DNA from: a virus | Direction: 5' to 3' (one strand) | Length of the DNA stretch: 30,799 nucleotides | Virus record (IMG/VR): IMGVR_UViG_3300031749_000026 | Span: 1-30,799 of that record | Shown here: one piece after another, positions 1-30,799 of the stretch | How positions within the stretch are numbered: position 1 is the stretch's first letter | Layout: each line of letters begins with the position of its first letter | Made by a program: the position numbers and the translations under genes | The notes under the pieces: model-generated | What the model was told of the DNA's origin: nothing | The model's database searches: none | What the model saw: only the letters and a program-made list of their open reading frames with translations

Positions 1-510
1 ATTGATGATGTCTCGGTCAAGAAGATTACAGGGGGAGACTTGGCGGTGGCAGGTCTTCTAACTGGTGGCGGTTCCAGCGGCATCAAGATTGATACTACTG
101 GCAATGTAGGTATTGGTACCACCACACCCTCCTACACCCTTGATGTCTCAGGCACTATCCGTTCTACTGCTGGAATTATTATTTCTAAAGATGCTGTATT
201 TGCCGCCGAATATGACAATGGTAACTCAGGAACAGCAATAACAATAAATTGGGGAAATGGAAATAAACAGAAGGTTACTCTGACCGCTAACTGCACTTTT
301 ACTTTTACCGCTCCTTCTGGAACTTGCAATATGATTCTCAGGTTAATTCAAGACGCCACAGGTGGAAGGACGGTGACTTGGCCCGCTACAGTAAAATGGG
401 TTAATGGCACAGCTCCGACTTTGTCAACAGCGGCAAATGCTGTAGATATTGTTTCGTTTTATTATAACGGCACAAATTATTATGGGACATATTCATTAAA
501 CTTTAGCTGA
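1..510 (+). CDS. Tail fibre protein, 3' part only
   Basis: The reading frame is open from base 1, so this is the C-terminal 169 residues of a longer virion fibre protein. It begins with IDDVSVKK, the usual last strand of a carbohydrate-binding or concanavalin-like beta-sandwich. A glycine-rich linker follows, then the motif GNVGIGTTTPSYTLDVSGT, typical of phage fibre shafts that carry a trimeric C-terminal head. The last ~110 residues are beta-rich (repeated T, N, G and aromatic residues) and end NYYGTYSLNFS. A TTG at base 40 is in frame but has no ribosome site and is not needed as a start. It lies 10 bp upstream of the spike gene. The fibre call rests on motif and context; the receptor is unknown. 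Confidence 0.75.
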   Translation: MDDVSVKKITGGDLAVAGLLTGGGSSGIKIDTTGNVGIGTTTPSYTLDVSGTIRSTAGIIISKDAVFAAEYDNGNSGTAITINWGNGNKQKVTLTANCTFTFTAPSGTCNMILRLIQDATGGRTVTWPATVKWVNGTAPTLSTAANAVDIVSFYYNGTNYYGTYSLNFS

Positions 511-520
511 GGTAAATAAA

Positions 521-2506
521 ATGGCTATTTATTACATGGATTATGTTAATGGCAATAACTCGAACGATGGTTCGAGTTGGGCTTTGGCTAAGAAAAGCAT
601 CGACGGATTCACCTCCTTGAGTCCTGGCGATGTCGTTAGGATTGCCAAAAGTCCGCCCCCGACCTCCATTGGCAATGCCACCTGGACCAACCTCTCAAAG
701 ACCGTGACCTTAGCCACCGCCCAGACCGCCAACATAGACATGTGCGAGTCAGCCTGGACAGCGGCAAACGGTGCCACGGTCACCCTGACAGGAGTGGCAA
801 CGGATGCCAAAGAGGGTTCATACTGTATGAAGATTACCTTCCCGTCCAGCCCAGCCGCCAACACCTTATATGCCTATTATGCCACAGGAACATTGGATTT
901 GTCCTCCTACCAGAAGATTTCTTTCTGGATTAAGAACTCGGCGGCGATTGCCAATGCCAACACGATTAAGGTTTGTTTGTGTTCTGACACGGCAGGAACA
1001 ACAATCGTTGACACCTTCTATATCCCAGCAATCCCCTCTACAGGAAGGTGGATTCCGCTTACTTTGGCGAGGTCAGGGGGCGGCAATCTGGGGTCATCAA
1101 TTCGGTCAATCGCCATCTACACGGACTCGTCCACTCCGACTGGTTCAAGTTATATTTATGTGGATGATTTCATTGCTTGTACGACCGACGGACTTAATCT
1201 CCAGAGCCTGATTTCCAAGAACTCCGCCGAGCAGGGCGGATCAGAAGGCTGGTATGCGATACAGAGCATCAACGGGACGACGGTTATGCTGGATACTGAC
1301 ACAAACACCAAGGCCAACGCAGGTCGGGGATACTCGGGAACGACAGAGACCGTGACGACCTATAAGAGAGAGACAATTAAGACTGATTTGGTTTCATCTG
1401 GAAGTGCTGCCGTTCAAACAGTTCAAGTCAGTGGAAGTTCGGCAGCCAATATAGAGTTTCAGGGCGGGTGGAATACTTCTACAACTGTTCAGGATGGGGA
1501 AACGTTCTTCGATGGATTGAACGGATATGGTAATGGAATATATTTAGTAAATAAATCTTATGTCACTTTGAATTATCTTAATGTTTGTCGTTACTATTCT
1601 GGTATCTACTACTACAACAGCAACAACAATACCATTACCACCCTTTCAAATGCTAATAATAATAACTTTTATGGTGTCTTCTACAACCAAGCCAACCACA
1701 ACACCATTCTTACTCTTTCAAATGCTAATAATAATAATGGTCAGTGTGGTGTCTACTACTACGACAGCGACAACAATATCATCAACACTCTTTCAAATGC
1801 TAATAATAATGGCTATTATGGTGTCTACTACTACATCAGCAACAATAACACCATCACTACCCTTTCAAATGCTAATAATAATGGCAGTTATGGTATCTAC
1901 TACTACTCCAGCAACAACAACATTATTAAATCCCTTTCAACTTCTTCAAATGCACTCGCAGGTGTTTATCAAAGGAACGGTAGCAGAAACTACCTCCTAA
2001 ACGCCCTCATCGCAGAAACAACAGAAGTCGGCACAAATGCCGATTTTTCGAACTCCTACCTTTTCTCCCATAATCACGACCAGACCGCAGACAACCACGC
2101 TATCTTTACCGACGGCGGGCAAATCCACAGCACAACAGCGGTCAGACACACCGCCTCTGGCATCGCCTGGAGGATGGATGTTACTTCTACAAACAGAAGT
2201 TCAATTTACCCCTTGAAGTTCACCATCGCCAGAGTTGCCTGCAACGCCAACAGTCAAGTGACGGTCAGTGCCTGGTTCAGAAGAAGCAACACAGGACTGA
2301 CGATGAAGTTGGTCTGTCCAGGCAAGCAGATTGCTGGAGTGGATAGTGATGTCGTCGCCTCAATGACAGCGGCAGCGGACACCTGGGAACGACTTACAAT
2401 CCAGTTTACGCCCACCGAGAAGGGAGTGGTCGAGATTGAGGCTTGGGCTTACGGAGGAACAACCTATAGCGGATATGTTGACGATGTATCGGTTTCCCAA
2501 TCATAG
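521..2506 (+). CDS. Tail spike/fibre with right-handed beta-helix repeats
   Basis: This 661-residue protein probably binds or depolymerises a host surface glycan. Residues ~1-45 (MAIYYMDYVNGNNSNDGSSW, then SPGDVVRIAK) are a typical start of a parallel beta-helix. Residues ~55-220 look like an inserted jelly-roll carbohydrate-binding module ending YIYVDDF. Residues ~330-500 hold asparagine-rich coils of 23-25 residues of the NosD/pectate-lyase-fold type (GVYYYxSNNNTITTLSNANN). Residues ~510-661 form a second jelly-roll ending GYVDDVSVSQS, close to the IDDVSV strand at the start of the window. No lyase catalytic site is obvious, so enzymatic activity is unproven. Bases ~600-1500 are visibly richer in GC than the neighbours, suggesting a mosaic origin of the N-terminal half. 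Confidence 0.8.
   Translation: MAIYYMDYVNGNNSNDGSSWALAKKSIDGFTSLSPGDVVRIAKSPPPTSIGNATWTNLSKTVTLATAQTANIDMCESAWTAANGATVTLTGVATDAKEGSYCMKITFPSSPAANTLYAYYATGTLDLSSYQKISFWIKNSAAIANANTIKVCLCSDTAGTTIVDTFYIPAIPSTGRWIPLTLARSGGGNLGSSIRSIAIYTDSSTPTGSSYIYVDDFIACTTDGLNLQSLISKNSAEQGGSEGWYAIQSINGTTVMLDTDTNTKANAGRGYSGTTETVTTYKRETIKTDLVSSGSAAVQTVQVSGSSAANIEFQGGWNTSTTVQDGETFFDGLNGYGNGIYLVNKSYVTLNYLNVCRYYSGIYYYNSNNNTITTLSNANNNNFYGVFYNQANHNTILTLSNANNNNGQCGVYYYDSDNNIINTLSNANNNGYYGVYYYISNNNTITTLSNANNNGSYGIYYYSSNNNIIKSLSTSSNALAGVYQRNGSRNYLLNALIAETTEVGTNADFSNSYLFSHNHDQTADNHAIFTDGGQIHSTTAVRHTASGIAWRMDVTSTNRSSIYPLKFTIARVACNANSQVTVSAWFRRSNTGLTMKLVCPGKQIAGVDSDVVASMTAAADTWERLTIQFTPTEKGVVEIEAWAYGGTTYSGYVDDVSVSQS
1601..1960 (+). 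repeat. Tandem in-frame beta-helix coil repeats (5 units)
   Basis: Five units start at 1601, 1673, 1748, 1820 and 1892, each with GG(T)(A/G)TCTAC or a close variant, giving lengths of 72, 75, 72, 72 and 69 bases. Each contains a well-conserved CTTTCAAATGCTAATAATAA core in the first four units. At protein level each is one coil of 23-25 residues with an N-N-x-I-x-x-L-S core. DNA-level conservation suggests recent duplication or recombination between units. Confidence 0.85.
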
Positions 2507-2514
2507 GAGGAGAG

Positions 2515-2784
2515 ATGAAAATCATTGAGAGATACCCTGATATGGCGAACAAATGGAGAGTGAAGGTCCAACTGGACAATGGTGAGTGCGTCATCCTGAA
2601 GTTCCAGAAAGAGCCAAAGGATACAGAGGCACTGGATGAGGCACAAAGATATGTCAGCCAAACCGCAGCCCAGCAAGCGGTCATCTCTGGAGAGATGGAG
2701 AAGATGAACCTGGTCAGGGACATTCCCCTACAAGATTTGAAGATGAAGTTAGGAGTGAAGGATGGCACTGCCGACACCAGATGA
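2515..2784 (+). CDS. Small hypothetical protein of the tail region (89 aa)
   Basis: I do not recognise this family. The ATG follows a strong site (AGGAGG at 2505-2511) overlapping the end of the spike gene. The N-terminal half (residues 1-35) looks like a small beta-sheet domain (WRVKVQLDNGECVILKF). The C-terminal half is charged and helical (DTEALDEAQRYVSQTAAQQ). There is no signal peptide or membrane segment. Its end overlaps the next gene by 23 bp, so the two are probably translationally coupled. The position between fibre genes and the lysis pair suggests a minor virion or assembly role, which is inference only. Confidence 0.7.
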   Translation: MKIIERYPDMANKWRVKVQLDNGECVILKFQKEPKDTEALDEAQRYVSQTAAQQAVISGEMEKMNLVRDIPLQDLKMKLGVKDGTADTR

Positions 2785-2980
2785 TTTGAAGACAATGGAT
2801 TATGCCTTTCGGGGAGAGCCTTTTGTGGATGTTCCTTCACAATCGTCAATCGATTTGGGAACGATGGATTATGCCTTTCGGGGAGAGCCGTTCGTTAGGA
2901 ATTATAGTGGGGGAGCGCCACCGCCACCACCAACACCACCACCAACAGTTGATAGTTTGTTTTTTGGGCAAGAAATGTAA
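2762..2980 (+). CDS. Small proline-rich protein with duplicated DYAFRGEPFV motif
   Basis: This is a 72-residue protein of unknown function. It contains an exact duplication of TMDYAFRGEPFV (residues ~11-22 and ~34-45) separated by DVPSQSSIDLG, followed by a polyproline linker (PPPPPTPPPT) and a short tail SLFFGQEM. The duplication is also near-exact in DNA (2793-2828 and 2862-2897). The ATG sits inside the end of the upstream gene, with AGGAG about 8 bases before it. Tandem aromatic motifs plus a proline linker suggest a docking peptide for a virion component, but this is inference. Confidence 0.7.
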   Translation: MALPTPDDLKTMDYAFRGEPFVDVPSQSSIDLGTMDYAFRGEPFVRNYSGGAPPPPPTPPPTVDSLFFGQEM

Positions 2981-3004
2981 CATAAACAATTTTAGGAGGT
3001 TAAA

Positions 3005-3226
3005 ATGGAAATCAAAAAAATCCCAGACTTTAGACCAGACACTTATGAAATCTCGGAGGTTATTCCTCGAAGAGTGGAAAAGAAAGTCGTCTATCTTGAT
3101 GACCTCAAGGCAAATCTTGAGGGACTGTTAAGGCAGAAAGAATCACTGGAGCAGGAAATTGCCAAACTGCAGGATATGATTACACAGATAGAAAAAGTTG
3201 ATATAATGAAAGTAGAGGAAATATGA
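3005..3226 (+). CDS. Small coiled-coil hypothetical protein (73 aa)
   Basis: The start has a strong upstream site (TAGGAGGTTAAA). Residues 1-25 are mixed (KKIPDFRPDTYEISEV). Residues ~30-68 form a predicted coiled coil with heptad-spaced leucines and isoleucines (LDDLKANLEGLLRQKESLEQ). It is probably oligomeric and soluble. The stop overlaps the next start (ATGA at 3223-3226), so the two are translationally coupled. The family is not recognised. Confidence 0.7.
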   Translation: MEIKKIPDFRPDTYEISEVIPRRVEKKVVYLDDLKANLEGLLRQKESLEQEIAKLQDMITQIEKVDIMKVEEI

Positions 3227-3564
3227 AACGCATCAATGTTAAAACCAAAGTTTTAGATGTCTTTGGCAAACCAATCAAAGACCAGACAGGGGCTGAGGAG
3301 ACAGTCCAGATTGCTTTGGTTGCTCTTTTGAGAAATGTGGATTTGGATAAGTCAAAGGAGAACCGTATTTATGTGGTGATGAGCAAGATTGCGTCGGCAA
3401 AGGATGTGGTGGAGTTGGAAGAGGATGAGTTTAATCTTCTGCAAGAGGCAGTAACTTGTAATACCGCAAAGATTTATACCACAGGACAGGAAATTCCCAT
3501 TTTAAATCGTGATGAGAGAGGCTTTCTGAAGCGATATTTAGAAAGTGCCTTAAAAAGCAATTAA
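3223..3564 (+). CDS. Hypothetical phage protein (113 aa)
   Basis: Soluble protein of unrecognised family. Features seen: a beta-rich N-terminus (INVKTKVLDVFGKPIKD), a central helical part with LVALLRNVDLDKSKENRIYV, and an acidic helix (VVELEEDEFNLLQEAV). The pattern of KVLDVFGKPI...LR...ELEEDEFNLLQ resembles small proteins commonly encoded next to fibre or lysis genes of tailed phages, but I cannot name a domain. It is coupled to the upstream coiled-coil gene by a 4-bp overlap. Confidence 0.7.
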   Translation: MKRINVKTKVLDVFGKPIKDQTGAEETVQIALVALLRNVDLDKSKENRIYVVMSKIASAKDVVELEEDEFNLLQEAVTCNTAKIYTTGQEIPILNRDERGFLKRYLESALKSN

Positions 3565-3578
3565 AGGAGGTGAAGGAG

Positions 3579-3767
3579 GTGAGAAGGAAATCCCTTTTAT
3601 GGGAGTTGTGTCAGAGTCCAAACACCGATTGCCGAAGATGGCTTGTTGTCTACCTGAACTTCCCCTCGTCCAAAGAAATCCACCTGTGTCGGTTTCCTTC
3701 GCTTGCAAGTGCTATCAACTTCGCCATCGGTGCGAGGATGAAAATCACTTCAGTTAGCCTGTTGTAA
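3579..3767 (+). CDS. Small basic hypothetical protein, GTG start
   Basis: A GTG at 3579 has AAAGGAGG at 3563-3570 at ideal spacing; an in-frame GTG at 3570 lies inside that site and is less likely. The product is about 62 residues (MRRKSLLWELCQSPNTDCRR at the start), with two cysteines in the first 20 residues and a moderately hydrophobic C-terminus (LASAINFAIGARMKITSVSLL). No family is recognised. It precedes a strong RNA hairpin and the holin-like pair. Confidence is moderate because of the rare start codon and short length. Confidence 0.5.
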   Translation: MRRKSLLWELCQSPNTDCRRWLVVYLNFPSSKEIHLCRFPSLASAINFAIGARMKITSVSLL

Positions 3768-3773
3768 AGGAAC

Positions 3774-3837
3774 GGGCGGGGAAGACCAAAAGCAGAGGAT
3801 TGAGCCTCAAAAAATTTAAGGGGTCTTATCCCCGCCC
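3774..3837 (+). promoter_or_regulatory. Long GC-rich hairpin before the holin-like genes
   Basis: GGGCGGGG (3774-3781) pairs perfectly with CCCCGCCC (3830-3837). The stem continues AAGACC (3782-3787) with GGTCTT (3822-3827) after a 2-base bulge at 3828-3829. Inside lies a small hairpin GAGG/CCTC (3795-3798, 3805-3808). There is no T-run after it, so it is not a classical terminator. It lies in the leader of the membrane-protein gene at 3858, where it could delay lysis translation or mark an RNA processing site. Confidence 0.6.
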
Positions 3838-3857
3838 AAATTAAAAGGAGAGGAACA

Positions 3858-4085
3858 ATGGAAAGTGTATCAAAATTAGCAGAGTATGGTCCAACGGGCG
3901 TTGCAATTGCCATCCTATTATTTTTTGCCTATGCCTTGAAATTGTTTCTGCCTGTTTTTAGGGACCTGGTGGAGACGATTGAGCAGATGAGGATTTATCT
4001 CAAGCAACGGAACGGTTATCTGGAGAAGCAACTAACTTTATTGGAGAAAAAGTTAGAGCAGTTTAAGAGAAAGGAGGCAAAATGA
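3858..4085 (+). CDS. Membrane protein with coiled coil, holin-like partner
   Basis: 75 residues with a single membrane segment at about residues 12-33 (PTGVAIAILLFFAYALKLFL), followed by an amphipathic coiled coil (VETIEQMRIYLKQRNGYLEK and onward) and a lysine-rich tail. The N-terminus is short. This arrangement is seen in phage lysis accessory or holin proteins of class III and in small inner-membrane phage proteins. Its stop overlaps the next start (ATGA at 4082-4085), pairing it with a second membrane protein, which supports a holin and holin-partner unit. The start has AAAAGGAGAGG upstream. The exact role is inferred. Confidence 0.6.
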   Translation: MESVSKLAEYGPTGVAIAILLFFAYALKLFLPVFRDLVETIEQMRIYLKQRNGYLEKQLTLLEKKLEQFKRKEAK

Positions 4086-4312
4086 CACAATTTACATTGG
4101 CTGTTGCAATCATTGCAGTTGTTGAGGCAATCAAAAAAGCAGTGCCTCAAGTTTCAGGTTGGATTACAATTTGTGTTGCGGGAGTTTTGGGTCTTTTAGC
4201 GGGTATTGCTGGCTTGGAAGGGACTAACTGGATACAAGGTTTGCTGATAGGATTGGCGGCTGCTGGAGGAGTGAAATTGACCAAATCGATTGGTAAAGAT
4301 GCCAAAAATTAA
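4082..4312 (+). CDS. Putative holin, two membrane segments
   Basis: 76 residues with two hydrophobic segments: about residues 5-14 extended by AVVEAI, and about residues 27-45 (WITICVAGVLGLLAGIAGL), followed by a glycine/alanine-rich third hydrophobic stretch (LLIGLAAAGGVKL). The tail is lysine-rich (KSIGKDAKN). Size, topology and coupling to another small membrane gene fit a phage holin that would form pores in the inner membrane to release or activate the endolysin. The nearest plus-strand lytic enzyme is the C39-like protein at 13428. Holin identity is inferred from topology. Confidence 0.6.
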   Translation: MTQFTLAVAIIAVVEAIKKAVPQVSGWITICVAGVLGLLAGIAGLEGTNWIQGLLIGLAAAGGVKLTKSIGKDAKN

Positions 4313-4544
4313 AATCATACCAACAACTTCAACTTCTACGAGCGGAAGACCCGTGATTTGGGATTCTGATCCTAATGTTACAAATTGGGATATATCAGAA
4401 GCAAAATGGGATGAATGGTATCCGTATGGTCAAACAAAAATTCAAGGAGAAAAGCCAAAGACAATGAAGTATGATATAATAAAAGGAAGAGTAGTGAGTA
4501 TTAGAAAGATAGTTCCCAAGATTATGAAAATCAGAGGAGAATAG
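4299..4544 (+). CDS. Small basic hypothetical protein (81 aa)
   Basis: The ATG at 4299 is the best start; it overlaps the end of the holin-like gene by 14 bp, and an upstream TTG at 4290 is less likely. The sequence is serine/threonine-rich at first (IIPTTSTSTSGRPVIWDSDP), then tryptophan-rich (NWDISEAKWDEWYPYG), with a basic C-terminus (IVPKIMKIRGE). The tryptophan and aspartate pattern suggests a surface-exposed virion peptide. The ribosome site is weak, so expression probably depends on coupling. Function unknown. Confidence 0.6.
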   Translation: MPKIKIIPTTSTSTSGRPVIWDSDPNVTNWDISEAKWDEWYPYGQTKIQGEKPKTMKYDIIKGRVVSIRKIVPKIMKIRGE

Positions 4545-5231
4545 ATGCGAACCATCACCAACCCTGCGAACAACTCAACTTTATCCTCTTCTGTTATTAG
4601 AAATGAACTTCAAACTTTAGAAACAGAGGTTGCCGATACAACAAACGGACACAACCATAATGGGACGAATAGCAAGGATTTAACTTTGGCTAAACCAACC
4701 AAGTTTTGGGCAGAAGTTAACACCACTGGCACTACTTTAACTGCGCAAGGCTCGGCTACATTGTCGAAGAACGCCGATTACACTGTAACCGTTTTGCAAC
4801 CCAACTCTAATGGTTTTAAATCAAGAATGGTTTGGGGTATTGTTGGTGGGTTTTATTTCACCGCTCCCCGAACGGGATATTATAGACTAGTAGCGACTAC
4901 TTCCATTAGAGCATATGGAGCAAATGGACCAACAACTGTTTGTATGAGATTAACACAAGATACTTCTGCTCCAGCCTACAACAATGATACAACTAATGAT
5001 GGAGGAAGCGAACTTTCAGGGACGACTGTTTTAGGAGCGACTGATTCGGTTGACTACAATGATACTGTTTGTTTAGCGACACAAAAGGTCGTTTCATTGG
5101 CTGCCAACACCACTTATTACTTTACTTTGCAAATCAAACATATGACTCCTGCATCGACAATTAACATTATGACTTTCGGTGATGCAACCAATAGTGGAGC
5201 AACATTGTTTATTGAAGAAATGAGGTTATAA
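4545..5231 (+). CDS. Tail fibre with C1q/TNF-like head domain
   Basis: 228 residues. The N-terminal ~55 residues are a helical fibre segment with DTTNGHNHNGTNSKDLT, resembling the histidine-containing, metal-binding shaft motifs of phage fibres. From ~60 onward the sequence reads as a beta-jelly-roll trimer head: QGSATLSKNADYT, FTAPRTGYYRLVATTSI, then TTYYFTLQIKHMTPAS and a terminal GATLFIEEMRL. The FTAPRTGYYRL element is the core strand of C1q/TNF-like domains. It probably binds a host receptor. The ATG directly abuts the upstream stop, and the adaptor gene starts 1 base later, showing tight late-operon packing. Confidence 0.75.
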   Translation: MRTITNPANNSTLSSSVIRNELQTLETEVADTTNGHNHNGTNSKDLTLAKPTKFWAEVNTTGTTLTAQGSATLSKNADYTVTVLQPNSNGFKSRMVWGIVGGFYFTAPRTGYYRLVATTSIRAYGANGPTTVCMRLTQDTSAPAYNNDTTNDGGSELSGTTVLGATDSVDYNDTVCLATQKVVSLAANTTYYFTLQIKHMTPASTINIMTFGDATNSGATLFIEEMRL

Positions 5232-5232
5232 A

Positions 5233-6372
5233 ATGCCAGTCATTATTGTTGAACATCCAGACACAACTAATTCAGAACAAACTTATTTAACTTCGGCTGC
5301 TTCAGCAGGCGCTACTTCTTTGTCAGTGAAAAATACACAAGGTTTTTCCGCTAATGATTTTATTGTTGTTGGCGGAATTGGGAATGAAAACTCGGAAATT
5401 ACCAAAATCAATTCTATCTCAGGCAACAACACTTTAGTGGTTGACGCTTTAAAGTTTGATCACGGAGTGGATACACCAGTTACCTATATCAAATATAACC
5501 AGGTTAGAATTTATAGAGCCTCTTCAAAAACTGGAACTTATTCTTTAATTCTTGTTGGCATAAACATAGAAGTTGATTATCCTGATGGCACTCGCTATGA
5601 CGACACCACAGGAACATCTTCATCTTGGTATAAGGCTGCTTATTATAACTCGCTTACTGGCGTTCAATCCGATTTATCTGATCCTTTCCCCGCTACAGGC
5701 ATTACTGATTACTGTTTAAGAGGACTTCAAGATGCGGTGATTACTTTAGCCAACGATCCTTTTGAGCAGAGAATTAGAAGAGATGATATTACTCGCTGGA
5801 TTAATGAAATCTATCGTTCTGTTCAACATAAAGTGAGACAGAAAAATCTGGCTTACAGTTTAAAATACTCTGGCGAACTTCCTTTTACTCAAGGTCAAGC
5901 AGAATATGACCTACCATCAGATTTTGTTCAACTCTATAAAATAGAAGTAGCAATGGATGGTATTAGTTATCGCAACCCTACACCGCTTGATATGCGAGAC
6001 GTAGAACCGACAAGGGTGTTTACACCAGCAGAACCATATTTCTACTTCATTGAAAATAAAATTGGTTTTAAACCTACTCCCAATTCTGGAACTTACAAAC
6101 TTTGGTATTATTACACTCCTACAACCTTATCTTCCGATGCTGATGAGTTACTTTTTCCTTACAATCAATATCCTGAAATTTTTGTCAACTATGCGATGTT
6201 CCGTTTTTGTCAAATTCACAAACCAGAAAGAGTGGCAGAGTATAAGGCTTTGGTAGATGAAGCGGTTAATCGGATGCTAACCGACTTGGCTGAAAGGCAA
6301 ATTCACAAGCCAGATTTTGTGCATATTACCAGCAGTGAATATTATGAAAGTTTGTTAGATCAAGGCTTTTAA
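5233..6372 (+). CDS. Head-tail adaptor protein (P22 gp4/T7 gp11-like position)
   Basis: 379 residues. Residues ~1-150 are beta-rich with an Ig- or fibronectin-like appearance (YLTSAASAGATSLSVKNTQG; later YNQVRIYRASSKTGTY). Residues ~160-379 match the pattern of podovirus tail adaptors: a helix with IRRDDITRWINEIYRSVQHK, then YDLPSDFVQLYKIEV, then YFYFIENKIGFKPTPNSGTY and KLWYYYTPTTL, and a C-terminal helix spanning YAMFRFCQIHKPERVAEYKA. Such proteins attach under the portal and receive the tail hub. The next gene, a beta-propeller, is the expected partner. The adaptor call is strong; the N-terminal domain seems an addition compared with shorter adaptors. Confidence 0.75.
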   Translation: MPVIIVEHPDTTNSEQTYLTSAASAGATSLSVKNTQGFSANDFIVVGGIGNENSEITKINSISGNNTLVVDALKFDHGVDTPVTYIKYNQVRIYRASSKTGTYSLILVGINIEVDYPDGTRYDDTTGTSSSWYKAAYYNSLTGVQSDLSDPFPATGITDYCLRGLQDAVITLANDPFEQRIRRDDITRWINEIYRSVQHKVRQKNLAYSLKYSGELPFTQGQAEYDLPSDFVQLYKIEVAMDGISYRNPTPLDMRDVEPTRVFTPAEPYFYFIENKIGFKPTPNSGTYKLWYYYTPTTLSSDADELLFPYNQYPEIFVNYAMFRFCQIHKPERVAEYKALVDEAVNRMLTDLAERQIHKPDFVHITSSEYYESLLDQGF

Positions 6373-6380
6373 GGAGGCGT

Positions 6381-7838
6381 ATGGCTATCGTTGTTTTAAA
6401 CACCTTTGAGGGGATAAACAGATTAGCCGCTGATGATGTAACCAAGCCTTCTGAATTAAGATTGGCAATAAATTGCGATAGTGAGATTTTGGGGGCGAAA
6501 AGAAAAAGACCAGGCTATGCGAAGTTTTTAGACAATCCTGATAATTCTCCTATTCAAGGACTTTTTTATTGGATAAAAGCGGATGGGACAAAACTTCTTT
6601 TTAGAGTTTCAAATGGCAAGGTCTATAAATATCAGTTTGGTAGTGGTGCTTCTACCTGGACTTTAACTTCCAAAACTGGACTTTCAACGACAGAGAAAAT
6701 GTCTTTCAGTTTGCTAAGCGGTAACTTATTTTTTTCAAATGGCGTAGACAATATGTTTTATACATCTGATGGTTCAACTTTTACTGATGTATCAACTGGC
6801 ACTCCGCCAAAACCAAGATTTTTAAGAACTTTTCAAGGAAGAATTTATGGAGCAGGTTCAACATCAGAAGTTGGAACCCAAACTTCTGGGACTGGTCCGA
6901 GTTCTATTTATTGGTCAGCCGTTAATGATGGAACTGATTGGACAATAGATTTAACCAATCCTGCTAAAGCAGGTTGGAAATACATTGACCCAGATGAGAA
7001 TGGTAGAATAACAGGTTTGGGTAAGATTTTGGATAGGTTGATTACTTTTAAACAAGGAGCAGTGTATAAATATGATGGGTCAACCTTAACTGACTTAAAC
7101 TATGTTCCGACTACTTCTCATTTATCAATTAGCAGTTACAAGGATTATATTTTCTTTATCAATTATGATGGTATCTGGGGATACGCTGGTTCAACGCCAG
7201 AACTTTTTTCCAAACCATTAAGAGATTTTGTCAACAACATTTCAGGCAATAACTTCATAGAAGCAGCAGGGATTGTCTACAACAAACAATACTTCTGCTC
7301 GGTGGGAGATGTAACCACTGATGATGGTGAAACTTATCCTAATTGTGTTTTAGTTTTAGATTTTGATAACTCAATGTGGTATGTTCATTCTTTTGCTCAC
7401 AAACCCGTTGCTTGGACGACGGCGATAGACGAAAATAACAACTTCAAATTGTATTTTGGCGATAGTAATGGTCAGTGTTATCTTTGGAATTCAGGCACAA
7501 GCGATGATGGAAATCCAATCCAAATGGTGATGGAAACAAAAAACTTTGATGAAGGTTATCCACAAACTGATAAAAAGTATTCTAAAATGTATGTAGAAGC
7601 GAAACCGCATAATGGTTTGAAAGTCTATTACTCGGTTGATGATGGAGAGTGGCGATTGGCAGGAGAATGCGTTAATACCCTAACCAGGTTTTACTTTGAC
7701 CCTGATGTAACCAATTCTTTTCATCAGAGAATTAAGTTTAGATTGGTGGAGAGCGGAACGAATATTCAGCCAGTTGTGAGAAAAATTATCTATCACTATG
7801 ATATAAGTGGAGGTGAAGCGGGTAAAGCAAGGAGGTAA
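6381..7838 (+). CDS. Beta-propeller tail hub/nozzle protein (P22 gp10-like)
   Basis: 485 residues with repeated beta-propeller blades: DGTKLLFRVSNGKVYKYQFG, LLSGNLFFSNGVDNMFYTSD, RLITFKQGAVYKYDGS, DYIFFINYDGIWGY and NFKLYFGDSNGQCYLWNS. The N-terminus (LNTFEGINRLAADDVTKPSE) and the phrase ILGAKRKRPGYAKF match the phage stabilisation/tail-nozzle family that closes the portal channel in podoviruses. The C-terminal ~80 residues (KMYVEAKPHNGLKVYYSVDD) look like a beta-sandwich. It sits directly after the adaptor, with AAGGAGG at 6371-6377. This is a core virion component. Confidence 0.8.
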   Translation: MAIVVLNTFEGINRLAADDVTKPSELRLAINCDSEILGAKRKRPGYAKFLDNPDNSPIQGLFYWIKADGTKLLFRVSNGKVYKYQFGSGASTWTLTSKTGLSTTEKMSFSLLSGNLFFSNGVDNMFYTSDGSTFTDVSTGTPPKPRFLRTFQGRIYGAGSTSEVGTQTSGTGPSSIYWSAVNDGTDWTIDLTNPAKAGWKYIDPDENGRITGLGKILDRLITFKQGAVYKYDGSTLTDLNYVPTTSHLSISSYKDYIFFINYDGIWGYAGSTPELFSKPLRDFVNNISGNNFIEAAGIVYNKQYFCSVGDVTTDDGETYPNCVLVLDFDNSMWYVHSFAHKPVAWTTAIDENNNFKLYFGDSNGQCYLWNSGTSDDGNPIQMVMETKNFDEGYPQTDKKYSKMYVEAKPHNGLKVYYSVDDGEWRLAGECVNTLTRFYFDPDVTNSFHQRIKFRLVESGTNIQPVVRKIIYHYDISGGEAGKARR

Positions 7839-7839
7839 A

Positions 7840-8085
7840 ATGCCAACATTAGAAGACTTGGGTTTTGATGCTTATGGAAATCGTCCAATGGGGCAAGGAA
7901 GTTCTTTGACTTCAGCAACAAAATTGGACAACCTGATTGAAAACTTATCTGGTTCAAAGTTGAATGTAGGAGTGATTTCCAGCACTGATGGTAGAGTAAC
8001 TTTTGATTTGGAAAATCGAAGGATAATTATTAACGATGGAACGACAGATCGTGTTTTGATCGGCTTTCAAGAAGGAGGATTTTAG
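7840..8085 (+). CDS. Small virion-associated protein, ending in IIINDGTTDRVLIG
   Basis: The ATG at 7840 has an excellent ribosome site (AAGGAGG at 7829-7835); a start farther upstream at 7807 would lie inside the previous gene. The 81-residue product begins MPTLEDLGFDAYGNRPMGQG and ends with DLENRRIIINDGTTDRVLIG, a motif recurrent in small phage tail and fibre proteins. It probably forms a beta-hairpin module at the tail hub or fibre base. No enzymatic features are visible. Confidence 0.65.
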   Translation: MPTLEDLGFDAYGNRPMGQGSSLTSATKLDNLIENLSGSKLNVGVISSTDGRVTFDLENRRIIINDGTTDRVLIGFQEGGF

Positions 8086-8454
8086 ATGGCAGATTATGGA
8101 ATTAAGGTTAGTAAAAAAGGATATGATGTTAAGACGGCAACTTTGGAAAATTTAATTTTATCAAGTGCGAAAAATTGTCTTAAGGTTAAATCCCTTGCTA
8201 CGACAACAATTCAAACAGATATAAACGGAGACGGTACTAAGTTTGTTCCACACGGTTTATCTTTCAGACCAGTTGTTATTGCTTTTATTGAAGGAGAACC
8301 CGATATATGGTATCCAATGCCTTGCATACCGATAGAAGGTTTTGCTACTTATTATGTAACCACGACAAATATTGTTTTTTATGTTAATTTGTTTAATCCC
8401 AATTCTACATATAATGTTGCTTATTTTGTATCAGAAACAGAAAGTGCGAGTTAA
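8086..8454 (+). CDS. Virion protein with one YGIK module
   Basis: 122 residues. Residues 1-30 are MADYGIKVSKKGYDVKTATL followed by ENLILSSAKN, a module that recurs twice in the next gene. The remainder is a beta-sandwich-like domain (FVPHGLSFRPVVIAFIEGEP; later TTTNIVFYVNLFNPNSTYNV). Such N-terminal modules are common in phage minor tail or fibre proteins of uncultivated podoviruses, in my recollection. The start abuts the upstream stop (TAGATG), with AAGGAGG before it. The role is inferred as decoration of the tail or fibre. Confidence 0.65.
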   Translation: MADYGIKVSKKGYDVKTATLENLILSSAKNCLKVKSLATTTIQTDINGDGTKFVPHGLSFRPVVIAFIEGEPDIWYPMPCIPIEGFATYYVTTTNIVFYVNLFNPNSTYNVAYFVSETESAS

Positions 8455-8455
8455 T

Positions 8456-9253
8456 ATGGGCAATTATGGAATTAAAATTTCGAAAGAAGGTTATGACGTC
8501 AAGACCGCTACACCGAGTCAACTGATTTATTCCAGCAAATGGTCTAATTTTAAAATTTATACCACTTTAGATTGCGCTGTTACTCTAACTGGTAGCCAAC
8601 AAGAAGGTACAAACACAGTTGCTAATCCTTTGCCTTATCCACCCGTTTTTTTTCCTTATGTTCAATCTTCGACCATTCCTAATAAGTGGCGTCCTGCTTT
8701 AATGGGTGGGTCGGTTTCAATGCCAGATGATTATAACTGGGGCGGAGTGGCTGTTTTTTATAATCTAAATCAAAATCTTTTTGATTGCTATATTTTCCAT
8801 ATTGGAACAGGAACTCGCACTTTCACTTTTAAAATTATCCTTTTCGTTGATCAATTTAGCGGTACACCACAAACATTGCCTTCTATTGATAATTTCGGTA
8901 TCAAGATTGCTAAAGAAGGAGTTTCTGTTTTAACAGCCAAAGATAGTGAGTTATCGATGACAAGCAAATATTCTAATTTAACTGTTGCTTTGTCTAATAG
9001 TGTTAATGTTACAGATAGAGGTGATATAACGCATAATCTAGGCTATGTTCCAATTTATCTCGTTTGGTTTAATCCAACTGGTGATCCTGTTTATGGTGAT
9101 GCTTATTTTATTACTCCAACAAGTGGTATTTTTAACGAAGCAGCAAGGCATATTGAAGTTTGGGCTGATAGTAGCAAGCTTTATTTTTCTACCGAAGATT
9201 CCGTTCATCCTAATACCTTTAAATATCTTATTTTTTATGAGAAAATTGTGTAA
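8456..9253 (+). CDS. Virion protein with two YGIK modules, tandem paralogue
   Basis: The ATG at 8456 directly follows the previous stop; upstream in-frame starts would lie within the previous gene. The 265-residue product has two copies of the neighbour's architecture: residues ~1-30 (MGNYGIKISKEGYDVKTATP) with a beta domain, then residues ~145-175 (DNFGIKIAKEGVSVLTAKDS) with a second beta domain (ITHNLGYVPIYLVWFNPTGD) ending LIFYEKIV. This suggests fusion of two copies of an ancestral 8086-like gene. It is likely a structural protein of the tail. Confidence 0.65.
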   Translation: MGNYGIKISKEGYDVKTATPSQLIYSSKWSNFKIYTTLDCAVTLTGSQQEGTNTVANPLPYPPVFFPYVQSSTIPNKWRPALMGGSVSMPDDYNWGGVAVFYNLNQNLFDCYIFHIGTGTRTFTFKIILFVDQFSGTPQTLPSIDNFGIKIAKEGVSVLTAKDSELSMTSKYSNLTVALSNSVNVTDRGDITHNLGYVPIYLVWFNPTGDPVYGDAYFITPTSGIFNEAARHIEVWADSSKLYFSTEDSVHPNTFKYLIFYEKIV

Positions 9254-9296
9254 AATATAAATTGAGAAGGTCGAGTTATAAAAAAGGAGAGATAAA

Positions 9297-10388
9297 ATGG
9301 CAGAGACACCAGCACAAACTTGGCAACGTCTTACTGGAACTCCTTGGTCACAAGCTAAAAAGTTGGGTCTAACAACAGGAACAGCGGCTGCCAATCTTGC
9401 TTTGCAGCGAAGGTTGTTGACTGGTTGGAGACCAGGAGGGGCTTCTGCTTCTGCCGCTACTGCTCCACCTGCTGCTCCTGATTATGGCGCTTACACCCCG
9501 ATTATTCAGCAATTACAGCAACAAGTTCAGCAATTGCCTTCTATTTATCAACCGCAAGTTCAGGCATTGCAAGCGACTATTCCGACTATCCAAAAGCAGT
9601 ATCAATCTCTATTAGAACAATTAAGACAAAGGACAACCCAACAACAGCAACAACTACAACAAGAACAGACAACGGCTGTTGGAACAGAACAAGCGAGAGC
9701 GGCAGCGGCTGGAGTTGCGCCCGCTTATGGAACTCCTGAAATGGCAGCGATACAACAAATCCAAACTGGTTATCAGCAATCTATTGCTGATTTATTAGCA
9801 CAAGCGGCTCAACAAGAAACGCAAACACAATTAGCAGGCACGCAAGCAGAACAGTCAGTGCAAGCGCAGATTGCCCAAATCTTGGCTCAACAGGAACAGG
9901 CAAGACAACAATCTCTGTCTCAGATTGCCCAAGTACAGGCAGAAGCACTAGCCGCAGCTGAAGAGCGAAGGAGATGGGAGGCGGAGTTTGCGGAGAGTAT
10001 TAGACAGGCAAGAGCATCAGAGGCATTGGCAAGAGCAGAGGAGGCGACAAAAGTACCCCCAGATGTAAAAAGATTGCAGAGTTTAGTAGATAAAGGACGA
10101 GCATTAATCGCTAGAGCAAAAAATACAAACGAAGCGGGTAGATATTGGGCGCAGGCGTGGAATGCGATTAAGGCGGAGTTTCCTGAATTGCCCAATCAAG
10201 CCATTGACCAACTTTTAGGTTTCCAGAGAGGTTGGGAAGATTATATTAAAACATTCTTCACAAGCGGGACGACTGGAGGAGGAACAACTCAACAGAAAAA
10301 ATCTTCAGATTTAGGTCAATGGTGGAGTGGAGTTAAAGGTCGATTAAAGACATTGTCCAGGAAAGCATTTAGTGCCTGGTTAAGATAA
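9297..10388 (+). CDS. Glutamine/alanine-rich internal virion protein
   Basis: 363 residues dominated by Q and A (LLEQLRQRTTQQQQQLQQEQ; AEQSVQAQIAQILAQQEQAR) between residues ~63 and ~250. A long helical rod is expected. The first 60 residues include TWQRLTGTPWSQAKKLG and an alanine/proline linker; the C-terminus is basic (KGRLKTLSRKAFSAWLR). Low-complexity helical proteins just before a >1000-residue protein are typical of podovirus ejection proteins (P22 gp7/gp20, T7 gp14/gp15 region) that leave the capsid with the DNA. It overlaps the next gene by 1 bp. AAAGGAGAG precedes the ATG. The function is inferred from composition and order. Confidence 0.65.
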   Translation: MAETPAQTWQRLTGTPWSQAKKLGLTTGTAAANLALQRRLLTGWRPGGASASAATAPPAAPDYGAYTPIIQQLQQQVQQLPSIYQPQVQALQATIPTIQKQYQSLLEQLRQRTTQQQQQLQQEQTTAVGTEQARAAAAGVAPAYGTPEMAAIQQIQTGYQQSIADLLAQAAQQETQTQLAGTQAEQSVQAQIAQILAQQEQARQQSLSQIAQVQAEALAAAEERRRWEAEFAESIRQARASEALARAEEATKVPPDVKRLQSLVDKGRALIARAKNTNEAGRYWAQAWNAIKAEFPELPNQAIDQLLGFQRGWEDYIKTFFTSGTTGGGTTQQKKSSDLGQWWSGVKGRLKTLSRKAFSAWLR

Positions 10389-13300
10389 TGTTATTAGATT
10401 TTTTGAGAAAACCAAAAAAATCTCAACAGCAACAAAGAGACACGCTTCGTCCCTTTACCACCTGGGAAAGAGTTAAATCAAAAGCAAGGGATGTTTTGGA
10501 TTTGCTTCACAGGGGATTAGAAAGTGTTCCTCAAGGTATTGTTGAAATGGTCATTCCCAAACACATTAGAGAAAGAATTGGTATTGAAGAAACAGAAGAG
10601 CAAAAAAGGGCTTTACAGGAATTTGCTCCTCAGGTTTATAGAGAAAGATATCCAACAACCAGAGCGGAAAGAATTGCAACAGGTGTTGGTCGTTTTATTG
10701 GACAAACAATACCAATAGCCGCAGGTGCAGAAGCGGGTTTGCCTGTAATTCGTAGACTGCCTACCGTTTCCAGGTTGTCTCCTTTGCTTCAAAGAGGAGT
10801 TGCCGCAGGTGCTTCAATGACCGCCTTGGAACAGTTAAGCAGAGCGCCTGCACCGATAAGCCAGAGAGCAAAAGAAGTAGCAACTACTTTGCCTTTGTAT
10901 AGTATGTTAGGCATCGTTCCAGAAGGACCAGTTAGACCGCTAATAACAAAAAAGATATCACAAGTGCTAGCTCCTAAAATTATTGAAAAAGTTGCTTCTG
11001 GTGAACTAAGACCATTAGAAGTAGGTGCAGGAACAAGGTTTTTGGCTACCGCTGCTCATGTTGGCGAAGAGACAGCCAAAACGATGGGTAAATTGGTTTT
11101 GAAGGGGCTTGATCCTATTACTTATCTTTCTTTAGCGGGCAGAATAACAGGGGCAACTGGTAGAAAGGTAATTCAGACAGGATTGAAGATGATTCCACCA
11201 GCAATCAAAAACCCAATCAGCGAAGCATTTGGAGTTTTGTTTAGAAGGTCTACTTCTCAACTAGCCAAATATGGACCAGCTGGGCAAGAATTGGCTAATC
11301 GAATCATAAAAGCGAGAAACACATATGAACAAGCAGCCAGTTCGGCTATTACCAAAGTTACTAAAGCATTAGGACCATTAAACAAAGAAGAACAGGAAGG
11401 GTTGGTTAGAGTATTAGATGAAGGAGCAATGCCGATGAATGAAAAGGTAAGACAGGCTGCTTCTATTATTAGAGAAGAGTTAGATCGTATTGCTAACTTG
11501 GCGAAGGAATTGAAAGTGCAAGTTAAAGTTCCTAAAAGCGTAACTTATCGTGATGGAAAGACAGTTTTTACATATGAGAAGAGGGATTTCCAGCCATTAA
11601 AAAACTACTTCCCTCATATTTTTAATCTCCGAGATATGGAAAAGGGAGAGAAAAGAAGATTAATGGTTGAAGAGATTGCTAAAAAACACAACATCGGTTT
11701 GAGGGAAGCAGAAGAGGTTTTAGATCAGTGGATTTTGGCTAATCCTGATAAGGTATATGGACATTTAGAGGTAGGTAGGTATTTTAATATTCCTGGTTGG
11801 GAAAGAAATCCCGCAATGGCTTTATCTTCATATATCAATAATGCCTACAAAAGAATTTCCAATTTAATGTTTTTGGGTGAAGAAGAAATTGGAATGCGAG
11901 GAACGAATACCGTTAAAGATAGATTGCTTAATGAGATTTATCATCTTGCAGGTTCTAATGCTGCTAAATACGCTAAAAAGGTAGTTGATCGATTTATTAC
12001 AGGACATTCAGAAAGTTTGATTGGTTCACCTGTTTGGAATCAAATAACCCAAACAGGTCGTAAATTACAAATGATTAGTAAGATGGGACTTTCAGCAATT
12101 GCTAATTCTTCCCAACATGTTAATGTTCCTGTCTATACTCAATCAGTTATTGACTATGCAAGAGGATTGTTAGATTCTTTTGTTCATCGCAAGGAAGTAG
12201 TCCAATTTGCCAAAGAGGTGGGTGCTATTTTTGACACGACGATGAAGGATATGTTAAGAGCAGCGGGAGCGACAAGTGGTTCTTTCACTGAAAAATTTTT
12301 AAAATGGACTTTATTTACGCCTACTGAAAATAATAACCGTATTATTGCGGCTAATGTTGCTAAATATTCTATTAGAAGGTGGTTTAATGTTTTGAAAGAA
12401 AATCCTAATTCTCGGAAGGCGCAAAAAATTATCTCTGAACTTCTTTTGGAAGATCCAAAGAAAGTAGCCCGACAGGCAAGTTTGACTGCTGAACAGATTA
12501 GAACAGCCGCAAAAAGATTGGCTGATATTACTCAATTTAGAGCAGACATTCCTGATTTACCTCTCTGGGCAACGACTCCAGAAGGACGGCTACTTACTCA
12601 ATTTAAGGTTTTCGCTTATAACCAATTTCAATTTCTCTATGACAATGTCTTTGGAGAATTCTTCAGAGGTAATGCCAAACCTTTGGTTTTGTTTCTGACT
12701 TTATTCCCAATGGCTGGTGAAGTTGTTGCTGATATTAGATCTTTGTTAACTGATCAGCATAGACCCCGTCGCTTTTTGGATCGCTATCTTCAAAATCTCG
12801 CTTGGGTTGGCGGATTAGGTGTTGCTTCAGATATTTATAAAGCAGTGGCGTCAGGACAAGAGTTGGGTCTTTGGAGATATCTCGGTGGTCCTGCTGTTTC
12901 AGATGTGGTTAGCGCTATCACAGGAACAGTGGAAGCAACAAAAGGTAAACCACAACAGTTGGAAAGAATGGCAGTTTCTTATGTTCCTATTCCAATTGTT
13001 TCTCGTATCGTCGCTTCTCAAATGGTTCCTGAAGATACGGTGAAAAAATGGTATGCTCAAGAAACGATTAAAGCGATTGAAGACCAAGACGCTTCTTATG
13101 CTAAAATGTTAGTTGAAGAATTGGCTAATGAGAGAGGATTATTTATTACCAGACAATCGCTCAAACAGAGCATTAGAAGTCAACTTGAAAAACAGTATTC
13201 AGAAGAAGATGTTAAAAAGATTATGGCAAAGATTTCGGCTTATTTGGATGAAAACAATATCGGCTTTGACCAATCTGAAATACAAAAGAAAAAGAAGCAA

Positions 13301-13426
13301 TTAAAACAACAAATTCTTCAGGAAAGAGAAGAGGATATGACTGAAGAAGAATTGAAAGAAGAAATTGATAAACGATTGAGTCAAACAGAACGAGAAAATA
13401 TGTTAAGAGAGTTGTTAGGATTGTAA
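10388..13426 (+). CDS. Large internal virion (ejection) protein, 1012 aa
   Basis: The largest protein of the window. Residues ~1-60 are basic; ~100-175 are alanine/glycine-rich and hydrophobic (IATGVGRFIGQTIPIAAGAE); ~240-760 are mostly helical with charged segments; ~762-781 form a hydrophobic helix (KPLVLFLTLFPMAGEVVADI); the last ~90 residues are a highly charged coiled coil (KKKKQLKQQILQEREEDMTE). The architecture, the place after the Q-rich protein and the lack of other giant tail genes fit a podovirus ejection protein that helps form a channel through the envelope. I see no clear lytic transglycosylase motif in it. Late-operon overlap is 1 bp. Confidence 0.7.
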   Translation: MLLDFLRKPKKSQQQQRDTLRPFTTWERVKSKARDVLDLLHRGLESVPQGIVEMVIPKHIRERIGIEETEEQKRALQEFAPQVYRERYPTTRAERIATGVGRFIGQTIPIAAGAEAGLPVIRRLPTVSRLSPLLQRGVAAGASMTALEQLSRAPAPISQRAKEVATTLPLYSMLGIVPEGPVRPLITKKISQVLAPKIIEKVASGELRPLEVGAGTRFLATAAHVGEETAKTMGKLVLKGLDPITYLSLAGRITGATGRKVIQTGLKMIPPAIKNPISEAFGVLFRRSTSQLAKYGPAGQELANRIIKARNTYEQAASSAITKVTKALGPLNKEEQEGLVRVLDEGAMPMNEKVRQAASIIREELDRIANLAKELKVQVKVPKSVTYRDGKTVFTYEKRDFQPLKNYFPHIFNLRDMEKGEKRRLMVEEIAKKHNIGLREAEEVLDQWILANPDKVYGHLEVGRYFNIPGWERNPAMALSSYINNAYKRISNLMFLGEEEIGMRGTNTVKDRLLNEIYHLAGSNAAKYAKKVVDRFITGHSESLIGSPVWNQITQTGRKLQMISKMGLSAIANSSQHVNVPVYTQSVIDYARGLLDSFVHRKEVVQFAKEVGAIFDTTMKDMLRAAGATSGSFTEKFLKWTLFTPTENNNRIIAANVAKYSIRRWFNVLKENPNSRKAQKIISELLLEDPKKVARQASLTAEQIRTAAKRLADITQFRADIPDLPLWATTPEGRLLTQFKVFAYNQFQFLYDNVFGEFFRGNAKPLVLFLTLFPMAGEVVADIRSLLTDQHRPRRFLDRYLQNLAWVGGLGVASDIYKAVASGQELGLWRYLGGPAVSDVVSAITGTVEATKGKPQQLERMAVSYVPIPIVSRIVASQMVPEDTVKKWYAQETIKAIEDQDASYAKMLVEELANERGLFITRQSLKQSIRSQLEKQYSEEDVKKIMAKISAYLDENNIGFDQSEIQKKKKQLKQQILQEREEDMTEEELKEEIDKRLSQTERENMLRELLGL

Positions 13427-13427
13427 T

Positions 13428-14066
13428 ATGACCCCATTTAGTCAAAGAGATTTTAGATGGTCTTGGAAAAAATTGGGTTATTGTTCAACAACTATTGGCG
13501 AGAAGGGTTGCGCTATTACCTGTTTGGGAATAATGACTGATAAAAGACCAGATGAGATAAATGAGATTCTCAAAAACAATGGCGGTTTTGTTTCAGGTTG
13601 TATTTGTCTCTGGGAAAGAGCGACCTTCCTTTTACAGTTAGACTGGCAAGGAGTCAGCACAAAGCCGAAATTTTATCCGTGCATAGCCGATGTTAGAATG
13701 AAAAATGGTTCTCAACATTTTGTAGTTTGTTTAGACCCAACAACAATCATTGACCCTTGGGACGGTAAAACAAAATCAAATCCTTATACTGTCGTTTCTT
13801 ACAGGAATATCAGACCGAAAGCGGTTTCGCCTTTGCCAATTCCATCTGAATTTCCCAGAAAAGTAAAAGTGATAGTGCCTGTCCTAAATGTTAGATGCAA
13901 ACCCACCACAAAATCAGGACTTTGTGGTTCAAAACAACTTCATTATGGTGATGTTTTTACAGCTGTTGATAAGGTAGTTGGAGAAAATATTGGGGGAAAT
14001 AATATCTGGCTGAAGAGTTCAAAGGGAAATTATGTTTTTTCTGGTGGAACAGATTTTTATAAATGA
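13428..14066 (+). CDS. C39-like cysteine peptidase with SH3-like domain, putative endolysin
   Basis: 212 residues. Residues ~1-120 match the papain-like peptidase C39 fold found in phage lysins and virion enzymes: Q6 (FSQRDFRW), nucleophile candidate C28 in EKGCAITCLGI, H97 in GSQHFVVCLDP and D109 in IIDPWDG. Residues ~145-212 look like an SH3b cell-wall-binding domain (VLNVRCKPTTKSGLCG; then NNIWLKSSKGNYV). It probably cleaves peptide crosslinks of the host wall. It ends the rightward late unit and overlaps the convergent methyltransferase gene by 10 bp. No signal peptide is seen, so a holin would be needed. It could instead be a structural tail peptidase. Confidence 0.7.
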   Translation: MTPFSQRDFRWSWKKLGYCSTTIGEKGCAITCLGIMTDKRPDEINEILKNNGGFVSGCICLWERATFLLQLDWQGVSTKPKFYPCIADVRMKNGSQHFVVCLDPTTIIDPWDGKTKSNPYTVVSYRNIRPKAVSPLPIPSEFPRKVKVIVPVLNVRCKPTTKSGLCGSKQLHYGDVFTAVDKVVGENIGGNNIWLKSSKGNYVFSGGTDFYK

Positions 14067-14584
14067 CTCCGATAATAAATGTGACTCCAAGGAGTGGAAT
14101 ATTTTTCCCAGCCAATAAAGTCTTCTTCATTCCATTGAGACAAATGTGGTTCTGAATCAGGTCCATAGAAATGGGTTTTATAAAAAACCACTTCTTTTGG
14201 TGTAGAGATAAGAAGGTTAAAACGAGACAACTTGTTTAATAACTCTTTGCCTTTTTCTTTAGGAAAGTGTTCTATCACATCAATTAAAAGAAGTAAATCA
14301 TAATCATCGGGCAAATCAACTTCTTCTATTCTTTTGTGGTAATGGTGGTTATAGAGAGCTTGATGGTAGGGTTGGTTGATAAAATATTGGCAGCACTCGC
14401 AACAATCAATAATAATATCATCCTTGGGCATCAGTTCACCTTGAGAAGCTCTATCAGATAAGAGTGCTTCTCTAATTAAAATAGACCACTTACCAAAACC
14501 TGAACCAATATCCAAAACCTTTTTTGGTTTTAATTTCAAAATGAGATTTAAAATCGGTTCAATGTTTTGAGGATAGGAAAGCAT
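14057..14584 (-). CDS. Class I SAM-dependent methyltransferase (small molecule/glycan type)
   Basis: 175 residues. Motif I is VLDIGSGFGKW (residues 23-33); the acidic end of strand 4 is DLLLLIDVIEHF (residues ~96-107). These define a Rossmann-fold methyltransferase binding S-adenosylmethionine. It lacks DPPY, so DNA is not the expected substrate. It overlaps the glycosyltransferase gene by 26 bp, so the pair probably modify a glycan, perhaps the host surface or a virion glycoprotein. The start has AAGGAG 7 bases upstream. It is the last leftward gene, convergent with the lysin. The substrate is unknown. Confidence 0.75.
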   Translation of the reverse strand: MLSYPQNIEPILNLILKLKPKKVLDIGSGFGKWSILIREALLSDRASQGELMPKDDIIIDCCECCQYFINQPYHQALYNHHYHKRIEEVDLPDDYDLLLLIDVIEHFPKEKGKELLNKLSRFNLLISTPKEVVFYKTHFYGPDSEPHLSQWNEEDFIGWEKYSTPWSHIYYRSHL

Positions 14585-15425
14585 TGATCATCTCCTTGGC
14601 TACATTTTTAATGTTAAAAAGTTGGTCAAAGTTTTTTGGTTTTGGAAGCACCTTATATTCCAAAGTATCTGGGTGATAAGAGCTTGTTTTAACATTGCAG
14701 CTCCAGGCTTCTATATTCACTCTGCCAAACAATATCCCAGTTACCTCGTCAGCCGTGGCAATTTCTTCTTCTATATGAAACTTAGCAGGGTGAATATATA
14801 CATAAGGACTTTGATGTAGTTGAGCGTCAAATTGAGTGCCAAAGATAAACACTCTTTTGTCTGGTGAGGCGTGATCAATAAGATGATTTAGAAACTTTTC
14901 TCTTAATTTATCTAAAGTGCAAGGAACTACAATTTTGTAATAATCTCTTTTGGGTTTTTTTCTTGGTTTAAATCTTTCTCTATCAACGCCGTTAAAAATA
15001 ACTTGGCATTTTTGTGGCGGTATGTTGTGTTCCTGAACAATATGCTCAACAATACTCTCTCTAATGCAAATATATTTTATGACTTGGTCGGTGTTAGGCA
15101 ATGGAGTCTCGCAATCATATTCGGAGTGAACAACATTTAAGACGGGAATATTGGGCATTGCTTGGGTTACAGGCAAGGAAACTAATTCAGAAGCGATGAT
15201 TAAATCATAGTTATCAATATAGTTATCGGAAAAAGAATAAATTTTCACTCCCGCTTTTAATAGATTTTCTTTGAGTAGATATCCTTCAGCATCCTGGGGA
15301 TATTGCCAATTGGAAAGCATCGCTACATCGTGACCTTGTTTTTTTAATTCTCGGCATAACTCATAGCAATAAAGAGGTTGACCCGAAAGGTAAGACATTG
15401 AATTGCCAGTAACGAGGATTTTCAT
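14559..15425 (-). CDS. Glycosyltransferase, GT4-like
   Basis: 288 residues. The start MKILVTGNSMSYLSGQPLYC and then CRELKKQGHDVAMLSN is the typical first Rossmann domain of GT-B enzymes of family 4. The hinge IFNGVDRERFKP (residues ~140-152) is the classic acceptor/donor linker. The C-terminal donor domain is short, with GRVNIEAW at the position of the usual E-x7-E region; only the single glutamate is clear. Probably transfers a sugar to a surface glycan or virion protein. It overlaps both neighbours (26 bp with the methyltransferase, 4 bp with the nuclease), an operon. Unusually short, so the donor domain may be minimal. Confidence 0.75.
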   Translation of the reverse strand: MKILVTGNSMSYLSGQPLYCYELCRELKKQGHDVAMLSNWQYPQDAEGYLLKENLLKAGVKIYSFSDNYIDNYDLIIASELVSLPVTQAMPNIPVLNVVHSEYDCETPLPNTDQVIKYICIRESIVEHIVQEHNIPPQKCQVIFNGVDRERFKPRKKPKRDYYKIVVPCTLDKLREKFLNHLIDHASPDKRVFIFGTQFDAQLHQSPYVYIHPAKFHIEEEIATADEVTGILFGRVNIEAWSCNVKTSSYHPDTLEYKVLPKPKNFDQLFNIKNVAKEMINAFLSSKH

Positions 15426-15700
15426 TTTTTTATCATCTCCAAAAATAATTTTAAATCACAAATAAAAAGAGGTCTCTTTCTGTCCTGTTTTATTACCAGA
15501 AAATCTTTGCCTTCTAACCACTCATATATTCTTTTGAAGTCGCCGTGTCGCACCTTACACTCACCACGCATCCCTTCTATTTCAACATCATAACCTTCAC
15601 CCGCTCCGCTCAACCATTGCCTTCTCGCTTTTAAGCCATATTGCTTGGCAAGATTAACAACAAGGTTTTCTAAGTTGTAGCCTTTGCGTCTGGTTTTCAT
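15422..15700 (-). CDS. PDDEXK nuclease, Holliday-junction-resolvase-like
   Basis: 92 residues. The order RRKGYNLENLVVNLAKQYG, then SGAGEGYDVEIEGMRGECKV gives a candidate active site E11, D38, E47 and K49, the E-D-ExK pattern of archaeal Hjc-type resolvases and other PDDEXK nucleases. A resolvase would process branched replication or packaging intermediates. It overlaps its neighbours by 4 bp on each side (15422-15425 and 15697-15700). The length is short even for Hjc (about 130 residues), but all catalytic elements seem present. It could also be a VRR-type or other small phage nuclease. Confidence 0.65.
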   Translation of the reverse strand: MKTRRKGYNLENLVVNLAKQYGLKARRQWLSGAGEGYDVEIEGMRGECKVRHGDFKRIYEWLEGKDFLVIKQDRKRPLFICDLKLFLEMIKK

Positions 15701-16387
15701 TCTTCTCCTAATGGTAATGGACTTGGTATTTTCTCCAATCTTCTTCTACCTACCTCACAATACTCGGGACTTATTTCAATCATAATATAGTTTCTGCCCA
15801 ACTTTTTAGCGACAACTGCGGTGGTGCAACTTCCCGCAAAGGGGTCAAGGACAATATCTCCTTTATTTGTAAGATAATCTATCCATACCGTCAGGGGTTT
15901 TTCTGGTTTTTGAGTGGGGTGATATCGTGGATTTTGTGGGATAGATGCTAATATATAATCTGTTGTCCCAAATGATAATTCTTGCTTAACTTTTGTGAAC
16001 CATTCTACAGATTTCATAAAATCTACTTTTCTTCCCCGTGGAACTGGATTACTTTTTATCCAAAACAAAGGGCTTCTTCCTTTCATCCCTAATTTTTCTA
16101 AAAATTCCCATACATAACTGATTTTTTTCTTATCAATGTTTATAAGGTTTTAGTGCTCTTACGCATTCTTTTAACCACTTTTGACACCATCTTAAGTAAT
16201 CTTCTTCACTCTTCCATTGTTTATCCCACTCGCCAAAATCTAAATTTATGTCATTCCCTTTATATTTTAAATTAGATGCTCTGTGAATTTCTATTTAATC
16301 ATAAAAGGCGGATCGGTAAGAACTAAGTCAATTGTTCGGTACTTCAAAACCCCTAACGCATCCCCGCACAAAATCTTGTTTTTAATC
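15697..16387 (-). pseudogene. DNA adenine/cytosine-N4 methyltransferase, broken by two frame changes
   Basis: Three reading-frame pieces together make one beta-class DNA methyltransferase. Piece 1 (to 16291) has LCGDALGVL and LVLTDPPFMIK, motif IV with the catalytic DPPF, then a stop. Piece 2 (~16290-16140) reads EIHRASNLKYKGND and FGEWDKQWKSEEDYLRWC in another frame, ending KPYKH and two stops. Piece 3 (~16139-15697) reads ISYVWEFLEKLGMKGRSP, then HPTQKPEKPLT and the SAM-binding motif DPFAGSCTT with KKLGRNYIMIEI. A segment of about 20-25 residues between ALKP and YVWEF seems missing. Intact enzymes modify N6-adenine or N4-cytosine. No function is expected unless the breaks are assembly errors. 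Confidence 0.7.
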
Positions 16388-16509
16388 TCCTCTATCCTAT
16401 ACAACCTATCCCCCAAAAATAACTTTAACACAAAGAATACCCCATAAATAACCAAAACCCACAACACTACCAACATAACCAACGCCTCTAAGCAAGACCA
16501 GAACCGCAT
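16291..16509 (-). CDS. Membrane segment fused to methyltransferase N-terminus (72 aa)
   Basis: The ATG at 16509 has a strong site (CAGGAGGTGGTAAG) lying in the end of the preceding gene. Residues 1-40 (MRFWSCLEALVMLVVLWVLV onward) are one long membrane segment followed by LKLFLGDRLYRIEEIKNKI. The last ~25 residues are the start of a DNA methyltransferase (LCGDALGVLKYRTIDLVLTD then PPFMIK). Either a small membrane gene was fused by deletion to the start of the methyltransferase, or the methyltransferase originally began near the ILCGDAL segment and this frame arose from decay. The transmembrane part may still be expressed with the lysis cassette. Confidence 0.55.
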   Translation of the reverse strand: MRFWSCLEALVMLVVLWVLVIYGVFFVLKLFLGDRLYRIEEIKNKILCGDALGVLKYRTIDLVLTDPPFMIK

Positions 16510-16510
16510 C

Positions 16511-16690
16511 TTACCACCTCCTGTTGTCCCGATAAACCAAGATTGAGAAGACCAGATAGAAGCCGAACAGCAATAGGGCAATGACACCATCCTGAACTTC
16601 TTGAACGGTTTCAGAAGTGAAAATTAACATCAGGCTTCCAAGCAATCCGAGCGATGAAAGGGCGATTGAGACGATTGAGAAGGTTTTCAT
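16511..16690 (-). CDS. Small two-segment membrane protein, holin-like (59 aa)
   Basis: The ATG at 16690 has AAAGGAGAAAA upstream. Two hydrophobic stretches are present: residues ~4-25 (FSIVSIALSSLGLLGSLMLI) and ~37-52 (GVIALLLFGFYLVFSILVY), ending in a basic tail (RDNRRW). The intervening acidic loop is TSETVQEVQD. Size and hairpin topology match class II holins. It lies right after the transglycosylase-like gene and ends 1 base before the next ATG. It is probably a lysis-cassette component; other membrane roles are possible. Confidence 0.6.
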   Translation of the reverse strand: MKTFSIVSIALSSLGLLGSLMLIFTSETVQEVQDGVIALLLFGFYLVFSILVYRDNRRW

Positions 16691-16702
16691 TTTTCTCCTT
16701 TC

Positions 16703-17074
16703 TTATTTGCAATAACCCATCTTCCTTGCCTGCACCCAAGCACACCAACCCGATGCCTTATAAATCTCATAGGCGACCCGTAGGTTCTCTTCTGGGTCAA
16801 GCAGTCTCAAACAGTTTCCCCTAACCTTGCCGCAGTGCCGAGTGTTAATCTGGGCGATTCCCAAGTCCAGCGTACCATCCTTGTTTTTGTGAACTGCTTT
16901 TGGATTCAATCCCGACTCTGCCCGAAACACCTTGATAGCGATTTCATCGTTCCAGTTATACCTTTCAATCAACTCTATGAGATAATTCCTCTCCTCTCTC
17001 GGTAGGGTGTTTCGTGAGGTGGCTGAGGATGCCAAAGGGGTTGCCTGTTTTACCTCAGCCACCCGCTGATTCAC
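16703..17074 (-). CDS. Lytic transglycosylase/lysozyme-like enzyme
   Basis: 123 residues, starting with GTG that overlaps the upstream stop (GTGA at 17071-17074). A short N-terminal linker (~25 residues) precedes a compact SLT/lysozyme-like domain: catalytic-glutamate motif AESGLNP (E53), substrate strand GIAQINTRHC (residues 72-81) and C-terminal helix with NLRVAYEIYKASGWCAWV. It would cleave peptidoglycan glycan strands. Five cysteines (e.g. HC, NC, WC, YC near the end) suggest disulfides and periplasmic action. It is sandwiched between two membrane genes, forming a lysis cassette distinct from the C39-like protein. A GTG start and overlap imply coupled translation. Confidence 0.75.
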   Translation of the reverse strand: MNQRVAEVKQATPLASSATSRNTLPREERNYLIELIERYNWNDEIAIKVFRAESGLNPKAVHKNKDGTLDLGIAQINTRHCGKVRGNCLRLLDPEENLRVAYEIYKASGWCAWVQARKMGYCK

Positions 17075-17250
17075 CCTGCCTTTTGTTTTAAAAGTTCCTC
17101 AATCTGGTTCTGCTTTTGCTGAAGTTCTGCCTTTAGGGGTTTGACATAATACTTGTAGGCGATTCCGAAACCGATTCCAACCAAAACAGCCACAAGCAGG
17201 ATAATCCCTGCTAACTTCTCATAGGCTTGTTTTAGTTTTGTTAAACTCAT
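17071..17250 (-). CDS. Small membrane protein with coiled-coil tail (59 aa)
   Basis: The ATG at 17250 has GGAAAGGAGAGAA upstream. Residues 1-12 are basic; ~13-33 form one membrane segment (LAGIILLVAVLVGIGFGIAY); the rest (~36-57) is a charged helix (KPLKAELQQKQNQIEELLKQ). An N-in, C-out orientation would put a short coiled coil in the periplasm, as for i-spanin-like (Rz-like) or holin-accessory proteins. Coupling to the transglycosylase supports a lysis role. It is too short for certainty. Confidence 0.6.
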   Translation of the reverse strand: MSLTKLKQAYEKLAGIILLVAVLVGIGFGIAYKYYVKPLKAELQQKQNQIEELLKQKAG

Positions 17251-17273
17251 TTCTCTCCTTTCCTTCCCTTTAA

Positions 17274-17942
17274 TTATTCTTTGTGTTTACCTTTCTCATC
17301 CCAGTAGGGTAGACCTATTATACAGCCACTACCTAACTTATAACCTGAACCAAACCTACAAAAATTTTCAAACATACAACTATTACCGAAATTACAAGAA
17401 GAACCAAATGAACAGCCGTAATCAAACTTACAGGAAGAGTCAAATACACATCCATCACCAAAAAAGCATTGGTGACCGAACCTACAACCAAAACCAAATC
17501 TGCAGGAAGGACCAAATCTGCAAAGAGGTTTAAACCTACAGTCAGAACCAAACTTACACTTATTATCAAACTTACAATCTTCACCAAAATCACACCCAGA
17601 ACCAAACTCGCAAGCAAAATCAAACTTACACCCAGAACCAAACCTACAATCAGAACCAAACTCACAATAAAAGCCAAACTCACACTCATTACCAAATTCA
17701 CAATCAGGACCAAAAATGCAGTTAATGAAAATACAATAATCACCAAACCTGCTTCCAGAAGCAAACTTCTTGTTTACAAATATCTTCCTTTCTGGTTTAT
17801 CAGTAACCAAAATCTCCTCTACTTCTTCCCAATCCTCTATAAACTCATAACCAGCCGTTGCTACCTTATCACTCGGTGTAGGCTTTAACTCTTCTACTGG
17901 TTCACCTTCCAAGATTGTTCCGCTTTTAATTCTAAATTTCAT
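17274..17942 (-). CDS. Cysteine-rich hexapeptide-repeat protein (222 aa)
   Basis: I do not recognise a named family. The ATG at 17942 has a strong site (GGAAAGGAGAAAG) and is preferred over an upstream in-frame start at 17990. Residues ~1-65 are a non-repeat cap (MKFRIKSGTILEGEPVEELK; then EDWEEVEEILVTDKPERK). After two degenerate rungs and a 5-residue unit, 21 consecutive six-residue units of pattern C-x-F-(G/D)-x-x run in perfect register (e.g. CEFGSD, CRFGSG, CKFDFA), ending YKLGSG CIIG. A period of 6 fits a triangular left-handed beta-helix better than the 5-residue pentapeptide fold. Stacked cysteine and phenylalanine ladders are expected. A DNA-mimic, metal-binding or surface role is possible but unproven. 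Confidence 0.75.
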   Translation of the reverse strand: MKFRIKSGTILEGEPVEELKPTPSDKVATAGYEFIEDWEEVEEILVTDKPERKIFVNKKFASGSRFGDYCIFINCIFGPDCEFGNECEFGFYCEFGSDCRFGSGCKFDFACEFGSGCDFGEDCKFDNKCKFGSDCRFKPLCRFGPSCRFGFGCRFGHQCFFGDGCVFDSSCKFDYGCSFGSSCNFGNSCMFENFCRFGSGYKLGSGCIIGLPYWDEKGKHKE

Positions 17943-17955
17943 CTTTCTCCTTTCC

Positions 17956-18105
17956 CTACAAGACTTATCCTTGTAGGTACCTGACAGCAAGGTAGTGTTA
18001 AGGAGGGGCTTTTTGTTTTTTTTGCTACCTTGCTGTCAGGTAGAGCGGAGGATTTATCCTCCGCACAAGACTGATGGGCAGGAGGAAGCCTCCCATCAGT
18101 CTTGT
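17956..18105 (-). promoter_or_regulatory. Four consecutive hairpins in the leader of the hexapeptide-repeat gene
   Basis: In leftward RNA order: H1 14-bp stem 18092-18105/18065-18078; H2 8-bp stem GCGGAGGA/TCCTCCGC 18057-18064/18045-18052 with 4-base loop; H3 perfect 18-bp stem 18025-18042/17978-17995 with 29-base loop; H4 7-bp stem 17970-17976/17956-17962 just before the ribosome site at 17946-17953. The H3 loop contains CCCCTCCTTAA on the RNA strand, complementary to the AAAGGAGA ribosome site. H1 may also end transcription of the 18106 gene, but lacks a following T-run. Confidence 0.7.
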
Positions 18106-18585
18106 TTACTCTAATAAATTGGCATAATCTTCTTCAGTAGGTGGTTCATTTAAATCTTGCGCTTCTTTATTAAGATACTCTTCAATCTCTTCTGATTCAG
18201 TTTTTGCAGAAACAATATCCTCAAATATCTCTTGGGCTAATTTCCTTGCTGCTGCTTCTTTACCTGTCCCTTCATATAAAGTGCAAGCGGATTTCCAAGC
18301 ACTCATCTTTGCTTGCCAGCGATCTCTCCTTTCCCAAACATCAGATGGCGGAGCTGTCGGTTCAACTTTCTTTTCTTCTTTTTTCTCTTCTAAAGGGACA
18401 AAGGTATTAAATATCTTGCCTTTAAAAGTTCTGCTTTTAATTACCCCTTCTACTAACTGGTTTTTCTTTTCAACTAAACTTAAATCCCAAGAGTCAAACT
18501 GATTTCCACTTTCATCTCTAAAAAGCACTTTCTTTTTTCCTGTTGTCGTTTCCCAAATGCGTGGGTCGCAAATTTTAATTTTCAT
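18106..18585 (-). CDS. OB-fold-like acidic protein, possible single-strand DNA-binding role
   Basis: 159 residues. Residues ~1-65 are a beta-barrel-like sequence (MKIKICDPRIWETTTGKKKV; WDLSLVEKKNQLVEGVIKSR; FKGKIFNTFVPL) compatible with an OB fold. A lysine/glutamate linker (~70-80) follows, then a helical domain (DRWQAKMSAWKSACTLYEGT) and a very acidic C-terminus (DLNEPPTEEDYANLLE). The acidic tip recalls single-strand DNA-binding proteins that recruit partners, but the last residues are not the canonical DDIPF. It sits with putative DNA-binding genes in the leftward unit. The binding role is a hypothesis. The start has AAAGGAGAGAAA upstream. Confidence 0.6.
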   Translation of the reverse strand: MKIKICDPRIWETTTGKKKVLFRDESGNQFDSWDLSLVEKKNQLVEGVIKSRTFKGKIFNTFVPLEEKKEEKKVEPTAPPSDVWERRDRWQAKMSAWKSACTLYEGTGKEAAARKLAQEIFEDIVSAKTESEEIEEYLNKEAQDLNEPPTEEDYANLLE

Positions 18586-18598
18586 TTTCTCTCCTTTC

Positions 18599-18934
18599 TC
18601 AATTATGAGGTTGCAAAAGCATTTCGCTTTCTAATACTCTTAATCTTGTTTTGATAGCGTTAATCAGTTCTTGAAGTGCTTCCCTTTCATATCTAATCTT
18701 GTCTACCCTTCCTTCAGTTAAAACTTCTGCTCGTCTTTCTGCTTCTGCGACACTTGGTTTTTTTCCTTGTTCGACTTTATTCAATTCAACCACTACATTG
18801 GTTGCATATTCCAAATTGGCTTGGTGTTGTTCGTTGCCTAAATAATAAAGTTGCGAAATCGCTTCCAAAAGGATTTTGGAAAGTTGGTTTGGGTCATCTT
18901 CGTAATTTTTAATCTTCTCTAAAATTTCTTTCAT
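18599..18934 (-). CDS. Helical hypothetical protein (111 aa)
   Basis: All-helical and charged (MKEILEKIKNYEDDPNQLSK; GRVDKIRYEREALQELINAI), with predicted coiled coil toward the C-terminus (KTRLRVLESEMLL). No cysteines, membrane segment or signal peptide. No family recognised. It overlaps the HTH gene upstream by 4 bp (18931-18934) and lies 13 bp before the OB-fold-like gene, so these three are co-transcribed from the promoter at 19194-19166. It may be an accessory DNA-metabolism protein, judged only from context. Confidence 0.65.
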   Translation of the reverse strand: MKEILEKIKNYEDDPNQLSKILLEAISQLYYLGNEQHQANLEYATNVVVELNKVEQGKKPSVAEAERRAEVLTEGRVDKIRYEREALQELINAIKTRLRVLESEMLLQPHN

Positions 18935-19146
18935 TTTTTCACCTTTATGCCCAGTCGATGAGCATAGCCTCGATACATTTGCCTTAAATAAAATTTGTCT
19001 TGCAATTTCGGTTCAGTTTGACCAGTTCGCCATCGGTCAAGAGTTCGGACAGAGATTCTCATTTTGTCAGCAATTTTAGCAGGAGAGATACCAAACTTAA
19101 AAATCATATCCTCAATCATTTTTTTAATTTCTTCTTTGGTAATCAT
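18931..19146 (-). CDS. Helix-turn-helix DNA-binding protein (71 aa)
   Basis: The ATG at 19146 has a strong site (GGAGGTAAAG); an in-frame ATG at 19164 falls within 2 bases of the promoter -10 and is unlikely. The product reads as a small Cro/XRE-like HTH: helix FGISPAKIADKMRI, recognition helix SVRTLDRWRTGQTEPKL, then a basic C-terminus (YAHRLGIKVKK). It is first in the unit read from the promoter at 19166-19194, with only ~20 leader bases. It may regulate the two related leftward promoters; that link is inferred. Confidence 0.75.
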   Translation of the reverse strand: MITKEEIKKMIEDMIFKFGISPAKIADKMRISVRTLDRWRTGQTEPKLQDKFYLRQMYRGYAHRLGIKVKK

Positions 19147-19165
19147 CTTTACCTCCACTGCCAAT

Positions 19166-19194
19166 ATAATAGCACACTTTCAGTCATTTGTCAA
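19166..19194 (-). promoter_or_regulatory. Leftward sigma70 promoter (P-left 2)
   Basis: Read leftward: -35 TTGACA at 19194-19189, 17-base spacer, -10 TATTAT at 19171-19166. It drives the HTH gene at 19146 and those beyond. It overlaps the last codons of the 59-residue gene upstream. The surrounding 40 bases are 33/40 identical to the second leftward promoter at 20866. Confidence 0.85.
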
Positions 19195-19359
19195 GTCTTC
19201 TTCAATGTAATCCATCAGGTCCAGCCAATTCCAAATCTCTCCATTCTGGTTCAGTCTTCTCATAAAGATGGTTGCCGCTTCTACTTTGTCGGTTGCCTCA
19301 CATTCATCCTCATAATCGGGATACTCGCAATGACTTTTGATGTAGATTTTGTATTTCAT
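19180..19359 (-). CDS. Small acidic hypothetical protein (59 aa)
   Basis: The ATG at 19359 overlaps the preceding stop (ATGA) and has AGGAGGAAAAA before it. The product starts MKYKIYIKSHCEYPDYEDEC and contains an amphipathic helix (KVEAATIFMRRLNQNGEIW), ending EEDLTND. The beta-beta-alpha look and strong acidity resemble tiny phage early proteins, with no named family. Its final codons include the -35 of P-left 2, an economical overlap of coding and promoter sequence. Confidence 0.65.
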   Translation of the reverse strand: MKYKIYIKSHCEYPDYEDECEATDKVEAATIFMRRLNQNGEIWNWLDLMDYIEEDLTND

Positions 19360-19613
19360 TTTTTCCTCCTTTTAAATAGTTTAATCTGCTGGGGCTTCCA
19401 CTCAAAATCAATCAACTCATAAATTTTATTTCCCCATTTGCTTCTCACTTTTACCCCACTTGGCTTGCCTTTTTCTAAATCTTCTTTAGATAGCATCATC
19501 TTTTCACCTTGAAACTCTATAATCAAACCGCCTTGCTTTTTGGCTTTTTCAATGTCATAATCTCTAACAGAGACGCAATTGTTCCATAGTTTTTTGACTC
19601 TAATTTTTTTCAT
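19356..19613 (-). CDS. Small basic hypothetical protein (85 aa)
   Basis: The sequence begins MKKIRVKKLWNNCVSVRDYD and is rich in lysine; a beta segment GGLIIEFQGEKMML and a C-terminal KLFKRRKK follow. It resembles small early phage proteins with a short beta-barrel (VSVRDYDIEKA), but I cannot assign a domain. It overlaps the upstream gene by 14 bp and the downstream gene by 4 bp, within the leftward unit from the 20866 promoter. Possibly nucleic-acid binding from its charge. Confidence 0.65.
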   Translation of the reverse strand: MKKIRVKKLWNNCVSVRDYDIEKAKKQGGLIIEFQGEKMMLSKEDLEKGKPSGVKVRSKWGNKIYELIDFEWKPQQIKLFKRRKK

Positions 19614-19911
19614 TTTTCAAAATTTTGGCTTTATATCTCCTATATTCTTTCATTATCTTTGCATGTTTTTCTTTGTTGTAATAATTTCTCCAATGCCAAT
19701 TTATTCTTGAATGCTTATATCTTTCTGGGAATAGGATAAATTGAATGAGACGACGGCTGCACTTATCTTGAAATTTCTTTGCTATCTTACGAATTGGCCA
19801 TCCTTTTCTGTATAACTCTTTAATCTCTTCTTTTTCCTCATCAGTTAATTTTCTTCGTCTATCCTTTTCTTTAGGTAACTTAATTTTGCAGATTTCAAAC
19901 CAGTAGGGCAT
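19600..19911 (-). CDS. Basic helix-turn-helix protein (103 aa)
   Basis: Residues ~18-60 form a resolvase/homeodomain-like HTH: RRRKLTDEEKEEIKELYRKG, then WPIRKIAKKFQDKCSRRLIQ and FILFPERYK. The N-terminus contains WFEICKIKLP; the C-terminus is strongly basic (NYYNKEKHAKIMKEYRRYKA). It is DNA-binding with high likelihood; the role (regulator or recombination accessory) is unknown. The ATG at 19911 overlaps the preceding stop by one base (TAATG). Similar short HTH proteins with the ending FILFPER recur in phage early regions, in my recollection. Confidence 0.7.
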   Translation of the reverse strand: MPYWFEICKIKLPKEKDRRRKLTDEEKEEIKELYRKGWPIRKIAKKFQDKCSRRLIQFILFPERYKHSRINWHWRNYYNKEKHAKIMKEYRRYKAKILKNEKN

Positions 19912-20051
19912 TATTGTCTAAAATAAATATCAAAAAGAATTGAAGCGAAAAACAGGACACTCAAAAAAAGCACAAAAAGAAACTCCAATTGCTTTTTAAT
20001 TCTCATTTTTTCTTGTTCAATCTCCTCTTTTGTCATTTCTAAAAGTTTCAT
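19911..20051 (-). CDS. Small membrane protein (46 aa)
   Basis: The ATG at 20051 has AAAGGAGAAAAA upstream. Residues 1-20 are charged (MKLLEMTKEEIEQEKMRIKK); residues ~21-40 form one strongly hydrophobic segment (LEFLFVLFLSVLFFASILF), ending DIYFRQ. A single-pass inner-membrane peptide of early phage genes, function unknown. It is coupled to the HTH gene by a TAATG overlap. Confidence 0.6.
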   Translation of the reverse strand: MKLLEMTKEEIEQEKMRIKKQLEFLFVLFLSVLFFASILFDIYFRQ

Positions 20052-20096
20052 TTTTTCTCCTTTCTAAAATTATTTTTTCATTTTTTCAGATTGGAG

Positions 20097-20207
20097 GCGA
20101 GGGCTGGTTTTCAAATCAAACCATTTACCTAACCATTAGCCAGCCTGCTATTTTACATTGCTGTTAAGCACCCTCGCATTCCATTCTGTGCTATCTAAGG
20201 ATAGCAC
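20097..20207. ncRNA. Structured intergenic RNA element between leftward genes
   Basis: No ORF is convincing in 20052-20228. The region can fold: GCGAGGG (20097-20103) with CCCTCGC (20171-20177); GGCTGG (20102-20107) with CCAGCC (~20139-20144) as an alternative; TGGTTT (20105-20110) with AAACCA (20118-20123); and GTGCTATC (20188-20195) with GATAGCAC (20200-20207), loop TAAG. It may be an untranslated regulatory segment or processing site of the leftward transcript. The assignment as an RNA element is inferred from the nested pairing. Confidence 0.4.
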
Positions 20208-20220
20208 CAGCCAGCCGAGA
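20196..20220. repeat. 25-base inverted repeat, left arm
   Basis: TAAGGATAGCACCAGCCAGC plus CGAGA is the reverse complement of 20607-20631 with two mismatches. The arms flank the 107-residue gene at 20229-20552 on both sides. In a leftward transcript they would sit in the 5' and 3' untranslated parts and could pair around the gene. Confidence 0.75.
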
Positions 20221-20228
20221 TTGTATTT

Positions 20229-20552
20229 TTAAGAATTGTATTCTTCTGCGATTTCTTGTATTATATTATCCAACTTGATGGCTTGGCCTGTTGTTTGACG
20301 ACCCCAAACCTTAAAATCTAAATATTCAAAAACTATTTCACCTCGATTTTCAAGTTTATCAGCAAGCCAATCGCTTACACTCCACCATTCGTATATTTCG
20401 GGGTATTCTCCTGTTTCTTTGTCTTCTTTATAATTTTTCGCTTCAAATAGTATTTCAGGATTTTCTTCAAATGCTTTTTCCATTGTTAAATTGATGTTTT
20501 GAATAATATGTTTTTCTACTAATTTTTCCGCTTTTAATTGTTTTTTTGTCAT
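20229..20552 (-). CDS. Conserved phage hypothetical protein (WGRxTTGQ motif, 107 aa)
   Basis: The ATG at 20552 has GGAGG at 20560-20564. Residues ~50-100 contain the pattern EWWSVSDWLADKLENRGEIV, then FKVWGRQTTGQAIKLDNIIQ and EIAEEYNS, which I recognise as a recurrent small phage protein of unknown function found in many tailed phages. The N-terminal 40 residues are a charged helix (KKQLKAEKLVEKHIIQNI). No membrane segment. It is enclosed by a 25-base inverted repeat. Function not known; it may act in early takeover because of its leftward-unit position. Confidence 0.75.
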   Translation of the reverse strand: MTKKQLKAEKLVEKHIIQNINLTMEKAFEENPEILFEAKNYKEDKETGEYPEIYEWWSVSDWLADKLENRGEIVFEYLDFKVWGRQTTGQAIKLDNIIQEIAEEYNS

Positions 20553-20606
20553 TTTTTTCCTCCAATCTCAAGCCAAGAAATTAAATTTTGATTTTCTCGG
20601 CTGGTT

Positions 20607-20631
20607 TCTCGGCTTGCTGGTGCCATCCTTA
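20607..20631. repeat. 25-base inverted repeat, right arm
   Basis: TCTCGGCTTGCTGGTGCCAT plus CCTTA pairs with 20196-20220 (23 of 25 bases). It is followed by a hairpin CCTTAAAA/TTTTAAGG (20627-20634/20641-20648). On the leftward RNA, bases 20607-20617 and the segment near 20571-20581 form an 11-bp stem in which one G-U wobble replaces a mismatch seen on the other strand, supporting a leftward RNA. Confidence 0.7.
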
Positions 20632-20649
20632 AAATTTAATTTTTAAGGT

Positions 20650-20742
20650 TCACCTGTAAACTACTGAATAGCTTTTGAATCTTTTGTCTTTTAAATAATG
20701 TTTGACCTTCACCAGGTAAAATCTTTTAACCTTCTTTTTCAT
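20650..20742 (-). CDS. Tiny basic peptide (30 aa), first leftward gene
   Basis: The ATG at 20742 has AAAGGGGAAAA upstream and lies ~90 bases from the inferred start of the 20866 promoter transcript. The 30 residues are highly basic (11 lysines or arginines), with beta-strand-like alternation (KKKVKRFYLVKVKHYL; FKSYSVVYR). No family. It may be a genuine early peptide or a leader ORF; base composition and ribosome site support translation. Confidence 0.5.
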   Translation of the reverse strand: MKKKVKRFYLVKVKHYLKDKRFKSYSVVYR

Positions 20743-20837
20743 TTTTCCCCTTTAATGCTTCGGGATGTGCGGGCTGGGTCTTTTGCGTTTGTATTGCGCA
20801 CCCTGCTCCTGCTCCATCCTTCAGCATATCTACCAAT

Positions 20838-20866
20838 ATACTAACATATTGTCTGTCATTTGTCAA
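20838..20866 (-). promoter_or_regulatory. Leftward sigma70 promoter (P-left 1)
   Basis: Read leftward: -35 TTGACA at 20866-20861, 17-base spacer, -10 TAGTAT at 20843-20838. It reads the leader at 20743-20830 and the leftward unit from 20742. It is a near copy of the promoter at 19194-19166, including ATATTGG after the -10. Confidence 0.8.
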
Positions 20867-20884
20867 GTCCTTTACTCTTGCTAT

Positions 20885-21340
20885 TTATCCACAATTTTAA
20901 GCATGGAAAAGAATAGCAAGGAGGAAGTTTTGTTTTAAATAGTGAATAAAAGATAAAAGCGGGCTTTTTTAATAAGAGCGGAAACACGGGCTCGGGAGGG
21001 GGGTCGGTTTCACTCTCGCACTTATCCACAACTTATCCACACCTCTTTGGGCGATGTATGTATACCTCTTCGTGTTCCGTGTTCCGTGTTCCGTGCTCGG
21101 TCTCGGGCTCGGAGAAGTAGAGAGGGTATGACCCGCCGCCCGAGATTAAGAGGGGGATATACCCCTCTCGGATAAGGTACCTCTCGGGCATTTCCCACTC
21201 CCCCTCTCGGATAAGGTTCCCTTCCAGCATTCCACTCCCCTCTCGGATAATCCGTTCCCCACTCCCGAGTATTATATCCGAGTATATTTATATACGAGCC
21301 CGTATATATACCCGTAATATATACCCGTATACACTTACCC
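20885..21340. other. Candidate replication origin: DnaA boxes, iterons, AT-rich 13-mers
   Basis: Three perfect DnaA boxes TTATCCACA lie at 20885-20893, 21022-21030 and 21033-21041, the last two 11 bases apart. A 7-base tandem CGTGTTC (four units, last CGTGCTC) spans 21071-21098. Three exact 14-base direct repeats CCCCTCTCGGATAA start at 21162, 21201 and 21237. An AT-rich stretch follows, with units led by CCCGTATATATA at 21299, 21311 and 21324 (12-13 bases) and related CCGAGTAT units at 21265 and 21279. No convincing gene is present. The layout is that of an initiator-plus-DnaA origin, and the O-like gene starts at 21571. Confidence 0.75.
21162..21250. repeat. Three 14-base iteron-like direct repeats
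   Basis: CCCCTCTCGGATAA occurs exactly at 21162-21175, 21201-21214 and 21237-21250, with 39- and 36-base periods (roughly 3.5 helical turns). A partial copy (CCTCTCGGGCA) lies at ~21180. The reverse complement begins TTATCCGA, sharing the first six bases with a DnaA box. Likely binding sites for a phage initiator. Confidence 0.8.
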
Positions 21341-21383
21341 CCCTATTATCCCCCCTAAAGTGAATAACCGAGTTTTAAAAAAA

Positions 21384-21403
21384 GCCCGTCTTTTTCAACG
21401 GGC
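21384..21403 (-). terminator. Leftward-facing intrinsic terminator
   Basis: GCCCGT (21384-21389) pairs with ACGGGC (21398-21403). Read leftward, the stem is followed by seven T residues (from 21383), the form of a rho-independent terminator. It would stop transcription entering the origin from the right, insulating it from antisense RNA. Confidence 0.65.
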
Positions 21404-21415
21404 GGTTGATTACAG

Positions 21416-21431
21416 ATAAGAGCACTCTTAT
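21416..21431. promoter_or_regulatory. Dyad ATAAGAG-CA-CTCTTAT, possible operator
   Basis: A 7-base inverted repeat with a 2-base centre sits 12 bases upstream of the -35 of the rightward promoter. Size and place suit a dimeric regulator such as the HTH protein at 18931-19146, but no binding specificity can be derived. Confidence 0.45.
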
Positions 21432-21443
21432 GTTACAATGGGC

Positions 21444-21472
21444 TTGACAAAAAGTAAATAGTGTGGTATAAT
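21444..21472 (+). promoter_or_regulatory. Consensus rightward promoter (P-right)
   Basis: -35 TTGACA at 21444-21449, 17-base spacer, -10 TATAAT at 21467-21472: a perfect sigma70 consensus. It is bracketed by direct repeats ACAATGGGC at 21435-21443 and 21479-21487 and by an inverted GGGCT/AGCCC. It drives the replication and packaging genes through the attenuator at 21501-21556. Confidence 0.9.
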
Positions 21473-21500
21473 GAGCCCACAATGGGCAATAAAGCAATAT

Positions 21501-21556
21501 GACTCGGCTGAATTCCCCGCCCCATCTCTTAGCCGAGTCAGGCGGGGTTTTCATTT
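21501..21556 (+). promoter_or_regulatory. Transcription attenuator: two mutually exclusive hairpins
   Basis: Stem A is GACTCGGCT (21501-21509) with AGCCGAGTC (21531-21539). Stem B is CCCCGCC (21515-21521) with GGCGGGG (21541-21547), followed at once by TTTTCATTT, an intrinsic terminator form. Stem B's left arm lies in the loop of A, and A's right arm lies in the loop of B. Only 1 base separates the right arms, so both cannot form together. The ribosome site AAAGGAGG follows at 21559. Confidence 0.75.
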
Positions 21557-21570
21557 AGAAAGGAGGCAAA

Positions 21571-22341
21571 ATGGCAATACCAAACACAACCCCAACACCA
21601 AACATCATCTTTAATGATTTAATGGCAAAAATGACAGACACAGAACTCAGAATCGTGATGGCAGTTACCAGAGCAACGCTGGGGTGGGAAATAGATCCAG
21701 AAACGAAAATGAGAAAGAAAGAAGATTGGCTCTCTTATTATCAGTTGAAAAAAATTACAGGTAGAGGATATACAGCCCTGGCGCAAGGAATTGAAAGTTG
21801 TATCAAAAAAGGATGGATAGAGGCTCGGGATAAAGATGGAAATCTATTAGATACCAAAAATAAACGAATAGGAAAAAAGATATATTACAGATTAGGAAAA
21901 GAGATTCTATTAAAAAACGACGGAGTAGTTAAAGAATCTCAACCTCTACAGAAAGTGAAGAGGTTAGACCCAACCTCTTCGGATTCCGTAATTACGGAAA
22001 GTGAAGCATACAAAAGAAATACTATACAAAATAAAAAAACTACCGACGAATCAAATTCGTCGGGTCAAAAAGAAAAAAAATCTTTTAGAGAAACGAAATA
22101 TCCTGTAGAGTGGTATGACCAGGTTCTAAAAGAGTATTGCGAATTAAAAAACCTCGCCCCTAAAGGTAATGAATGGAATCTTTTAAAGAGGGAGGTCAAA
22201 TTGATGTTTCAAAATGGACGCACCCCAGAGGAGATTATCAAGGCGATGAGAAGAATGGCTTACATTGCAGAGAAACATAAATTAAGTTGGAAGTTGGGGA
22301 CAATTAGAGTTAGGATGCCCGAACTTCTAGCAGGGAGGTAA
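21571..22341 (+). CDS. Replication initiator, lambda O-like winged-helix protein
   Basis: 256 residues. Residues ~7-90 match the N-terminal winged-helix domain of lambda O-like phage replication proteins: NTTPTPNIIFNDLMAKMTDT, then LRIVMAVTRATLGW, KKEDWLSYYQLKKITGRGYT and the wing with GWIEARDKDG. The middle (~125-160) is a polar linker. The C-terminal ~90 residues (WNLLKREVKLMFQNGRTPEE) resemble a DnaD/helicase-loader-like helical domain. It would bind the origin and recruit helicase. The gene lies just downstream of the candidate origin, with AAAGGAGG at 21559-21566. No helicase gene is in the window, so the host helicase may be used. Confidence 0.75.
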   Translation: MAIPNTTPTPNIIFNDLMAKMTDTELRIVMAVTRATLGWEIDPETKMRKKEDWLSYYQLKKITGRGYTALAQGIESCIKKGWIEARDKDGNLLDTKNKRIGKKIYYRLGKEILLKNDGVVKESQPLQKVKRLDPTSSDSVITESEAYKRNTIQNKKTTDESNSSGQKEKKSFRETKYPVEWYDQVLKEYCELKNLAPKGNEWNLLKREVKLMFQNGRTPEEIIKAMRRMAYIAEKHKLSWKLGTIRVRMPELLAGR

Positions 22342-22342
22342 A

Positions 22343-22759
22343 ATGACCAAAGATGAATTCAAGAATCTTACACCCTACAAGCAATTTCTGTTGATGAAAA
22401 AGGTGGTCGGTGAAAACATTGGCTCAACAGAAAAACAGAACCAGAAATACATTCAGATTCTCACCCAATGGTTTAAAGAAGTTTTGGAAGAGAAATATGG
22501 GATTGTAGATGTGCCAAGGTATGGACTGGTTAAACTTGAGGATATTGAAACTATGGGATTGGATATAGATACTGGTGCTTTAAAAGCAGAGCCTATAGAA
22601 AGAGAGTATAGAAATCCCGTCACTAAAGAGAAGGTTAAAGAGACGTTTTGGATTTGCAGAAAGGCGAATCAGTTTTTTGAAAAGCGATATCAAAAGAGAA
22701 GAAAGGATAAACAAGCGGTCGAAGAATTGGTCGAGGAAGTTTTTAATGATATAATATAA
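22343..22759 (+). CDS. Hypothetical protein between initiator and TerS (138 aa)
   Basis: The ATG follows the initiator stop by 1 base, preceded by AGGGAGG. The N-terminal part is helical (DEFKNLTPYKQFLLMKKVVG; QNQKYIQILTQWFKEVLEEK), the middle more extended (MGLDIDTGALKAEPIEREYR) and the C-terminus a lysine/arginine-rich helix (QFFEKRYQKRRKDKQAVEEL). No domain recognised. Position suggests a replication or packaging accessory; sequence alone does not settle it. Confidence 0.65.
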   Translation: MTKDEFKNLTPYKQFLLMKKVVGENIGSTEKQNQKYIQILTQWFKEVLEEKYGIVDVPRYGLVKLEDIETMGLDIDTGALKAEPIEREYRNPVTKEKVKETFWICRKANQFFEKRYQKRRKDKQAVEELVEEVFNDII

Positions 22760-22764
22760 CCGCT

Positions 22765-23205
22765 ATGGACTTCTCTAAAATTCCACAAAGTTTGTTAGAT
22801 ACTCTTACCCTAAATGAAAAGTTGTGGCTGAAATATTATCTTGAGACGAGAAATAAGACAGAGGCAGCAGTTAGGGCTTTTGGAATAGAAGACAGAATAA
22901 AAGCCAGTCGGGTCGGAGAGGCGATGTCTCGGAGGAAGAGGGTAAGGCGAGTTTTGAATTACCATCTTATTGAGAATGAGAATTTGGCTGAGATGAAGTT
23001 GAAAGAGGCTCTGATAGAAGAGATTTTTGAGAAAGGCGCAACCAATGCCCCTGAAAGGCAGGTTAGAATCAAGGCGATTGAACTTTTGATGAAGATGAAA
23101 GGGATTTTACCTACTGGTAAAACCAAATCAAAAGAGAAAGAAGAAAGTTGGAAGGATTCTCTTGAGATAAGGATGGACGATGCCCCGAGTGATCATTCCA
23201 CATGA
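22765..23205 (+). CDS. terS: Terminase small subunit-like protein
   Basis: 146 residues. Residues ~14-70 match the DNA-binding HTH pattern of small terminases: LTLNEKLWLKYYLETRNKTE, AAVRAFG and RVGEAMSRRKRVRRVL. A helical oligomerisation region (ENLAEMKLKEALIEEIFEKG) and a charged C-terminus follow. It would recognise phage DNA and feed it to TerL. It overlaps TerL by 26 bp, the normal terS-terL order. The ribosome site upstream is weak, so coupling to 22343 is likely. Confidence 0.75.
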   Translation: MDFSKIPQSLLDTLTLNEKLWLKYYLETRNKTEAAVRAFGIEDRIKASRVGEAMSRRKRVRRVLNYHLIENENLAEMKLKEALIEEIFEKGATNAPERQVRIKAIELLMKMKGILPTGKTKSKEKEESWKDSLEIRMDDAPSDHST

Positions 23206-25519
23206 ATATCAAAAGCGTGTTTTACTTTCTAAAAAGCGATTTGTCGTTGCAATAGCAGGTATTCAAGGTGGTAAAACTCTTTGTGGTGTTTTGTGGTTAA
23301 TTCAAGAAATTAAGAAAAATCCCAGAGGCACTTTTTTGGTTGGCGCTCCCTCTTTTAAAATTTTAAATCAGTCCACCTTGGAAAAGATTTTTGAATTGAT
23401 GCCAGAAGGAGTTTGGGGTTCGTATAACAAGATGGAGCAGGTTTATCGTCTTAAAAGTGGAGGGAAAATCTTTTTTCGAAGTTTGGAATCGCCAGATAGC
23501 ATTGAAGGAATGACTGCCCATGCTGCCTGGTTAGACGAAGCGGGTCAGATGAAATATCGAGCTTGGGTTAATGTTTTGAGCCGAGTTTCCGCCACTAATG
23601 GACGAGTTTTAATCACAACCTCTCCTTACTGTTATGACGAGAAAACAGAAATTTATACAAGGAATGGTTGGAAGAAGTTTGGTGAGTTGACTGATGATGA
23701 TGAGGTTTTTGCTTGTAATGAGAATGGAGAAGGTTGGTTTGAGAAACCTCAAGAGATTGTTTGGCAAAGATATAAAGGCAAGATGTTTCATTTTAAGGGA
23801 CACGCTATAGATTTGTTGGTCACTCCTAATCATCGCATTTTGTATAAAAACTCTAACAGATTTTATATCAAAACTGCGGAACATTTTTTTAAACTGAAAA
23901 ACAGATATTTATCAATTCCTAAAGCCGTATTTCCAAAAATTCAAGAACAGGAGTTTTTTGTCTTGCCTCCTGTTGAAAATAAATGTCGCATATCAAAACC
24001 AATAAAAATCAATATGAAAGATTGGCTGGCTTTTTTGGGATGGTTTTTGTCAGAAGGTGGGATTAGAAAAAAAAGAAATCAATATCAAGTATATATTTCT
24101 CAAAAAGAGGATGAGAAGTGGGAAATTCTCAAGTCAGATTTAGAAAAACTGCCTTTTAAGTTTAGTTATAATAAAAAATCAGGTTTATTCCTTTGCTCTA
24201 ATAAACAACTTTGGAGTTATCTCAAAAAATTGGGGAACAAATACACCAAATATATCCCCAATGAATTTAAGTTTGTTGGGAAAAATAATTTGATGGTTTT
24301 GATAGATAGGATGATTTTGGGAGATGGTTCTTATAGAAAGAATGGTAGAAAGGGATTTTCTTATTATACAGTCTCTAAAAGACTAGCCGAGGATTTTCAA
24401 GAGGTCTGTATGCTTTGTGGTATTCCTACTAAAATTTCCGAACGCAAACAAGCGGATTCTTGTATCCAAGGTAGGATAATTAAGGCAACAATGTTTCATA
24501 TCACAGAGAGAGCAAGGAAACGGGCGATGGTTAAAGAACGAAGGATTGTTGATTATGATGGTTATATCGGTTGTGTGGCTGTGTCTACAGGATTGATTTT
24601 AGTAAGGCGTAATGGAGAAGAATGTATTAGTGGAAATACTGTCAACTGGCTGTATAAACAGATTTATCAGAAAGTGAAAAACAAAGAGTTGGGTTATGAA
24701 AACTTTGAGATCGTTGAATGGGAAAGTATTCACAATCCCTACTTTCCTAAAGAAAATTACGAACACGCCAGGATAGTTTTACCCTTGTCCGAGTTTGAAA
24801 GGAAATACAAGGGAATGTTTCGTAGAATGCAAGGACTGGTTTATGAAGATATTTTTGATGAGCAGGGTAATATCAGAAATGTCGTTTCAGATGTTCCCAA
24901 GTTTCAAAAAGTAATTTGCGGAATTGACTGGGGATACCGAGATCCAACAGCGATTGCTTTTTTGGGAATTACGGAGAATGGACAGGTTTATCTTTTTGAC
25001 GAGGTCTATAAGAGCGGTTTGACCATCCTTGATGTCATTTCAATTTTGAAGGAGAAGGTTTTGGAAAATAGAGTTGGTTTTGTATACGCTGGTAGAGATC
25101 AACCAGGCTATATTGACGAGTTGAATCTCAAGGGCATTCCTACTATGGCTGCTAACAATGAAATCTTTTTTGGGATTGGAAGAGTGCGGGCTTTAATTCG
25201 GATGGGTCGTTTTTTTATCCACCGAAGATGTATTAATGCTCTTGAAGAATTTACATTGTATGTTTACAAAGAAAGTGATAAAATGGTAGAAGAACCAGCG
25301 GATGAAAATAATCATATGATGGATGCAATCAGATATGCCATTGCTTCACACCCCGAGTTTATGCAAATTGAAAATGAAGGGAAAGTTTATTCCGCCGACC
25401 AAAAAACCAATGAATTTTGGAATGAAGTGAAACAAGACATTGAAAAGAGTTATCAAAGATTAAAGTTTGGGGATTATGATGAAGAAGATTATTGGAATAT
25501 GATACAAGAGGTAATATGA
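23180..25519 (+). CDS. terL: Terminase large subunit interrupted by an intein
   Basis: 779 residues, of which 443 remain after removal of the intein (151-486), a normal TerL size. The ATPase has Walker A AGIQGGKT (26-33), Walker B AAWLDE (115-120) and coupling motif TTSP (146-149), with the intein inserted two residues later. The nuclease is RNase-H-like with D583 (GIDWGYRDPTA), D640 (AGRDQPG) and D715 (ENNHMMDAIRYAI). TerL drives DNA into the procapsid through the portal and cuts at the end. Splicing restores SPY-TVNWLYKQ. The start is set by overlap with TerS and GGATAAGG-like bases. Its stop overlaps the next ATG (ATGA). Confidence 0.9.
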   Translation: MPRVIIPHEYQKRVLLSKKRFVVAIAGIQGGKTLCGVLWLIQEIKKNPRGTFLVGAPSFKILNQSTLEKIFELMPEGVWGSYNKMEQVYRLKSGGKIFFRSLESPDSIEGMTAHAAWLDEAGQMKYRAWVNVLSRVSATNGRVLITTSPYCYDEKTEIYTRNGWKKFGELTDDDEVFACNENGEGWFEKPQEIVWQRYKGKMFHFKGHAIDLLVTPNHRILYKNSNRFYIKTAEHFFKLKNRYLSIPKAVFPKIQEQEFFVLPPVENKCRISKPIKINMKDWLAFLGWFLSEGGIRKKRNQYQVYISQKEDEKWEILKSDLEKLPFKFSYNKKSGLFLCSNKQLWSYLKKLGNKYTKYIPNEFKFVGKNNLMVLIDRMILGDGSYRKNGRKGFSYYTVSKRLAEDFQEVCMLCGIPTKISERKQADSCIQGRIIKATMFHITERARKRAMVKERRIVDYDGYIGCVAVSTGLILVRRNGEECISGNTVNWLYKQIYQKVKNKELGYENFEIVEWESIHNPYFPKENYEHARIVLPLSEFERKYKGMFRRMQGLVYEDIFDEQGNIRNVVSDVPKFQKVICGIDWGYRDPTAIAFLGITENGQVYLFDEVYKSGLTILDVISILKEKVLENRVGFVYAGRDQPGYIDELNLKGIPTMAANNEIFFGIGRVRALIRMGRFFIHRRCINALEEFTLYVYKESDKMVEEPADENNHMMDAIRYAIASHPEFMQIENEGKVYSADQKTNEFWNEVKQDIEKSYQRLKFGDYDEEDYWNMIQEVI
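23630..24637 (+). mobile_element. Intein with LAGLIDADG homing endonuclease in TerL (336 aa)
   Basis: It starts with C151 (CYDEKTEIYTRNGWKKFGEL, block A), has block B TPNH at 215-218 (H218), two DOD endonuclease motifs LAFLGWFLSEGG (283-294) and LIDRMILGDGS (374-384) with acidic residues E292 and D382, and a block F/G end VRRNGEECISGN (residues 475-486) followed by T487. The terminal N486 and +1 Thr are canonical, but the penultimate residue is Gly rather than His. The endonuclease probably targets the intein-free terL codons for the TTSP motif, a conserved site. Confidence 0.9.
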
Positions 25520-25752
25520 TTATTTTAACTTCACTTCTCATCGTTTATCTCATTTTCAAAGAGTGGCAAACCCAAAAAGTGATTAAAGATCTGACAACCA
25601 AAATTATGGCAAAAAGTGTTGATGAATATCTGCTTTTAACTTCCAAAAGTTCAGAAAAAACTCCTACCTCTAATGAACCTGATTATCTTCCCATTGAAGA
25701 ATCGCCTATTTGGGAAGATAAAGAGAAATTTGAAGAGGCGATAAGGAAGTAA
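25516..25752 (+). CDS. Small N-terminal-anchored membrane protein (78 aa)
   Basis: The ATG at 25516 overlaps the TerL stop (ATGA) and has GAGGT upstream; a more upstream in-frame start would overlap TerL by 28 bp. Residues 1-15 form one hydrophobic segment (MIILTSLLIVYLIFKEW), followed by a charged region with SKSSEKTPTSNEPDYLPIEE. Tiny anchored proteins between terL and portal are frequent in phages; some help superinfection control, but no function can be assigned here. Confidence 0.6.
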   Translation: MIILTSLLIVYLIFKEWQTQKVIKDLTTKIMAKSVDEYLLLTSKSSEKTPTSNEPDYLPIEESPIWEDKEKFEEAIRK

Positions 25753-25754
25753 AA

Positions 25755-27503
25755 ATGCCAAGACCATCAAATGAAGACGTTGTTAGTAAAGTAGAAACTT
25801 TATGGAAACAACTTGAAGATGCCCGTTTCCGCTATACCCGTCAGTGGTATATCAACTGGGCTTTTTATGAAAACAATCATTTTGTTTGGTGGAGAAAAAG
25901 CACTCAAACTGTGGATAGGGTTAATCCACCAAAGGGAACGGTTTTAAGAGCAATCCCAAAAGCAAGAAGACAGGTAGAAGGAGTACAAAATCTCATTTTA
26001 TCTGCTGAACCACGCTGGGTGGTAATTCCTGATGAACAGACTGAAAAGGCTGAAGAAGTTGCCAAGAGAGTGAATCAATTTTTACAAGAAGGATGGCAAC
26101 ACTGGAATATCAGAGCGTTGTTGGATGAACTTGTTTTGTACGCTTTAATCTATCCTTATGCGGTTTTAGAAGTTGGTTTTGATGCCATTAAAGATGATAT
26201 CTACGTTGATGTTTATGACGCTTTTGATATTGCTGTACCTTTGAATATTAAGGACATTGAAGAAGCGCCTTATGTAATTAAAACGACAATTATGACTAAA
26301 GCGGATTTGGAGGCTAATCCCAATTTTAGTAACACCTCAAAGGTCGTTTATGATAATCGTTTAGCCGCTTCTCAAATGAAAGAAGCCCGTTTATCGGATA
26401 AGTTTGCTTCTTTTAAACCACAATATGAAGAATTCCAAACCGTCATTGTTAAAGAAGCCTGGATTAAAGAGAAGACGAAAGACGGTATTAGAATGCGGGT
26501 TATCACTGTGGCTGGTGGTCAAAAGTTAAGAGAAGAAGTTTATGATATGCATCAATATCCTTTTGTTTTGTATAAACCATTTTCTGGACCAGTTTATCAG
26601 CCCGCTTTTATTGAGAAGTTGATTCCCTTAAATAAATCTCTTGATGTTTTTGTTTCGCAAATTGAAAACTTTACCAATGTGATGGTAAGAGGTAGATATC
26701 TGAAACAAAAGATGGCAACCATTTCTCGTTTGGTCAATGAGGATGGAGAGATTGTAGAATATGATACTGTGCCGCCTCAACCGATGGAAATTCCTACTTT
26801 GCCTAACTTTTTGTTTGTCCATACCAACAATCTGGAAAAGTGGATTGAGGAATCAGGAACTTCAACCGCCGCTTTAGGGAAAATACCTCGAGGGGTGAGG
26901 GCATATAAAGCGATTGAATCTTTAAAGCAATCCGACTTTGCTAATTTACGAGTTCCGATGATGAATCTCCAAGATACGGTGCAGAAATTGTCGGAAAAGA
27001 TTATTGACTTGGCGGCGACTCATTATCTCTTACCGAAAACAATTTATCGTATGGGAGATGAAGATCAGCCAGATTACTTCAAGGTAATTGGTGAAGAAGG
27101 CTTGAATCATCCTTTGGGACAAGAGTTGGCTGAAAGGGAAAATGCGATTGTGATTAAAAAGTCATTTCGAGTCAAGGCATCTATTGAATCGGCTTTGTCC
27201 TATACCGAAGAAGGCAAGAGAGATACTTTGAGAGAACTTTATTCTGCGGGATTGATTGATAAAAGAACTTTGTTGGAAGGATTTAAGTTTGGTAATGTCG
27301 CCGAGATATTGGAAAGGACAAAAGCGGAAACGAATGTTTCTATGGTTGAAACTCCTGACTTTCAACTTCTACCTGATGAATTGAAACAACACATTTTAGA
27401 ATATCTAACACAACCAGAAGTGATGTTGCAAAATCCGCTGGCGAGAGCGGAGATAATGGAAAAACAAAGAAAAAGAGCAAGAAAAAGCATTAAAAGGAGT
27501 TGA
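25755..27503 (+). CDS. Portal protein (head-tail connector)
   Basis: 582 residues, the length of podovirus portals. Recognisable pattern: an N-terminal helix with RYTRQWYINWAFYENNHFVW, the segment RAIPKARRQVEGVQNLILSA followed by EPRWVVIPDEQ, the wing/stem region with YALIYPYAVLEVGFDA and YVDVYDAFDIAVP, and a clip/crown part with SGTSTAALGKIPRGVRAYKA. C-terminal helices are charged (RAEIMEKQRKRARKSIKRS). It forms the dodecameric ring through which TerL pumps DNA and to which the adaptor (5233) binds. It follows terL by the small membrane gene, the standard order. Confidence 0.85.
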   Translation: MPRPSNEDVVSKVETLWKQLEDARFRYTRQWYINWAFYENNHFVWWRKSTQTVDRVNPPKGTVLRAIPKARRQVEGVQNLILSAEPRWVVIPDEQTEKAEEVAKRVNQFLQEGWQHWNIRALLDELVLYALIYPYAVLEVGFDAIKDDIYVDVYDAFDIAVPLNIKDIEEAPYVIKTTIMTKADLEANPNFSNTSKVVYDNRLAASQMKEARLSDKFASFKPQYEEFQTVIVKEAWIKEKTKDGIRMRVITVAGGQKLREEVYDMHQYPFVLYKPFSGPVYQPAFIEKLIPLNKSLDVFVSQIENFTNVMVRGRYLKQKMATISRLVNEDGEIVEYDTVPPQPMEIPTLPNFLFVHTNNLEKWIEESGTSTAALGKIPRGVRAYKAIESLKQSDFANLRVPMMNLQDTVQKLSEKIIDLAATHYLLPKTIYRMGDEDQPDYFKVIGEEGLNHPLGQELAERENAIVIKKSFRVKASIESALSYTEEGKRDTLRELYSAGLIDKRTLLEGFKFGNVAEILERTKAETNVSMVETPDFQLLPDELKQHILEYLTQPEVMLQNPLARAEIMEKQRKRARKSIKRS

Positions 27504-27504
27504 G

Positions 27505-27594
27505 ATGTTAAAAATCTCTTCAATTTCGTCTTTACTTCAAAAGGTCGTTGGTAAAGTTAAGCCTAAAAAGAGAAGGAGGAGAAATGTCAAATGA
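27505..27594 (+). CDS. Tiny basic peptide (29 aa)
   Basis: The ATG at 27505 has AAGGAG at 27493-27498, good spacing, and lies 1 base after the portal stop. The sequence has an amphipathic first half (MLKISSISSLLQKVVGKV) and a basic tail (KPKKRRRRNVK). It overlaps the next gene by 11 bp. It could be a virion peptide or antimicrobial-like cationic peptide; short length limits confidence. Confidence 0.5.
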   Translation: MLKISSISSLLQKVVGKVKPKKRRRRNVK

Positions 27595-27796
27595 TTACAA
27601 AGAGAAGATGAAAGAGACTTTAAGGTATCAAGCCTTTGACAAGATTCGTGCTGTTAGATCAGGAGCAGTAGGTGCTAACAGAAAAACGGTTAGGGAAGCA
27701 ATTTATCGTGGAATTGATATGAATCAGAGTGACGAAGATATGGTTAAGGAATTGCGAGATCAGTTATTTGAAGAAGAATTCGGAGAGGAGAGGTAA
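27584..27796 (+). CDS. Small charged hypothetical protein (70 aa)
   Basis: The ATG at 27584 has AAGGAGGA at 27573-27580; an in-frame start upstream at 27548 lacks a site. Helical and charged: KEKMKETLRYQAFDKIRAVR, then a short motif GAVGANRKTVREAIYRGIDM and an acidic C-terminus (KELRDQLFEEEFGEER). No domain recognised. One of a run of small proteins between portal and scaffold, probably late head components or assembly factors. Confidence 0.65.
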   Translation: MSNDYKEKMKETLRYQAFDKIRAVRSGAVGANRKTVREAIYRGIDMNQSDEDMVKELRDQLFEEEFGEER

Positions 27797-27797
27797 A

Positions 27798-28004
27798 ATG
27801 GCAAAAAAACCAACTAGAAGACAACAAAAGGCAATTAGCAAAAATGTGAGTGAACTGGTGAGAGAATATGAGAAGACTGGAAAGATTACAACCAGCCGTG
27901 CTACTTATCATCCCAAAAGCAAACGAGAGGCGATTAAGCAGGCTTTGGCTATCGAGTACGGAAGGAGAGGAGTGGGACGAGCTGGTAGAAGGAGTAAAAA
28001 ATGA
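27798..28004 (+). CDS. Small basic protein, DUF6496-like (68 aa)
   Basis: The ATG at 27798 has GGAGAGG upstream. The sequence is KKPTRRQQKAISKNVSELVR, then YEKTGKITTSRATYHPKSKR and EAIKQALAIEYGRRGV-GRAGRRSKK. The segment SKREAIKQALAI resembles the DUF6496 family of small basic phage/bacterial proteins, from memory. Probably nucleic-acid binding. It overlaps the next gene by 4 bp (ATGA). Confidence 0.6.
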   Translation: MAKKPTRRQQKAISKNVSELVREYEKTGKITTSRATYHPKSKREAIKQALAIEYGRRGVGRAGRRSKK

Positions 28005-28132
28005 TTGTAAAAGTTAAAGGCGGGTATCGGGTAGTTTCTCATCGTACTGGCAGAAATCTCGGGACTTACAAGACAAAAGCGGAAGCGAAAAAGAGATTGC
28101 AGCAGATTCAGGCTTTTAAGAAGAGAAAATGA
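28001..28132 (+). CDS. Very small basic phage protein (43 aa)
   Basis: ATG at 28001 overlaps the previous stop, and its own stop overlaps the ATP-grasp start (ATGA at 28129). Sequence core: GGYRVVSHRTGRNLGTYKTK followed by AEAKKRLQQIQAFKKRK, which matches the recurrent tiny phage proteins beginning with a YxVxSHxTGxxLGTYxTKxEA element. The fold looks like a small beta-hairpin and helix. Role unknown; may bind DNA or head proteins. Confidence 0.65.
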   Translation: MIVKVKGGYRVVSHRTGRNLGTYKTKAEAKKRLQQIQAFKKRK

Positions 28133-29370
28133 AGTTTCTGGTATATGACTTTAATCTTTTTATTGAACACGCAAAAAGGTTAGCAGCTGATGGGAAGAAT
28201 CAGGTATTTTATTATTCGCCTTGGCAAGACAGTTTTCCAGCGTTTTCAAAATATGCTGTTGGTTTAGGAGTACCAGGCGTAGAGAAGGTTCTCTATTTTT
28301 TTGATTATGTTGACGAAGCAGATTGTATTGTCTTCTTTGATGTTTATGCTAATGATTTAGCTGACTGGTTAAGAAAAAAAGGCTATACAGTTTTTGGTGC
28401 TGGCAAAGGAGAATTGCTAGAAAACCATCGTTGGCTGCTAAAGCAGATTGTTAAAAAAGCAGGTTTGCCTCTGCATAATGCAGTCAAAATTAAGGGACTG
28501 ATCGCTTTAAGAGAGTATCTGAAAACACATCCTAACAAATATGTAAAGATAGATATATTCAGAAAAGATGTGGATTCCTTTCACGCTAAAAACTATGAAT
28601 CGGTGAAACTTCTTTTAGATGAGCTTGATGTCGTTTATGGTCCGATAAAAGATCAATTTAATTTTATCGTTGAAGATGCGATTAAAGCCGATGAGAGCGT
28701 GGAGCCCGGGATTGATGGCTTTTTTCAAGGTGAAAAGTTTGTTGAACCGCTTTTACTCGGGTTTGAAATCCAGAAGGCTTCCTACTTAGGTAAGTTTGTT
28801 AGGTTTAAAGAACTACCAGTGCAACTGAGAAAAATCTTAGAAGGTCTGCAGCCTGTTTTAAGAAAACTAGATTATAGAGGAGCTTTTTCCATAGAGGCAA
28901 AAGTAGTCTCTACCAGAACCGCTTATCTTTTAGATATTTGTAGTAGGCTCTTTGCGCCTGCCAGTGCTGGTTATGTGGAGTGGATTAAAAACTTTGATGA
29001 GCTTGTTTATAAAGTGGCTAAAAAAGAGGATGTAGAGATTGTGTCTTCTGCGCCTTATGTTGGTTGCCTACCTTTGGAATCATTTCACGCCAACCAGTAT
29101 TGGGTGATGGTTGATTTTGATAAAAAATTAGAAAAGTATTTTAAGATGAGGCAATACTGTCAAGTAGCAGATAAATACTATGCCGTGCCAGGACTTACAG
29201 GGGTGGTTAATATTATTGCTGATGGTAACTCGGTAAAAGAGGTATATAATAAAATTAAGAAACTTGTTGATGAAGTTGATGCTTATGGATTGCAAACCGA
29301 TGTTTTGGGAGGGTTAGAAATAGCTCAAAAAGAGATTGAAAAAGCGAAATCGTTTGGTATTGATTTTTGA
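28129..29370 (+). CDS. ATP-grasp-like enzyme (PurD/carbamoyl-phosphate-synthetase fold), 413 aa
   Basis: Residues ~1-100 form a Rossmann-like pre-domain (MKFLVYDFNLFIEHAKRLA; ADCIVFFDVYANDLADWLRK; GYTVFGAGKGELLENHRWLL). Residues ~105-200 resemble the ATP-grasp A subdomain (HNAVKIKGLIALREYLKTHP; KYVKIDIFRKDVDSFHAKNY). The central IDGFFQGEKFVEPLLLGFEI and later FSIEAKVV... TAYLLDICSR resemble the E-x-N/metal region of phosphoribosylamine-glycine-ligase-like proteins. The last ~80 residues match the C-terminal beta domain (VVNIIADGNSVKEVYNKIKK). Substrate unknown; the usual conserved metal-ligand asparagine is not obvious (LDICSR), so activity may be altered. Coupled to 28001 by 4-bp overlap. 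Confidence 0.6.
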   Translation: MKFLVYDFNLFIEHAKRLAADGKNQVFYYSPWQDSFPAFSKYAVGLGVPGVEKVLYFFDYVDEADCIVFFDVYANDLADWLRKKGYTVFGAGKGELLENHRWLLKQIVKKAGLPLHNAVKIKGLIALREYLKTHPNKYVKIDIFRKDVDSFHAKNYESVKLLLDELDVVYGPIKDQFNFIVEDAIKADESVEPGIDGFFQGEKFVEPLLLGFEIQKASYLGKFVRFKELPVQLRKILEGLQPVLRKLDYRGAFSIEAKVVSTRTAYLLDICSRLFAPASAGYVEWIKNFDELVYKVAKKEDVEIVSSAPYVGCLPLESFHANQYWVMVDFDKKLEKYFKMRQYCQVADKYYAVPGLTGVVNIIADGNSVKEVYNKIKKLVDEVDAYGLQTDVLGGLEIAQKEIEKAKSFGIDF

Positions 29371-29379
29371 GGAGGTAAT

Positions 29380-29490
29380 ATGGCGAGAGCAAGGAAAACA
29401 GTAAGAATGCCGTCTTACAAAGTGTCTATTAAAGTTCCCAGAGTACCAAAAATTAAACTTCCCAAAATTAAATTGCCAAAGATTAAATAG
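29380..29490 (+). CDS. Lysine/proline-rich peptide with PKIKL repeats (36 aa)
   Basis: The ATG at 29380 has GGAGGT at 29371-29376 right after the ATP-grasp stop. The 36 residues are strongly basic, with a run of three PKIK units (VPKIKLPKIKLPKIK) at the end and the start MARARKTVRMPSYKVSIKVP. No acidic residues. Good ribosome site and base composition support a real gene. It may be a virion or DNA-compacting peptide or a substrate of the preceding enzyme. Confidence 0.6.
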   Translation: MARARKTVRMPSYKVSIKVPRVPKIKLPKIKLPKIK

Positions 29491-29536
29491 AGAGAATTTA
29501 AAATGGCTGCAGGACAAAGGCGTCTTGGTAAACCCC

Positions 29537-29566
29537 TTGACAGATGTTATACCTTGCCCTTATAAT
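29537..29566 (+). promoter_or_regulatory. Strong rightward promoter for scaffold/capsid (P-late)
   Basis: -35 TTGACA at 29537-29542, 18-base spacer, -10 TATAAT at 29561-29566. Both hexamers are perfect. The leader to the ATG at 29637 contains GTTTTC/GAAAAC hairpin (29590-29595/29602-29607), GCAC/GTGC (29585-29588/29611-29614) and outer TTGAC/GTCAA (29571-29575/29622-29626) ending next to AAAGGAGG. Confidence 0.85.
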
Positions 29567-29636
29567 GTAATTGACCAAGCCGAAGCACAGTTTTCGCTAT
29601 TGAAAACCAAGTGCGTAAGCAGTCAAAGGAGGTTAA

Positions 29637-30329
29637 ATGACAAAAGTTAACGAATCTGACCAAGTGGAAGAGTTATTTGAAACTCCACAGTCAGAGGAGA
29701 AAATGGAGGAAGAGAAGGCAGCTGGTGAGTCTTCTCCAGTCCAAGAGAAACTCTACACACTCCCTGATGGCAGAAAGGTCACAGCGGAGCAAGTGTATGA
29801 GGAGTATCAAAAACTCTTACCTGAATTCACCAGGCGTTCACAGGAACTTGCAGAGTTAAAAAAGAAAACAGAAACGGTTGAAGAAGATGAAACCGTTCGT
29901 CAAATTCGGGAAGAGTTGAAAAAACATGGCGTTGTTTTTAAGGATGAGTTTGAGCAAGAAAAAAATCAACTCATCCAAAGTATTCGTCGAGAGATTGAAT
30001 ACGAACAACGTCTGAAAGAGTTGGAAAAGGAAATTGATGGTTCTGATGGTAGACCTCCCTTTCGGAGGGAGGAAGTTTTGGCACACATGACCAAAGTCCC
30101 TATTTACGACCCATTAAAGGCGTATGAGGACTTGCATCGTGCCAAACTTGATGAGTGGAAAATCCAACAGTTTCTAGCAAAGAAACAAGGACTTTCCACT
30201 TACGAATCCGTAAGGGGAAGGTCAGTTGGAACACCACCTCCACCAGCACCATCAAAGCCACTCGGGAAAATGTCTGATAGTGAGCTGAAAGACCTGATTG
30301 TTGAAGAACTGAGTAAACCAACTGAGTAA
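29637..30329 (+). CDS. Capsid scaffolding protein
   Basis: 230 residues, acidic and helical. Residues ~1-38 are disordered acid/serine-rich (ETPQSEEKMEEEKAAGESS). YTLPDGRKVTAEQVYEEYQK (residues ~40-59) followed by LLPEFTRRSQELAELKKK is the pattern of phage scaffold proteins. Residues ~65-150 are a long coiled coil. The C-terminus has a PPPPAPSKPLGKMSDSELKD linker and a short amphipathic helix, as expected for coat binding. It lies directly upstream of the capsid gene with AAAGGAGG at 29623-29630. It guides procapsid assembly and is lost on maturation. Confidence 0.8.
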   Translation: MTKVNESDQVEELFETPQSEEKMEEEKAAGESSPVQEKLYTLPDGRKVTAEQVYEEYQKLLPEFTRRSQELAELKKKTETVEEDETVRQIREELKKHGVVFKDEFEQEKNQLIQSIRREIEYEQRLKELEKEIDGSDGRPPFRREEVLAHMTKVPIYDPLKAYEDLHRAKLDEWKIQQFLAKKQGLSTYESVRGRSVGTPPPPAPSKPLGKMSDSELKDLIVEELSKPTE

Positions 30330-30356
30330 AAATTTAAGAATTTTAAGGAGGAATAG

Positions 30357-30799
30357 ATGGCGATTACTATTTCCGATATTTCTAATATTCTCCAAAAAAT
30401 CATTGCTCCTCGTATCGAAGAGCAATTGCCTACCGAGACAATCTGGTATGACATGCTTTCCAGAAATTCTGGCGTTACGCCAATGGCTAATAACACCTTC
30501 TATATTACACTGAGAACGGCACGCCACAGCGGAATTGCCGCAGTAACAGAAGGTGCTAAATTGGCAAGCGGTAAGCCAGGTTGGTCTCAGGCAACAGTGC
30601 CAGCAAAATATGTGTTTGGCACTTTTGATATTTCTGACCAAGCGATTGAGTCAGCAAAAGGAGATCCAGGCGCTTTGGCAAACATCTTGGTTGAACAATC
30701 CGCAGCGTTAAGAACAGACTTTGCCCGAGATCTCAACAGAATGTTCTTCTTTGACGGTAATGGGATTTTGGCAAAGACTGCTTCTTCGGGTTCTAGCTC
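30357..30799 (+). CDS. Major capsid protein, HK97-type, N-terminal part
   Basis: The ATG at 30357 has AAGGAGG at 30344-30350. The open frame runs past the window end, giving 147 residues. Visible pattern: SDISNILQKIIAPRIEEQLP, then YDMLSRNSGVTPMANNTFYI, and TEGAKLASGKPGWSQATVPA followed by KYVFGTFDISDQAIESAKGD and TDFARDLNRMFFFDGNG. The E-loop-like and spine-helix order fits HK97-fold coat proteins with a cleavable or short N-arm. It follows the scaffold and builds the icosahedral head. The remainder is outside the window. Confidence 0.8.
   Translation, partial: MAITISDISNILQKIIAPRIEEQLPTETIWYDMLSRNSGVTPMANNTFYITLRTARHSGIAAVTEGAKLASGKPGWSQATVPAKYVFGTFDISDQAIESAKGDPGALANILVEQSAALRTDFARDLNRMFFFDGNGILAKTASSGSS

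Follow-up and report, generated by a model that had tools for sequence, protein, structure and literature searches.

The window analysed here, the whole 30,799-nucleotide stretch of IMG/VR virus record IMGVR_UViG_3300031749_000026, carries on its minus strand a gene for a 222-residue protein that contains a long six-residue repeat of Cys and Phe. The gene looks real, since its ATG at position 17942 has an AAGGAG sequence 4 bases upstream and since the protein has protein-level relatives in other phage contigs. The features of the gene and its immediate neighbours, with the evidence for each, are as follows.

17274..17942, minus strand: the whole open reading frame, 222 codons plus stop (translation; protein-level relatives)
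17947..17952, minus strand: ribosome-binding site AAGGAG, separated from the ATG by 4 bases (read from the sequence)
17772..17942, minus strand: N-terminal segment, residues 1-57 (family alignment and AlphaFold2 model)
17307..17771, minus strand: the complete solenoid, residues 58-212, beginning with K58-K-F-A-S-G and ending with the last hexad (AlphaFold2 strands; invariant residues)
17721..17735, minus strand: five-residue unit C70-I-F-I-N (present in 11 of 11 members)
17343..17720, minus strand: 21 uninterrupted C-x-F hexads, residues 75-200 (period-6 run count)
17277..17324, minus strand: C-terminal cap C-x-x-x-x-P-Y-W-D-E-K-G-K-H, residues 207-222 (alignment)
17074..17250, minus strand: next gene, 59 residues, weak match to Rz-like spanins, E 0.004 (profile match)
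16706..17074, minus strand: SLT transglycosylase-like gene (profile match)

Three other places in the window deserve mention. In the terminase large subunit gene (23180-25516, plus strand), a LAGLIDADG-type insert, probably an intein, separates the N-terminal from the C-terminal part. A large open reading frame (521-2506) near the structural genes contains, at 1600-1940 on the plus strand, tandem repeats of 72/147 bases that encode Asn/Tyr-rich repeats. On the minus strand, 15700-16086 and 16294-16590 match one 466-residue open reading frame (positions 701-2098 of contig L003) and its neighbour in related contigs, and they look like a DNA methylase in pieces.

The repeat that a sequence-only reading of this DNA had pointed out is real. 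Exactly 21 consecutive C-x-F units with a period of six run from C75 to C195, and the longest such run in 2000 shuffles of the window protein was 3. That reading had written the unit as C-x-F-G-x-x; C-x-F is indeed present in 21 of 21 units, but the Gly at position 4 is found in only 15, with Asp in four and Lys and Glu in one each. It was right that the period is six and not the five of pentapeptide repeats, the sole break being the lone five-residue unit C70-N74, which immediately precedes the run and has a counterpart in all 11 family members. After the run come Y-K-L-G-S-G and then C-I-I-G-L-P. The array as a whole comprises 23 units and 138 residues with a net charge of -4, and the protein has 23 Cys in its 222 residues at a fixed spacing. 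Six residues at the start of the solenoid (F60, F66, C70, F72, C75, and F77) are invariant in the aligned family. In the N-terminal segment, the family alignment shows a conserved D-K-P-x-x-K-[IV]-F, and residues 1-16 of the window protein are modelled by AlphaFold2 (AF2) with a pLDDT of <50.

The window-type relatives in IMG/VR have in common an N-terminal D-K-P-x-x-K-[IV]-F-[VIF]-N and the cap C-x4-P-Y-W. Our alignment contains 11 proteins, three of them from one contig (L001), and excludes L005, which is cut by the contig end, and L039. In all 11 members, the stretch from the first C to PYW (PLG in one member) is an exact multiple of six residues and amounts to 4 to 23 units. Positions 1, 3, and 4 are C, F, and G in 92%, 91%, and 69% of units, respectively, across nine window-type arrays. 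The array appears to be a mosaic. Between the window and the syntenic phage contig L002, 100-base bins outside the array are 67 to 98% identical, most of them 88 to 98% and the lowest 67% and 79%, whereas the array DNA (17300-17699) is 64 to 73% identical. Only units 1, 4, 5, 7, and 10 exceed 15 of 18 identical bases with L002, and beyond unit 1 the order of the matches is not kept. When the units of the window array are compared with one another, the best matches reach 11 to 16 of 18 bases. Window units 14 to 23, however, match units 11 to 20 of L001 in order and at 15 to 18 of 18 bases, although blastp with open reading frames of ≥45 residues linked L001 (8.7 kb) to the window nowhere but in the repeat gene and the frames overlapping it. 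Because the array diverges from that of the syntenic L002 while its last ten units match those of the otherwise different L001, we read this as a putative exchange of array blocks between phages, in which the outward positions would change, the C and F positions being conserved.

L001 has three paralogous Cys/Phe hexad genes (2122-2736, 2749-3291, and 5944-6453), two of them in tandem. Two leaders, M-K-I-T-K-[DE]-[QE]-I-L-E-N-L and M-K-N-Y-I-x-L-D-G-K-K-I-E-I-S, occur on window-type proteins and again on proteins lacking an array (L009, 7344-7811 and 9893-10378), in the manner of a mobile tag at the N terminus. Two matches were set aside: the sole genome-contig match, L013, has a C-S-T-G-A-G array and is no relative, and the match in Streptococcus phage YS34-rum is a low-complexity frame.

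The sequence-only reading also held that the repeat differs from the usual left-handed hexapeptide, and this we could not uphold. Shifted by two residues, the unit reads F-G-x-x-C-x, which is hexapeptide grammar, and the Pfam Hexapep profile PF00132 matches the window protein at 30.5 bits against a gathering score of 27. The profile search that had been proposed as a check therefore places the protein in a known repeat family by score; in the letter of the motif it does not, as no hexad fits the strict form [LIV]-[GAED]-x2-[STAV]-x. Since 22 hexads fit once F and C are allowed, the repeat is, to judge from its sequence, a hexapeptide variant in core composition and not a foreign repeat. Hexapep is listed at an E value of ≤1 for 10 of the 11 family members, and in a separate scan of eight relatives, two do not list it; such modest scores count against our reading. 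A sequence search of the PDB (E ≤ 1) returned 20 structures, of which one is a phosphate transporter and 19 have hexapeptide or left-handed-helix protein names and, by those names, are presumably of that class. In the best match, the LpxA-type 3t57 (whole-sequence E value of 7.5e-6), F lies over I/L, G over G, and C over C/S. The likeness to left-handed β-helices thus consists of the period, the Gly after the large core residue, and the alignment register, and the difference is that the window protein has Phe for Leu/Ile/Val and Cys for Ser/Thr/Ala/Val almost throughout. The array is also matched by phrog_5353 (24.4 bits). Among the papers listed by our literature searches, we recognised no account of such phage C-x-F hexads.

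The left-handed β-helix superfamily includes acyltransferases, and the best NCBIfam profiles for the window protein (LpxD, LpxA, and NeuD) are of this superfamily, although all score far under their cut-offs; the related gene of Aeromonas phage AeroV_348 is even annotated as an acetyltransferase. An acyltransferase is nevertheless the least probable of the functions that we considered. According to PMC3046976, the members with crystal structures have in common a catalytic His that sits in a loop projecting from the helix; the 23-unit window array has no loop insertion. Across the 11 members, there are 0 to 1 His per array, none of them conserved, and arrays of anything from 4 to 23 units occur. 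With no loop, no conserved His in the array, and a length that is free to vary, the window protein is in all likelihood not an enzyme.

AF2 was run on the window protein with the 11-member alignment, the structure prediction being another check that had been proposed. The best model has a mean pLDDT of 90.3 and a pTM of 0.84, with array blocks at 95 to 98, and the five models range from 86.2 to 90.3. Strands recur every six residues, and the predicted fold implies the ladders of Cys and Phe in a prism that the sequence-only reading had envisaged. The hand of the coil is where sequence and model disagree. We judged it from structure comparisons, not from model coordinates. Foldseek matched the window model to pentapeptide proteins and right-handed helices with weak E values; VIA-align gave the synthetic solenoid 4yei as the best match (Z of 14.1 and rmsd of 3.0 over 184 residues), with pentapeptide proteins at a Z of about 11 to 12. 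No left-handed structure is among the best 50 matches listed, which does not in itself exclude that hand. The model of a relative, L044, superimposes on bactofilin 6rib_A with a Z of 13.0 and an rmsd of 1.8 Å over 101 of 101 residues, and it matches the putative acetyltransferase 3c8v with a Z of 12.2 and an rmsd of 11.5; we take this combination of a high Z with a large rmsd as the mark of the opposite hand. For both models, the best comparisons of low rmsd are thus with right-handed solenoids, and taken at face value, this would contradict a left-handed reading.

The protein may then be a right-handed triangular hexapeptide solenoid with bactofilin-like geometry and a Phe/Cys core whose class the profiles mistake for left-handed; bactofilins themselves are right-handed three-sided helices (PMC9507126). 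We regard this as a real but lesser possibility. Two papers counsel against relying on the predicted right hand: AF2 is reported to produce confident but unrealistic β-solenoids from repeats (PMC11795689) and to favour the right hand, AF2-based design having yielded only right-handed β-solenoids (PMC12775518). The L044 model is in addition poor, with a mean pLDDT of 73.6 for the best of five models and 41.4 for the worst. The YdcK-type solenoid (PF18836) and bactofilin (PF04519) resemble the window array in having a period of six, but in their hexads (V-S-G-D-A-R) the Gly comes two places after the core residue, whereas in the window protein it follows Phe directly, just as the left-handed motif has it. 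A Pfam search with the window protein lists neither profile at an E value of ≤1, and bactofilin is absent from the 11 Pfam families matched by the aligned window-type members; phiRM10 gp34, in which G and Val are two places apart, matches bactofilin at 40.4 bits. Pentapeptide proteins (MfpA, Qnr, and AlbG) have a similar small-x-large core pattern but a period of five (A-[DN]-L-x-x) and a four-sided coil, and no pentapeptide family is listed by Pfam for the window protein at an E value of ≤1. Given that Gly directly follows the large core residue, and given the Hexapep match, we consider a left-handed coil somewhat likelier than a right-handed one.

In a triangular prism, three hexads would make one coil, and the lack of a signal for such coils counts against this picture. 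The window array shows no 18-residue periodicity (lag 3, p 0.41), and only one of ten arrays tested (L004) reached a p of 0.001 at lag 3. In the pooled sister arrays described below, identity is in excess at lags 1 to 4 and falls off with distance, a pattern consistent with local duplication but not with a three-unit coil. The number of units modulo 3 is not constant across members either (23, 20, 14, 20, 20, 12, 14, 16, 12, 11, and 4 units).

Searching viral contigs with DNA patterns for the hexad revealed further arrays, whose counts are lower bounds. At least 149 distinct open reading frames came from the C-x-F search, and sorting by pattern divided them into at least 70 of a sister family, at least 9 of the window type, and at least 70 others; the search also returns low-complexity frames, and L009 and L039, sorted as others, are of the window type by eye. 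As a rough control, the period-5 pattern C-x-F-G-x gave 22 stretches, and the 11 open reading frames inspected were low-complexity frames without the ends of the family. The sister family (70 distinct open reading frames) tends to have an N-terminal segment with M-K-K-Y-T-Q-E-E-F-D-A-L-P and C-P-T-G-D-Y-S and the unit C-S-F-G-E-x, and its arrays have C, F, and G at positions 1, 3, and 4 in 91%, 95%, and 80% of cases. Many of its members have an end domain of ~75 residues, with R-C-G-C-F-x-G-T-L-x-E-F, that is absent from the window protein. Among 119 C-x-F open reading frames, a filter found this domain in 48 and PYW/PFW in 18 (window type included), the remaining 53 having neither or being cut. 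The spacing C-x4-P-[YF]-W is common to the window protein and C-x-F arrays bearing the other N-terminal segment, and the link between the two groups is the array plus this cap. The end domain is matched by phrog_7964 and phrog_20532, which, like phrog_5353, are PHROG families without an assigned function, and among 398 bacterial genomes of one phylum it was found in 2.

The same end domain follows repeats of quite different kinds. A search by this domain, with a query of nine rows, eight of them C-x-F, gave 56 loci and 51 distinct open reading frames. C-x-F hexads are the commonest repeat among these (27), ahead of V-x-G-[DN]-A-x (12), pentapeptides (6), and A-x-L-G (3); N-x-L-G and C-S-x-L-R-D occur once each, and in one frame no repeat was recognised. 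None of 75 classified open reading frames mixes repeat types at the threshold used. phiRM10 gp34, of the V-x-G-D-A-R type, matches the Pfam YdcK solenoid at 137 bits, and the end domain behind its YdcK/bactofilin-like hexads is the one that also follows many C-x-F arrays. On a tree of the end domain, which has 75 columns, many open forks, and one long row (L251) and which includes 72 of 75 labelled rows from 79 distinct open reading frames, no fewer than 10 changes of repeat type are required for six groups, against a shuffled mean of 21.9. The sample leans to C-x-F, most loci having been found by that pattern and the domain query being made up largely of such rows. If this poorly resolved tree is right, repeat types would have been swapped more than once in the sister family. 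The gene of AeroV_348 (L197, 4863-5423) has A-S-V-G-E-x hexads, the same letters as C-S-F-G-E-x except that Ala replaces Cys and Val replaces Phe, and this hexapeptide rod carries a related-looking end domain; its acetyltransferase label is probably wrong. Five further contigs (L261, L263, L281, L284, and L008) have A-x-V-G or C-x-L-G arrays before a related-looking end with I-G-C and then I-x-x-W, which is perhaps a further branch of the end-domain family.

That related phage proteins have such different rods before one end domain suggests an exchangeable rod and not an enzyme. Since the sister arrays with this domain use Val/Ala, Leu/Ala, Asn/Leu, and pentapeptide cores, the chemistry of the core would not be the function. 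A bolder view is that the end domain was kept while non-homologous repeats, five or six residues long and of either left- or right-handed grammar, took the place of the whole solenoid repeatedly, so that the Phe/Cys hexad would be a new core, possibly right-handed, with hand and core both neutral to function; we hold this to be rather unlikely. The end domain on which the repeat types are swapped is not part of the window protein, and this counts against our reading.

Metal storage had been raised as a possible function, and the 23 Cys at a fixed spacing would speak for a store of metal or thiols built on the cysteine ladder. We found no support for this and consider it very improbable, though not quite as much so as an acyltransferase. 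Ala or Asn takes the Cys position in sister arrays of related phages, which disfavours a role of the thiols. A CCCH zinc finger has three Cys and one His per finger; the zf-CCCH_2 and zf-CCCH_tandem matches of the window protein are under the cut-off, and the His of that motif is lacking. The Knotted Solenoid of Brevundimonas (PDB 9RDS, 9QIX, and 9SOJ) is likewise triangular with conserved Phe and Cys, and its structures have conserved close Cys pairs without disulfides (PMC13123833). It is a bacterial protein of ~14 kDa, marked by a skip-and-backtrack order of its coils and a 3_1 knot, in which a Cys follows Phe by three residues, one per coil, where coils 2 to 4 begin. This sets it apart from the window protein, where Cys comes four residues after Phe in nearly every hexad.

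The neighbours of the array genes point to recombination in some phages. Five of eight flanked window-type loci (L001, L009, L010, L011, and L012) have a phage exonuclease gene no more than about 4.2 kb away, directly upstream of the array gene in L001 and L009, and Erf, Sak4-like, or SSB genes are also near the array gene in some of these five. phiRM10 gp34 is near Mu Gam-like and Rad52 genes, and the AeroV_348 array gene follows that for DNA polymerase I. Such surroundings would suit a DNA mimic or nuclease inhibitor of a phage recombination module, and DNA mimicry had been raised for the window protein. The charge of the array, however, speaks against it: the net charge is -4 over 138 residues in the window and -1 to -14 in relatives, and the better sampled sister arrays have means of -2.9 to -4.4 per 100 residues. 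Mimicry is thus not favoured and has no support in the window protein, and we think it improbable in general, if possible for some relatives. No recombination gene was found among the ten window genes scanned, in the open reading frames of L004, which were read by eye, or in those of L002 that were looked at, and for the window this counts against the mimic as well as against a recombination role in our own reading.

The explanation that we prefer, with moderate confidence, is that the window protein is a cytosolic phage β-solenoid of hexads with left-handed grammar, a capped rod that would have no active site and would bind a partner. Phe would occupy the inward position usually taken by Leu/Ile/Val, and Cys would occupy that usually taken by Ser/Thr/Ala/Val. 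Ahead of the rod stands the conserved N-terminal segment, and C-x4-P-Y-W forms its C-terminal cap. Such a rigid rod without catalysis would most likely bind a partner protein in the infected cell through its changing outward residues, and in several phages it may be part of a recombination and replication module.

In conclusion, the earlier observation of a Cys/Phe hexad repeat is confirmed and its interpretation partly supported. A near-pure Phe/Cys hexad core is an unusual solution to the packing of a solenoid core, and because its hand is disputed between sequence profile and AlphaFold2, a single structure would test the reported AF2 bias. In addition, the acetyltransferase-type name that one phage protein bears probably needs to be corrected. 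The finding of one phage end domain behind several unrelated solenoids is more surprising than the Phe/Cys core: the sister family is a natural set in which different types of solenoid stand before the same end domain, and what is required of the rod thereby becomes testable.

Follow-up and report, generated by a model that had tools for sequence, protein, structure and literature searches.

The origin of phage lambda lies in the middle of its O gene (lambda annotation), and DnaA acting at ori-lambda helps to activate that origin through transcription (PMC8203912). In the plasmids RK2, P1 and F, origins bring together DnaA boxes, repeats and an AT-rich stretch (PMC4980987). Both arrangements bear on a locus in the viral contig that we analyzed here over its full 30,799 bases (the window), which has no end repeats and contains terminase, portal and structural genes. 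A sequence-only reading had proposed a composite phage origin at 20885-21340, used by host DnaA together with the phage's own initiator. We find that the features are real, that the origin interpretation is supported in part and that nothing at the locus is categorically new. For the stretch itself, a control region is likelier than an origin of a new type, and replication more probably would start inside the neighboring gene for a lambda O-like initiator.

No close cultured relative of this phage was found, the best match of its portal protein being only 21% identical. Genes run leftward from about 14.0 to 20.6 kb and rightward from 21571, and no gene was found in 20553-21570. A 65-residue open reading frame within this interval (21033-21230, minus strand) was rejected as a gene, as it is made of the repeats described below and is not gene-like. 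Two strong promoters in the region face apart. The rightward promoter of the O-like gene (21444-21472, plus strand) is perfect at 12/12 positions, with the form TTGACA-17-TATAAT and an extended -10 TG. The leftward early promoter (20838-20866, minus strand), TTGACA-17-TAGTAT with an extended -10 TG, is kept in the one related contig as TTGACA-17-TATTAT (positions 5677-5705 there). Because shuffles gave no fewer promoter-like matches in total than the stretch itself, we place the weight on the quality of these two, the perfect score of one and the conservation of the other. Whatever else it may do, 20550-21570 most likely serves an environmental tailed phage as its divergent early control region. 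The GC-skew check that had been suggested placed the cumulative G-C minimum of the window at 21609, but this point coincides with the switch in gene direction and so favors neither the intergenic nor the in-gene origin candidate strongly.

Several RNA-level features accompany these promoters. The leader of the leftward transcript (20745-20830, minus strand) contains a stable long hairpin (z -2.8), and about 80 nt of it are identical in the related contig; the leader may act as a regulatory RNA. An intrinsic terminator of leftward transcription lies at 21384-21403 (minus strand; fold z -2.8). Within the O-like gene's leader (21500-21553, plus strand), a hairpin formed by TGACTCGGCT and AGCCGAGTCA crosses a CCCCGCC/GGCGGGG hairpin that is followed by TTTT; the two hairpins would be mutually exclusive and resemble a transcription attenuator, their putative function. 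Searching Rfam returned no family above threshold. G-quadruplexes were absent from this region of the window and several were present in the related contig, so they are not a common feature. We also considered a mobile element between 24-base inverted arms at 20952 and 21373 and rejected it, as the right arm is part of the terminator and is not kept in the relative.

The three perfect DnaA boxes (TTATCCACA, plus strand) are where they had been reported, one at 20885-20893 and the others as a tandem pair at 21022-21041, with starts at 21022 and 21033. Dinucleotide shuffles of 20560-21570 held 0.009 boxes on average, and none of 1,000 held three. A fourth perfect box is found far off, at 7556. 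The tandem pair is itself an 11-base duplication. With 11 bases between starts, the pair would be suited to cooperative binding of DnaA, beyond what a mere promoter site requires, and a DnaA-binding site next to the O-like initiator gene can fairly be predicted. Chance alone would hardly place three perfect boxes within 160 bases, and this observation counts against a replication start inside the O-like gene. Should DnaA prove to bind here, the phage would be one more virus that enlists the initiator of its host to direct early transcription or replication.

Three exact 14-base repeats at roughly 37-base spacing had also been described, and CCCCTCTCGGATAA indeed occurs at 21162, 21201 and 21237, a count reached in 0/1,000 shuffles of the same kilobase. 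This 14-mer forms the best-conserved core of a tandem unit of 36-39 bases present in three copies (21162-21275, plus strand), and its spacing of 39 and then 36 bases shows no regular helical phasing. The remaining repeats were somewhat overstated. The 7-base tandem CGTGTTC (21071-21098, plus strand), read as fourfold, has three exact units and one with a mismatch, and the supposed three AT-rich repeats of 12-13 bases comprise two exact 13-base copies of ATATATACCCGTA (21304-21329, plus strand; starts 21304 and 21317) and a third that was generously counted (2.5 copies by TRF). The remark that the reverse strand of the 14-mer begins with half a DnaA box, TTATCC, does not hold as independent evidence, since this six-base resemblance has been copied by the tandem unit. 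Tandem duplication thus means that several of these features count one type of event repeatedly. The 14-mers, 7-mers and 13-mers are probably all products of such duplication in a low-complexity tract that changes quickly in number and sequence of repeats; the 6-mer complexity of the tract is among the lowest in the window. A hexamer common to the 7-mers and an in-gene palindrome, TTCCGT, was rejected as too short.

Searches beyond the window added little. The 14-mer alone gave 58 scattered matches in viral contigs, each the only one in its contig, and does not form an array shared among them. A hexamer-array pattern was dropped as a search key for viral contigs because it was unspecific, and distant DNA searches with the region gave no match among phage and plasmid records. 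In bacterial and archaeal genomes, the repeat-unit pattern matched once, in a Methanomicrobiaceae MAG. As the match falls in a coding region resembling a P-type ATPase, we consider it a chance occurrence and draw no link to a host.

In a composite origin, DnaA would occupy the boxes, the O-like protein would bind the 14-mers and the 13-mers would open. The numbers of boxes and 14-mers, both beyond chance, speak for this arrangement, as does its resemblance to RK2 oriV, P1 oriR and F ori2, in which boxes, direct repeats and an AT-rich stretch lie, as here, in about 450 bases beside an initiator gene (PMC4980987). Unlike those of iteron plasmids, however, the repeat units of the window are 36-39 bases long, irregularly spaced and not kept in the related contig, and the initiator is O-like by PHROG, with no Rep family matched. 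Several TTATCCACA boxes, two of them in tandem 11 bases apart, are also reminiscent of bacterial oriC, but here only one box is conserved, the AT-rich 13-mers come in two copies with no clear DUE and the replicon is a phage with its own initiator. In duplex stability the 13-mer stretch ranks at the 2.8th percentile of the window, and it melts less easily than A-rich stretches inside the O-like gene, which also holds the stronger origin candidate. The parts of the proposed origin are present, but a better candidate exists nearby and their conservation mostly fails, as described next, leaving the composite origin possible but doubtful.

The sole related contig that we found, L060 together with its other pieces, is IMGVR_UViG_3300031463_000029, spans 25,258 bases and comes from the Yellowstone spring LCB019; no further relatives were found. 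The phage group is thus one without a cultured relative, and its one known relative is from a hot spring. Over most of its length, L060 is about 90% identical to the window. Positions 20644-20995 are kept at 89%, including the leftward promoter and the box at 20885 (5724 in L060), the only box retained. Past 20995 L060 diverges, with an array of about 310 bases and period 6 (69% of bases match at a distance of six) at the place of the 7-mers; the tandem box pair, 7-mers and 13-mers are absent, and there are two diverged copies of the 36-39-base unit. Conservation of the repeat set in related contigs, proposed as a check on the origin, has mostly failed, with one of three boxes and two diverged units kept in a single relative. 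The O-like protein was not found in a search of the whole of L060; the flanking DNA is kept, and a structured stretch (6505-6900 in L060) replaces the O-like gene together with most of the gene that follows it. This stretch is non-coding, folds with a z of -4.25 and belongs to no Rfam family. L060 may be a special case, one relative is thin evidence, and another initiator may lie outside the L060 fragment. For the composite origin, the retained box and the adjoining initiator gene of the window weigh on one side, and the loss of the rest, O-like gene included, on the other.

The same comparison bears on whether the tract has any replication role at all. It could be a fast-changing low-complexity sequence whose boxes are duplicates and may only titrate DnaA, in line with its low 6-mer complexity, the period-6 array in L060, copy numbers that vary between the relatives and the duplication that made the box pair. 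The left box and its surroundings do not fit, since some 350 bases kept at about 89% argue that at least this part has a function, and we consider a tract without a replication role very unlikely.

The O-like gene itself (21571-22341, plus strand) encodes a predicted replication initiator of 256 residues. The assignment stands by PHROG (phrog_678, E 4.5e-11, and four further O-like PHROGs), but the Pfam match, PF04492, is below the cut-off (E 0.002), and NCBIfam gave no match. No close relative of the protein was found in viral or genome contigs, and among isolates only remote O proteins were. Five inverted repeats lie within 150 bases of the gene (21941-22086), including AACCTCT...AGAGGTT, GAAGAGGTT-6-AACCTCTTC, TTCCGTAATTACGGAA and CCGACGAAT-3-ATTCGTCGG; they encode an apparent low-complexity linker (residues ~123-170) after the predicted DNA-binding domain. 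The cluster at 21941-22063 is a candidate for a lambda-type origin core. Inverted-repeat clustering of this degree was reached in 2 of 3,000 synonymous codon shuffles, a figure to be read as a rank and not as a clean probability because we settled on the cluster score only once the palindromes had been noticed by eye. Ranking across the whole window and a gene-by-gene control are fairer tests: the four-repeat core has the top cluster score in the 30.8 kb, above the intergenic region, and among the 17 window genes tested the O-like gene alone had 0/150 shuffles reaching its value. Directly left of the cluster, at 21839-21938, are the 100 bp with the lowest stability in the window, a candidate unwinding element, and a second A-rich stretch of low stability (22002-22042, 0.9th percentile) lies between the inverted repeats. 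The top-ranking cluster and the adjacent stability minimum make the inside of the O-like gene the better origin candidate. Two of the in-gene inverted repeats could instead be minus-strand terminators.

As at ori-lambda, an O-like initiator is encoded behind a rightward promoter, and interrupted palindromes and A-rich DNA lie in the middle of its gene. Unlike lambda, with its four iterons and AT-rich tract, the window has inverted repeats of differing sequence in place of four matching iterons. Short direct repeats in the O-like gene were as numerous in 495 of 3,000 shuffles, which is not significant, compared to 0 of 500 for lambda; that the repeats are inverted and not clean direct iterons counts against an in-gene start. 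The lambda cluster is seen by direct repeats and that of the window by inverted ones, making the parallel one of place and kind and not of exact form, and the window protein is only remotely similar to that of lambda. In-gene clusters of inverted or direct repeats are also present in the O genes of lambda, Acinetobacter phage MD-2021a, Pasteurella phage Pmp13 and Salmonella phage SEN34. A longer cyanophage replication gene had none in its first 900 bases. A perfect DnaA box was not found in the fetched stretch around any compared O locus, and the upstream boxes and repeat array set the window apart from these lambdoid loci.

We favor, by a modest preference, a model in which 20885-21340 belongs to a divergent control region and replication initiates inside the O-like gene, with DnaA at most an accessory. 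The rightward promoter would make the O-like initiator, which would bind the inverted repeats within its own gene (21941-22063). The neighboring A-rich DNA would then melt and the host helicase would be loaded there, as in lambda, with transcription through the O-like gene helping. DnaA bound upstream might tune transcription or DNA shape, as at lambda pR. The locus illustrates how genuine repeats may be taken for an origin while a stronger candidate sits a few hundred bases away in the initiator gene.

A more active part for DnaA can also be envisaged, in which a lambda-type core in the O-like gene initiates and the upstream boxes form a required enhancer that feeds in host DnaA. Boxes and in-gene cluster each exceed chance, and DnaA's promotion of transcriptional activation at ori-lambda (PMC8203912) offers a precedent. 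The tandem pair, however, is absent from L060; some 900 bases separate it from the in-gene cluster, and the rightward promoter is about 400 bases downstream of it. Such a two-part origin seems unlikely to us. It would tie phage replication to the host's own initiation control, and a lambda-type origin helped by DnaA would be moderately interesting.

Three genes outside the region also drew our attention. In the terminase large subunit (23180-25519; 7405-9756 in L060), an intein-like insert lies between ...TTSPY and TVNWL... and is matched by profiles of proteins that often bear inteins. The DNA methyltransferase gene at 15697-16590 (minus strand) is split into two frames and is an intact single frame in L060 (854-1630). 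Finally, the gene at 17274-17990 (minus strand) encodes a protein of repeated C-x-FG units, and these repeats differ between the two phages.
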